Assembly: GCA_026874595.1 (NCBI GenBank)
Contig: CM049313.1
Location: 18,287,508 to 18,351,507, forward strand
DNA from: Sipunculus nudus
Taxonomy: Eukaryota; Annelida; Sipuncula; Golfingiida; Sipunculidae
Reading direction: 5' to 3'
DNA length: 64,000 bases
In this document: piece after piece, positions 1 through 64,000 of the stretch
Position numbering within the stretch: position 1 is the first letter of the stretch
Layout of the letters: each line of letters opens with the position of its first letter
Position numbers and translations under genes: made by a program
Notes under the pieces: model-generated
The model's input: the letters and a program-made list of their open reading frames with translations, nothing else
Databases searched by the model: none
Told to the model about the DNA's origin: nothing

Positions 1-57
<57 letters not shown>
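1..57. repeat. (AT)n microsatellite at window edge
   Basis: Pure AT dinucleotide run that continues off the left edge. The stretch from here to about 565 shows no gene or recognisable repeat. Confidence 0.95.
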
Positions 58-59
<2 letters not shown>

Positions 60-655
60 GCTTGTCCCAGTGAACATGGCCCATACAAAACATGTCAAAC
101 ATTTATTATATATATCAGCTGCTCTCTGTCCTCTCATCAATCATACATGTATACCTCTCCAAAGGGTAAATTTACATTTTAAATTGGATTTATACATGTG
201 TAGATATTCTAATTTACAATCAACACGGTCAACTAACAACACGATATGTGTCACCACAGCACAGAAACTACAAAAACCATTTTACCCATTCTGGTGAAAT
301 GGACTCTTCGAGCCAATCCAGGGCAACGTCCTTGACCCCTTGTTTACAACGCCTCTTGGAGAAACTGTCGCAAAGTTTGTAGACTCACATTTCAGGAAAA
401 AATCGATTGTGAAAACAAAATGTAAGGTACAGTTTTCTATGTAAGATGGAAAATTAGGCGGATGTTTCTTCTACCCTATTTTGTTAGATTTTATATGATA
501 TCTAACTTCACTTTATTTTCTCTCTCGCAAAAAACGGGTGGACCATAGGTCGTGGAACGGAGTATAATTATAAAATGTCTCACTGTTCTATCACATTCCC
601 ATACAAGTATTGGTTACTCTTAATAAGAAGGACATACTCAATTGGCTAATTATTC

Positions 656-717
656 ACGAGGGTTTCATTTTCGGGATTATTTCCTATTCGCGAATATCGC
701 GAAATGAAAACCCTCGT
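656..717. repeat. Short hairpin (CGAGGGTTTCAT ... ATGAAAACCCTCG)
   Basis: An imperfect palindrome whose ends are CACGAGGGTTTCATTTTC and its near-complement, with a CGCGAATATCGCG core. Related hairpins recur at 8598-8655 (the matching site in the other palindrome arm) and at 8917-8990, so this is a small dispersed repeat rather than a local accident. Confidence 0.6.
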
Positions 718-2567
718 GAACATAAAGGCAACCACAGTATCCGGGAAATTTTTTTAATAATCTCCTTGGAAGCCTGGATTTAGATCTCTGTTACATAAAT
801 CCTCGGAGCTGTGGGGCTTATCCCCCCCCCCCCTAGAATAATACGCCTGTCGGGAGACCCATGCTCTCTAGTAGAGAAGGTTAATTAGCCATGGGCTACC
901 AGTGTTGGTAAAAAATAACAACATGGCTGCAAGCAGTAAAATCGGGAGAAAATATTTTCCTTTTACTTTTGTTTAACATGAACATTTAAGTTTGGCCCTT
1001 GTATACTCGTGGTGTACTGTGCATCTGTTATTTGATGCTACGTCACAAAATATACACATATTCCCCGGCCTAGATATGTTACAAATACCAGGAACATTGG
1101 CATTTTTGGTGAACTTGCCAGTGAACATCAAACCAACTGTTCCTCGTGTTTACAATGAAATATACATGTTTGAAATATACATGTCCGGCATTCCATCTCC
1201 CGGAGCGTGACAGAAATGTACAAGCGTCTCTTGCATGACGTCACAAGTCAACCAGTACTTTAAAACACAGCGTATGACATACCGCGGTTAGCTAGGCTGA
1301 TAAAATGAACTACCAGTGACTAAACCAAGCGGCTACCCTCATCTTAACTTTACTGTAACAACCCAAAGAAACTTTTTTTTTTATTAGGGTTTGAAAATAA
1401 TTTAAAATGTATTAAATACCATGCGAATCTCACTAAATTTGTCCCCTAAACCTGACGTTCGCTAAACACCCGGTAAAAATAATTTACCCCTGTCCACCTG
1501 ATTTTTCGTGATTAACTCTACATAAGACAAACTTGGCAAACAAAATTTGCACCAGTGGCATAAAGAGTTGGTACCTTACCTACTAAGGATATTAATTTAT
1601 TTACTTTACGGCCTGGTTGACATGTCTCATATATATCCGTGGTTCATGGCGTCCCTAATAAATCGCTGTAAACAGGGGTCGGCAGCTCTTGATTATTGGT
1701 CCCGTGAATGTTGGTCCCTCTTCAGTACGTAACATCTATTATGACGTCATCACTTTTCCCTGAAATGCTCATTTCGCAGTTTAGTGGCAAGATGTCGCTA
1801 AAGAATAGACTAGTTACTAACAAAATGGTTTTGAATTGTTTATAGGAAAATTACACAAGGAAGTTATATAGTTAATTACGCATTTTCTCCTTTCTGTCCT
1901 AAGTTCAGTTTTGGCCTTCTTTGAATGGCAAAAAAACAAAATCGTGAAAAAAACATGTGGACAGGGGTCCTTGAACGGGCTATAAAAGGGAGAAACCCAA
2001 CTTGTTTCTGCAACAGAACTGACATTAATACGTATAGAATAAAATGAAAATTCATGGTCAGCAGATGGAAACTAGGTAAATTATATATCCACACTACATT
2101 GTTGTACTAGAGTCCGTGCAACCAACCAGGTCTGAAATGACTGTATAAATTCTAAATGGGCATATACCGATCCTTGTTCGAATAATTTAAGTTTATATAA
2201 AAATATACGTTCATCATGGCATATGAAAGCTGTGATTTACGGCTTGATTCCGGTAAAAAAGAATATCAATAAAACACAGAGGCGAGTACTCCATCTTGCT
2301 CATTTGCCCCATACTGGCAAAATCGTATATGACATTTTTCGCCTTCACTTTAAAAGAGTTTACTGTAAGTAACGGGAAAAGTCGATTATCGGACACACGT
2401 ACTGAATATTCGATATGAAAGCTCCAGTATCTGAATTAATGATGCATTGATCGCCATGATTCTTTGTAAAATGATTATTGAGTGTTTCATCAGTTGGCGC
2501 AGACTGGTTGCGCCACCAGCATTTAAAAAATTCTCATTTTATTGCTAAGTTGACTGGAAGTTATCTG

Positions 2568-2725
2568 GGGTGTGTTGCAATAAGGTGACTTAAGTCATGT
2601 AGGTGACTTAAGCCCAGGGGCATCTGTGTGTCACCATGGTAACCATTATGACGTCACAATTGTAACCATGGTATTTAGGCCCCCAACTGGGCTTAAGTCC
2701 AGTAAAATGTTATTGCAACAGGCCC
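2568..2725. mobile_element. 158-bp MITE with CTG target duplication
   Basis: Terminal inverted repeats GGGTGTGTTGCAATAA (2568-2583) and TTATTGCAACAGGCCC (2710-2725) agree at 14 of 16 positions. Inside them CTTAAGCCCAG and CTGGGCTTAAG also pair. The element is bounded by CTG at 2565-2567 and CTG at 2726-2728. The other palindrome arm reads straight through this point with a single CTG (around 6570), so it preserves the empty site. The element is non-autonomous. A 3-bp duplication suits a Harbinger-like or CACTA-like element, but the family is not established. Confidence 0.8.
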
Positions 2726-2749
2726 CTGAGCTATAGCGATCACCCTTTT

Positions 2750-3560
2750 TCCATAAAGTATAGAATCAGGAACATCTGCTTTATGAGAGGTCCTCAAAAT
2801 TTCTCCTCAGAAACCTAAAATAAGGTCACTCTGACCTATTTTCTTGGAGTTAAGGAGCCTGTTACCCCCCCCCCCCCCCACCCAATAATTGAAAAGAACC
2901 CACTAATTGTTAGATTCATCAGGAACGGCCTGATGGACATACCTGTAAAGGCTAGAATCATGAACTTCTGCATCCTGAGAGTTCATCAAAAGTTATCCTT
3001 AGACACCTGAAATTAGGGCACTGTGACCTATATTCCACAAGTTATCTGGATTGTTTGAACACCCCAGAAATAATATTAAATACATAAATATTGCCTAATT
3101 CCCCAGGAACGGCTAGATGGACTTTCATAAAATTTGGTGTCCTGATGCAGTTATGGGACTTCATGTACCTTCGCTATTGAGCATGAATGGTGGCGCAACC
3201 TGCATTATCCTAATTAAAACGATTTTTTAACTGTATTTGTAGAACAATTGGTCTGTTAACAAGGCAAAAATCGTACCATTAAAGATTAGAATCATTAACC
3301 TCTCATCGTGGGAGTTCCTCAAAAGTTCTTCTTAAAACCTGAAATGAGGTCACTGTGACCTATAGTCTCCGAGTTACTGGGCATTTTTGAGCACCCCAGT
3401 AATATTGTAACAAGTATATACAAATTACCAGGAATTTCTTAGGAGAGGCTGGATAGCTTGTAAGTTAATTTGGTGTGCTTATGGGTTTTGATGAAATAAG
3501 GCTAATATGCATGAATGAAGATGCCACCTACATTATCTTAAATACTTGCCTGTAAAAGGG
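2750..3560. repeat. Degenerate tandem units with AGGTCAnnnTGACCT palindromes
   Basis: Three diverged units share the order 'tagaatca ... gttcctcaaaagtt ... acctgaaat ... aggtcactgtgacct'. The palindromes lie at about 2823 (AGGTCACTCTGACCT), 3014 (one half imperfect) and 3346 (AGGTCACTGTGACCT). A C-run at about 2865 interrupts the first unit. Only a fragment of this block survives in the opposite arm (about 6390-6480). No open reading frame of note. Confidence 0.55.
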
Positions 3561-4150
3561 CATAATGTTAACATGTCAATCAGCTGAGCGTCATGACCCA
3601 TGGGTCACTTGTTAGTTACATTGTTTGACAAGTTGGTGGCAGCAAAATCCAGAATAACTAAACTATCGCTTTTTTATTGACAAATGGGTCAACTGGATCG
3701 TCCGTGACTGATATTGTGGGACCATGTAATTATTTGCGATATTCCTTTCAACATTAGGAGTACATATATCCTATTTGTTTGATCAGACGCCGGGCCTTAA
3801 AAAGGTCGGATGCCTTATTTAGTAGCCGGGTCAGCCTCGAGACCCTTACGGATAGAATCTTATGGACAACTGCAAAATCCCTTGCCGTGATTCGATGTAA
3901 ATTGTTGTTTTGATATGCGTATGTGGAGATTGTACGTGACCCATATGACATCTTAGGATACTGCGTAAACACAATCCCTTACCGGCGGTGTTCTCAATTG
4001 CATTCCCAAGTACTAGTGACCGGCTGATAAATTGTTCCTGAGTGTTATTTTGTGCTTTTGTGCTGAGCCTTATAATGTATTTTCTTTTTATAAACGCAGA
4101 CCTTAAATAGACACCGCCTTTGTTTTGACGCCGGGTCAAAGCCAGGTCTG

Positions 4151-4997
4151 AAAAAACGCCTTGGCGTCTGATCAAGGATATACGGTGAGTCGAATTTCAT
4201 GTGGAAGCTCATTCGACTTTGAGTGTGGTCCTCACATAATTTGCTAATATATCGCAAAGAATATGCTAAGGCTAAAGCATATGTTAACATTGCAGTATGT
4301 TAGAAGTTAGAAGGTATCATTTTGGAAGGAGGTTTCTGTACAATTCCAACCCTTGTAGTAGAACGGTTATAAATATATATTGAATGCATGGATCCCCGGC
4401 TTTTTTATTATTAAATAAAGTTTCTTTGTCATATACGTAGTATTATCAGATGTTACGTCTTTTGTTGTCTGACATGCGCGCTGAAGCCGTAGAAATAAAT
4501 TACTGTTTTACATGGAAAAGTAATCTTAGCAATTCCAAAAGGGGAGCCTGACTCTTCTTTAACTAGTAACGTTTTTGTCAGAAATAACATGAAGGAATGG
4601 CTCTGTAGGAGACACTACCTGTCCTAAAGGTCACTTTTGTCTGCTTAACACATACACACACGACCACAAGTAAATACTTATTGATATGGGTCCGACTGAA
4701 TCTAACGGCAGAGAACTTATCAATATTTCTCTGCCGGTTTACGTTACTGGCACGATACTATCAGTTTAAGCGTTCTGCGTGTATCATTGGTATCAATCTA
4801 TTAATATACTGGCGCGAGATACTGGTAAAAGCCATGGGAAATACTGATGGTCGAGTTAAGGAAGGTTTTATTTTTGAAGAAATGAAACAATCTCTCTGTC
4901 ACAGTCCAAAAAAATATATTATGTATTTTAATGTTATGAAATAATGTAATCCATAAGAGCACATGAGCCCGTAGCTTTCGCTTAACAAAAGTAAACT
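4151..4997. other. Loop of the palindrome, non-coding side
   Basis: Single-copy sequence between the palindrome arms, next to the C1q exon on its 3' side. It is AT-rich. I see no further exon, and the reading frames here lack any recognisable motif. A 3' untranslated region of the minus-strand C1q gene would fall here. Confidence 0.4.
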
Positions 4998-5389
4998 TTA
5001 CATTTCCCTTATTAGATGCCCCGTAAAAGAGTTTACACGACCGGCGCGAAGGGAATATGTATAAGTAGGACAGGTCATGACATAGACACAGTCTCTTCTC
5101 CTCAGGATCAGAAGCCTGCTCATGGTCATTGCATCCCAGTGAGTAGGGGTATGACTCCAATCCACGACAACGTTGTTATGTCGAAGTTGAATGCATCCTG
5201 GACCTGGTTTAGCCGATAGCCCGTCAACATTGAACATGTACAGACCAGCTCTTGGAGCAACAAAAGCATGCAGGCCGATATTGTAGCCACCGCCGATGTT
5301 AATACTCACATGGTTATATGGAACTCGCATACCATGTCCAATGGAACCGACAAGTTTTTGACCAGCATAGTCCACGTAGAATGCCACAG
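4998..5389 (-). CDS. C1q-domain protein, terminal exon (partial gene)
   Basis: The translation is a near-complete C1q globular domain, the trimerising lectin-like module of C1q/TNF proteins that is greatly expanded in molluscan innate immunity. It opens with VAFYVDYAG, continues with the core NIGGGYN ... FVAPRAGLYMF, then CIQLRHNNVVV, and ends SFTGHLIREM and a stop, matching the usual C-terminal G-x-L-I end. The exon begins after a good 3' splice site (TTTCAACAG at 5390-5398) and takes one base from the previous exon. It therefore gives about 129 residues and has no start codon of its own. No upstream exon with a signal peptide could be identified on the minus strand. It lies in the loop of a giant inverted repeat, so it is either the last exon of a host gene or a captured fragment. 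The exon itself is free of stops. Confidence 0.8.
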
Positions 5390-5439
5390 CTGTTGAAAGT
5401 GACAGATATGTCATATATTCAACAATTAAATAATTTTTT

Positions 5440-8400
5440 CATGTTACGTCTAAACAAAGCCGGCGTCTACTTAAGGTCTGCATTTATAAAAAAATATATA
5501 CATTATAAGGTTCGGCAGACAAAAGCACAAAATAACACTCAAAACAATTAATCAGCCGGTCACTAGTACTTGGGGACGCAATTGAGAACACCGCCGGTAA
5601 ATGGATTACGCAGTATCCTCAGATGTCATATGGGTCACGTACAATCTATGCAAACGCATATCATAACAATGTTTTACAGAGAATCACAGCAAGGGATTTT
5701 GCAGATGTCCGTAAGATTCTATCTGTGAGGGTCTCGAGGCCGGGTTCCGCGGTCTTTCATGTTTCTGTTCCGTTTAGTGTGCACCGGGTGCATTTGGTAA
5801 GATGGTTTCCAACTGAAAGTAAGGTGAGGTGGTTCTCTCATAATATTGCAACCTGTACAGCTTGTCAGATTAGTTACATCAGAATACGGGGATTGATATG
5901 TAAAAAGGCACTGCACAATTTGTGATCGGCTGTAAACATTTTATTACCACATATATAACAATAATTCACAAAACAATCTCCTCCTCCACACATTATAGTG
6001 ACGGGGAAAAACATGGCGGCAAACATCCCAACGTCTCTGGTACCCGGCCTCTGAAAAAGACCGGGCGTCAGTTTTCACGCCGGTGTTTATTTTTCTTTAA
6101 CATTTTTTTATCCGGTTACTAAATAAGGCATACGACCTTTTTAAGGTCCGGCGTCTGATCAAGGAAATACGATATATGTACTCCTAACGTTGAAAGGAAT
6201 ATCGAAAATAATTATATGGTCCCACAATATCAGTCACGGACGGTCCAGTTGACCCATTTGTCTATAAAAAAAGCGATAGTTTAGTTATGCTGGATTTTGC
6301 TGCCACCAACTTGTCAAACAATGTAACTAACAAGTGACCCATGGGTCATGACGTTCAGCTGATTGACATGTTAACATTTTGTATTAAATTTTTAACTTTT
6401 GAGGAACTCTCAGGATGCAGAGGTTCATGATTCTAGCCTTTACAGTTATGTGCATCAGGCCGTTCCTGATGAATCTGAGGTTCCTAATCCAAACCTTAAT
6501 GGTTATACGATCTGCGTCGTGTTAGCGGACGGCCGGCCAGTCGGACAATAGAAAAAGTGTGATCGCTATAGCTCAGATAACTTTCAGTCAACTTAGCAAT
6601 AAAATGAGTATTTTTTTTAGATGCAGGTGGCGCCACCAGTCTGCAGTAAGTGATGAAAAACTCCATGATCATTATGCAAAGAATCATGGCGTTCAATGCA
6701 TTAATTATTCAGATACTGGAGCTTTCATATCGAATTTCAGTACGTGTGTCAGGAGATCGACTTTTCCCGTTACTTACGGTAAATTCTTTTAAAGTGAAGG
6801 CGAAAAATGTCATTTACGATTTTGCCAGTATGGGGCAAAAGAGCAAGATGGAGTACTCGCCTCTGTGTTTTATTTGAATTATTTTTTACCGGAATCAAGC
6901 CGTATATCACAGCTTTAATATGCCATGATTAACGTATATTTTATATAAACTTACATTCGAACTTTGAACAAGGATCGGTATATGCACATTTAGAATTTAT
7001 ACAGTAATTTCAGACCTATTTGGTTGCACGAACTCTAGTACAACAATGTACTGTGGATAATAATTTACTTAGTTTCCATCTGCTGACCATGAATTTTCAT
7101 TTATTCTATATGTATTAATGTCAGTTCTGTTGCAGAAACAAGTTGGGTTTTCCCTTTTATAGCCCGTTTCAGGTCCCCTGTCCACATGTTTTTTTCGCGA
7201 TTTTTTTTTTAGCCATTCAAAGAACGCCAAAACTGTTTGAACTAAGGGTGGAAAGAGGAAAAAAGCGTAATTAACTATAACGGAAATAATAGCCTTCCTT
7301 GTGAAATTTTCCTGTAAACAATTCAACACCATTTTATGAGTAACTAGTCTATTCTTTAGCGACATCTTGCCACTAAACTGTGAAATGGACATTTCAGGGA
7401 AAAGTGATGACGTCATAATAGACGTTACGTACTGAAGAGGCACCAGCTGACCAACATTCACAGGACCAATAATCAAGAGCTGCCGACCCCTGTTTACAGC
7501 GAGACTTGTATTCTCCTCGTTCACATGCTTCACTGTTACGTCACATTACATTATATCCATATCCAAAGAGGATAAACAATATGCTATTTATTAGGGACGC
7601 CATGAACCACGGATATATATGAGACATGTCAACCAGGCCGTAAAGTAAATAATATTAATATCGTTAGTAGGTAAGGTACCAAAATTACGCTTTTGCCTCT
7701 TTATGCCACTGGTGCAAATTTAGTTTGCCAAGTTTGTCTTATGTAGAGTTAATCGCGAAAAAATCAGGTGGACAGGGGTAATGGAACGGACTATAGTGGG
7801 ACCGTGTTCAGGGTAAATTATTTTTACCGGGTGTTTAGCGAACGCTAGGTTTAGGGGACAAATTTAGTGAGATTCACATGGTATTTTATACATAATAAAT
7901 TATTTTCAAACCCTAATATAAAAAGAGTTTCTTTGGGTTGTTACAGTAAAATTGAGATGAGGGTAGTCGCTTAGTTTAGTCACTGGTAGTACATTTTATC
8001 AGCCTGGCTACCCGCGGTATGTCATACGCTGTGTTTTAAAGCACTGGTTGACCTGTGATGTCATGCCAGAGACGCTTGTACATTTCAGTGACGCTCCGTG
8101 AGATGGAATGCCGGACAAGTATATTTCAAACATGTATATTTCATTGGAAACATTTGGGACAGGTGGCTTGATGTTCGCTGGCAGGTTCACCAAAAATGCC
8201 AATGTTCCTGGTATTTGTAACATATCTAGGCCGGGGAATATGTGTATATTTTGTGACGTAGCATCAAATAACAGATGCACAGTGCACTACGAGTACACAA
8301 GGGCCAAATATAATTGTTCATGTTAAACAAAAATTTAAGGAAAATGTATTCTCCCAATGTATACCACGTTTTAAGTGCCTCCCGCCATGTTTTTTTTTTT

Positions 8401-8745
8401 TTTTTACCAACACTGGTCCAAAGCCCATGGCTAATTAACCTTCTTTACCAGAGAGCAGGGGTCTCCCGACCCGCGTATTATTCTGGGGGAAATAAGCCCC
8501 ACAGCTCATAGGATATATGTAACAGAGATCTAAATCCAGCCATCCAAGGAGATTATTAATTGATCTTCCAGGAGACTGTGGTTGCCTTTATGTTCGCGAG
8601 GGTTATCATTTCGCGATATTTGCGAATGGGAAATAATCCCGAAAATGAAACCCTCGGAAATAATTGGCCAATTGAAAATGTCCTTCTTATTTAGAGTAAC
8701 CAAACTTGTATGGAAATATGATAGAACAGTGAGAAATTTTATAAT
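5440..8745 (-). repeat. Right arm of giant inverted repeat
   Basis: Reverse-complement partner of 565-4150. The inner end matches the left arm from 'gccggcgtctacttaaggtctgc' onward, and the outer end stops matching near 8745 at 'ttataattaatt'. The arms differ by point changes at very roughly one base in ten by eye and by several insertions or deletions, so they are not an assembly mirror image. Confidence 0.85.
5741..6114. other. Insertion present only in the right arm
   Basis: The arms match up to 'gtctcgaggc' and again from 'ttactaaataaggc', but the right arm has about 370 extra bases here. Both ends of the extra segment carry CCGG-rich sequence (CCGGGTTCCG ... CCGGCCTCTG ... TATCCGG). I found no clear terminal inverted repeat or target duplication, so it could be an insertion here or a deletion in the left arm. 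Confidence 0.5.
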
Positions 8746-8989
8746 TAATTACATCCATGCAGGTATAGGGAAAGCGTTCCCTTAAACTACCTATGCTGTG
8801 TGTTCGGGCCCATCGTTATATGAGAAGAATATCACAAACTCATGACTTATTCTTATTTTATAATACACACAGGTAGGGCTTTACCAAAGATTTGATATAG
8901 GTTCGGGTGAGATCGCGAAAATGAAACCCTCATGAAACATTCAAAGTGGAGGAATCGCGAAATTTCAGCCTCGCAAATATGAAGCCACC

Positions 8990-9480
8990 CACAGTATTAA
9001 GTAAGAGGATTCTATGTCAAGTGGTTACAATTTGTGCCTTGTTAACGGACGACTGCACCTTTGGAAGTCTCAAAAATAAGAAAAAGAATGCGAAAAATTA
9101 AAAAGAAATACAGGTTGCGCCACCAGTCAGTAGGAACTGATGGAACTCTACACGATCAATATACTTGCAAATATTTATAGTGATGCAAATATTTATAGTT
9201 GTTCAGATACTGGAGCTTTTGTATCAAACTTTTAATTATTCTTGGTGGTACTTCTGAGCCCAACATCTCGGAGGATGAGTAATAGAGACCTAATTTTAGG
9301 TTTCTAAAAAAATTATGGTCCTCTCTAGATGTCAGGTTAGAGGATTCTATGTGCAGTTATTACAAGTTGTGCCCCGTTTACGGAAGGAGAGGCGGACAGA
9401 GAAACAGACAGATGGACGACGGACAAAGAGTGATCGCTATAGCTCATGCAGATGACTTTCATTCAGTTGAGCTAAAAAAT
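8990..9480 (+). repeat. Third partial copy of palindrome-arm sequence
   Basis: Contains 'caggttgcgccaccagtc', 'cagatactggagctttt' and 'gtgatcgctatagctca', all found in the palindrome arms near 2470-2750 and 6560-6750. It is a diverged fragment of the same repeat family lying outside the palindrome. Confidence 0.6.
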
Positions 9481-9699
9481 ACTAGGATACTTTTAAAAGG
9501 AGTCTTGATAACAAACAAATTTCCCAAAAGTCATCATTCCATACGCTGTAAACTACTTTGGTTCTTGACCCAAAATGACTGCCTGGCTGTCAATGTTTCA
9601 ACTCTCAATGCTTCCTTAATCTTACTCGTATGTTTCGCTTGTCATGTATCGCTTACGATGTACAGTGGAACCTCAAGCTAAAATTTGTGCTTGGTTCTG

Positions 9700-11973
9700 T
9701 TTCCAACTAATGCATTTAACACACTCATACCAGTATGGGGTCTCTTCTTCTAACACACTCTGCCCAATAAATAAAGGAAACTGAAGCAAAAACATGAACA
9801 ATCTTTGTCGCTGAAATTATCATAAACCCTTGTTACACTCAACCCATAGATCTATAGATTCTGTTTGCTGAAATAAATGTGAGGTAGACAATTCAGAGAT
9901 ATACATAGGAAAGGCCCTAAGCCAACTCGCCGGAATTAGGATACCCACTCAAATTCTCAGGATAAGCCCACCCTCCCTATGTATATGACAAACAGGAAAA
10001 AATCCCACTTCCAGAATATCACACTTTTCTTCACTTCAATCCCCTCCCCCACATATAAGAACCGTATGTCTTCATTATAAAATTATTTTTGTTCCGCTTT
10101 CATCACTTTATTATTCGCCATTTACACAAGATTAAATCATTTCCAAAATGAGATGCGAAACTGAAAGGGTATCAAGGCTAATGTGACGAAACTGTAAAAA
10201 GACTGACGAATTATCTCTAAATTTAAAAAAAAATATGTATTATATCCCTACCCAAACGAGGCGGAGAATAGATATTTTGTCCACCATCCCTAAAAATAGA
10301 GATATATTCCCTTGCAAATTTGAAAGCTCATCTGCGGAGCCTTTCATCGGTCGTCGGAGACAATGGAAAATATACCTGTGCTGTCGACATCAATGTTTTA
10401 AAGAGCCAAAATAGGCTGTTCTGTAAACAAAGTAAATTCTCACATATAGAATGAGTTTGTTTTTGCATTGAAAAAAAAAATCCAAGATATTTAGACTTTC
10501 TCCTCCCATCTGTAAATCTGAGGGAAAATTATGGACTTCTTCAAAAGTTTTTGCTTCTAAACATCCAAGATTTCTGAAAATTAAACCTCGATTATGAAAG
10601 TCAAGATAACTCGTTTATTAACTCATTTGAGATCTTATGTGAATCATTCAATGAATCAAATTTCCCGAAAAATATTGAATGGTTAAACAGAGTGTTAACT
10701 ATTTTTTTTTTTCTGATAAGTCTTCATTCATATAATGCATGCATCCGGTTTCCAAACCTCTGACCAGTTGGCCCATCTTAATTATTTCTGATGATTTGTA
10801 ATTTCATTACCGTTAATTGTTTTTTTTTTTCTGAGTGGCTTACCATTTTTTAAATGTGAAAATAATTTGGATATATATCTTTTATGAAATCATTTTATTT
10901 GATCATGGTCGAACCATAAACTGTATGATGCTGACCTGATATTCTAATGCCTGGGCTAATTTTCCAGCCTTAGCGATATATTGATATAATTTTAAATGGT
11001 TAAATGTATCGAATAAAATACTTACAAATTATCATAAATGGGTATAATTATTTACTACCAACATACATTATCCATCAAAATATATATGATTACTCTGCCA
11101 ATGAAATGATATCTCAGCCTCAAAGAACCGTAAGACTTAAGTAAGCACTCACTGCTGGCAAAACAGGTTCGATGCCATAGCGTTTCTATGAAAAGTGAGA
11201 TGTAGTGGTCCGTCCAATATCGATGGTATTCTGTGGGTCCTCCGGTTCCTACAGACTACCAAACGCAACCATCCGGGGTTTGGTAATTGCCTCGTATTTG
11301 TCATTATGACACGTTATACAATCAATGTAAAATAAATTGCGTAAAGTTTTCTGCGTAAAGTAAGGAATATTTCAACAAGTATGCGGTATTGACTCGCCTG
11401 ATGGCGTAATATTATAAACCATGAGACCATTGTCGGTAAATATCTATGGCTAAAACAAACATATAACGGTCACACTACTCATTAATAAAATGTTATTTTA
11501 TTCTGATTTAAATAAAACCTTTATATCCAAGATACAAGACGAAACTCATTTAACATAGCTGTGTTGTGTTCCATAGCTGTCTTTATGTCTGTATGTATCA
11601 ATCATTTTATAAGCCCAAAATATATTTTGCCGCTACTTGAAAGTGAGCTGTGGTGCTAGGTGAAGGCCCTTTTAACAGGCTCAGAAAACGATTCCAATCT
11701 CTTTTATTTGGACAATGTTATTGCTCTGCATGTGTCTAGCCACCCGATGGGTAATAGTTTGTTCAAGTACCCCAAACTGTCATAAACCGCGAGAAAGTAC
11801 ATCAAAATTGACAGCAGAGGAACCATAACTTTTTAGCAACATCCCTTCAGCTCATTAAAAAACAGATACTGGTGCAAACCAAAACTGTACGTTCAACAAT
11901 TTAAGGTTGAAAACCTTACAATAATCTGAACGAAATTGTATCTTATCTGTTACAACATATCTCTGTACAACAG
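9700..11973. other. No gene seen
   Basis: AT-rich sequence with short homopolymer runs and no recognisable coding exon, RNA gene or repeat pair within this window. Confidence 0.5.
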
Positions 11974-11982
11974 AATCAAGTT

Positions 11983-12681
11983 TACGCTCCCGAGGCAGCG
12001 GAAATCTTGCGCTTCTAAAGAAGCAACTGATTTTCACGCTGCCAGCTTTGACCGTTTATGATATATTTAGACACCAGATGGCGGTTGGTTGTCCACTGAT
12101 ATAAACGTGCGTACGATGTGACAAGCAGCCAATCAGATGCTAATAAACAAACACTCAACAGGCATCCTGGCTCCGCCCATTGCCGCGCTTCAAACGCCGT
12201 TTGATGAGTTTCCGGTCGAATTTAAATTGCTCCCTGTGCATTCTCGCATCATCGACCGATTCGATTATGACATTATGACTGTGTTAGCGAAGCCATGTAT
12301 CTGTTGTCTGCAGAACTGAAACCAGCCAGCGAGGTGTGCACGCAGCCTTTGTTGTTACGTTTCGTTTGAATTACAGCTCACCGGCCGAGCATCCTATGTG
12401 CCCAAGGCCCTAAGCAAACCACGTCAGGGGCAATTCTCTGTGAGCCTGTGGCCTGTTTAGACGGTTACGCTGGGGGATGAGCTGTCACTCAAAAAGAAAT
12501 TAATATGATTGGCTCCGTGTATTCCTCGCTTGGCTTTGTCTTCCAGCACAAAGTTTCATCTGATTGGACAAAAATACAGTGCTTCCCTCTGGTGTTGCAA
12601 AGCAGCATACGAGGTCATAACAAACAGCGCCTTACGATATAGGAAGTAGCCCTATAGGTAAAGCGCTGTGTAAAGAGCGTA
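11983..12681 (+). mobile_element. 699-bp non-autonomous DNA transposon, copy 1 (9-bp TSD)
   Basis: Starts TACGCTCCCGAGGCAG and ends AAAGAGCGTA, giving the short inverted terminus TACGCTC/GAGCGTA. It is bounded by a perfect 9-bp direct repeat, AATCAAGTT at 974-982 and again at 682-690 (all within 11974-12690). A second copy at 16660 has the same ends and a different 9-bp duplication. It encodes nothing recognisable. The interior has several CCAAT/ATTGG boxes (GCCAATCAG, GATTGGCTCC, CTGATTGGAC). Nine-base duplications are typical of Mutator-like elements and also occur in Merlin; which applies here is not settled. Confidence 0.9.
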
Positions 12682-12690
12682 AATCAAGTT

Positions 12691-13970
12691 GTAATTGTGT
12701 TCTTTTTGCGGAAAAATTGGATTTGACTAAGACTTATATTACGTAAAGTTGTCGTGAGTAAAGGTTACAGTTGCACCTTAGCATGTGTATATTAGCAAAT
12801 AAATAGAATTTATATATGGCATTATTCGATGAATTTATATCTGGGGAATTACCATATGCATACGTAACTTACAAAGAATGAAAAATACGCATCTTTAAGG
12901 TGATTACAAAGTCACTTTATCGAATTAATATTCGCACAGTCGTTTTACCCTAATAAATAATTGCATGTATAAATAAATACACATACAAGGGACAATCGAT
13001 GATGTATTATTATTTTGGGACAAACTAATTCAGTAACACTTATGTAACGAAAAATTAACAAAGCTAAGAAAGACTAAAGTTCTCAGTTCACTTAATTAAG
13101 GTCGCAATATCTGGATAAATGTAAAAAGTTTGTTCCAATGATGTTATTTAAACAGAAATTCATTTGCTTTATTAATGTCTATGATCGACGCCAAAAAAAC
13201 ATAACGTAAAGCATTTCAAATATACAGGTTGAACTGAAGCAATCATGAAATAATAAAAAAGGCGCTCTTTATCAACCTCGCATACCATTGTTGGAACCTG
13301 AAGACAGGTAATTTTCTCAAAACAAAAATCAATACACAATATTACCATGTTTTCGTATATAAGTTATACCTCGTTTACGCTAAGCTCTACATGCTGGTTA
13401 TTCATCATGAAGATATTTCATATTTTAACATTTCTTTACGGTGTATACAAAATTTTTCTTGAATAATCACATAATAAAACCGCTTCTGGATCCTTCCATT
13501 CATATTCTCGTGGTCACCGAAAAACACTAGTTTTATTTTGACGCTCATCCGATTCTCATTTTTGAAAGACACCAGCTTCTACTCCCTCCGCCAAAGCCTC
13601 CGAAATACCTTGGGTGTACTCATCCTTCCGCCAAGGCCTCTAGATAGACAACCGGCTTTTCCAATCCTTCCACCATGCCCCACCCCACCCATAGTGAAAC
13701 CTGCTTTGGTTTACCAAACCACCCAGGCTTTGACAGGGTGTACTACAGTCAGACTTACAGTCAGCTGTGTTAAAAAATATGTTTTTTTGGTTGTTAACCC
13801 AAAGAGAATAAGTCTTTCATTGTTCTTTTTAGCTGCAGGAGAGGTCGTCAGCTAACCAGCCCCAACAGCAGAATTATACATGACTGGTTTATTTAGAAGA
13901 TGAACTAAAGTGTTGTGATATAAGAAGTGCAGAAACCCTGTGAATGGCTATTTCGAAACAACTCCAACAA
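12691..13970. other. No gene seen; possible decayed Gly-rich coding remnant
   Basis: Mostly AT-rich unique sequence. Around 13560-13660 the minus strand reads short glycine-rich snatches (YFGGFGGG, GLGG) in different frames, which could be a dead glycine-rich exon or chance. It is not called as a gene. Confidence 0.35.
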
Positions 13971-13971
13971 G

Positions 13972-14305
13972 GCCAAAATAAAAAAAGGTATGGTTCTCAG
14001 GCACTTTTTTTCAGAAATCGATGCGGGCGGGCGCTTTTTATATTGTAATTTTTTTGGAATTTTTCGATAGAAATGTCAAATGATAAGGGAAAAGCATGTA
14101 AATAACAGTTTTATTTTGCTAAATAAGTAAAAGCACCACCATACAAAGGAAATGGTATGGTTTTATCTTCTTGAAAGAAATGTCGGAGCGGCAGCAGCTC
14201 AAAATTGGAAAGTTTTTATTGAAAATCAAAATAAAAATTTTTGATTCGGGGGTTTAACATTGATGCGGGCGGTGCCTGAGAACCATACCTTTAATTTTTT
14301 TGGCC
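13972..14305 (+). mobile_element. ~330-bp MITE, copy A of an inverted pair
   Basis: Begins GGCCAAAATAAAAAAAGG-TATGGTTCTCAGGCAC and ends with the reverse complement of that text (GTGCCTGAGAACCATACC ... TTTGGCC), so it has its own terminal inverted repeats, including GCGGGCGG blocks near both ends. A diverged copy lies in the opposite orientation at 14427-14762. Confidence 0.7.
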
Positions 14306-14426
14306 CAATGTGGCTTCGTGGTGGGCTGTTGTTCCGCTTCAAAAGGGAAGCAGATCAGACCCGATTAGAATCACTTTTTATGCGGTCTGATCCAGGAGAT
14401 TTGATAAGCAAAACTGCAAACGTAAG

Positions 14427-14762
14427 GCCAAAAAAAAAAAGTTGTGGTTCTCCAGCACCGCCCGCGTCAATTTCAAATCTACGCATCAAAAATTTTTATT
14501 TTGATTTTCAATAGAAATATACCAATGTTGAGCTCCAGCCGCTCTGAAATTTCTTTCAAGAAGACAAAATCATACAATTTTAATCAAATTTCCATTGTTA
14601 TGTAGTGCTTTTACTTGTTTAGCAAAATAAATATGTTATTATCATGCTTTTACCTTATCATTTGAAATTTTTTGGAAACATACAAAAACAAAATAAAAAA
14701 CCGCCCACCTGCATTGATTTCTGAAAACAAAGTGCCTGATAACCCAACCTTATTTGTTTGGC
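14427..14762 (-). mobile_element. ~330-bp MITE, copy B of an inverted pair
   Basis: The reverse complement aligns with copy A along its length (for example TATCAGGCAC, AAATGATAAGG, CTTCTTGAAAGAAAT and GAAAATCAAAATAAAAAT in the same order). It is more diverged at the ends than copy A. Together the two copies form a large hairpin-capable structure with a ~120-bp spacer. Confidence 0.7.
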
Positions 14763-15604
14763 CTAATGACTTGCTGGTATGTGAGATTTATATAATTGTC
14801 GCTGTTTAACAGACAATCTGATGAACTAATATTTGCTTTAATTTACCTCTACAGATGTCCGGAGGTGTGAGACGTATACCCGGAAACTGAACAACGGCAA
14901 ACAAAATTTGCCCAAGGGAAAAAAAGAAGCCCGCCTATCACGAAACAGTATGATAAGATACATTTTTTCCAAAGAGCTTGATGACCGATAAATAAACCTT
15001 ATCAAGTTCAGAACCCTGCCCATATGAAAAAATTGTTTCTCAAATCAAAAATTGTACTCGTACCTCTGGGTCCGTTTGCAAAATATTACAGTAAAAATAG
15101 CATTAGGAACCTCCCGAAATAGTTAGGGAGGAATGAAAACAACCTGGACGCCTTAAAGTAAAATTGATTTATGGTAAAATGTGTGAAGGCATTTAAACAA
15201 GAAAGTACTTTCACATTATTGTTATAATTACGCCGCAAAATTTACATTTAAACAAACATACTCTGTAATGCACTAAAAGGTAATGAATTTTTCTTTCCTG
15301 CAAATAGTTATATCAAATATATTATTCATAGAATTACATAAATACAAAGTTTATATCTCAAAAGTAAATATCCAATTAACATCACCAATTGGAAAACAAA
15401 AACATCAAAAAAATATTTTCTGAATAAATAGCTTTATTGTGTAGGTATCAAATTAACATTTGTTAGCACCAACCTCTGAGTAACGAAAAAATGATGTTCA
15501 CTAAAGCCAAATAAATTAGAGATTCATTCGCATTATTTTGACATAAAATATAAAGAAAGAAAAAACATGGCAATTACCTTGATTAGAGCACAAGTATACA
15601 TACA
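14763..15604. other. No gene seen
   Basis: AT-rich unique sequence without a convincing exon or repeat. Confidence 0.45.
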
Positions 15605-18115
15605 CAGTCAAACCTGTCTTATTGGGCACCTCCATAAGGTGGGTCTCTAAAAAGTGGGTAATTTTGGGCAGTCCCATTATCTTCCATTTATTTTCTTCTC
15701 TATATTCTGTATAGTGGGCACTTTTACCAAGCTTATGTCAGCACTACATCGATTTTCCCAGTTGAAGGATCTTCCTGTGTAAACTTTCGGAGCTTTATTT
15801 ATTGTGAAAAACAGTTAAATTTTTAAATATTTTTATTTCAACTGTTAAGGATAATGATCAAACGGATCAACAAAGGTAAGAGGTGTATTACTATCTGATT
15901 GCATAATAATAATAGCCTTCTTGACTAGGGGCTTGGCATGGGATACATGCATACTAATTAGACTACTTTAATGTGCCTGCACATGCCCCGGTCAGACCTC
16001 AGCCCAGACTGGCTGTTCCTTTGATAGTTTACGGCAAGTAGTGAATGCACCACTCAGTAGCCAATCATATTAATTAGACTGATAGGCATACTTTGTTCTG
16101 ACAGTCACTAGACTTTCTAATGTTCCAAAAGAATAGCCATAGTTAGTACCGTGAGTGGACGCCCTGATCATTTACCCAATTACTTGATACTCTGTTTACT
16201 TAGCAGTTACACTAAATGACTAAGACTAAACACTTGTTATTCGCATGCATTTTGTGTCATACTCTATGTTACTGTCCATTATGAAATGTAAACACCAATC
16301 TGAAATATAAAGGTTTGGCATAGCCCTAAAAGTGTACTTGTTCAAAGATTCTGAGAGTGGCTTGTCTTAGAGGAAGTTTGTTAACCAGTATGGTATATCT
16401 GAGGATACATGGGGTAACCTGTTAAAATATTAGAAAGATTTTAATGACAGGATCAACCCTTGTAGGTTATGTGTATCGATACATATCATAACACACACAT
16501 CTATGTAAATATACATGTTACCGTTGTAATGATATTCATATAATTTCCTAACTACAGAACTACCATCTAGGTATGCTTGATTACACTAATTAAGGTCTAA
16601 GGTACTGCCACCTACAGGGTGTTCTTGTGTTTAAACCTTAACAACATTCGGGTTAGATCTACGCTCCCGAGGCAGCGGAAATCTTACGCTTCTAAAGAAG
16701 CAACTGATTTTCACGCTGCCAGCTTTGACCGTTTATTATATATTTAGACACCAGATGGCGGTTCGTTGTCCGCTGAAAAAAACGTGCGTATGATGTGACA
16801 AGCAGCCAACCAGTTGCCAATAAACAAACAAGCGACAGGCATCCTGGCTCCGCCCATAGCTGCGCTTCAAGCGCCGTTTGAAGACAAGTTTACGTTCGAA
16901 TTTTAATTGTTCCCCCTGCATTCTCGCATCATCGACCGATTCGATTCTGACAGTATGAATATGTTAGCGTAGCCATGTGTCTGGTGTCAGCAGAACTGAA
17001 ACAAGCCAGCGAGGTGTGCACGCAGCCTTTGTTGTTACGTTTCGTTTGAATTACAGCTCACCGACCGGGCATCCTATGTGCCTAAGGTCCTAAGTAAACC
17101 ACGACTGCGGCAATTCTCTCTGAGCCTGTGGCCTATTCATACGGTTACCGGGGCGATGAGATGTCACTCAAAACGAAATGAGCTTGATTGGCTCCGTGTA
17201 TTCTTCGCTTGGCCATGTTCTTCCAGCACAAAGTCTCATCTGATTGGACAAAAATACAGTGCTCCCCTCTGGTGTAGCAATTCAGGATACGAGGTCATAA
17301 CAAACAGCGCTTACCATATAGGAAGTAGGCCTATAGTTAAAGCGCTGTGTAAAGAGCGTAGGTTAGATCCCATAGGCCGGTTTGGGTCATGTGACATGTT
17401 TACCTTGGCTACCTTGTTAAACATTCAAGTGATGATCTTGTATGTGCTGGATACAGTTACTATCACCCAAGGAAAGATTCCTAATACAGGGTTGTTATAT
17501 CCATTGAATTATTATAAGTCTATTTTAAGTCTATTGCTATGCACTGTAATATTTAGTCTCTGTACAAGTTTTATTATGGGTTTAAACCTCAAGCCTTAAG
17601 GCTAACTCATGTACAAGTACGGATGAAAGAACAATGAACATATTGCGTCGAGAACTTAATTACATTCTGAATCCAAGGACTCTTTGAAAGATTGTTTAAT
17701 AGAAAATCATGTCACCCAAGTAAAACATTATTACTTCTATTATGCATGTATTTGTGCACTTTTATTAAATATCGTTATTGTTTGTTACAGAATCTAAACG
17801 TCTCTTTGTTGGAGACACAGTTGTGTGACCTCAAAATAAACGTATTTCCCCACTATCTGAGTCTGTATTATATCCAACCCAACGAATGGACGGCAATATA
17901 CATGTAAATTATAAAGTTTTGCTTATTAACATTATATCTAAAAACAAGAATAAAGTACATACATGAGTTAATGAAGTTTTCTTAAATCAGGAGCAACTGT
18001 AGTAATATTTCAAAGTAGGTGGCAGCACTGAATGTGACAGCTATTACCTCCATATAGTGGGCACCTCACTAGTTTGGTCCAGTCCCAAGGGTGCCCACAT
18101 TATAGAGGTTCAACC

Positions 18116-18116
<1 letters not shown>
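15605..18116. mobile_element. Non-autonomous pogo/Tigger-like element, 2.5 kb
   Basis: The left end reads CAGTCAAACCTGTCTTATTG then GGCACC. The right end is its diverged complement (GGTGCCCACATTATAGAGG then TTCAACCG). CAGT-AAACC termini on a TA target are typical of pogo/Tigger elements of the Tc1/mariner superfamily. The right end abuts TA, which has grown into a (TA)n run; the left flank is CA, so that TA copy is lost or mutated. No transposase frame survives. A different transposon (16660-17360) is inserted inside. Confidence 0.6.
16660..17360 (+). mobile_element. 701-bp non-autonomous DNA transposon, copy 2 (9-bp TSD)
   Basis: Same TACGCTC...GAGCGTA ends and the same orientation as the copy at 11983, about nine bases in ten identical by eye. 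It is flanked by its own perfect 9-bp duplication, GGTTAGATC at 16651-16659 and 17361-17369. It is nested in the pogo-like element, so its insertion is younger than that element's. Long reading frames crossing it run across its boundary and are not genes. Confidence 0.9.

Positions 18117-18166
<50 letters not shown>
18117..18166. repeat. (TA)n microsatellite at transposon end
   Basis: The TA run starts exactly where the pogo-like right terminus ends. Confidence 0.9.
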
Positions 18167-18168
<2 letters not shown>

Positions 18169-18889
18169 CATGCAAATACATAAGTAATGTTATTGACTAT
18201 ATATTATAACAATAATAATAATAATAATGAATAAGGCATCTGAGAGCTTTAAAATAAACCAAATTCGTATTTGAAGCAGGGGATGACGGTAGATATTTGG
18301 TCCCATTCAATCAGACGGATGAATGTTGATAAAGAAATAATTAGTTGATAATCCGAACAGCAAACCAATTAAACAGATCCAAAAAGAAGGCAAGCACATG
18401 TTGAGACTTCCGGCAACTGGATCTGAAATAGAGGGGTAGTACAGTTGTCAAAGTATAATATAATATCAAATTTACAATATTAAAACGTTAGTTAACATAG
18501 CTACCATTATTTTAGTGCACAGCATAGTCTTACGTTCCTTTTATGTAAACTAGCTTATCCTACCTTTTCATTATTCTGCATTTGAAGACCAGCTTAGTTT
18601 CATTTCAAATACGACAGAATATCATAAGCACTGGCTAAACTATTTTAATATTAATAGATAACGCAACAGCACATCAATGACAGGTGAACATTTTGTTCCA
18701 CAGGCCACAGCTTAATTCACTGCATTCAGATGAGAAATGTGTGAAGAGAAAAAAACACAATGTGGAAGTATATCGAAATTCATTTATTTAGTCCTTCAAA
18801 AGATACCTAAATTTAAGTTTTTTTGTATCTGTTGAATACAGGGACGTTTTGATAGATGAAGTGCTGTCATCTTGTGGTAAAACAGTGTA

Positions 18890-19130
18890 CTACGACACTC
18901 TTGAGGAGTCTAGTGTAGTATTAAATAGGGCTCCTCAATTGCCCTTGAAAAAATGAAGTGAAATATATGAGTATTCAAGTGAAAATATGTCAAATGACCC
19001 CCCCCCCTTAGGACACACTTTGTATAATTTCAGGAAGTTCAAGACCAAAGACGTGCATATCCGAGGCGTGGCCACGGAGGAGTTCTGTCACAAAAGTCTT
19101 TTGTTTCCATCATTAATTAAAATATAATTT
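18890..19130 (+). repeat. Dispersed repeat, inverted partner at 27060-27620
   Basis: 'tgaaaatatgtcaaatgacc', 'ttaggacacac', 'ttcaagaccaaagacg' and 'atccgaggcgtggcca' match, in order and reverse-complemented, segments at 27590, 27575, 27120 and 27095. The rest of 18170-19660 shows an AAT/ATA-rich stretch near 18210 and no exon. Confidence 0.5.
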
Positions 19131-19660
19131 CATGATTTTGAAAATTGAGAAAACCAACATACTGTATTGTAAAACATCATATTGTGGCAATGTGCTAGCG
19201 CATAATTTTATTATTGCACAATGTCATAGGATGGGAAAGTTATTGAATTGGCCGAAAGATATAGGCCCTTGTATCTTATTAATATGCACTCTATGTATAT
19301 CATGAATTTCTATTTTATTCGATCAGACAAGTAAAGGGCTTAAACACATTTCAAGGTATCCACGGTGGGGTACCTAATGTTATTAAAAATCCTTAACAAG
19401 TATAAATGTATCCCGGAATTAAGTATTTGAAAATAGCAAATAAACCTGAATATCATATATAGTCAAAAATGATACGCTGAATTATCGGCCACATTCAGCG
19501 ACATACGATATTTTTTAAAATGACAGGTCCATTATAATAAATGCTATATGGTATGCCCTGCCTAGATTTACAATTTCTGAAAGTAACAAAAAGATCACAT
19601 GCAATATGTAATGTCTAATTTGATCATATATTCTGTAAAGTACCACCTTAATTCATCATA

Positions 19661-22124
19661 CTAGATATTAATTATCTTACCGTCAGTGGTGACATTATCT
19701 GATGTTGCTGTCGATGTTTCGCTGCCGGAGGAGACAGTCCCCGGATGGAACATGTTCACCACTGCTTGGGTCGTTTTTGCCAAAAACTGGAGGTTTTCCT
19801 CCGACAGATAACTGATGTCGTCACAAGCATTGTGGTAGCACGTTTGCATGTATCCACGGAAATTTGCTGGAAGGAAAATAATCTTTATAATCACTACGTT
19901 CGGCTTATAATTTTACTGCAATTCACATTTATATTGAATGCTTAAAAAGTCACAACGATTTATCACACATATGTTATAAAGACGTTGTTTTTAGTAATTA
20001 TGAATGAGAACCACCGTCCCATATATCCTAATGACGTCATCACCATACTGGCCCCTGGTGGAGAAGTAGTCAACTTTGCAGCAAATGCAAAACTTGGTAA
20101 AGCGGAAATTGAGAAATCGGTCACCTCTAGATATTGCCCCCTCCCCTCCTTCATATTTTGCATATTATGTATCAAGTATCATTAAATGCAGGAGGAACGT
20201 TTTATCATATAGATGAGGAGATTGTTTGCTCATATAGAAGCACATATAGTACATAACAAAATATGTTTAACCTTGACATTTTGATTATTTTCAGTAATTG
20301 TATCTATTTTTTATGTAATATTACGATGATTGGTTAGTATTGTTGCTTCATATCTAAACGACCTTTTGAGTTTTTTTATAGAAATACATGAGACGTATTT
20401 TCCAAATGAACCATTTTCTTTACCTCTGCCCTACTTGAGCTGGCTGTGTGTATCGATTTATGTGTTTCCTAACTGTAAGGATAAACCTATGTATTACCTG
20501 TGTCTGTCAGAAATATTGCTGTCTTATTTGCCAACCAGAAAGGATAATGATCACTTCTGTGAAGGTCAGGAACTATAACTCCATCGGGAATCGTCAGGTT
20601 CAGAACTGTCATGTTGTCAGACGGTAGTGCAGCGTGAGCACGGTAGAGGGCGCTGATGAGAGGAAGGTCGGTCTGGCGGCCAGCTGAGGCCAGGAAATTT
20701 CCTCTGTGTTCATTCTTTTGTAACCATGCAGATTGTGCCGGGAAAACCTGATTAAGAAAAAAATTACAAGATAAATCCGACGATGGCATTGAATATTTTG
20801 CATTTAAATATACACAAAATAAATGTCTGAACATCCTGGGAATTTTATATCTTAATCATTCTGGAACAAGCCATTATAGTAGGAAATTTGATCTTAACGT
20901 CTTCTTTTGTTACCTTTCTTCTAAATTAAGAATTTCTTAAAATTACTTAAGCCCTAACACTATTTTCAACTGTTTTAGTTTTGACAATAGTTTGGTCGAT
21001 TTTTGTCGTTTTTCTCCCTCTTGCTAGACATCAAATTTATGCGGCATTAAATGTTTTGGGTGATTGTCGGGGAATTGGACTTTGGTTGCGCAAAGTTGTG
21101 GGCTTCGCGTCTTAATTATTTTACAACTCCAGCCAGGAGCACAGAGGGCATATCCAGGGGTTGCTTCGGGGGGCCACGACCCCACTCGGATTCCCATGCC
21201 ACATTAAGAATAAAATATTTTAATATTCCAGACAATAAATGTGTACTTTTATCAACATTAATTAGACAATAACTTTTATTATAGAATGATTGAATTTTCT
21301 ACCATTAATAGCTATAAAGAGATATATCTCCGGAACAGTACTTCTGAATTTGTCATGAGCAGTTAGCCATAACTGATGATTTTCCACATTATCAATTTCA
21401 TAAATGTTGCAGCGACTGTTTATCTTGTTTTGATATTTAATATGTAACAAGAAATAATGAAGTTCTGGGCTCATTCTCTGAAATATTTATATATATATTA
21501 GGCGTGTTCATCATTCGCCGTGAGAGTATGCCAAATTTCTGTCACCCCCTCCTTTTAATCCTAGCCAACGCGTCAGAGGGAATGGGTAGTCCTAGGCGTC
21601 AGGCGAAAATCAACGCAGAACAAATAACATTCAAGCGCCTATAACGGCCACTTTTGTTGTGTTGGCTGAAAAATGCTACAAGCGTAAATTCGGGAAAAAA
21701 AACTGACATCGTCAGTGATATCAAGTTTTAAAAAAAGTAACTGTTATACATAATTCCAAGACAATGCAGACGAATTAATAATTCATTCGTGGTGACTTTC
21801 TCAAGAGTATAGGTCAATGTCGAACCTCACACTTATACAGAACTAATATCCGTGACATTCAAGGTAGCCTTACTAACTATTTACTAGACGGAAGCAGACG
21901 ACTCACCATATCAAATCCGTACGGAAGTCCCTGCGAGTATGGTGTATTGTTGTACTGTAGCATGGTTTCCAAGACAACAGCGCCCTCAAATTTTCCCCCG
22001 GACTTGCTTAAGATCTCGGGCTCGAGGTAGTTTTGGACAAACTGAAAGCTTCCGATTAAACCCTGAAGTTTAAACATGAAAACCCAGTTAAAATCGTGGT
22101 ATATATGCTACTTATGCTTCTTAT

Positions 22125-22171
<47 letters not shown>

Positions 22172-22270
22172 TGGGCAGGTAGGAAGGCAAATCTTTCCCT
22201 CTCACATCATATACATTTTCTTTTCTGATGAAACAAACTCTTGTTGGGCGAATAAATGATGGTATATCAC

Positions 22271-22327
<57 letters not shown>

Positions 22328-23837
22328 GTTTCTTGTCTATAATTTGGAAAAAAGAACAAAAGAAATGGTTGTATTTTAATTTTTGAATATACATTTAACT
22401 CTCTGGGAATTTCAACGATGATGAGACTTGCAGTTGAAGCTCAAAGAAAATGAAAACTCAACTGTTCGAGATGCTTTTGGAGATAAAAAAAAACTTCTGA
22501 CCATGTTGCAATGACAGGTACTATAGTTTGTCAGCATATATATATATGTTTAACCCTGGAATCTTACATTACAGTGTAACATTTTATAAATGTTGTATAT
22601 AGTCTTTTACATAAATTGTAATGTTTATTCAGTGATGAGACCGATATACTTAGGGAAACAGCTTAACCTAAATTGAGGGGAACGACGGACTAAATATGAG
22701 CCCTTTTAACTCGTGGCACTCTGAACGTTGTTATTCCGCCAGGAGGGTATGCGTTCATCCCGTGTTTTTATTTTGTTTGTTTGTTTGTTTGTTTGGGTAT
22801 GTTGGCGTGTGCGTGTGTTTATCTGTGTGTTCACAACATAACTCACGCGATCATAAACGCAATGTCATGAAATTTTCAGTGCATCTCGGGAATGGATCAA
22901 TGAAGAATTGATAATTATTTTGGGGTGAATCCGGCACATGATCCGGATACAGAAACGTCATTAAGGAATATTCACAAATGAACAGTCACTTATTCACGAA
23001 TGAACCTAGGTATATTGGCCGAATAATTAAACGCAAACACGATTTTGGGAGCATCCCATGATAGGCACCCCATGTGGCGGAGGCATGCACTCCTTAGAAC
23101 GCAGATTTCTAGTTTATCTATTTTATACACGACATTAAGTCTGTCATTCAGTTAGAGGGGTTCGTCAGGTTTGACAGCAGGTTTGTCAAAGTCAAAATTT
23201 TATACTTACATTTTCTTCAAAATCAAATGCCACGAATACTAGTGTGCGATTCCTCTGACAGGCGGCAGCACTGAGTAGATGCGTGGCCTCCAAAAGAGCT
23301 GCCATTCCGGATCCATTGTCATCGATACCTGGAAGAGTTCCGATTATTGAATATACTAATCTTTAATCCGATATAATGATTATACTGAATCGTGATCATG
23401 TTTTTTTTCTCAACGTATTACTTCGAGTCCAACCTATTCCTTCAACAAATATCTAGATGGTATATTGGGAAAAGCTCAGCGTAATAGAAAGCTAAAATAA
23501 AAGAAAACAATAAAAAAAATTCCCATACATAAATAGAGACGTCCATTCACGTTATGCGTGAACTGGGGAAGTGGAATCTGCTATTGTGTTTTTACACAAT
23601 TGGACAGTTTGACAAATAAGGATCAAACAGAGTGTGACTGGTTGTCAAGTGGGTCTTGTCAAACTATTATTATTAAAAAATTCTTGTCTCAGTATTTAAC
23701 TTCTGTTTCTAAATTTTTAATGGAGCACTTTTTTGCGAAAGCAGTAGGTTTTCCGCGATTTATCATTTTAAATGATCACTTCATTTTCAGGTAGTTCAAC
23801 CTTGTTTTGTCCGGCTGGGGTTCAAAGTCAGTATAAG

Positions 23838-23870
<33 letters not shown>

Positions 23871-23981
23871 GGTTCGAAGTTTACATATTTAACTCTCTTT
23901 TTCTCTCTCTCTCTTTCTGTGATTTTAAGTTTACATTTTCAACGCTCTCTCACTTTCTCTCTCTTTATATATCTTTCTCTC

Positions 23982-24029
<48 letters not shown>

Positions 24030-24121
24030 ATATATGAAGTTTACATATATAACTCTCTCTTTCTCTATCTCTCTTTCTGTGAATTTAGATTTACATTTTT
24101 AATATAAAGAGAGAGTTTAAA

Positions 24122-24174
<53 letters not shown>

Positions 24175-24495
24175 ATTTGAAGTTTACATATTTACATAAT
24201 TTTACATATTTTGTCGCTCCTGACAAACTGCTAATTGCCAGCAATCTGATATTGCGGTTCTTTTTAGTTATAAATGATCATATCAGTTATAAATTCTTGT
24301 ACAACTGTAACCTACGAATACAAGATTCGAGTTAAACATCGTGGTTTGACGGATCTACTGGGATGGTCAGTGATTAAACAAAGTCGGACAATTTTGGACC
24401 CTGAAGAGGTGTAGGGGCTCTGTGGGGATTTGAAACGTCATATACTTAAGAGCCTTTTTAAGAAGATATCGTATACTTTCCTACTTCAAAAAAAG

Positions 24496-24555
<60 letters not shown>

Positions 24556-25684
24556 ATTATGCACTACGTATGTATTGCAGTCATGCTGTCGAGTCCACAT
24601 GCACCAACCGAGTCCAGGCTACTCTAGTCCGAGTCTAAGTCCTTCAGTTTCGATTCCATGCCCACCTTTTTCGAGTTCAAGTTATGTGAATCCCGAGTCC
24701 AGGTCCGAGTCCAATAAAATCTAATTATTAACAGAATTATTAATGGAAATTTGAGATTTCCATAAATATTTATTATACTTATAGCTCTAGATGAAAAGGT
24801 AAAGCTTTGTGTATACATTCTTTCCAATGTTATATTCTGTTAGAAGTCCGCTTATGTAAATAAGCATGTGACAGAGCTTCCCTTCTACTGAACTGGAGAT
24901 GGACTCGGCATTATATCTCGAGTCCTTACCTGTGAGGCAGAGTACAAGTCAGAGTCCAGAACCCTCGAACGGTACCAAGTCCGAGTCCAAGTAACTAAGA
25001 AATGCATGAACTCGAGTCCTTCATCAATATATTGTATTAACTCGAAAATGTAACTGGTATTAGTTATGAAGGTGTGTTATATTCTGTCCCAGTGAAGCAG
25101 AATTATGTATTTGTTTTACCTGGACTACCTGGGACTGTGTCATAGTGAGAACCAAGCAACAGGACGGAATCGTTGGAAGATCCCCAGTGCCGTCCAGGTA
25201 GGGTGTACACGTAATTGATGCCCTGCAGAAAAGTTTATTCTATAATTGGAGTATATGGTATATTACGAGGTCGACATAAATATATTGTACTGAACATGTT
25301 TAACAGCACATCCTATCAAGTAAAAGATCAATTTTAAGAGCCATGAATATGAAGTGCCTTTCTGTATATAAAAACAAAGAGAGATTGATAAATATTTAAT
25401 ATATAATTAATAGATAATATGTGACATACCGTGTAGGAGCTTTGTTCCGACGGATGGGAATACATAAATGTATGATTTGAAAGCGTGGCATTCTCGCACT
25501 CCAGATCTTTAAAGAACTGGTACACGTAGTTTCGTGTGCTTTCTTTTTCAACAGGTTGCAGATGACTTCGTGGGTTCTTAAACGCTGATTCGATGTGATT
25601 GGATAAACGCTCTCGAGATACTGTCAGAGATGACGCGCCCGCAAAGCACACCAATAACAGGACTACTGGAATTAAACCAAACAT
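19661..25684 (-). CDS. Secreted M28-family zinc metallopeptidase (six exons)
   Basis: Coding exons: 25430-25684, 25120-25222, 23210-23328, 21907-22062, 20498-20747 and 19661-19866. All junctions are GT-AG, phases agree, and the product is 362 aa. The start is the ATG at 25684, which opens a signal peptide (FGLIPVVLLLVCFAGASS); an in-frame stop lies upstream. The fold is that of M28 aminopeptidases, glutaminyl cyclases and carboxypeptidase Q. GSHYDT gives zinc ligand H111, GIDDNGSG gives bridging D123, FDFEEN gives catalytic E157 and ligand E158, and SDHYPF gives H278. The fourth ligand, normally Asp, is E191 (VVLETMLQYN). The end of the domain reads YMQTCYHNACDDISYLSEEN, with two Cys that could pair. 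A Ser/Thr-rich tail follows. Family membership is firm; the substrate is unknown. A poly(A) signal candidate (TTTATT on the plus strand) is at 19314. The true 3' end is uncertain because the last exon contains a strong unused donor. Confidence 0.88.
22129..22325. repeat. Two (TA)n runs in intron 3 of the peptidase gene
   Basis: (TA)n at about 22129-22170 and 22275-22325, separated by about 100 bp of unique sequence. Confidence 0.85.
22700..23110 (+). repeat. Dispersed repeat, inverted partner at 25985-26330
   Basis: Order of matching blocks: 'cacaacataactcacgcgat', 'gaaattttcagtgcatc', 'gggaatgga', 'ccggcacatgatccggatac', 'attcacaaatgaacagtcac', 'attcacgaatgaacct' and 'gcaaacacgattttgg'. The reverse complement of 25985-26330 repeats them. 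A third, shorter relative is at about 47375-47460. The two main copies sit in intron 3 and just upstream of the peptidase gene, in opposite orientation. Confidence 0.65.
23839..24172. repeat. CT-rich microsatellite block
   Basis: Several (CT)n runs interrupted by near-identical spacers ('gaagtttacatatttaact'), so the block is itself a tandem array of about 60-bp to 110-bp units. It lies in intron 2 of the peptidase gene. Reading frames of Ser-Leu repeats here are artefacts. Confidence 0.85.
24497..24553. repeat. Compound (TA)n(TG)n microsatellite
   Basis: (TA)n followed directly by (TG)n, in intron 2 of the peptidase gene. Confidence 0.9.
24595..25030. repeat. GAGTCC-rich repeat block
   Basis: The hexamer-like text 'cgagtccaagtcc/gagtccgagtc' recurs at both ends of this block, at about 24608-24715 and 24900-25020, around a ~180-bp unique centre. 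This suggests a small element with GAGTCC-rich ends inserted in intron 2 of the peptidase gene; ends and target duplication were not resolved. Confidence 0.45.
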
Positions 25685-25984
25685 TTTGTGATAATAGAAC
25701 CGCAAACAAAGACAGAAGCAGATGGGTAATCATAATAAAGAAAATAAAATATAATCATTATTATGTAAACATTACAAAACACACCAGAACTGCATGACGA
25801 ATAACATAAAATGATCGGAAGCCTGCTTTAACTGAGCTGTCAATAAAAACACTTTGGCACCAGAGAAAGCTCTAGAAAATTAAACGGGATTTTAGGTTTT
25901 ACTGATTTGTCAAAATTCACAAAAGGAACAGACAAACTAAGGAATATTAAAGAACATGGCCCACAACACAGGAAAAACAATACG

Positions 25985-26330
25985 AACTGAGGGAGCGTCC
26001 GCCGTGTTAGGGGTTCCTATTGTGATAAGCTGCCAAAACCGTGTTTGCATTCATTTATTCGGCCCATATTCCAAGGTTCATTCGTACAAAAGTGACCGTG
26101 CGTTTGTGAACTAATATTCATCGACGACGTTCCTGAATCCGGACAATGCACCGGATCCACATAAAAAATCTTATCGTCCATTCCCGAAATGCCCTGAAAA
26201 TTTCCTCAGATTCCGTGTGGTATTGGGGGAGATATGTTGTGAACAAACGCAAACACACACACACAAACGGGTATGAACGCAAACAATCCTGGCGTTGGCA
26301 ACTAAAATAACATATTCTACATGAACAACA
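25985..26330 (-). repeat. Inverted partner of repeat at 22700-23110
   Basis: See the entry at 22700. A 106-residue reading frame crossing this copy on the minus strand is not supported as a gene, because it simply reads through the repeat. Confidence 0.6.
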
Positions 26331-26334
26331 GCCA

Positions 26335-28426
26335 TAAGCGAAGCACATCAGAACCAGAATTATGTGGGGAAATTTAACTTTCATGATGATGCGATAAATT
26401 GCTTTGTAATTTTTAATATTCAGTTTACGATGCTTCATACTCGATCACCGCTTGACATTCATTTAAATTAGTTTTTTCCTAAATTAAATTATAATTTAAA
26501 CTACTGTCTCAAAAAAATTGCTACATACCCGACACAGATAAACATTAAAAACGTTTAAACGTCTGGAGAAGTTTCGCGAACATAAAACCAGAAAGAAAAC
26601 AGACAAAATGAGTAGTATATGATTGCAACACATCCAGTTCAGATCCTCCGATTAATTAAATAGATCCATTCTTAACTGAAAGTATATTCAATATCAAAAT
26701 TTGTCATAAGTGGGTAATTATGTATACTGGTACTCGGTATTAGTATGCGATTTCACAAGGAATGAAGTGGGCGTTTTGTAACGTATATAATTGGTGCAAT
26801 AATGATCCTACACGGTTTGTTGTTATTTTCCCAATTTCATACTAACCCAGTTTGAAAATGACGAAATAGCCGTTCAAAATGACGAAGTTTCTGATAAATG
26901 CCATTAAACCTGTCTTACACCCGGATTCTTTTTTTAGCAACAAGTTGCAAAGTCACGACAAATATGTCCGATACATGGTTTTCTAGCGGAGTTTAGGTAT
27001 ATTGAATTCTCACTACAAGTCGAGAATTCATGATCTTTTAACTATATTGTGATTGACAATGCTCACACGAGACTTTTTTCACACATCTCCTCAGTGGCCG
27101 CGTCTCGGATATGATGTTTCTGGTCTTGAATTATTGGGAATGATACAATGGGTAATTGTGCATTTTAGCGGGTTTTTGTAAAAGGCTTATATTACCATTT
27201 TTAACGCATTATTTCCAAATGTTGTTTATTCTGTAATAAGGAGAAATGTAGACTTATATTAGAAAAAGGCTAACAGTGTTTGAGAACCAATATATTTTAG
27301 ATATAATGAGCAAAAATGCTCAAATATAGCTGTTTTCTTGGCGACGTCATCAACGCCATGTATAACGTTATGGCGGACGATGAAAATCTGAACCAATTAA
27401 GTCGACTTTAGACATTATTTTCTCAAACAACACCACCTTTCATTATATAACCCTTATTTTTCTAAAATTTTACATATCTTGTATATTACAGAATATTACT
27501 TTTGTTTTTAATTTGTGTTAAAGATTGTAAAATAAGCATCTAAAAAAACCCTCTATAATGCACAATAACCATACAATGTGTGTGTCCTAAGAGGGGTCAG
27601 TTACCATATTTTCACCTAAAACCTCCCTGACGGAAACTACGAGAGAGCAGCTTAATACTCTGAATCAGGGCCTCAGGCCCTCTCAGTCCGACATCACAAA
27701 ATGTTTATTTCTTCTGAGAGCATCAGCAAACATAATTTTATTACATTGACGAAAATGTGTTGAAATAATATGTTTTCTTATCTGTTGCTTATTAATTATC
27801 AACTTATCATTAGGCATTTGATTCCTATTTATTTTCATGGCCCGGACAACAAGATGTTTACCTGCCGTGGGTGTGTTGTCGTGTTATCTATTCATAGTAA
27901 ACTAGGTCAGCCAGTGTTTGTTTTATTATAGCAGCGTCTGTCGTATCTGGAGTGAAACTAAACTGGTCCTCCAGTGCAAATAATAAACAAGTAGGAGAAG
28001 CTAATTACTATAAAAGCGTTTCATACGTTCCTTGCATCCGGATTCACTTTAAGCTTTATGACCTGTTTTCTCTGACTCACGTATTCAAACACTTACCTAT
28101 ACCTGATCGAATGTAAACACCAATATAACCCTGCGCGAGTAATAAAAACAAGGAAGTGACTTGCTACCGAAGAACATCCTTTTGGAGATTGATCCCTAGA
28201 TTTACTCAGTTTTATCATGGCAATTCGTTTTGTCTACTACCAACATTAAACAAACAGTTTGGACGAATAATAATGAAATGTTGATGCGGGTACGGGATAC
28301 ACAAAAGGAACAGTTCCCTCGATTTGTATCCATAGATGGGCGTGGCCAGGATGTACGGAAGGGGTGGGGGTGCCGTCCGGTGGGGGGGGGGGGGGGTGCG
28401 GAACAGCACATCCGCTGGCCAAGGAT

Positions 28427-28430
<4 letters not shown>
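26335..28430. other. Upstream region of peptidase gene, no exon seen
   Basis: AT-rich. It holds the 27060-27620 inverted partner of the repeat at 18890 and a G-run at 28382-28396. No coding exon was recognised. Untranslated exons or regulatory sequence of the minus-strand peptidase gene could lie here but are not visible. Confidence 0.4.
27060..27620 (-). repeat. Inverted partner of repeat at 18890-19130
   Basis: Matches in reverse complement, with longer spacing between blocks. The two copies bracket the whole peptidase gene in opposite orientations. Confidence 0.45.
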
Positions 28431-28482
<52 letters not shown>

Positions 28483-28483
28483 T

Positions 28484-30554
28484 ATGTCAAGGCCCAGATT
28501 AGAATCTGGCCCAATTTAAAACTGGGCCAGCCCAGATCAAAATTTTGATTTGGACCGGTCCAGATCAAAATTCTAATCTTGGCCAGACCAGTTTTAAACT
28601 GGGCCAGCCCAGATTAAAATTTTGATCTGGGCCGGTCCAGATTAAAATCCTTTGGTGAAGACTTCAGGATTTAAATCTGGTCTGGACTGATTTTAAACTG
28701 GGCCAGCCGAGATTAGAATTTTGATCTAGGCCGGTCAGGTTAACAATCCTGTGTTTGACTGATTTTAAACTGGACCAGCCCAGATCAGAATCCTAATCTA
28801 CTCCTAGACTTGCTTCAATTACACTCTATTTACTTAGCTGGCCTTTAATCATGTCAAAGAATGTGTATAACATTGTAGGTCAATAATAGTTAATATTTTA
28901 TGAATTTATTTCATATTATATCATATTATATGAAAATATCATTGATTGGACTCCTGTCATATTTATTTTGTAATTTTACCTCTTATGTGAAATGTCTAAA
29001 ATATATTTATAAAAATTGTTATAAATCGTGTTAAACATTGGTATTATACTGCTACAAATATAGCTTGCAGAACATGTGCATTAATTAAACAAACTAAAAC
29101 AAAATTATGTCAATAATTATTAATATATATGTTACACAATGTTAAGTTTGTGATCCAAGACCTATAAATTTAAAATTTTATTTGTTATTTAAAATTATTT
29201 ATCATTTATCATAAGTTGGAGTTTTGGTCTGTGATCTCCCTCCCCCCAGTCACCCATTTAAAAATTTGCACATATATTGTAACATTGGACCTAGAACTTA
29301 TAACATATTACATATTAAGGAAAGAAGGCCCTGAAACATCTATTAAGATACTTGAACTTAAGTCATTGAAATTATGTGATTGAAATTAAGCAAACAGAAA
29401 AATATTAATCTAATGTACATAAATTAGGTTGATATTTGCTAATTTGTGTGAATTATTAACAAGATCATAATGTATTTAGATAGAACAGAGGGAACAATAT
29501 TCACCAACTCAGCATTTTAACTACTGAAGGTATTTTTTAGTTATTAACTCCAAAGTGAAACCTCCACCATGTTTTTCCCCTCTGAAATAAATTTCTAAAT
29601 CCAATTTTCACTCATGTGCACCTCTATTTTTGAGACTTCCAAATAACAGCAATCATATCATTTTCTCAACTGTGGATTTTCTGCTATTGAAAATAACAGT
29701 AATGGTATCACAAACCTCTCCCTAGCCCCATGTTAGGGCATAATTTCATGCTGCTCGTTCAAATGAGCATCAAGACTGTTAAATTACTTTTGTTCACTTA
29801 TAAATGAGTAAAGCTGGTATTTAATTATGCATGTATATATTTAATATTACACCTGAAATTTTGATCTTCAGAACAGAAAATTATCTCAGTTAAGTTGAAA
29901 ATTTTAATATTAAGTCAAGTAGATGTCTCAGAACTGACACATTTTCTTAACTGTAATTAATTATGGTTGTTGGTTTAGGTGGACTTGCATGCTTGAAGAA
30001 TAGATGAAACCAAAGAGGCACATTACATTTGTTCATTAGCTTTTTCCTCACTGCAATATTTTAAATGATCTTGTTCATTATGTGTTTTGCGCCCTTCAAA
30101 ATGGTGTATCTGAAATAAATGTTTGCTGTATTATCTGATTTAAGATGATAAAAGTCAAGCTAGCCTAAGATTAGATTAGGATTCTGATCTGGTTAGGTCC
30201 AGTTTAAAATCAGTCCACCACAGGATTGTAATCTTGACTAACCCAGATTAAAATTTTGATCTGGGCCGGCCAAGTTTAAAATCAGTCCACCACAGGATTG
30301 TTAACCTGACCGGCCTATATCAAAATTCTAATCTCGGCTGGCCCAGTTTAAAATCAGTCCAGACCAGATTTAAATCCTGAAGTCTTCACCACAGGATTTT
30401 AATCTGGACCGGCCCAGATCAAAAATTAATCTGGGCTTGTCCAGTTTGAAACTGGTCTGGCCCAGATTAGAATTTTGATCTGGGCCGGTCAAAATCAAAA
30501 TTTTGATCTGGGCTGGCCCAGTTTTAAATTGGGCCAGATTCTAATCTGGGCCTC

Positions 30555-30559
<5 letters not shown>
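28484..30559. mobile_element. 2.1-kb foldback element with sub-repeated termini
   Basis: The left ~330 bp and the right ~400 bp are inverted copies of one another. Both open ATGTC(A/G)AGGCCCAGATTAG, and the match stays in register through 'gaagacttcaggatttaaat' and 'ggtcaggttaacaatcctgt'. Each terminus is itself made of alternating short palindrome-rich phrases (CTGGGCCAGCCCAG, GATCAAAATTTTGATC, AACTGGGCCAG). The 1.35-kb centre is very AT-rich with no coding potential. Both outer ends abut (TA)n (28431-28480 and 30557-30611), consistent with insertion at TA. This is the architecture of Foldback-type elements; the superfamily is undetermined. Confidence 0.75.
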
Positions 30560-30614
<55 letters not shown>

Positions 30615-30726
30615 CAGACCCTCTCAGTATCTTTGTTCCATTTTAAGACTTAAAACAAGAGGAAAAGTTTTTTACCTGCATATGATAGTGTACAGTAATG
30701 AAACTTGACGTAAACATGATACTTAC

Positions 30727-30778
30727 CAGAGGCCTGAGCGATACGAAGCTTAAAACTAAACTTCTGACTGGGACACAT
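30727..30778 (-). CDS. Possible first coding exon, copy 1 (gene unknown)
   Basis: On the minus strand ATG at 30778 opens MCPSQKFSFKLRIAQAS, and the frame runs into a strong 5' splice site (TCTG|GTAAGT) at 30727/30726, phase 1. A TATA-like box TATTTAAG lies about 70 bases upstream. The duplicate at 34823 keeps the ATG, length, frame and donor, with two silent changes and one K-to-M change in 52 bases. That modestly favours real use. Which exon follows is unknown. Splicing into the peptidase exon would not be in frame, so this may instead be an upstream leader with a short uORF for that gene. Confidence 0.35.
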
Positions 30779-30848
30779 CTTGTAGGTAGACTAGGCTCGC
30801 CCTGGGAATGTGAATCGACTGAATTCTCCGATGAACACAGGTCAAAGG

Positions 30849-30856
30849 CTTAAATA
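30849..30856 (-). promoter_or_regulatory. TATA-like box of first exon copy 1
   Basis: TATTTAAG on the minus strand, conserved in the duplicate at 34945-34952 with flanking CCTTTGA. A TCAGTC initiator-like motif lies about 30 bases downstream in both copies. Confidence 0.35.
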
Positions 30857-31385
30857 CTAAATGCGCAAGTACGGGTAAGCCAGTGCATTCACTTGACTGA
30901 TAAAAAGTGACCCCTACGACGAACACAATGTACAAGTTAAGTTGCGTCTTAAATTTCCGTAGAGTGGTATACGAGGAGAATACTAGTCTTTTACGGGGGG
31001 GGGGGGTATTATATATATTGAAGGATTTTCAGGCGAATCCGGGTCCATTACTAGCTTCTCCAACTGGTTTATTATTTGCACTGATGGACCAGTTTCATCG
31101 TGGGTATATATCACCTTTTGACAAAGGGGGGGGGGGGGGGAGGGTGTATGTATATTCCCCCTTCTATTCAGAAAATAATATTTATACATATTGAAAATGA
31201 AATATATTCATATTTAAAATTATAGACCTTTTGAGCATTTCTGAGTTTACTATGAAATATTATATATCTAACCCTGGTTAAGAGTTAACTTATCCTGGAA
31301 AAATAATACCTTATTTTTTAAATCTTATATTTAATTGTAATACATCCTAAATTTGTCACACTAACAATAAAAAGGTTACATGGCA

Positions 31386-31792
31386 GTTATGTATAGTCTA
31401 ATTGCACTTTTATTCACCTCCCGTTATGTATAGTCTAATTGCACTTTTATTCACCTCCCGTTATGTATAACCTAATTGCACTTTTATTCACCTCCCGTTA
31501 TGTATAGTCTAATTGCACTTTTATTCACCTCCCGTTATGTATAGTCTAATTGCACTTTTATTCACCTCCCGTTATGTATAGTCTAATTGCACTTTTATTC
31601 ACCTCCCGTTATGTATAGTCTAATTGAACTTTTATTCACCTCCCGTTATGTATAGTCTAATTGCACTTTTATTCACCTCCCGTTATGTATAGTCTAATTG
31701 CACTTTTATTCACCTCCCGTTATGTATAGTCTAATTGCACTTTTATTCACCTCCCGTTATGTATAGTCTAATTGCACTTTTATTCACCTCTC
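31386..31792. repeat. 37-bp minisatellite, about 11 units
   Basis: Unit GTTATGTATAGTCTAATTG followed by CACTTTTATTCACCTCCC, almost perfectly repeated. Single-base variants appear in two units ('ataaccta' at ~31467, 'gaac' at ~31625). It sits in duplication unit A copy 1. The equivalent place in copy 2 (about 35500) has only one unit-like stretch ('attttcattcatcacccgtg'). Confidence 0.95.
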
Positions 31793-33249
31793 AGATTTGC
31801 TTTAGTTGTGCTGGAATAAACGATTTTTTGTCAAAAATTAAAATTAAATTAAAATTCTTACAAATACAAACCTCTTCCTCGGAAACAAAGTTATTATCAC
31901 CAAACTATAGAGAATTTTCTTAGCTTTCAGAAAATGTATACTTTAGGGGGTATTAAAGCATTAGATTGTTCCATGCAAAGGAAAAACTGAAACAAAGTCA
32001 GGTCAGGTGGGGGACCAGTCGTGCCACCTTAACTCGTTGTGTAGGGATCTTGCTCGGGGACATTCTATGTGTTGAGAGTCGGTCAGAAACTGGGGGTCAA
32101 GCAGATCATTTGCTGTAGTTATAAAGTTCTTAGTTAGGGTAAAACCTACAGGCGCTACCCTGCAGCAAGACTATAACGTAAACCACTGCGTAAGGGGTAT
32201 AAACTTGTCGGAGGAGGGTACGGGTGATATATACTATTTAAGGTTTTAATAATGTATCTAGCATGGTGCTGTTTATGTTGTGTACCTTTGAATGCAACAA
32301 TCTTTGTGAGAGCGATACGGGTGATTTATGATATTTAAGGCTTCAATAACGTATCCAGCATGTGTTTTGTGTGTGTGTTGTGTGTACCTGTGATGTCAAC
32401 AATCGATATTAGATGCAAAGAACACTAAAACATTAAAAAGGGTAACGGACCAGTTTGCGTCATTACACCAGTCAAAGTCACTGGCTTGCCGGTGACGTCA
32501 ATGCGTTAATTATCTTTAGCATACCATGCAGATCCCGGACTTTTCCAAAACCATTTCTTGGATCTGGACTTCTCTGTGAATCCCGGTATTTGTGCTATTC
32601 ATTATCCATTGCAGTTTTATGGTTCGTTGCCACAGAGCTCCGGGTGTTGTAAACATCTTGTGGTACCGTAATAGTCGTACACTAAAGGTACAATGGATCA
32701 CTTAAAAACAATTAAAATACGTAGATGTTTACAGAATAAAAAGCACTCGCATGACTAGCGTTTAAACCCGGATATCTGTGTTACTTTAACATGTGTACAT
32801 AAACTTGTTATCACTCGCCCTAAGGCGTCCCTGCCGAGCGACCCAGATTTTACTATTTGAACGCAACATAAAATATTCCAATAGCGAAATGTTATAAATG
32901 TTTTAAGTATATCTTAGCTGGTGAATAAGATTCGAATTATGAAAAATAAAGATTAAAAATATGAGCAAATAAGTCTTTCATAAGTAAAAGATATTCTGGA
33001 AAAGGGCTTCATGTTACAATTGGCGGAATATTTTTTTTTTTTTTTTTGCTGGAGGGAATTTTGGTCGGGGTTCCTCATTATCGAGTAGTGAAAGGGTGTG
33101 TGTGTGTGTGTGGGGGGGGGGGGGCTGGCGTTTTTGTCATACTCCTGATTCCCTAACACTTTTTAATTAAACGAGCCCCCATTCTCACACGACATGGCCG
33201 CCAATCGCACAGCATGAGGTAAAACTGCAGGCGAATAGATGACTGAAAT

Positions 33250-33690
33250 AAAAGAAAATAAAGTGTAAAGTAAAATGATCTTGTTGTACTGAATATGCGG
33301 ATTGCATAAGGTTTCGCAGTGTCTGGAATTAAACTCTATATAACAACAGTCATAAAATAAGGAGTAGTTACATAGAAGCAAATGGACTGCTCCTCATTCT
33401 GGCATGTGTTGAGCAATAACAACAGTAAAACATGAACCTCGAGGATTGCCAATTGGATATGAAACTTAAAAATATTGCTTAAATATCAATAAAAACCTTC
33501 TGAACTTATTTATCCAGTTAAGCATTTTATGTTAATTTAATCAGATTTTACACGGCTATTCTTAGTTTGATCCAGTATAATCCTGTATAATCCGGATAAA
33601 CTGGATTAAACTGGATAAAACCCAGTTTTATCCATTGTCCTGGACAAAACAAGTTTAACCGGATAAACCCAACCCTTATGTGGTGTTTCC
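33250..33690. other. No gene; ATCCGG/CTGGAT palindromic text at 33565-33665
   Basis: Includes 'ccggataaactggattaaac' and its partial complements, a short palindrome-rich patch reminiscent of the termini at 28.5 and 30.5 kb but not the same sequence. Otherwise nothing. Confidence 0.4.
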
Positions 33691-34729
33691 ATGTGTCAAT
33701 CAGCATACATGGATATGTGCGGATACATGCGTGAAATCGCCACAGGAGCGAAATTCACGCACAAAGTCTATGTAAACTCAGAGTTAATGAAAGTTCCAAC
33801 AAAATATGCTTAACAATCATATTATTTTAAAAGTCAATATATATATACATACATATATTTATATCCTGAGAAAAAATTACTGTCTGGAATGTTTTACCTC
33901 AGTATTACATGCAAAGTTGAACGCTTCGAGGTCATGCCCCTGATCTGGTATGTGGAATTAGCCCTACTTTAGGTTTGTCAATGCTGCGAGTTCGGTGACT
34001 GTGCCTTCAATTCTTTTCAAGTTATTACGTTGACATCATTTTAGCATTATTGCCTTTGTGACCTTGAACAATGTTTCAAGGTCATCAATATTCGAACCTG
34101 ACCTCACCCTTCATGAGGTGAATGAATACTGTAAGTTTGGTGACGTTTTATTGATTTGTTTTTACGTTATGGCGTTAACATAATATCTGATACGGACGGA
34201 GTGATGGACACGACAGTCCGACAGACGGAAAGACGGCGCCGCTCAAAATTTATATAACCCTTCTATGCTTTCGGCGATGGCAGGCGCAATAACTATTTGT
34301 ACAAGCCATGTAAGATAAATACATTTTATTTATCAAGTGGTAATTGAGTGGGTGCTAAAAGACAAGAAAAGGAGTATATGTGTTGCCACCAGTCTCCTGT
34401 GCAAAACTTTTTTTTACCCAAGATCTTCGGTCGATTTAATTTTTGCACCTATCCATGCAGTCTTTATTGAGATGTTGAAGATTTTGTATGACCAAAAATT
34501 GACCTGATCATGCAAAGTCACTCTCCTAGTCAAGGTCATGACCCAATTTTAAATAGGCTTCGTCCTTTCACCCATACCAAGTCAAGTTTTATACAGATCC
34601 GTGAAATATTTATTAGCTTGCTCGCCTAGGCGGGACACACCTACACCCACGCCATCACACACACACATATATATATTATTTAACGAATGTCAACAAAGCG
34701 TTATCATTTAGATCATATGCACACATAAA

Positions 34730-34780
<51 letters not shown>
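33690..34780. repeat. Segmental duplication, unit B copy 1 (uninterrupted)
   Basis: Collinear with 38520-38919 plus 41095-41880: 'catcagcatacat', 'gtttggtgactgtgcctc', 'gtgaccttgaa ... caaggtca', 'atgttgaagattttgtatga', 'acccacgccatcacacacac' and 'aacgaatgtcaacaaagc'. It contains several TGACCTTGA/TCAAGGTCA half-sites in opposed pairs. It ends in (TA)n(TG)n at 34737-34790. Confidence 0.75.
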
Positions 34781-34784
<4 letters not shown>

Positions 34785-34787
<3 letters not shown>

Positions 34788-36542
34788 ACAGTAATGAAAC
34801 TTGACGTAAACATGTTACTTACTAGAGGCCTGAGCAATACGAAGCTTAAAACTGAACATCTGACTGGGACACATCTTCAAGGTAGACGTGGCTCACCTTG
34901 GGAATGTGAATCGACTGACTTCTGTGATGAACAAAGATCAAAGGCTTAAATACTATTTAGTTCTAAGAATCAAGCTTTCACACTTGTCGCCTGTCCAAAT
35001 AAAGCTGTGTTCTAAAATGTCCCAACGGTCGTTGTACCCTCCTTATAAATAGGTGGCGCGTGTGAACTTATGAAAACCAAATCTCATTTAAATATGTTAA
35101 TGAATCACGGGAGTTTAGGCTGAGTTCACTTGACTGATAAAAAGTGACTCCTACGACGAACACAATATACAAGTAAAGTATCGTCAGAAATTGCTGTAGA
35201 GTGGAATAGAATACTGATCTCTTATATTAAGAGATTGTTCCCATTAACTTTATCACATGTATATGGGGGGGGGGGGTCGTGGGGAAATATATCAATTTTT
35301 AGCAAAGGGAGGGGGGTACGTAATAATAACCCTATATAATATGAGAATAATATTTATATATTTTTATATATTGGAAATGAAACATAATCATAATTAATAT
35401 TAAAGACCTTTGTGTCATTTCTGAGTTTACTATGAAATATTGAAATATTATATATCTAACCCTGGTTTATAGTTAACCTATACTGAACATAATACTTTAT
35501 TTTCATTCATCACCCGTGTTCACCTTTCATATACTCTTGCTTTTGTGACACTTCAAGTAAAAGTCTAAATAGTTAACTCATTGTGTAGGGATCTTGCTAG
35601 GAGACATTCTGTGTATTTAGAGTCCGTTAAAAACAGGGGGCCAAGCAGCTCATTTGCTGAAGTTATAATAAAGTTCGTATTACTGCAACCAAGAGACCTG
35701 CAAATTCATTGCTCACCCTGGACTAAGGTAAAATCTACAAACATTACTCTACAGCACGACGCGTAAGGGGTACAAACATGTTGGAGGAGGGTACGGGTGA
35801 TTTAAGGTATTTTAGGCGTCGATGCTGTGTCCAAGATGGTGCTGTTTGTGTTGTGTACCTGTGATGCAAACAATCTATGTTAAAGGTATACGGGTGATTT
35901 ATGATATTTAAGGCTTCAACAATGTATCCAGCATGTTTTGTGTGTGTGTGTGCACCTGTGATGTCAACAATCGATGTTAAATGCAAAGAACACTAAAAAC
36001 ATTTAAACATTAAAAGAGTAACGGACCATTTTGCATCATCACACCAGTCAAAGTTACGGACTGGCCGGTGACGTCAGAGCGTTAATTATCTTTAGCATGC
36101 CATGCGGATCCCGGGGTTTTCCTACACCATTTCTTTGATCTTGACTTCTCTGTGAATCCAGGTATCTGTGTCATTTATTATCCAGTGGGATTTGATGGTT
36201 TGTTGCTATAGTGCTCCAGGTATTGTAAACATCCTGTAGTACCGTAATCGTTGAACACCAAAGGTACTTAAAAAACAATAAAAATACGTAGATGTTTACA
36301 GACTCAAAAGGATGATTGGCGTTTAAACCCGGATGTCCGTGTTTCTTCAACATGTGTACATGAACTTGTTATCCCTCGCCCTAATGCGTCCCTGACGAGT
36401 GACACAGATTTTACTATTTTAACACAATATAAAATATTCTAATTACGAAATGTTAGAAATGTTTTTAAGTATAACTTAGTATAAGTATAAATCAGATTCG
36501 AATTATTAAAGTTATTAAAGGCGGAGGAGGTTTTTCTTTCTT

Positions 36543-36574
<32 letters not shown>

Positions 36575-36802
36575 TTTGCAAGGGGGGATTATGGTCGGGT
36601 TCCTCTTTTTCGAGAGGGTGGAGGGCTTTTCAACTAGAATAGGGGAGGAGTTGGGGGAAGGAGGGGGGGGGGGGGGTAGGCTGGCGTTTGCTCATACTCC
36701 AGTTTCCCCCGAATGTATCATCAAACGAGCTCCCATGCTCCGTGACATGGCTGCCAATCGCACATTATGGGGTAAACCAGCAGGCAAATAGAGGACTTTA
36801 AT
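34785..36802. repeat. Segmental duplication, unit A copy 2
   Basis: Partner of 30687-33245. It lacks the 37-bp array and has gained a long T-run (36540-36577) and G-runs (35263, 36660). Confidence 0.75.
34823..34874 (-). CDS. Possible first coding exon, copy 2 (gene unknown)
   Basis: Minus-strand ATG at 34874 reads MCPSQMFSFKLRIAQAS, then TCTA|GTAAGT. It is the duplicate of the exon at 30727, with the TATA-like box at 34945-34952 also retained. Same caveats as copy 1. Confidence 0.33.
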
Positions 36803-36834
36803 CAAAACGGCAGGCGACAGAAAAACAAAATATT

Positions 36835-37301
36835 TATCTCGAGATAATATCTCGAGATCTTGACTTAACATCTCGAGATCTCGACATAAACTTTCACAAA
36901 AAAATTTGCAGCAGAAAAAAAAATATCTCGAGATCTCCAGTTGTTAAGTTCGGATCTCGAGAGTGATTTCTTAGACATGGCTTCGAATCCGCCGTTCAGG
37001 TAGAATGTTTCTGTTTCTTTAGGCTTTGACATCTTCCTAACGGACATGAATAATTAAAACATTGAATTTTACATTGAACTTTTCTTCACCTAGCCTTATC
37101 TTAAGGGAAATACAAACTTGATTGATTATAAATTAACGTAAATTTGCTTTATGTCAATTCAGCATCGAATGGTTCGTACAAGTGTGAAATTTTATCTCGA
37201 GATCTCGACTTAACAAATCTAGAACTCGACTTAACATCTCAAGATTTAGAAATAATTTTTTTTTGTTTTCTGCAGCCAAAAATAATGTGATATTTTATCT
37301 C

Positions 37302-37305
<4 letters not shown>
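36835..37305. repeat. Cluster of ATCTCGAGAT palindromes
   Basis: At least nine near-copies of ATCTCGAGAT/CTCGAGATCTCGA, several joined as 'gatcttgacttaacatctcg'. Single copies recur at 38395-38425, beyond the next element, suggesting that element was inserted within this cluster. Confidence 0.6.
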
Positions 37306-37334
<29 letters not shown>

Positions 37335-37352
<18 letters not shown>

Positions 37353-38296
37353 CCCGCATGACGACCACCCCGTTAACACGACCACCCCGCTAACACGAAC
37401 ATTCTTCTTGGTCCCAGAATTGTCTAATATAAATTATGATAATATAAATTATCAATTAAAAACCTTCGGTAACACGACCACCCCGCTATCACGACCAACG
37501 ACCACCTTTTTTTGGTCCCGACCTTCAGATTAGCCCCCGTATCACGACCACTGGCCGGTGACGACCGCGGCCCGTTGAGCATATGACACGCACACCGCCA
37601 AGCTTGGACTTAGATAATAGCCCGTAATTAATTAGTCGTATCACGACCACTGGCCCGTGATGACCGCGGCCCGTTGAGCAGGTGACACGCTCACAACCCA
37701 GCTTGGACTTAGATATAAGCTCGTGATTAATTAGCGTATTAACTATACACATCAATAGATATTGGAATCCGTGGTCCGTTACCTTGTATGTTGAGTACGG
37801 CTGTTATATTAGCATTTAACATACTCATAAAAAAAGGAGTTTGGCAAACATAACTGACACCACACGCAAATATTCAAGTGATTAAAGTAAAACTGTGAAA
37901 AATCACATTTCAGCGATCAAGCAAGAACCATATAAATAACACTCTGTGTTATTTGATGTGATTTTTCTGTTCTCACTACATGTTCGACATCAGATCATCT
38001 GTTAAGACCAATGCTGTAAGAATGACTTTAACGCCGACTATTTCTTTCATTTATGTGTTTTATTTCTATGTGAATAGAACTTTTGTTTTTATATTCATGT
38101 TTGTTATTTATTTTTCTTTATATTTTAAATCTTAAATTAAAACAGGGACAACCACTTAACATTAACTTGAAATTTCCCATATTGTCGCCGGCGTTAATTT
38201 TGACAGACTAATGTACAAGCATCCCGCTAACACGACCGTCCCGCTAACACGACCATTTTGCCTGGTCCCGAAGGTGGTCGCGTTAGCGGGGTTTTA

Positions 38297-38300
<4 letters not shown>
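37335..38300. mobile_element. Probable non-autonomous pogo/Tc1-like element
   Basis: The right end reads, reverse-complemented, TACAGTAAAACCCCGCTAAC then GCGACCACC. The left end carries the matching 'acgaccaccccgctaacacg' text in inverted arrangement, and both ends abut (TA)n. Inside, a ~100-bp unit is repeated in tandem ('atcacgaccactggcc ... gcttggacttagata' at 37538 and 37636). No transposase frame. The left terminus is frayed. Confidence 0.5.
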
Positions 38301-38352
<52 letters not shown>

Positions 38353-38519
38353 TTCTATTTATTTGCGAGATATTTTTTTTTGAGAAATTTCATTTCGAGA
38401 TCGCGATATGTTATCTCGAGATATAATATGCACAATGTATAATATGCACAGCTTTATGAAGCTGTGTTACCATTTTGGCCTATATGCATGAAAATCGCTC
38501 ATGATTTTTTTCACCTTTA

Positions 38520-41500
38520 GTGTTTCCATGTGTCCATCAGCATACATAGATATATGCGTTAAAATCGACACAAGAGCGGATTTCACGCAAAAAGTCTGCT
38601 TGGACTCAGAGTTCTATGAAAGGTCGAACAAAATCATCTTACAAGTCAAATAATAAGCTATGTATAAGAAATAATTAACATGCGGTATAAAGGGTGAATT
38701 TATACGATTATCGTTACGACTCGAGTGCTTAACGAATTGGTTATGTTAGCGAACGCTTCAGGATCACCCTCCCCCTGATCTGTATGTCCCCCGCCTGTTG
38801 TGGAAGTAGCCTTTCAAACAGGTGTGTCAATACTGCAAGTTTGGTGATTGTGCCTCAGATTCTTTTCAAGTCACTGCGTTGACATCTTTTAAACATGATC
38901 ACCTCACGGACCTTGAAATGAATGTAGACCAGGTGGCCGAAACCCCGAATGCAGAAACAAATTTTCACATACCCAAAATGCCGAAGCCCATCTTGCCGAA
39001 AAAGAAAATAAATAATAGGAAATAATGTGATTAATGCGCAGTAAAGTTATAAGTACGTTGTCTGTTAAGGTACCTGAAGAAAAATTTTATACCATCCTCT
39101 TAATATTTTCAAATAATTAATGGTAATGTATTCGGCATGTCGGCAGCGGCACTACGATAATGTCGGCATGAAAACCCGGTCCCGCTAAATGTCCCTGGCT
39201 TTATTAATCCCTCATTTTGCAGGTATAGTCAGACAAACTGATTTTCATGAAGAAACTTATATCTTGTGTCACATTTATGCTTATTTAGGAACTATTTTTT
39301 TTTTAATTTACACATCGTTCAACTGCATATTAGCTAAGCTGGAGGCGGTCGCGTGGGGAACTCACGGGAGCGTAGCGGCACTCGGAAATCAGCAAGGAAA
39401 CCCGCCGGACGACACTGGACCCGTAATCCCTCGTGGAAATATCAAGGAAACCTCTTACATACCGTCAATTCACCCATCCATTTCTCATTTGAACTTTCTT
39501 TTCATAATGACAGTCATTTTTTTCACATTTTGTCTCAGTTACCATTAACATATGTTGATCAATGACACGCTTCAATAACTAGTTCATAATATTGCAGGCA
39601 GTGATAATTCTCGGTCTTGATTGATATTTTTTAGGGATTTCTATCAGAAAATATTTCTATAAATACGGTTGGAGAATTTAATAAAAATATACGTGTGTAA
39701 TAAAACCAGAACTGAGAAGTCTGACAAGATTACTTCAAAGAGAGCGAAATCCTGTTTGTTTTCTTGCCTATATTATGGGGGCCCGTTACCGGTTGTGTTT
39801 GTATTGTTGTAATAACTAATTGTGTCGTTTGATTAGAGTGACGAAGCAGGTCACAGTTAATTGAGTACGGGTATATAAAAATCTTATACATATTCTGCAA
39901 TGAATAAAAAAATTAATATAAGATTTCGTATGTTTATAGATGCATACTTTGTGAAATGTGTATGTTTGTTATATAATTATTCCGCAAGCACTATATGGAG
40001 TATTTACTGTTCTTTCATATATCAGTGCAATATTAGCATAACTCGTCGATACAAATGTGAATAACGGAAATTAAATATCATAGATATTTAAAAAATAAAG
40101 ATAAAATCAGGTTCAGATTAAAGTATTAATTTAAACATAAACAAATCTGATGTATAAATTGATTATTCACTGGAGAAAATGTGATTTTTATATGCTTCTG
40201 CTCTATTAGCTATGACCAACTACATCACTCTAATCAAAAGCCGGACATGGTTATTACAACAATATACGCACACCCGGTACAGGCCCCCATAATTGACAAG
40301 CTAATTAACAAAACTGTACTTCGCTCTCTTCAAAGTAAATTTTGTTAGACCCACATAGGTCAGGTTCTTTTGAAATTCTTCCACTATAATTTTCACTTTA
40401 AAAAATCTTTGATTTATGGAAATAAAATTCCATTAAAATATTGAAAAGACCCGAGTTTCTCCGTAAATAACTGAAATATTTTCGTTATATTTTCAAAGCA
40501 ATGCGGACGGTATCGGTTTTACTGCAGGCTATTTTTAATTATACGAATAATTATGCATACCGGTATAAATCATAGCGTATAGTAAGATAGGTTTAATATT
40601 TAATCTTCCAAATCAAGGGGGGAGGTCTAAAACCCTCGGGGGTTTCCTTGCTAATTCCCCCACGCGACCGCCGCCATCTTGGCTAATATGCAGTTGAACG
40701 ATGTGTAAATTAAAAAAAAAAATAGTTCACAAAGAAGCATAAATGTGACCCAAGATATAACTTTCTTCATGAATATCAGTTAGTCTGACTATACCTGCAA
40801 AACAAGGGTCTAATATAGCCAGGGACATTTAGCGGGACCGAGTTGTCATGCCGACATTATCGTTTTGCCGCTGCCGACATGCCAAATAAATTTTCGTTAA
40901 TTATTTGAAAATATTAGAGGATGGTATCAAATTTTATTAAAATACCTTAACAGACAACGGACTTATCACTTTACTGCCCAGTAATCACATTATTTGCTAT
41001 TATTTATTTTCTTTTTCGGCAAGATGGGCTTCGGCATTTTGGGTTTGGTATTCTGGGTTTCGGCATTCTAGGTTTCGGCCATCTGGTCGACTACCCTTGA
41101 AATATGCATCATGGTCATCCATGTTCGAACTTGACCTAGCCCTTCATGAGTTTTATCAATGCTTCCGGTTAGGCGACTTTGCCTCAAATTCTTTTCAAGT
41201 TATTGCATTAACGGAATTTTAGAATTATCGCCTTTGTGACCTTGAAAGATGTGTCAAGGTCACCCTTTTCAAACTTGACCTAGCCCTTCATGATGTGTAT
41301 TAAAGGTGTGAATGTGGGGACTATATATTAATTTGTTTTTACGTCATTGCGTGAACTTGTGACTAACGGACGAACGGACGGATGGACGGAACGGCGGAAA
41401 CACGGACGAAAAAGACGAACGAAAGAAAGTTTATTTATCAAGTGGTAATGGAGTGGGAGGCAAAACGACCAAAAACAAGGAAGGGTATATGTGTTGCAAC

Positions 41501-41865
41501 CAGTCTCCTGTTCAAAACTTTTCTATCCAAGATCTTCAGTCGATCTGATTTTTTGACCAATCCAACCAGCCTTTCATGAGATGTTAAACATTTTGTATGA
41601 CTAAAAATGCACCTTATCAAGGTCAAAGTCCATCTCCTAGTAAAGGTCATGACCCCATTTTAAAAAAAGGTTTCGTCCATTCACCCACACTAGGTCAAGT
41701 TTGATGCAGATCCGTGAAATATTCATAAACTCGCTTGCCAGGACGGGACACACCCACACCCACGCCATCACACACACACACATATATATTATTTAACGAA
41801 TGTCAACAAAGCATGATCATTTAGATCATATGTACACATAAATATATAATATATATATACATACA

Positions 41866-41880
<15 letters not shown>
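38520..41880. repeat. Segmental duplication, unit B copy 2 (interrupted)
   Basis: Partner of 33690-34780, split by the 2.2-kb element at 38920-41094. It ends in a (CATA)n run at 41861-41895. Confidence 0.7.
38920..41094. mobile_element. 2.2-kb foldback element with 9-bp target duplication
   Basis: Flanked by the direct repeat CCTTGAAAT at 38911-38919 and 41095-41103. The uninterrupted duplicate at 33.7-34.8 kb shows a single 'gaccttgaa' there. The ends are inverted copies (left GTAGACCAGGTGGCCGAAAC; right complement GTAGTCGACCAGATGGCC). The arms match for over 400 bp, through 'catcttgccgaaaaagaaaa', 'ccctggct' and 'ggcggtcgcgtgggg', and more loosely toward the centre (39700-39840 with 40200-40350). 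No transposase. Long inverted repeats plus a 9-bp duplication suggest a Mutator-like element, as an inference. Confidence 0.8.
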
Positions 41881-41897
<17 letters not shown>

Positions 41898-41899
41898 AC

Positions 41900-42500
41900 A
41901 CAGGAAAGAATGAAAGCCATGATATTTGACATTTGTATAAAGACGCGTCCGTTACAGCTAGTCTTTATTGCGAACTAAACAAATGACCAATTTTGGGACT
42001 GCAGCATTCAAAAAGCCCCCCACCCCCTTCCGAATGTCACAGTATTGGTGGGTATATGTACTGCTGTAATGACCCCGTTGTTAGTGCTTCATCATTTCGT
42101 CATTTATACACATTATCATGACCACGCTCTGTCCTTTGACTGTCATAATAACTGATATTTATTGCGGATGTGGGCACGGGTGATGACGGGTATTACCAGC
42201 AGGGGTCGACATCAGAACACAAAGTAACACCCGGATGAAGAACGTCACCCCACTGGTCATTGGTCCGTATTGGATATTAATTAGCCCTCTTATTTTATTT
42301 TTTTTATTAAGAAATGCACAGCTTGAAAAATATGATATTTTGAATAACATTATGTTACTTATAATGGGTTATCATAAACTTTTTAACTTCTGCCTAGTGC
42401 AAGGCCTAAAATGCACTCGCCTACGCAGTATTTTAATAAGCCTCGGGCGAGCGGGCGAGCGTTAATGTCAATCACTGTTCAATCCAGGGTGATTCAGAGC
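41900..42500. other. Upstream region of the cysteine-rich-domain gene
   Basis: Unique sequence without a recognised exon. Confidence 0.4.
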
Positions 42501-42508
42501 TATATAAT
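42501..42508 (+). promoter_or_regulatory. TATA-like box
   Basis: TATATAAT 98 bases before the start codon. Transcription would start near 42530, giving a ~70-base leader. The region is AT-rich, so this is tentative. Confidence 0.35.
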
Positions 42509-42598
42509 AATATAATATGGATATATATGACATATGTACATAGGCAGCTCATTCTGTTTCAGTGTTCCCTTCAGTTGTTGACAAGAGCGTGAATCATC

Positions 42599-45500
42599 AT
42601 GGCGTCATGCCTGTTACCGATACTTCTGGCGGCTGTGTCCATCTTGGGCGGGATGACCTGGGCTTCTGGAAGAAAATGTGAACATCTTACAATACCAATG
42701 TGTAAAGGAATGAAGTACGTATGTCATGTGTTGATCTAGTTACATCTTCCCATAACCATGTGTGAGTGATTGAAGTACGTATGTTATGTGTTGATCTTGT
42801 GACGTCTAACTATACCCATGTGTACAGAAATGAAGTAAGTTTGTCATGTGTTGATCTAGTTACATCTTACAATACCCATGTGTACAGAAATGAAGTAAGT
42901 TTGTCATGTGTTGATCTAGTTACTTCAGTTTGTCATGTGTTGATCTAGTTACATCTTCCAATACCCATGTGTAAAGAAATGAAGTACGTATGTCATGTGT
43001 TGATCTAGTTACATCTTACAATACCCATGTGTAACGGAATGAAGTACGTATGTCATGTGTTGATCTACTTACATCTTACAATACCCATGTGTAAAGGAAA
43101 GAAGAACGTATGTCATGTGTTGATCTACTTACATTTTACAATACCCATGTGTAAAGAAATGAAGTACGTATGTCATGTGTTGATCTAGTTACATCTTACA
43201 ATACCCATGTGTAAAGGAATGAAGTACGTATGTCATGAGTTGATATAGTTACATCTTACAATACCCAAGTGTAAAGGAATGAAGTACGTATGTCATGTGT
43301 TGATCTGGTTACATCTTACATTACCCATGTGTAAAGGAAAGAAGAACGTATGTCATGTGTTGATCTAGTTACATCTTACAATACCCATGTGTAAAGGAAT
43401 GAAGTACGTATGTCATGTGTTGATCTAGTTACATCTTACAATACCCATGTGTAAAGGAAAGAAGAACGTATGTCATGTGTTGATCTAGTTACATCTTACA
43501 ATAACCATGTGTAAAGGAATGAAGTACGTATGTCATGTGTTGATCTAGTTACATCTTACAATACCAATGTGTAAAGGAATGAAGTACGTATGTCATGAGT
43601 TGATATAGTTACATCTTACAATACCCAAGTGTAAAGGAAAGAAGAACGTATGTCATGTGTTGATCTAGTTACTTCAGTTTGTCATGTGTTGATCTAGTTA
43701 CATCTTACAATACCCATGTGTAAAGGAATGAAGTACGTATGTCATGTGTTGATCTAGTTACATCTTACAATACCCATGTGTAAAGGAAAGAAGAACGTAT
43801 GTCATGTGTTGATCTATTTACATCTTACAATACCCATGTGTAAAGGAATGAAGTACGTATGTCATGTGTTGATCTAGTTACATCTTACAATACCCATGTG
43901 TAAAGGAATGAAGTACGTATGTCATGAGTTGATATAGTTACATCTTACAATACCCATGTGTAAAGGAATGAAGTACGTATGTCATGTGTTGATCTAGTTA
44001 CATCTTACAATACCCTTGTGTGAAGGAATGAAGTACGTATGTCATGTGTTGATCTAGTTACATCTTACAATACCCATGTGTAAAGGAAAGAAGAACGTAT
44101 GTCATGTGTTGATCTATTTACATCTTACAATACCGATGTGTAAAGGAATGAAGTACGTATGTCATGTGTTGATCTAGTTACATCTTACAATACCCATGTG
44201 TAAAGGAATGAAGTACGTATGTCATGAGTTGATATAGTTACATCTTACAATACCCATGTGTAAAGGAATGAAGTACCTATGTCATGTGTTGATCTAGTTT
44301 CATCTTACAATACCCATGTGTAAAGGAATGAAGTACGTATGTCATGTGTTGATCTAGTTACATCTTACAATACCCATGTGTAAAGGAAAGAAGAACGTAT
44401 GTCATGTGTTGATCTATTTACATCTTACAATACCCATGTGTAAAGGAATGAAGTACGTATGTCATGTGTTGATCTACTTACATCTTACAATACCCATGTG
44501 TAAAGGAATGAAGTACGTATGTCATGAGTTGATCTAGTTACATCTTACAATACCTAAGTGTAAAGGAATGAAGTACGTATGTCATGAGTTGATCTAGTTA
44601 CATATTACAAAACCCATGTGTAAAGGAATGAAGTACGGATGTCATGAGTTGATCTACTTACATCTTACAATACCCATGTGTAAAGGAATGAAGTACGTAT
44701 GTCATGAGTTGATCTACTTACATCTTACAATACCTAAGTGTAAAGGAATGAAGTACGTATGTCATGAGTTGATCTAGTTACATATTACAAAACCCATGTG
44801 TAAAGGAATGAAGTACGGATGTCATGAGTTGATCTACTTACATCTTACAATACCCATGTGTAAAGGAATGAAGTACGTATGTCATGAGTTGATCTACTTA
44901 CATCTTACAATACCCATGTGTAAAGGAATGAAGTACGTATGTCATGCGTTGATCTAGTTACATCTTACAAAACCCATGTGTAAAGGAATGAAGTACGGAT
45001 GTCATGAGTTGATCTAGTTACATCTTACAATACCCAAGTGTAAAGGAATGAAGTACGTATGTCATGAGTTGATCTAGTTATATCTTACAATACCCATGTG
45101 TAAAGGAATGAAGTACGTATGTCATGAGTTGATATAGTTACATCTTACAATACCCATGTGTAAAGGAATGAAGTACGTATGTCATGAGTTGATATAGTTA
45201 CATCTTACAATACCCATGTGTTAAGGAATGAAGTATGTTTCTTTGTGGAGCGTGGTGGCGTAATGTTTTGGGCGCGGGACCTGTGACTGAAGGGTTAGGG
45301 GTGCGCGTCCCGTTCAGATCGCCTTCTTCGCTAAGACTCCTGGCCAAAGTCTTTACCACAAGGGTGCGCTCTCTCGACCCAGGAGTGAATGGGTACTGGT
45401 CATATGTGGCAGGCAAATGTAGAACGAATAACCTTCTAGCGCCTGTAATGGCTGCTTGGGTTGTATGCTCCCCAGGGAGCCGAGAAAAGCAACAAGAATG

Positions 45501-48500
45501 AACAGGCCCGAGAGACCAGGAAGGCAAAGTGTTAAAAGTCGGCTGAGACTGCGACTACAGCGGTAATAGAAGACTATAAACCCCGTACCTTTACCTTTAC
45601 TTTTATGTGTTGATATAGTTAGAGCTTACCATACCCAGGTGTAAAAGAATGAAGTACGTATGTTATGTATTGATCTTGTTATATGGTTAACTATTTCAGG
45701 TAAAAGGGTGAGTATGTCTGACATGCATTATATCTGAAGATAAAAGTGTTTTAATTAAAAAAAATAATTCAAATGGATTTTGGGGTAAATACACAATTTA
45801 AAGAAAGACGCTATATTAATTTTCTCGACAGTTCTGTTTTCTGCTTTAGACGTTATGCTATGATGCCTTGATTGCTTTTTTTTTTAATTTATGAAAGTGT
45901 TTCCCAAATATTGAATTGTTTTAAAATCATGAATGTCCCTTGAAGGAGTTTATAAACAATCATGTCCATTTTATGAAACTATATATATTTTAAATCTTTC
46001 AAAAGTATATTTTTAAAATATTTTTATTCACACTATAGTCAACACATTAAAAATTATTCTGAATGATAGAAATAAAGAAGCAATTAAGGAACGTTATGTA
46101 AATATATCAGATTCCGGAGTTGTTTTCTTTTTTTTTATTTTACAGGGCCAAGATATTATTTCTGCTATAAGATATCTTTTTTTCTGAAAACAAGGAAATG
46201 ATCTGATAAGAAGAAAACAGTTCTATAAAAAAAATTGTTTTTTACCTCTAGAAGAAAACTTTTTATGTCCCACTCCCCATGCAGAAAATTTTCGCGTCAT
46301 AAGATATATTTTTTTCTTATAGTATGTTCAGTCAGTGGTTTTAAGAAATTAATTTTTTCAAGAATATCATTTTGGTAGTGTAGATGTTGTTATTTGCTGG
46401 AGCTGGTCCAGGACCACAAGGAGTTTTGTTTACTATAACAGGTACAACATGACCGTCGTGCCAAACTATCTCAACCATACTAGTCAAGAGGATGCCGGTC
46501 TGGAGATCCATCAGTTTTTTCCATTGGTGAAAGTCGGATGTCACAAGCAGCTGGCGTCCTTTCTCTGTTTGAATTACGCCTCTCCATGCACACTTTTGGA
46601 TAATGCCCTGCCGTCATGTCGAGGATTATGTAAGCGAGTCAAAAGAGGTGAGGGCCGGGGACAGTCTGTCTTTTGTGTAACCGCAGTTTGTCCTTTTTTG
46701 TAAACGATGTTTGTCCATATTTGTTACCGCAGTTTGTCCGTTTTGTTATCGAAAGTTTGTCCTTCTTTGTTACCACAGTGTGTCTTTTTTTTTTGTAACC
46801 GCAGTTCTTTATTTTTTTACCGAAGCTTGTCCTTTTTGTAAACGCAGTTTATCCTTTTTTTTTGTAAATGCAGTTGATCCTTTTTTGTAAACGCAGTTTG
46901 TCCTTTCTTGTTTCCGCAGTTTGTTTCTTTTCTCTGTTTGAATTACGCCTTACAATGCACACTTTTGGAAAAAGCCATGCCGTCATGTCGAGGATTATGT
47001 AAGCGAGTCAAAAGAGGTGAGGGCCGGGGACAGTCTGTCTTTTGTGTAACCGCAGTTTGTCCTTTTTTGTAAACGATGTTTGTCCATTTTTGTTACCACA
47101 GTTTGTCCTTTTTTGTTATCGAAGTTTGTCCTTCTTTGTTACCACAGATAACCGCAGTTCTTTTTTTTACCGAAGCTTGTCCTTTTTGTAAACGCAGTTT
47201 ATCCTTTTTTTGTAAATGAGGTTTGTCCTTTTTTGTAACCGCACATTGGCCTATTTTGTAACCGCAGTTTGTTCTTTTCTGTAACTCACTCAGAAGAATC
47301 AGGTATGGTTACAGTTGAAACTAGACATATGTTTTCTAAGGAATGCTAGCCTCTACCATACGGAGGATTTCTATTATGGGATGCTCCCAAAACTGTGTCT
47401 GTATTCACTTAAGCCCACAGTCCCATTTTCATTCGTGCATAAGTAAATGAGTATTTGTATAATATAATCGATCGCCGTGGTAGTGCGTCCCCACGTATGA
47501 CTTGTGTCACGGCTCAAGTACAAGCCATCAGCCTAACTTCGCACACAGAGCGGGCGGTCGAGACGAGAATCAAGTCCGGTCCGCTCTGTTTGCGGCACTT
47601 ATTAGTTTTGGACTGTTTCGAATTAAGTTAGAACCCGGCGCCGCCGCGAGTTTTTCGCCGCCGCCAACCGAATTCAGATCAATCTGACTCGAGCCGAGTT
47701 TATCAGGGGCGCCGCCGATATTTCATCAAGCCGAGGTGAGCGGATCTTGTGCAGCTCAGTTTGGCTTAAGAAAATATTATACAAAAAGATAAATTGTTTC
47801 AATGAAAATGCCCGAAACGTATACAGAAATAACAAAAAATACATATATTTGTTCAAGTATAAAAGTGTTGGCTTATGAAACCATCAGGATAAACAATTCT
47901 CGATTTTAAATCACAAACTAGATAAAAGTAAAATAGATGCAATAAGTCACAGGTAATATAGATATCTATTTTTAATAAACCGGGTATTTGTAATATCGTC
48001 AAATGCATAGGCTTTCAGGTCAGTTTAAGCCAGCCGACAATGTGCAAGCCGAGTCCAGCCACGAAACGAGGCTTACTACTGAAATCAGCCGTCTTTTAGT
48101 ACCAGCAAGCACTATTTGTGTCACTAACACGGCTCAATATATTGTACTTGTTTTTGGCATTCTTCTTCTTTTTTTCTTATTATTCCGCCATTTTATTCCC
48201 TGATTACATTGATGCTTAGGCTAGGTGTACCTTACCTTGCGTCATTGACTTTGACCTAGTTTCAGTGACCTTGACCTAATTTTTAAGGTCACAGCGGTCA
48301 AAAAGTGCGATCTTTTTTTCGGATTTTCAATTTCAATTTTTTTCTAAATGGTAAGGGGTATAGAGACAAATGGTTAAAAATGAGCTTACCAAATTAGCAA
48401 ACTTTTTGAATACACTCATGGGTAACCATATGAGTTAGACTACGTTTGCAAATGCATTTGACCTAGGAAGTTGAATCTTTTACAAACATGTGCCATTTAC

Positions 48501-49168
48501 AATCAAGGAGTGCGGTGGTAAGTTCACGATATCTTTAATAGTTTTTGGAATAATATGCAAATTACGAAAATGTGACGTCATCTTTTTGAGCTTATCTCTG
48601 AAAACTCAAGAAAAAATGACCAAATCAACTTTAATACTTTCCAAACTTTTAGACATGAATTAAGGTTAAAGGTTACATCAATGGGAATACCAAACAGTGT
48701 AGAATCGGTGTGTGTGTGGGGGGGGGGGGGGGGTGGGGTAAGGTGGAGATCCGTTACTATCGTATGAAAGTTACAAGACTTCAGGTTTGATAATGTTCAA
48801 AGAATCAGCGATTCACTAATGTGTTATGGACGTCAAAATGCACGTAACTATAAAATTCCCAGACATGAAACAATTATTGTAAGCTGCTCAGCTGGGCCTC
48901 CGAATGTAATGTATAACATTTAAAAAATATAACAGCCTATAAAATTCAGCTATCAATCGTGTTTCTTAAGACATACATATTATCCAGAAGTACATAAAAG
49001 GAATCGCCCATCATTGCTTAATCTTCTTATTATTCTCTTTCTATATTGACAGGTTGTGAGCCATTGCTGCTTAAATTTGGCTTCGCGTGGCCTGAAAAGT
49101 TTCGCTGCAACAACTTTCCCAGAAAGCAATGCTTCCATTTTAAGAAAGGCAAGATCATCTACTACTGA
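42599..49168 (+). CDS. Secreted Frizzled cysteine-rich-domain protein, CRD only
   Basis: Exons 42599-42714, 46442-46647 and 49053-49168 join in frame to 145 aa. Residues 1-24 form a signal peptide ([20 protein letters not shown]...). The rest is a complete Frizzled-type CRD, the Wnt-binding module of Frizzled receptors and sFRPs: [71 protein letters not shown], then WPEKFRC. All ten cysteines are present (27, 35, 72, 81, 88, 98, 102, 109, 126, 134). There are glycosylation sequons at N41 and N50. The protein ends in a short basic tail ([11 protein letters not shown]), with no netrin module, linker or membrane segment, so it is shorter than sFRPs. By family it should bind Wnt or related lipid-bearing ligands outside the cell, probably as a decoy; that is inference. 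Exon 3 is followed by AATAAA 49 bases after the stop. Both introns carry repeats derived from this gene's own exon ends. Confidence 0.9.
42682..45240 (+). repeat. 60-bp minisatellite derived from exon 1 end plus splice donor, ~42 units
   Basis: The unit is ACATCTTACAATACCCATGT, GTAAAGGAATGAAGTACGTA, TGTCATGTGTTGATCTAGTT (three parts in order). The first unit is exon 1 itself: it encodes [11 protein letters not shown] and contains the GTACGT donor at 42715. About 42 units follow in intron 1, each repeating the last ~32 coding bases, the donor and ~28 bases of intron. Variants include AAAGAAGAACGT (donor GT lost, the downstream GTATGT kept) and GATATAG, GATCTAC, GATCTAT. In-frame TAG is present in most units. 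Two units carry a 28-bp partial repeat (about 42920 and 43670). One or two further units survive beyond the SINE (45605-45690). Confidence 0.95.
45240..45604 (+). mobile_element. tRNA-derived SINE inserted in the minisatellite
   Basis: The head resembles a tRNA: A-box-like GTGGCGTAATGTTTTGGGCG, then GGGTTAGGGGTGCGCGTCCC at the B-box position. The body includes TGGCTGCTTGGGTTGTATGC then TCCCCAGGGAGCCGAGAAA, which resembles the conserved central domain reported in metazoan Meta-type SINEs (from memory, unverified). The tail is a short (ACCTTT)n run. It splits the 60-bp array, so it is younger than the array expansion. Confidence 0.75.
46561..47016 (+). repeat. Duplicated exon 2/intron 2 junction (369-bp offset)
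   Basis: 46561-46647 (last 87 bases of exon 2) plus the donor and more than 80 bases of intron are repeated starting at 46930, with the second donor at 47016/47017. The copy keeps an open frame but reads [14 protein letters not shown] where the exon reads [14 protein letters not shown]. It is preceded by an acceptor-like GTCCTTTCTTGTTTCCGCAG, but a junction there would be phase 0. Exon 1 or exon 2 cannot be joined to it in frame, so it is probably an unused pseudo-exon. Confidence 0.85.
46655..47290 (+). repeat. ~24-bp minisatellite resembling 3' splice sites
   Basis: Repeated phrase GCAGTTTGTCCTTTTTTGTAA with A/C-rich joints, over 20 imperfect units across two blocks separated by the exon 2 fragment. 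Each unit supplies a T-rich run and a CGCAG, so intron 2 starts with an array of acceptor look-alikes. Confidence 0.85.
47480..48340. other. GC-richer patch and TGACCTTGACC text in intron 2
   Basis: 47480-47770 is distinctly richer in GC and CpG ('ggcgccgccgcgag', 'ggggcgccgccgata') than its surroundings and looks like inserted foreign sequence, but no ends were resolved. 48240-48300 carries TGACCTTGACCT direct repeats like those at 34.0 and 41.2 kb. A G-run lies at 48718-48738. No exon seen. Confidence 0.4.
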
Positions 49169-49216
49169 CTAAAGCGCCATCTACAGCCATTCGGATGAAT
49201 TTAATGCCTCTGTAGA

Positions 49217-49222
49217 AATAAA
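49217..49222 (+). promoter_or_regulatory. Polyadenylation signal
   Basis: AATAAA 49 bases after the stop of the cysteine-rich-domain gene, followed by a T-rich stretch from 49240. It fits the 3' end of a short mRNA. Confidence 0.65.
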
Positions 49223-49514
49223 GGAAGTTGTACTAAAAAGTTACCATTTTGTTTTCCGAGTTTATACATTCTGGTGAGATTTTTTTTTACGAAACGCTGC
49301 TGAATCCAAATTCATCTCAGCGAAACCGGAGGCGTACAAATCAAGCAATACGGTGGTGAATTTTTCTTCAGTAAGGGTAAATCTCCTCGCCCAATCATCC
49401 GTCCCTGTCATTTGAAAACCCCTAATTATAATTACGGACAGCCCTTGTGAGCATGTTATAGGCAAACTTTAGTTATCAGGCATGTCACGGAAAAACTTCG
49501 ACTTTCAGCATCGT

Positions 49515-49800
49515 ACACCAACGTCTGTGGCTTTGGTGTAGATTACACGAGTCAAAGCCGGGTGATCGTGAGTTCGATCTCAGCCGAGACGATGAGATTT
49601 TTCACGGTCGGACCCCACCCAGGGTGAGCGCTTTGCATTCTCAATGGAAAGGCCGTGCCCAACGGCCGTGTGTCACTCAAGAGTGTGACACCCGGGGGCT
49701 CCTCGGTCGCATGAGCCATTATTGGGGACGATTATGCACCAGGGCCCGCAGGTGCCGTTGTGACCGGGCCTGTTTAATACCAGGATATAACATGAGAGGA
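49515..49800 (+). mobile_element. tRNA-derived SINE
   Basis: A tRNA-like head with B box GAGTTCGATCTCAGCC and an A-box-like GGTGTAGATTACACG. A ~200-bp body follows, with inverted phrases (GGCCGTGCCCAACGGCC, GTGTCACTCAAGAGTGTGACAC) that would form hairpins. Target duplications were not found. It lies downstream of the cysteine-rich-domain gene and is not the same SINE family as at 45240. A C-run follows at 49896-49912. Confidence 0.6.
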
Positions 49801-49896
49801 AGCGTGTGTTACTGTCACGTAGTCCGAAACCGGAATGGAATTCTGCAAATGTACTTTTATTTGTTAAGTTAACCTTAAAAATGCAAGCGGTTACCC

Positions 49897-49927
<31 letters not shown>

Positions 49928-50350
49928 AAAATATTTCTAAAAAATTAGGATCGTGTACATCATGAGCAAGACCTGTCTGATGTGATTTGGTCAAATTATG
50001 TAACAGCCGGCTTTCTCTCAATTTTATTTGCTTTATTTTGCCGAAATGCATCTTTACCTGAATATATTCGGAATTTGCTTGATTTATCTGCATATGTGCT
50101 ATTAAGAAAACTCAATCAATTCGAATTAAATTTCTCCGCCATTATCGAAACGCCATCGAAACCCCTTGGCTTTATTAACACCTATGAGGAAGGTGAAAAA
50201 TAGAAGGGGCAAGCCTTCAAGTCGAACCCTGTTTGTTATTTGTGTGTTTCAGAGCGATATAAAGATATACTCTGGGTATATAAAATATTAACATAACATA
50301 TTGACCTCGCGCTCTGAGTAAAGACTTGCCGAAGACTTCGCAAACGAGTT

Positions 50351-51490
50351 TAAAGAGTTTGGTGGCGGGTAAATTCTGTTTTTTTACCGACTCAAAGAAA
50401 ACAGGAACGGTTACACTAAATCATGGCTAACTCCGCCAGGGTACCCTATCATCAAGTTATCATGAGTACAAACTGTCATGCTGCATCAACACGGGTTAAC
50501 CTGATAAGCTCACTCTAATACCAATGAATGGAGTGGCCTCTGCCCGTGAACAAAGAAATTGCCCTTTGTCAGAGAGGTGCTTAATCTTTTTAAAATAAAA
50601 GTATATCATATATAAATAGGTTCACTCTTCACGGATTTTAATCTCCACTACAGAGTGGCCTCTGCCCGTGAACAAAGAAATTGCCCTTTGTCAGAGAGGT
50701 GCTTAATCTTTTTAAAATAAAAGTATATCATATATAATTGTGCTCTAGTTTACCTAAAAATATATTGATTATATCGAGGGTTTCTACGGAAGCGTATTGC
50801 TGCCCCCTAGTAAAAGAAAAATAAATTATTTATCTCGTACGTACGACATACTATCTCGTACGTACGACATATTATCTCGTACGAGAAAATGAGAGTTCTG
50901 TGTATGACTGGTAGCCAATGTAAAGAGTTTGGTGGCGGGTAAATTCTGTTTTTTTACCGACTCAAAGAAAACAGGAACGGTTACACTAAATCATGGCTAA
51001 CTCCGCCAGGGTACCCTATCATCAAGTTATCATGAGTACAAACTGTCATGCTGCATCAACACGGGTTAACCTGATAAGCTCACTCTAATACCAATGAATG
51101 GAGTGGCCTCTGCCCGTGAACAAAGAAATTGCCCTTTGTCAGAGAGGTGCTTAATCTTTTTAAAATAAAAGTATATCATATATAAATAGGTTCACTCTTC
51201 ACGGATTTTAATCTCCACTACAGAGTGGCCTCTGCCCGTGAACAAAGAAATTGCCCTTTGTCAGAGAGGTGCTTAATCTTTTTAAAATAAAAGTATATCA
51301 TATATAATTGTGCTCTAGTTTACCTAAAAATATATTGATTATATCGAGGGTTTCTACGGAAGCGTATTGCTGCCCCCTAGTAAAAGAAAAATAAATTATT
51401 TATCTCGTACGTACGACATACTATCTCGTACGTACGACATATTATCTCGTACGAGAAAATGAGAGTTCTGTGTATGACTGGTAGCCAATG
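50351..51490 (+). repeat. Perfect 570-bp tandem duplication
   Basis: 50351-50920 and 50921-51490 look identical base for base. Inside each is a further nested repeat of ~83 bp ('gagtggcctctgcccgtgaa ... gtatatcatatata') at +180 and +303. Exact identity means a very recent event or an assembly duplication. Confidence 0.95.
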
Positions 51491-51645
51491 TAGATTATAT
51501 GTCGTACGTACGACATACTATCTCGTACGTACGACATATTATCTCGTACGTACGACATATTATCTCGTACGTACGACATACTATCTCGTACGTACGACAT
51601 ATAATCTACATTGGCTACCAGTCATACACAGAACTCTCATTTTTA
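51459..51645. repeat. Palindrome with TCGTACGTACGA array
   Basis: GAGAGTTCTGTGTATGACTG then GTAGCCAATGTAGATTATA on the left is mirrored by its exact complement ending at about 51642. Between them lie five 21-bp units, each holding the self-complementary TCGTACGTACGA. Two to three such units also occur in each 570-bp copy. Confidence 0.9.
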
Positions 51646-51690
51646 GATAGGTGATTAAATTCTGTTGCGTATGGTGCTATAATAGAGAAC
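51604..51690 (+). pseudogene. Fragment of a non-LTR retrotransposon reverse transcriptase end
   Basis: The frame reads LHWLPVIHRTLIFR, a stop, then VIKFCCVWCYN. LHWLPV-x-x-R is characteristic of the C-terminal thumb region of CR1/Jockey-like LINE reverse transcriptases. The same text, diverged and inverted, lies at 52985-53055. Only this short piece is visible, so it is a dead remnant. Confidence 0.45.
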
Positions 51691-51753
51691 CTGTCATAAT
51701 GATGATAAGAAAAAATATTACAGTCTTTTCACACACACACACAAATACATACA

Positions 51754-51758
<5 letters not shown>

Positions 51759-51845
<87 letters not shown>
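51759..51845. repeat. Compound (AT)n(AG)n(GACA)n microsatellite
   Basis: Three consecutive simple-repeat blocks. 51857-51893 then repeats, inverted, 'aataggttcactcttcacgg' from inside each 570-bp copy. Confidence 0.9.
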
Positions 51846-51929
51846 GAGAAGAGGATTGTAGTGGAGATTAAAATCCGTGAAGAGTGAACCTATTTACCTT
51901 TCACATACCAGGTATATTACGTTTATATG

Positions 51930-52260
51930 AAATACAGTGTAGTCTCCTTAAATATTACGGTATCTTTCAATATTTCGTTCTAAAACCGTTTGCTAAATCC
52001 GTTACGCAAGTAGAAAAAGGCTTGCCACGGGTGCGATGGATGATGAAAAACAAACAGCGATCACGCCACTTGTTGGATGTACAACCCAACTTCACAAATC
52101 AAGGTTTTCTAGCTTCTCCGGGTGTTTCTTTGTTTCATGTTTGTTCTCTTTTTTATAATTTTCGCGTGTGCTCAACTAAGATCTTGCCGCTAGTCAAGCG
52201 GTCTTGTAATTGTAAACAGACACACGAGGACTGTGTTAACTCACAGACAGAACCATGACA
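51930..52260 (+). repeat. Dispersed repeat, direct partner at 56110-56420
   Basis: Shared blocks in order: 'ctccttaaa', 'atggtatct/acggtatct', 'aaaccgttt', 'cacgccac', 'acaaatcaaggttttc', 'gtgtttctttg', 'tcttgt ... gtaaacagacaca' and 'gtttactcaca'. A 124-residue frame across this copy is not conserved in the other, so it is not coding. Confidence 0.65.
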
Positions 52261-52269
52261 ACGTATAAA

Positions 52270-53243
52270 ACCAGGAGTTACTAAGCTCGTGTGTCGGCAT
52301 GGATTTGCTGGACAACTTTTGTTTTCACCCAAAATGAGTTAATAACGTGAGACAACACACATATTATTGCAAATGAATATGAACCATAAGTGTCACTTAT
52401 AGAGGTGTCTGTAATACAGAGATGCCAATAAGGAGAGGTTAATGATTCCTATATTAATTATGAAACGGAGTGCTTGATCCCATAAGTTTAACTTCATGGT
52501 GTCTACAGTAGTAGGACAAGTTACACGTACATGTACCACATATAAGATTTTATACTTATCCCAAATCAAACCGATCTGAGGTGTAGGCTTTACCACCACT
52601 TCAGCCTGACATATTAACAAAAAGACATGTATTATATTTTGTATTCTTCTTTCACAGATTAATCAAATGTCTATGAGCTATAGTCTATAATATTTTTTTT
52701 ATTTAATTAAAATAAAAAATTAAATTATATGTACCGCATAAAATGGGTTGTGGACTGTTCCGCTACCCACATATTATATAAATGGTTGTATATACATTAA
52801 ATATTTTTAACGATCCACTACACCGTGCGTTATATCATAAATCTAATTTTTAGATCAATAATGAATATTAGAAAACTGCACAATACTCAAACACTAAAAA
52901 TTAGGCTATTTGGTAGCTGTCCTCTTGTTTTCAATTTGGCAAAGGCAATATTTTTTTATTAATACTATGACAGGCTCATCCTTTTTAACATCATACGCTA
53001 CCAACAGAATTAATCACCTATCTAAAAATGAAAGTTCTGTATATGACCTGCAGACAACGACTTGATATATTTCGCTTCCTTAAAACATTTCAGAAACCTA
53101 GACACAGAAAAATGATATAATCGAATAGCATTTAAATATATAGTATATATAAATAAATAAAGAAATATATATATATATATATATACGTTCGTTTCAACGG
53201 TGTTCAAACTGTTTGCAAGGAGGTGGAGAACATACATGATCTA

Positions 53244-53281
<38 letters not shown>

Positions 53282-53340
53282 TGCTTATACATATATCAGT
53301 TGGTCTGTTGTGTAGTCTGTGAAACAGATCCGTTAGATTT
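52270..53340. other. No gene; (TA)n runs and repeat fragments
   Basis: Contains (TA)n at about 53167-53184 and 53259-53281, and the inverted LINE-end fragment at 52985-53055. No exon seen. Confidence 0.45.
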
Positions 53341-53342
53341 AT

Positions 53343-53531
53343 TATGTCGTACGTACGAGATAGTATGTCGTACGTACGAGATAATATGTCGTACGTACGA
53401 GATATTATGTCGTACGTACGAGATAGTATGTCGTACGTACGAGATAATATGTCGTACGTACGAGATAACAAGTCGTACGTACGAGATAGTATGTCGTACG
53501 TACGAGATACTATGTCGTACGTACGAGATAA
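53343..53531. repeat. Nine 21-bp units with TCGTACGTACGA core
   Basis: Unit TATGTCGTACGTACGAGATA plus one variable base, nine times. Because 21 is a multiple of three, both strands give long reading frames (SYVRD / SRTYD repeats), which are artefacts. The right flank (CTAGGTGGCAGCAATACGCT then TCCGTAG) is the reverse complement of the flank of the array inside the 570-bp copies, so the two arrays are the inverted ends of one element or duplication. Confidence 0.95.
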
Positions 53532-53599
53532 ATAATTTATTTTTCTTGTACTAGGTGGCAGCAATACGCTTCCGTAGGTTTCACCCTAGCCCTAATCAA

Positions 53600-54845
53600 A
53601 TTTTTATTTACATAGATCTTAACAACTCTTTGCGTAAAGTTGCCACTTTGCAAACCAAGTGGAATTTATATTGTCTGCAACCTGAGGAAATATTATTGGT
53701 AAGCCAATCAAAAAAGGCAAAGATGGTTGGGGGGTACAATCTAAAAGAGGATATTCCATACCGTAAATATTTCAGTGTATTAGAGTGTATTAGTGACTGA
53801 TTCAAAATGTTTGGGTGGTGTTGGTAAAAACGAATTTCGAAATTGGGTGGCGGTGGTAAAGACTAATTTCGAAAAAGGTCAAATAAAATGCCTGTGACTG
53901 AGCCAAAGGATGCTATTCATTTAAACATTATTTATTTAACATGGATGGTACAAACAGATAAAATAAATGCAAGTATGGAATTAGCGAGCTACGCCCAAAC
54001 GCCCGCACAACAAACTAATAGTGTGTTAAAAGATTACATGTTTTGCACAAATTTGAGATCTAGCACTAACAAGAACAGATGAAAAACAAAGTACGATAAC
54101 AATATAATTTTACACTAATGGGGACCTCAAAAAGTTCACCCATTAAAAAATATTACCCAAGTATTGATGTAGCTATAAACTGATCAACTCCTACAAGCCT
54201 CCACTCTATATTCGGGGGGGGGGGCTTAACTTGTGGGCCCACAGATACTTTTACGGATACAAAGGGACTTTTTGCAGTGAGGCAGAAGAAATACGGACGG
54301 TTTGGCAGTTTGTGTTAGAACACACAAGAGTTACGGCTGGTTAGGGCCATAAGTGGTGAACGCTTCATAACTATATAAATACGTAAGAACAGGAAAACGG
54401 GGTAGACCCTATCTTAGTGTAGAAACAGTTTGAAAATTTGTATGCCCCAATGGCGCATTCCGGGGTAATTTAAAGGCCATCATGATGCGAATATTTACCT
54501 GTTTCCATAAATTCTTTTCTAAATATTCTCAAGTATGCTGCAAAGAAAAATATTTGAACAAGATCTATGGTTGCCAGGGGAGACGCTCAGTTTAGCACAG
54601 ACAGGCATAATGTTTCTCAAACTGCCATTAAAATATTATAGTTTCACAGCTAAATATATGAGGCCTCAGGCAGTTTTGATGCACGTAAAACCCAACTTAA
54701 ATGATTTGCACTGCATATTTTTACAACATAGTTAAATAAAACAATGAACTGTTTTCTTTCCTGCTTCCAGGTTATATCATTTTCATTTTCCTGACGTGGG
54801 CAGTTATTTTTTCTTTGACCGTCTTCATTTTGCTCCCGCTCCGAG
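53600..54845. other. No gene seen
   Basis: Short AT-rich reading frames without motifs, and a G-run near 54215. Confidence 0.4.
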
Positions 54846-54847
54846 AC

Positions 54848-54849
<2 letters not shown>

Positions 54850-54936
<87 letters not shown>
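54850..54936. repeat. (TA)n microsatellite, ~87 bp
   Basis: The longest uninterrupted TA run in the window. It is followed by GC-rich 'ggggaaggggcgggaacatc', probably an element end. Confidence 0.95.
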
Positions 54937-54937
<1 letters not shown>

Positions 54938-55664
54938 GGGGAAGGGGCGGGAACATCGCCCCCTGCGGCCTCCCTCTGGCTACGCCCTTGACATACACAA
55001 ACACACGCAAAGAGGTAATAATAACACAGTTATGTAGATCTCCTATTCTTAAATACGCCATATACGCCATATACGCTCTGCCTTATGTAATTACGAAAGT
55101 ATCCACCAGATGTCGCCTCATGAGTGGTCAGTGGAGGAAAGCCACCTCGTGGTGAGAGGCGCGAAAAGGTGAAGGTCGGTGACGTGTTACGCTGAGAAAG
55201 TTCCATTGGATCCGCGTGGTTCCACACTTATAATGATTCTTTTGAAGACAAAAGGTCAGAACATATTCTAAACTTAACATACCAAAAATAACCTACCTAG
55301 CCGTACCCGAGCTGGGGCTATTATAAGCCCCCCCCCCATCTGTTCAACAGATTTTTTAGGGGTACCCAATTTCGTTAATTGTCAGGGCTTGCCCAAACTT
55401 TTTTGCAAAATAATCACACAAAATTGCATTTGTAAGTCCCAGGTCCTAGTTAAAACTGTTTTAATTTATCAGCAGATGACACCCTCTATAGTAGCTACAT
55501 GTGATGGACCAAACAAAATCCTCATTGGAAGCTGCAGCTCATGCATAGGTCATATCGTGTTATGCGTGAGGCAAGATAGTCCTATATGGGGCTAAAAAGA
55601 AATGCGTATCCCGTTTGTCATTTGAGAAGCATGTATACAGAGTTTTTAATCGAAACTGAGGGGT

Positions 55665-55870
55665 CTAAATTCAAGAATTTGTACCGGCCAGAAATTTCCT
55701 CGAGGGCCCAATGAAATGTTTAGTGTAGGGGCATATGTAGCGAATTCATCCTGAGTAAATTTTGTTTGTAAAAATGTGACGACCAATGCATTTTTGTTCT
55801 TCACCTTTCTATGAAGCCTAAAAACATGGTGCCAATTTTTTATTGAGTTTTGACATGTCATTCAGCTTGT
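55665..55870 (-). repeat. Dispersed repeat, inverted partner at 59420-59560
   Basis: Reverse-complemented, it shares 'caataaaaaattggcaccat', 'aaaggt', 'aaaaatg', 'tactc' and 'acatatgcccc' in order with the later copy. No coding seen in 54950-56710 otherwise. Confidence 0.6.
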
Positions 55871-56712
55871 ATTAAAATGCTATTTAAAACGTTAAATAAT
55901 AAACTTTGACCGAAACATAAACAAATTAAGCAGGGCAAGAGGATAAGAAAGGTTCTTTTGGAAGGTAGTTACATAGTGAACAAACAAACTTAGTTCTCTT
56001 AACAGGTTGGCATTGTCTAAAATTATTTTTTTTTGTTCATATTAAATGTACCTAATCACATACCAAGTATATTTAATAAACTCATATAGTGTAACATGCT
56101 TTATACACATAGCTTGGTTTTTCTCCTTAAAATATGATGGTATCTGCTAATATTTCATTGTAAACCGTTTAAGTAATCCTGTACACAAGCGATGTAAGGT
56201 TTACAAGATCAGTGGTACAGGTGTAAACATAGCGCGCACGCCACCTGGCGGCCATACCGCGCTACTTTACAAATCAAGATTTTTACAAGCATCCAAACAG
56301 TGTTTCTTTTTTTTATCTTTCATATTATTTCTCCTCGTTTGGGAGTTGTGCACGCGCAAGATCAGACCTCTAGTTATGGCCTGAAGTCTTGTTATGGTAA
56401 ACAGACACATGTGTTTACTCACATGCAGAACTATAACAACAGGTGAATTGGAGATTGAAAGTCCATATACAGGGATGGCTTTGCCAAAAAAAATTGTATT
56501 CAGCCAAACTAATGAACTAGTGTCGTAAGATAATGCATATACTGTTACAAATATTTATGTATCTTTACAGTTTACTTCAGGGGATAAGTGTTAATTTTTT
56601 TTCTGTAAGCAATGGTAATCTCTGGTCATTTAAGCTATCCGATATGGTAGCTCCCACCCGTTAAGTTTTCTAGACACTTCTTTTTCTATACATTGAGGAA
56701 AAAAATGAATGT

Positions 56713-56715
<3 letters not shown>

Positions 56716-56772
<57 letters not shown>

Positions 56773-56787
56773 ATAAATATAATATAA

Positions 56788-56837
<50 letters not shown>

Positions 56838-56960
56838 AGAGAGTAGCAGTGACGCCTTTAAGATAGTAACATGTTTATTAATATTAGTCTATCTAAAAGG
56901 CGTCAATCTTTCTCCAAACCTACACTTCGACTACAGACTAACACGGCTATACCACTAATC

Positions 56961-57001
<41 letters not shown>
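56716..57001. repeat. (TA)n and (TG)n microsatellites
   Basis: (TA)n at 56716-56760, (TG)n at 56795-56836 and (TA)n at 56963-57001, with short unique spacers. Confidence 0.9.
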
Positions 57002-57006
<5 letters not shown>

Positions 57007-57009
57007 ATG

Positions 57010-58506
57010 CTTTAGTTTTTGTCTGGAGTTTTTTGGTATAAAAATGATAAAAAAAACATGGGCTCCAATCGAAGATGTACATTCCGCTGCTGCATCTGAC
57101 ATACCCTGCATTTAAAGACATAACCAATAAGATTTTATAGAATATAAGAATATTTCTATTCTTCATTCTTCATTTCATAGTTTGCATTATATACAGATAG
57201 TACAAGCTGGGTGCTAATCATTGTCTACAGATTACTATTTTCATAAAAAAAAGAATGTTGTACCAGTGATCTGGTTTGGACTGATGGAACATCCTATGTT
57301 GCAATTGTGCCATCACAAGTCATTAAAGGATAATGAAAAAAGCGACAAGAATTCAATAATAACAGGCATTTAACTTTACCTTTGTTATATTTAAAGGGAC
57401 ATAATCAGTAGCTATATTATGCCTATTCTTTCTCAATATCAGTTCCGTTTTGCTTTATACAAAAGTTTCCCAGCAAAACAATCCCAGCACACAGTCTTAG
57501 TACCTCGCATACAGCTGTTTCACACGTTTTTATGGCTCTGCGTGTTGGTAAACACAGTCCACGTGTGTCTGTTAACCATAACAAGGTCGTGTGACCGGAT
57601 GTCCGAATATGAGCCGCAACACACGGTGTTTCAGCCAGCGGGAACATGTATTACATTTTTGGGCCAAGTCAGTCGGGCATCCGTGATTGACACGTGTTGT
57701 GGCTCCGCGATGCACCCAGCCACACGTGCTGTGTTTATGTTGACACCTGTGATCGCGCCCGGCCCACTGTTTCTAACACTCGTTTACAGGAGTAAGCAAA
57801 CGGTTTCAAGGCAATATTTTGACAAGTACATACTTAAATGAAAGAGAAGAAGCTATTTTTCATGTTAATTCAAGATGCTTTATAGGTGAATGAGTCCCTT
57901 TAAAATTTGCCATTGGTTTTACCATAATTTCTGTTTAGATTTGTCGAGTTTTTTTTTTTTTTGGTTACTGTACTGGTAAAACCAGAATGCCTCGGTTTCA
58001 TATTCCCATAAATGTATAAAAAAATTGGCCCACAAACAAAATCGTTTTAAAAATAGACCTTGGGGGGGTATAAAGATGGGATAGAAGAACATCTGTAAAC
58101 ACGTACGATAACATTATGACTAAGTATGACACTTTTTTATGATTTGATATTTAATTCCAAGTTTGTTTCCTTCAACAGGGCTTCGCTAAAACTTCTAAGG
58201 TCCCTATGTTTTGTTTTTCAAAACACTCTCCCTAATGAATTCTTCAGTAAAACATGCATTTCATTCAATGTTAATTCTTCAGTAAAACATGCATTTCATT
58301 AAATGTTAATAATCTGTCCTTTACATCTCTCATTCTACTGTAAATGTCTGTAAATATTTTTCTGCTGTAAACTACCTGATAGGCACAGCTTACAAAAGAT
58401 TATCAATGAACAGTGAAATAACTGATGAAAATAGCTACTCCACAGAAGATATAATTGCTCCCAAACGAATGCTATTGCCCGCACAAAGCTTAGGTTATAT
58501 GATCAA

Positions 58507-58558
<52 letters not shown>

Positions 58559-61170
58559 TTGTTTCTTAATATGTACTTTATTTCACTGTGAATGGTGGAC
58601 TAGGTAGCATTTCCTAAAACTTTGGGGTTGGGTTAGTGAGGATTTGGCACTAAATCCAGTCAAAGTTGTCCTTTTTGTCTATTGTTTATTCCTCACAAAA
58701 TCTGTAAAAAAAATTAGTCATCCGCCTAAAACTTTTATAAATTATTTCTTGGATCATGACCAAAACATAAAAATACTCTTTTATCTATAGATCCTTAGAT
58801 ATACTTTGGATAAACTAACCGTAAGAGACGGGTTTCTATACCTTCACTATCAGCGTGCGGATAGTGATGTTGGTGATGTAATAATCGAACAATAGGATGA
58901 CACAATGGCAATATCATATTAAATGGAAGAATAACAGGGCCATTTTCATATGTTATGTATAAATGAAGCAAATATTTAGTCACTGGTTAAAACCAGGGAA
59001 AGCGGAGCCATACTATATACGTTACAGGTTGCCTGAAATCAGCAAATGGTCCGCCATAAGTACATTGCACAAACTACCCCAGGATACCTCCTTGTCTCTT
59101 TATGAATTTTATTTAATGATTTTATCAATGACATTTTATAACAATATACCGGTGGACAAACAACAGCTGATTAATGTTCCATGGTTAGTCTGATGGATCT
59201 TGATACGGATCCATGTGTTGGCGGAGGTATGCGCTCTACGAGTGCTCTCTAATATTGGAATAAACGTCTTAACGCAGTCTCTGTGTGTCTAGTCTAAGTT
59301 TTTGTGATGTAATATATCTTAATAACCATTTGAGGTGTTTTGTTGCTAAATTTCCCTCTGTAGTAAATATTTATATATATTGGCCCTCATTTTTTGCTCT
59401 AAAATCAAATTTGACCCGAAAAAATGACAAAACCACAATAAAAAATTGGCACCATATTTTTTTTGTAAAGGTTAAGGTCTAAGGATCACAAAAATGTAGG
59501 GTTTCCACTTTTTACAGGGAAAAATTACTCGGTGACATATGCCCCCATACTAGTTTGAAAATGTAGAAGTCTCACTTGATTTTATTTAATCTAAGAATTT
59601 CCAAAAAGGAAAAAGAAAAAGCTCGAAAATGATTAAGTCACGTGTTTTGCGAAACGAAAATATAGAATTTCTAATAGTGAGTCATCCAAAGGGGCCCAGG
59701 CCCGTCAGAAGTTTCCTAGGTGAAGAGCACCAGAAAGTACTAGGAAATAAGAAAATCTCTTTTGGCTGGCTTCAAATCCCAAAATCTCTCTCTCTCACAC
59801 ACATAGAATTTCTCGAAATAAATAATGTCGTTCGTGGTTGGTGGGGGGGGGGGGGGGGGGAGCACGTATATAGATTGTCTACTGTCTCGGTCGAAGGGGG
59901 TGGGAGGGGTGTCCCCCTTTTTCAGGTCTTGACCCCCCCCCCCCCCCCCTGGCAAAATCCTGTGCACGCCCTTGCCGAGATCTGTTAGACAAAGGTTAAG
60001 GTTCTGAATTGAACGTCCCTTTTCAGTGATTAAATCGCCATCTGTCATATATATAACATAAACCCGTACTTAGATATATCGCTGTCACAAGGATAAATGT
60101 AAGTATATATGGAATTAATAAAAATACACCACTCGATGAACTGGATGAAGCCTAACCTCTTGCAATTATTACATTTATTAATTACGTTAAGCCATCAAAA
60201 GGGTGTCGAATCTGCTCACAACGTTTATAAAAAAGTGACAGTCATTATGTTTTTACAAATACCCGTGTGATATGAATTAGCGATCACGCAGTATTTTCTT
60301 ACAGTTTTGCTGGTTAATTATTCCCTGAGGTCATTAACTAGTTGAAGTTTACGAATCTTGGAGAATCTAAATGATAATTTTTTAACTCCTACCAGGTTTA
60401 ATTTTAATATATATTTTACTTCATATGGTGCTGCAAAAAAATTTAAAGTGATAATTAGAAGCTGTTTAATACTACAGATGGAAGTCGAGGTGGTTAAAAT
60501 TCTTCTCCGGCATAACAGAATCGGAAAATTGTATATCTTTTTTGTGGAGAAACCTCTAGACAGAACACTCTAGAAACAATTATAACTGGGCACCAAATCA
60601 AACGCCCCAATACTAAACGCTACACGTTTGGTGATGTCATGTAGCGTTGCTTTTAAAATCTGGAATACCCTTTTAGTGATGTATGTATCACCCCCCCCCC
60701 CCCCTTCTGTTCTCTTCTAGTCTTGGGACAGAAAATAAAATAGGCTACCCTTATTTGGATTATGGATTGTGTTTCTAATAACACACGGTAATGACAACTG
60801 AAATCGTTTGTTAGAACGGGGAAGCCAAATGTGAATGCTTAAACGACTATTGGTGTGTTAAGAGACAACATGGATGAACGCTGTCGCTCTTCACGTTCAT
60901 TCTACAACCTGACCGGGTGAATGGGAATCACTGAACGATATAAAATTGAGAGACACCCATTTCCCTGAGCATTTACACCTGGATGAGCACATTACGGGGA
61001 CACAGGAACGTACAGGGGATCATAAAGAAAATACACGCCCCTGTATTTATGACCTCATCAATGGGCGATGTACAAGGCGTATATGGTGATCGAGTTCTCG
61101 GAATTGTCATAGCAGCACAAGACTTGTAACAGTAACGCAGTTTTATGGAGAACATACCACAGGTTCTTGC
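57010..61170. other. No gene recognised; scattered repeats
   Basis: Holds (TTA)n at 58510-58558, the 59420 repeat partner, a G-run at 59843-59860, C-runs at 59934-59950 and 60691-60704, and a hairpin AACGCTACA ... TGTAGCGTT at 60617-60650. A 140-residue frame at 57419-57841 has no motif and was not accepted. Confidence 0.4.
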
Positions 61171-61173
61171 GAC

Positions 61174-61540
61174 ATGCGGCGATGGATGAAATATGCCATT
61201 CTTCTAAGCATCGTATTTTTATTTGTTGTTCCGCTGTTAAGCTACCTGATCGGTAAGTTTTCAAAAAATATTTGAGAAAAAGCTGTCAGCACTGAAGACA
61301 GGTTATATTCCTTGTATACAGTATGAAAGATTTGACATGATACGTTTCACTCACAGTTAAACCAAACCTCTTCGCTTATGTAGAGGTACTCTAATTAATT
61401 ACTCTAATTAATTAAGGCTAATTAAAGATTGGTCTTCCACTTATCCAAGAAGGGTAGTGCCAGTCAAAGAATGTGAATAGTTATTAAGGGGGGGGGGGGG
61501 TAAAAAGGTACATCATAAATATATATACATATATACATAA

Positions 61541-61572
<32 letters not shown>

Positions 61573-63451
61573 TCGGTAAAACATTTATGAGACACTTTCG
61601 TGAAGACACAAAATATATTACGAAATTACCCGTTTGCTCACTGGTCATAGTTCGTAAGACGAGGCCCACACATTACATGTCGTCCCCGATGTGCGCCAGT
61701 GCAGCATCCTCTAACCATCGGAGTAACATTGGAAAAACGCCACTGTACGGTGTCATCAGCGATGTGTGAGCCAGGCTTTAGTTATAGACAAGGCTAGCAT
61801 GTCGCCGGCACTAACGCCCCTAATTTTAGTGACACCGGGAAACATCGGGGTGACATTGGGAGTGCACATCAGGACACATTGGGTTCAGCCTACTCACATA
61901 CATCGACCAACACATATACGACAGGTCTACGAAAGAAAATTGGGGACATTCCTAGGATAGTCGTTGGAGTGTCATACGCAATTCAGCTGTTTTCCGACGG
62001 GAAAAAATGTGGTAGATACTTGTCTTAGAATTTTGAACATGTTCAAACATGTTTATGTCAGGCCGATCTCGAAGGTCTTTTGCACGATGCCTTACGACTG
62101 CTTTAAGATAAACCAACGACATTCGTATGTTTTTTTTTTGGTCCCTAAAGCCGGCCATACACGAGGCGACATGTCGCGCGACAAGTCGCAGAACACACTG
62201 GTTCCGCGACAAGTCGCACCGTGTATGGGGGTTAGTCGCACTTTTTTATGGGTTGCGCGACATGTCGCAGAAGAAGGAATGTGTTTCTTTTAACTGCGAC
62301 GTGTCGCGCGACATCAGGCCAAGTGTTGGGAAAAGCCTATCATTAACGAATAACAGTTATATAACGATTGATCATGTTATCCTGTGATAAGGTGACCGTC
62401 CATGGTTTCACTGTGTCTGATTAGGGTGCTATATATGTGTGTTTGCGCGGTCAAGAGGAAACTCAGAAGAAGTTGTGTAGCTATCCCACAATATCTATGC
62501 CTATTTTTCTTATATATCTATATTAATAAAGAGAAACAAGACGGAATATGTCCTAGACAGAATACATTTATCGTCACTCGCACTTTTATTGATAAATATA
62601 ATGTTATTTGGTTGAAACCTGGAAGTTATGTTTGATGCATTTAGTTTTTATCATAGTTTTGCTGGACATTTTGCAGAACATGTCGCTGTGTGTATGGACT
62701 GTTCATGTTGAGCAACATGTCGCAGAACATTCGTGTTCTGCGACATGTCGCGCGGCATGTCGCCTCGTGTATGGCCGGCTTAAGAATCGACATTCCAACG
62801 TTTGACGCACAATCTACCTATAACGGTCCTACGAGCGTTATACCATTGTAGGTCATTCCTGCGACCACCGTCGGTTTGTCTTCAGTCTAATACACATACA
62901 TCGCACAACACATATACCACAGGTTCTACAACAGAACATTTGGGGAAATTCCTAGGATAATTGTGGGGACCTCATACGACTGTCGTAGGAAAAGCGTACA
63001 ATTACGTCTAGACAGCCCTGACCATTTTTTTCAATGACTTTCGCACAATATATATTTTAAATGTGAACGCTTCCACGAAATAATAAAAAAAACTTCTCCT
63101 AAACCTACGACAATTCTACCTGTCGTAGCCCTGCGAAAATCGTACGACAGTCAAAAAGTCGTAGGTTGTTTGTGACTAGGCTTATCATCAGCTATGTGTT
63201 AGCCAGCCGGCCTAAATATATGTCGGGTTGTCCAGATGATACACGTATGAATGATATGACTAAAAATTACTTTATTTGCATCCCATGGACTTCCCATGGA
63301 ATTAATACTGGATAAAACGCGTACAATTTTTTTTTATTTAACGGCCGTAAATATACAATATTTAGAAAGCATATATCAATTGACCTTATATACTGTTCTT
63401 TCTGTTTTAGAAACGTTAGCAGATCTTGTAGGAGAAACTACCAGCGCAAAG
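61174..63451 (+). CDS. Possible start of a signal-anchored protein (two exons, incomplete)
   Basis: ATG at 61174 reads MRRWMKYAILLSIVFLFVVP then LLSYLI and meets a strong donor (G|GTAAGT) at 61252/61253. A positively charged N-terminus before ~18 hydrophobic residues is typical of a type II signal anchor, as in Golgi glycosyltransferases and sulfotransferases, or of an uncleaved signal. A candidate second exon at 63411-63451 follows a good acceptor (TTTCTGTTTTAG). It joins in frame to add ETLADLVGETTSAK before AAG|GTGACC. No catalytic domain is reached within the window. The 41-base exon is short and could be wrong; the first exon is the better supported part. Confidence 0.38.
61540..61571. 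repeat. (TA)n microsatellite
   Basis: Simple TA run preceded by a G-run at 61490-61500. Confidence 0.85.
61880..61975 (+). repeat. Direct repeat flanking the MITE, partner at 62890-62985
   Basis: Both read 'acatacatcg-caacacatatac-acaggt-ctac ... ttggggacattcctaggata ... tcatacg'. The surrounding CGAC/GTCG-rich text (61780-62130 and 62790-63180) looks like two diverged copies of one repeat with the MITE at 62149 between them. Confidence 0.55.
62149..62780. mobile_element. 632-bp Harbinger-type MITE, TAA target duplication
   Basis: The ends are inverted copies for about 50 bp, opening AGCCGGCCATACACGAGGCG then ACATG. Flanked by TAA at 62146-62148 and 62781-62783; a TWA 3-bp duplication is diagnostic of PIF/Harbinger. 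The termini and subterminal regions are packed with GCGACATGTCGC-type palindromes (seven or more). No transposase. Confidence 0.85.
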
Positions 63452-63459
63452 GTGACCAA

Positions 63460-64000
63460 AATAATACATTGCTTTAAAAATAATTAAGAATATATAAATT
63501 TTCAGGATTCAAATTGTGGAAGATAACTAAGTAAAAGTTAACACGAGTTTCGCCGGAGTTCATGATCAGAAAAGCCCTGAAAGTGACCGCTTCCGATGGT
63601 ATACTTTCGTAAATGTTCCACGATGCAGTGAGAGAACATAAATATGTTAAAAGGTTGCCCGATATAATCGGACTCATTGTTATTAGGCCCTGTCATATAT
63701 TGAGTCCGACTCTGATCAGAGGTTCACCAATATAAGCCTCATACTACACACCACCCAAATTCCTCATATTCAGTGTAAACAAGTGTTACAAATTATCCCG
63801 TTACTCTTCAAAATTGGCTTGTTAAAACAAAATGTATAAACAATGAGGCCCTCAGTCCCTCAAGTCAGCCAGGCTCCAAGTAAGGTATTCTTTTGCCGCC
63901 TGCGACGGTGTTCTTCCTTGACCATACTAAACTCGTTGATATGCGTCTGGTAAAATGGTCAGTAAATTTGTCAAAAATGAGGATCCAAGTTTATTTTAGT
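63460..64000. other. No gene seen
   Basis: Unique AT-rich sequence to the window edge. Further exons of the gene beginning at 61174 would be expected beyond here. Confidence 0.4.

Follow-up and report, generated by a model that had tools for sequence, protein, structure and literature searches.

A boundary-spanning minisatellite of mirage type in the first intron of a Frizzled-CRD gene of Sipunculus nudus

When repeats that straddle an exon-intron boundary are considered, the closest described systems come from amphioxus and human. The amphioxus mirages, present in Adh3 and in the globin genes BflGb6 and BflGb9, are described as minisatellite-like tandem duplications of the exon-intron boundary, which may affect either end of an intron, whose units keep the AG/GT signal in many but not all cases, and whose cluster edges escape homogenisation (PMC3087553). 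BflGb6 haplotypes are reported with six and three units of 150-160 bp, BflGb9 with one 157-bp duplicate and Adh3 with units of 10-72 bp, and RT-PCR in the same report suggested that regular splicing is undisturbed by them (PMC3087553). In human, the 31-bp VNTR of CBS, c.1444_1467+7(16_21), comprises by its name 24 exon and 7 intron bases at the exon 13-intron 13 boundary and occurs in 16-21 copies (PMC2630376, PMC1395315); it is reported as associated with reduced activity (Lievers 2001). The IFI6 (6-16) gene contains a minisatellite with multiple splice donors (Turri et al. 1995), two downstream units of which are described as being used, giving three mRNAs (PMC4526556). Finally, minisatellite expansion in the paralogues of human segmental duplicates reportedly alters gene structure, and boundary repeats, averaging four 30-bp units, have been proposed there to form new introns (PMC2812944). 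Given these precedents, the array described here, in a gene that we call A, belongs to an already known type of structure, and most likely it is a "mirage" minisatellite that is passive, splicing taking place at the first of its units. A literature search covering titles and the beginnings of abstracts brought up no boundary repeat in a Frizzled-type gene, although one may exist elsewhere.

Gene A lies within the 64,000-nucleotide stretch analysed (the window, to which all positions refer), and its model consists of three coding exons:

42599..42714, plus strand: coding exon 1, with the signal peptide (by eye) and the start of the CRD; from the joined translation, the Pfam Fz match and the exon 1 matches of paralogues
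46442..46647, plus strand: coding exon 2, preceded by the acceptor AG at 46440-46441; from translation and from profile matches in the paralogues and the genome
49053..49168, plus strand: coding exon 3, including the stop codon; from translation and comparison with paralogues

Joined, these segments give an open frame of 145 aa by conceptual translation. The protein matches Pfam Fz (PF01392) with E=4.8e-30 and 104.8 bits, above the curated cut-off of 32.1 for a Frizzled CRD, over profile positions 1-109 of 110; this is the sole Pfam family found at E <=0.001, and the top PDB matches are Frizzled-7 CRD chains. These matches and the 145-aa frame are the grounds on which the product is read as a CRD-only protein, the N-terminus of which looks like a signal peptide when inspected by eye. 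The splice from 42714/42715 to 46442 restores K-Y-N, in agreement with the CRD alignment, and the intron between exons 1 and 2 lies at the same place in four paralogues (B, C, D and E).

The units of the array were defined by TRF and by wrap-around alignment of 42682-45237, and the following elements can be distinguished between exons 1 and 2:

42682..45237, plus strand: mirage minisatellite of 41 full 60-bp units, two 29-bp units and one cut unit; TRF and wrap-around alignment
42682..42741, plus strand: unit 1, comprising the last 33 bases of exon 1, the true donor GAA/GTACGT at 42714/42715 and 27 intron bases; alignment
42742..42801, plus strand: unit 2, a decayed copy with 10 mismatches and an in-frame stop; alignment and translation
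45238..45604, plus strand: dispersed element, SINE-like in our reading and with edges set by eye, inside the last part of the array; genome search
about 45605..45690, plus strand: remnant array unit past the insertion, edges set by eye; alignment and array search

An earlier note on this DNA had proposed that the 60-bp unit combines the terminal part of coding exon 1 with the 5' splice site and early intron sequence, and that the genuine exon end is itself unit 1. Register and alignment bear out both proposals: unit 1 matches the array consensus at 59 of 60 positions, with a single mismatch, and elsewhere in the 64-kb window no ungapped alignment to it exceeds 33 of 60, so that the exon end stands inside the array register and not outside it. 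The array is likewise real, while the count of about 42 copies given in that note becomes 41 full and three shortened units. The two 29-bp units, at 42922 and 43671, are identical to each other, and the last unit, 38 bp long, is cut at about 45237 by the dispersed element. A genome query with this element (45245-45600) returned 42 match rows, with 40 places scored (itself included) of 3727 candidates, and its long matches to other places are 84-95% identical.

Divergence along the array is ordered. Unit 1, which is constrained, has one mismatch to the consensus and units 2, 3 and 4 have 10, 7 and 4, the median of all 41 full units being 2; thus, units 2-4 at the 5' edge are less homogenised than the bulk, although units 34 and 37, inside the array, have five mismatches each and exceed unit 4. 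Block copies are also present, units 33-35 being identical to units 36-38 and unit 5 to unit 18. In its boundary-spanning units, in the authentic exon end being one of them, in its escaping edge units and in the partial retention of splice signals (GT at 35 of 42 donor positions), the array resembles the mirages as described in amphioxus, from which it differs in its 60-bp unit, its more than forty copies and the five paralogues available for comparison, and in being known here from DNA alone. The CBS VNTR is alike in that its unit straddles an exon-intron boundary, and it is known to vary in people. As tandem repeats are prone to assembly errors, the length of the array may be wrong, and it might be asked whether the whole is an assembly artefact or a missized repeat. 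This is most improbable, since paralogue B has its own nine-unit array with a different insertion, the unit differences are ordered along the array and the locus lies within an 80.9-Mb contig.

The earlier note had spoken of dozens of equivalent donors; 35 of 42 unit positions (the true donor included) keep GT, and the other seven have GA, all of them one variant. The 42 positions are distributed over GAAGTACGT (28), GAAGAACGT (7), GAAGTACGG (3), GAAGTAAGT (2, in units 3 and 4), GAAGTACCT (1) and GAAGTATGT (1). The true donor, GAA/GTACGT, is common to 27 other units, whereas units 3 and 4 (at 42835 and 42895) carry GAA/GTAAGT, which is nearer to the consensus. By a rough U1 pairing score, obtained as a ViennaRNA duplex with the U1 5' end and serving for ranking only, the true donor is weak: 90 of the 380 GT sites of intron 1 score at least as high, 65 of them in the array, and the highest-scoring sites of all, at 45708, 45700 and 45639, are outside it. 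A weak true donor together with the better matches in units 3 and 4 makes some use of the decoys plausible. Just past the array, at 45690-45715, the sequences TTTCAG/GTAAAA and AGG/GTGAGT resemble a recursive-splicing (AG/GT) point; this site is absent from the B sequence shown.

The consequences for the reading frame are uniform. When each of the 42 unit donors is joined to exons 2 and 3 and the result translated, unit 1 yields 145 aa and every one of the 41 others 46 aa, which agrees with the expectation in the note that only the first donor yields a clean product; of the 43 units whose tails are long enough to contain the in-frame TAG, which it had ascribed to most units, 31 have it. In IFI6, too, a tandem repeat supplies several donors, as reported, but those of gene A beyond the first would truncate the protein at 46 aa.

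Alternatively, the copies could constitute a functional decoy array, binding U1 snRNP or competing with the true donor, so that array length would tune the share of productive transcript; in a variant of the same reading they would protect the intron from early polyadenylation. The widespread GT, the 28 donors identical to the true one (itself counted), the two that come nearer to the consensus and the identical short product of all 41 downstream splices would suit such a role, as would the reported use of downstream units as donors in IFI6 (PMC4526556) and the reported association of the CBS VNTR with reduced activity. We nevertheless consider it unlikely, because the donor bases are not conserved above the other bases of the unit, seven donor positions have been lost through one variant, copy number varies widely among the paralogues and intron 1 holds only three A(A/T)TAAA sites from which protection could be needed. 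Nor do the present data support the effects suggested in the note, namely burial of the true donor, titration of U1 snRNP, intron retention and expression that varies with array length.

Conservation was compared in several ways. Across the 41 full units, the donor bases -3 to +6 have a mean diversity of 0.062, compared with 0.070 for unit positions 1-30 and 0.068 for positions 40-60. In this comparison, which has low power, the donor shows no excess conservation, and its T varies among these units of A (0.283). When the old units of paralogues C and D (C2, C3, D2 and D3) were set against their own exon units, 29 of 35 donor bases and 138 of 188 other bases matched, a difference that is not significant in this low-powered test (Fisher p=0.29); the donor bases matched are 9 of 9 in C2, 8 of 9 in D2 and in D3, and 4 of 8 in C3. 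Selection on decoy donors is thus unsupported by either test, each of low power. The variants of the exon half, with unit 1 left out, comprise 7 synonymous and 18 non-synonymous changes against 18:81 for random ones (p=0.28), so that coding constraint on the unit peptides was not detected, again with low power, and is likewise unsupported.

The origin of the array can be followed in the related genes. A genome search with PF01392 found 57 places, seven of them on the contig of gene A, where the following genes have a CRD exon in the layout of gene A:

B: locus L039
C: loci L041, L055 and L056
D: locus L042
E: locus L040

Counting the exon end, there are one unit in E (no copy), three in D, three in C, nine in B, where an inserted element interrupts them, and 44 segments plus the remnant in A. 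These numbers (1, 3, 3, 9 and over 40) come from a single assembly and describe variation across paralogues only; those for C and D are from hand alignment, and for D also from blastn. A genome query with array DNA matched 24 places, of which 19 are in gene A (remnant included), four at B and one at C; it did not detect the units of D, which rest on the hand alignment and blastn. By blastn, the C and D stretches are 71-80% identical to the array of A, and D is 72% identical to the array start. A search with a mostly-N pattern was uninformative (4677 forward and 4581 reverse matches).

In the tree of CRD fragments, A-E form one clade (100/99) with A and B as a pair (90/93), and the order of C, D and E is left unsettled, so that a loss of the array in E is possible. 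Synonymous divergence is 0.067 between A and B and 0.324 between A and C, from which it follows that the difference between nine and over forty units postdates the A-B split. The first copy is older. The junction CTTGTG/ACGTCTAAC lies between units 1 and 2 in B and between units 2 and 3 in A, where it forms the end of unit 2, and the start ACGTCT is common to unit 2 of B, unit 2 of C and unit 3 of A; hence the duplication predates the split of A and B, and probably that of A, B and C, and A has one extra unit next to the exon. Since E is without a copy while D and C have two old copies each, seeding from the exon is favoured; on this comparison, the array probably arose from the exon before the A-D split, and its expansion took place in A.

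The B locus has further peculiarities. The element that interrupts its array, at about 1735-4785 of the reverse complement of L039, has the ends TAGGGCTG and CAGCCCTA and an apparent 8-base target duplication, ATACCCAT; we take it to be hAT-like. Exon 2 of B ends one base shorter than that of A, exon 3 was found neither in L039 nor in two further 9.9-kb stretches (L059 and L060), and B may be a decaying gene.

The most unusual aspect of the locus, a hint at most, is that the coding exon end may itself join the turnover of the array. Compatible with a passive array, conversion by array units may have overwritten the last 33 coding bases and the donor in A and B, the exon end thereby being a continuing array member, with its donor moved towards GTACGT and one CRD residue changed from Leu to Met. 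To this we give a substantial but minority share of belief. The exon ends of C, D and E carry a Leu-codon base at position 17 of the unit, and those of A and B have A (Met) there, as do the old units C2, D2 and D3 (C3 has G); at position 16 the exon of B has the array-type C. As exon donor, D and E have GTAAGT and C has GTATGT, while A and B share GTACGT with the majority of their units. Upstream of the shared junction A counts one unit more than B, and unit 1 of A bears an array-type tail. The diagnostic bases are just two to four, though, and outward amplification from the exon after ordinary mutations would give a similar pattern; moreover, Met at this codon is also seen in L011 and L012, which are Frizzled paralogues, the C1 tail (CCAGTT) is closer to A1 than to B1, and the branching order of C, D and E is unsettled. 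If the proposal is true, minisatellite turnover drives the evolution of a splice junction and of eleven codons.

The preferred account, a passive minisatellite, takes as directly observed the anatomy and register of the array, the paralogue series, the consequences for the frame and the lack of detectable donor conservation. The array would have begun when a short stretch, consisting of the exon 1 end with its donor and the adjoining intron bases, was duplicated in tandem, probably in an ancestor of paralogues A-D, a point that we place on the gene tree by inference. Three units, exon end included, would have persisted in C and D, while unequal exchange and block duplication may have raised the number to nine in B and to more than forty in A. 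Splicing of the pre-mRNA most likely joins the donor nearest the cap, the first one at 42714/42715, to 46442, and the copies would be removed together with the intron; mis-splicing from later units would run into the in-frame TAG, give the 46-aa product and probably end in nonsense-mediated decay. The passive reading draws on the signs of turnover (the identical blocks 33-35 and 36-38, the identity of units 5 and 18 and the diverged units 2-4), on the absence of detectable coding or donor constraint, and on a further tandem duplication in the same gene, which spans the donor of exon 2. Against it stand the weak true donor and the old units of D, in each of which 8 of 9 donor bases survive (the pooled test, of low power, gave no significance), and the persistence of the array through gene duplications could be a hint at function.

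The second duplication comprises two copies only:

46926..47273, plus strand: head-to-tail copy of 46557-46925; blastn

The two are 87.6% identical over 370 aligned columns. Their unit takes in the 91 bases at the 3' end of exon 2 together with the donor and, beyond it, the beginning of intron 2, where part of a 23-bp repeat is included. A query with 47018-47290 matched three places, two of them in gene A and one at B (89 query bases). Many units of the 23-bp repeats in 46557-47273 have a pyrimidine-rich stretch and CAG, an acceptor-like combination. Further along, 50831-53531 contains several 21-bp arrays (at 50831, 51401, 51498 and 53343; TRF), whose unit holds TCGTACGTACGA. Elsewhere in the assembly, COX1 frames of 577-578 aa with nearly equal scores occur at nine places on eight contigs (within C60-C89 of G000), with a shorter one on C123; the contigs with the nine frames are perhaps bacterial.

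Repeats of exon-intron boundaries matter as a proposed route to new introns and as a natural test of donor choice. Gene A shares with the human segmental duplicates, as these are described, boundary repeats in paralogues, but no new intron has arisen in it. At one and the same intron, the five related genes display an exon end without copies, arrays that are old and small, and one recent expansion. The sister genes thereby give an unusually clear view of the history of the array, and ordinary sequencing could test both the order of events and whether the coding end has been carried with it.
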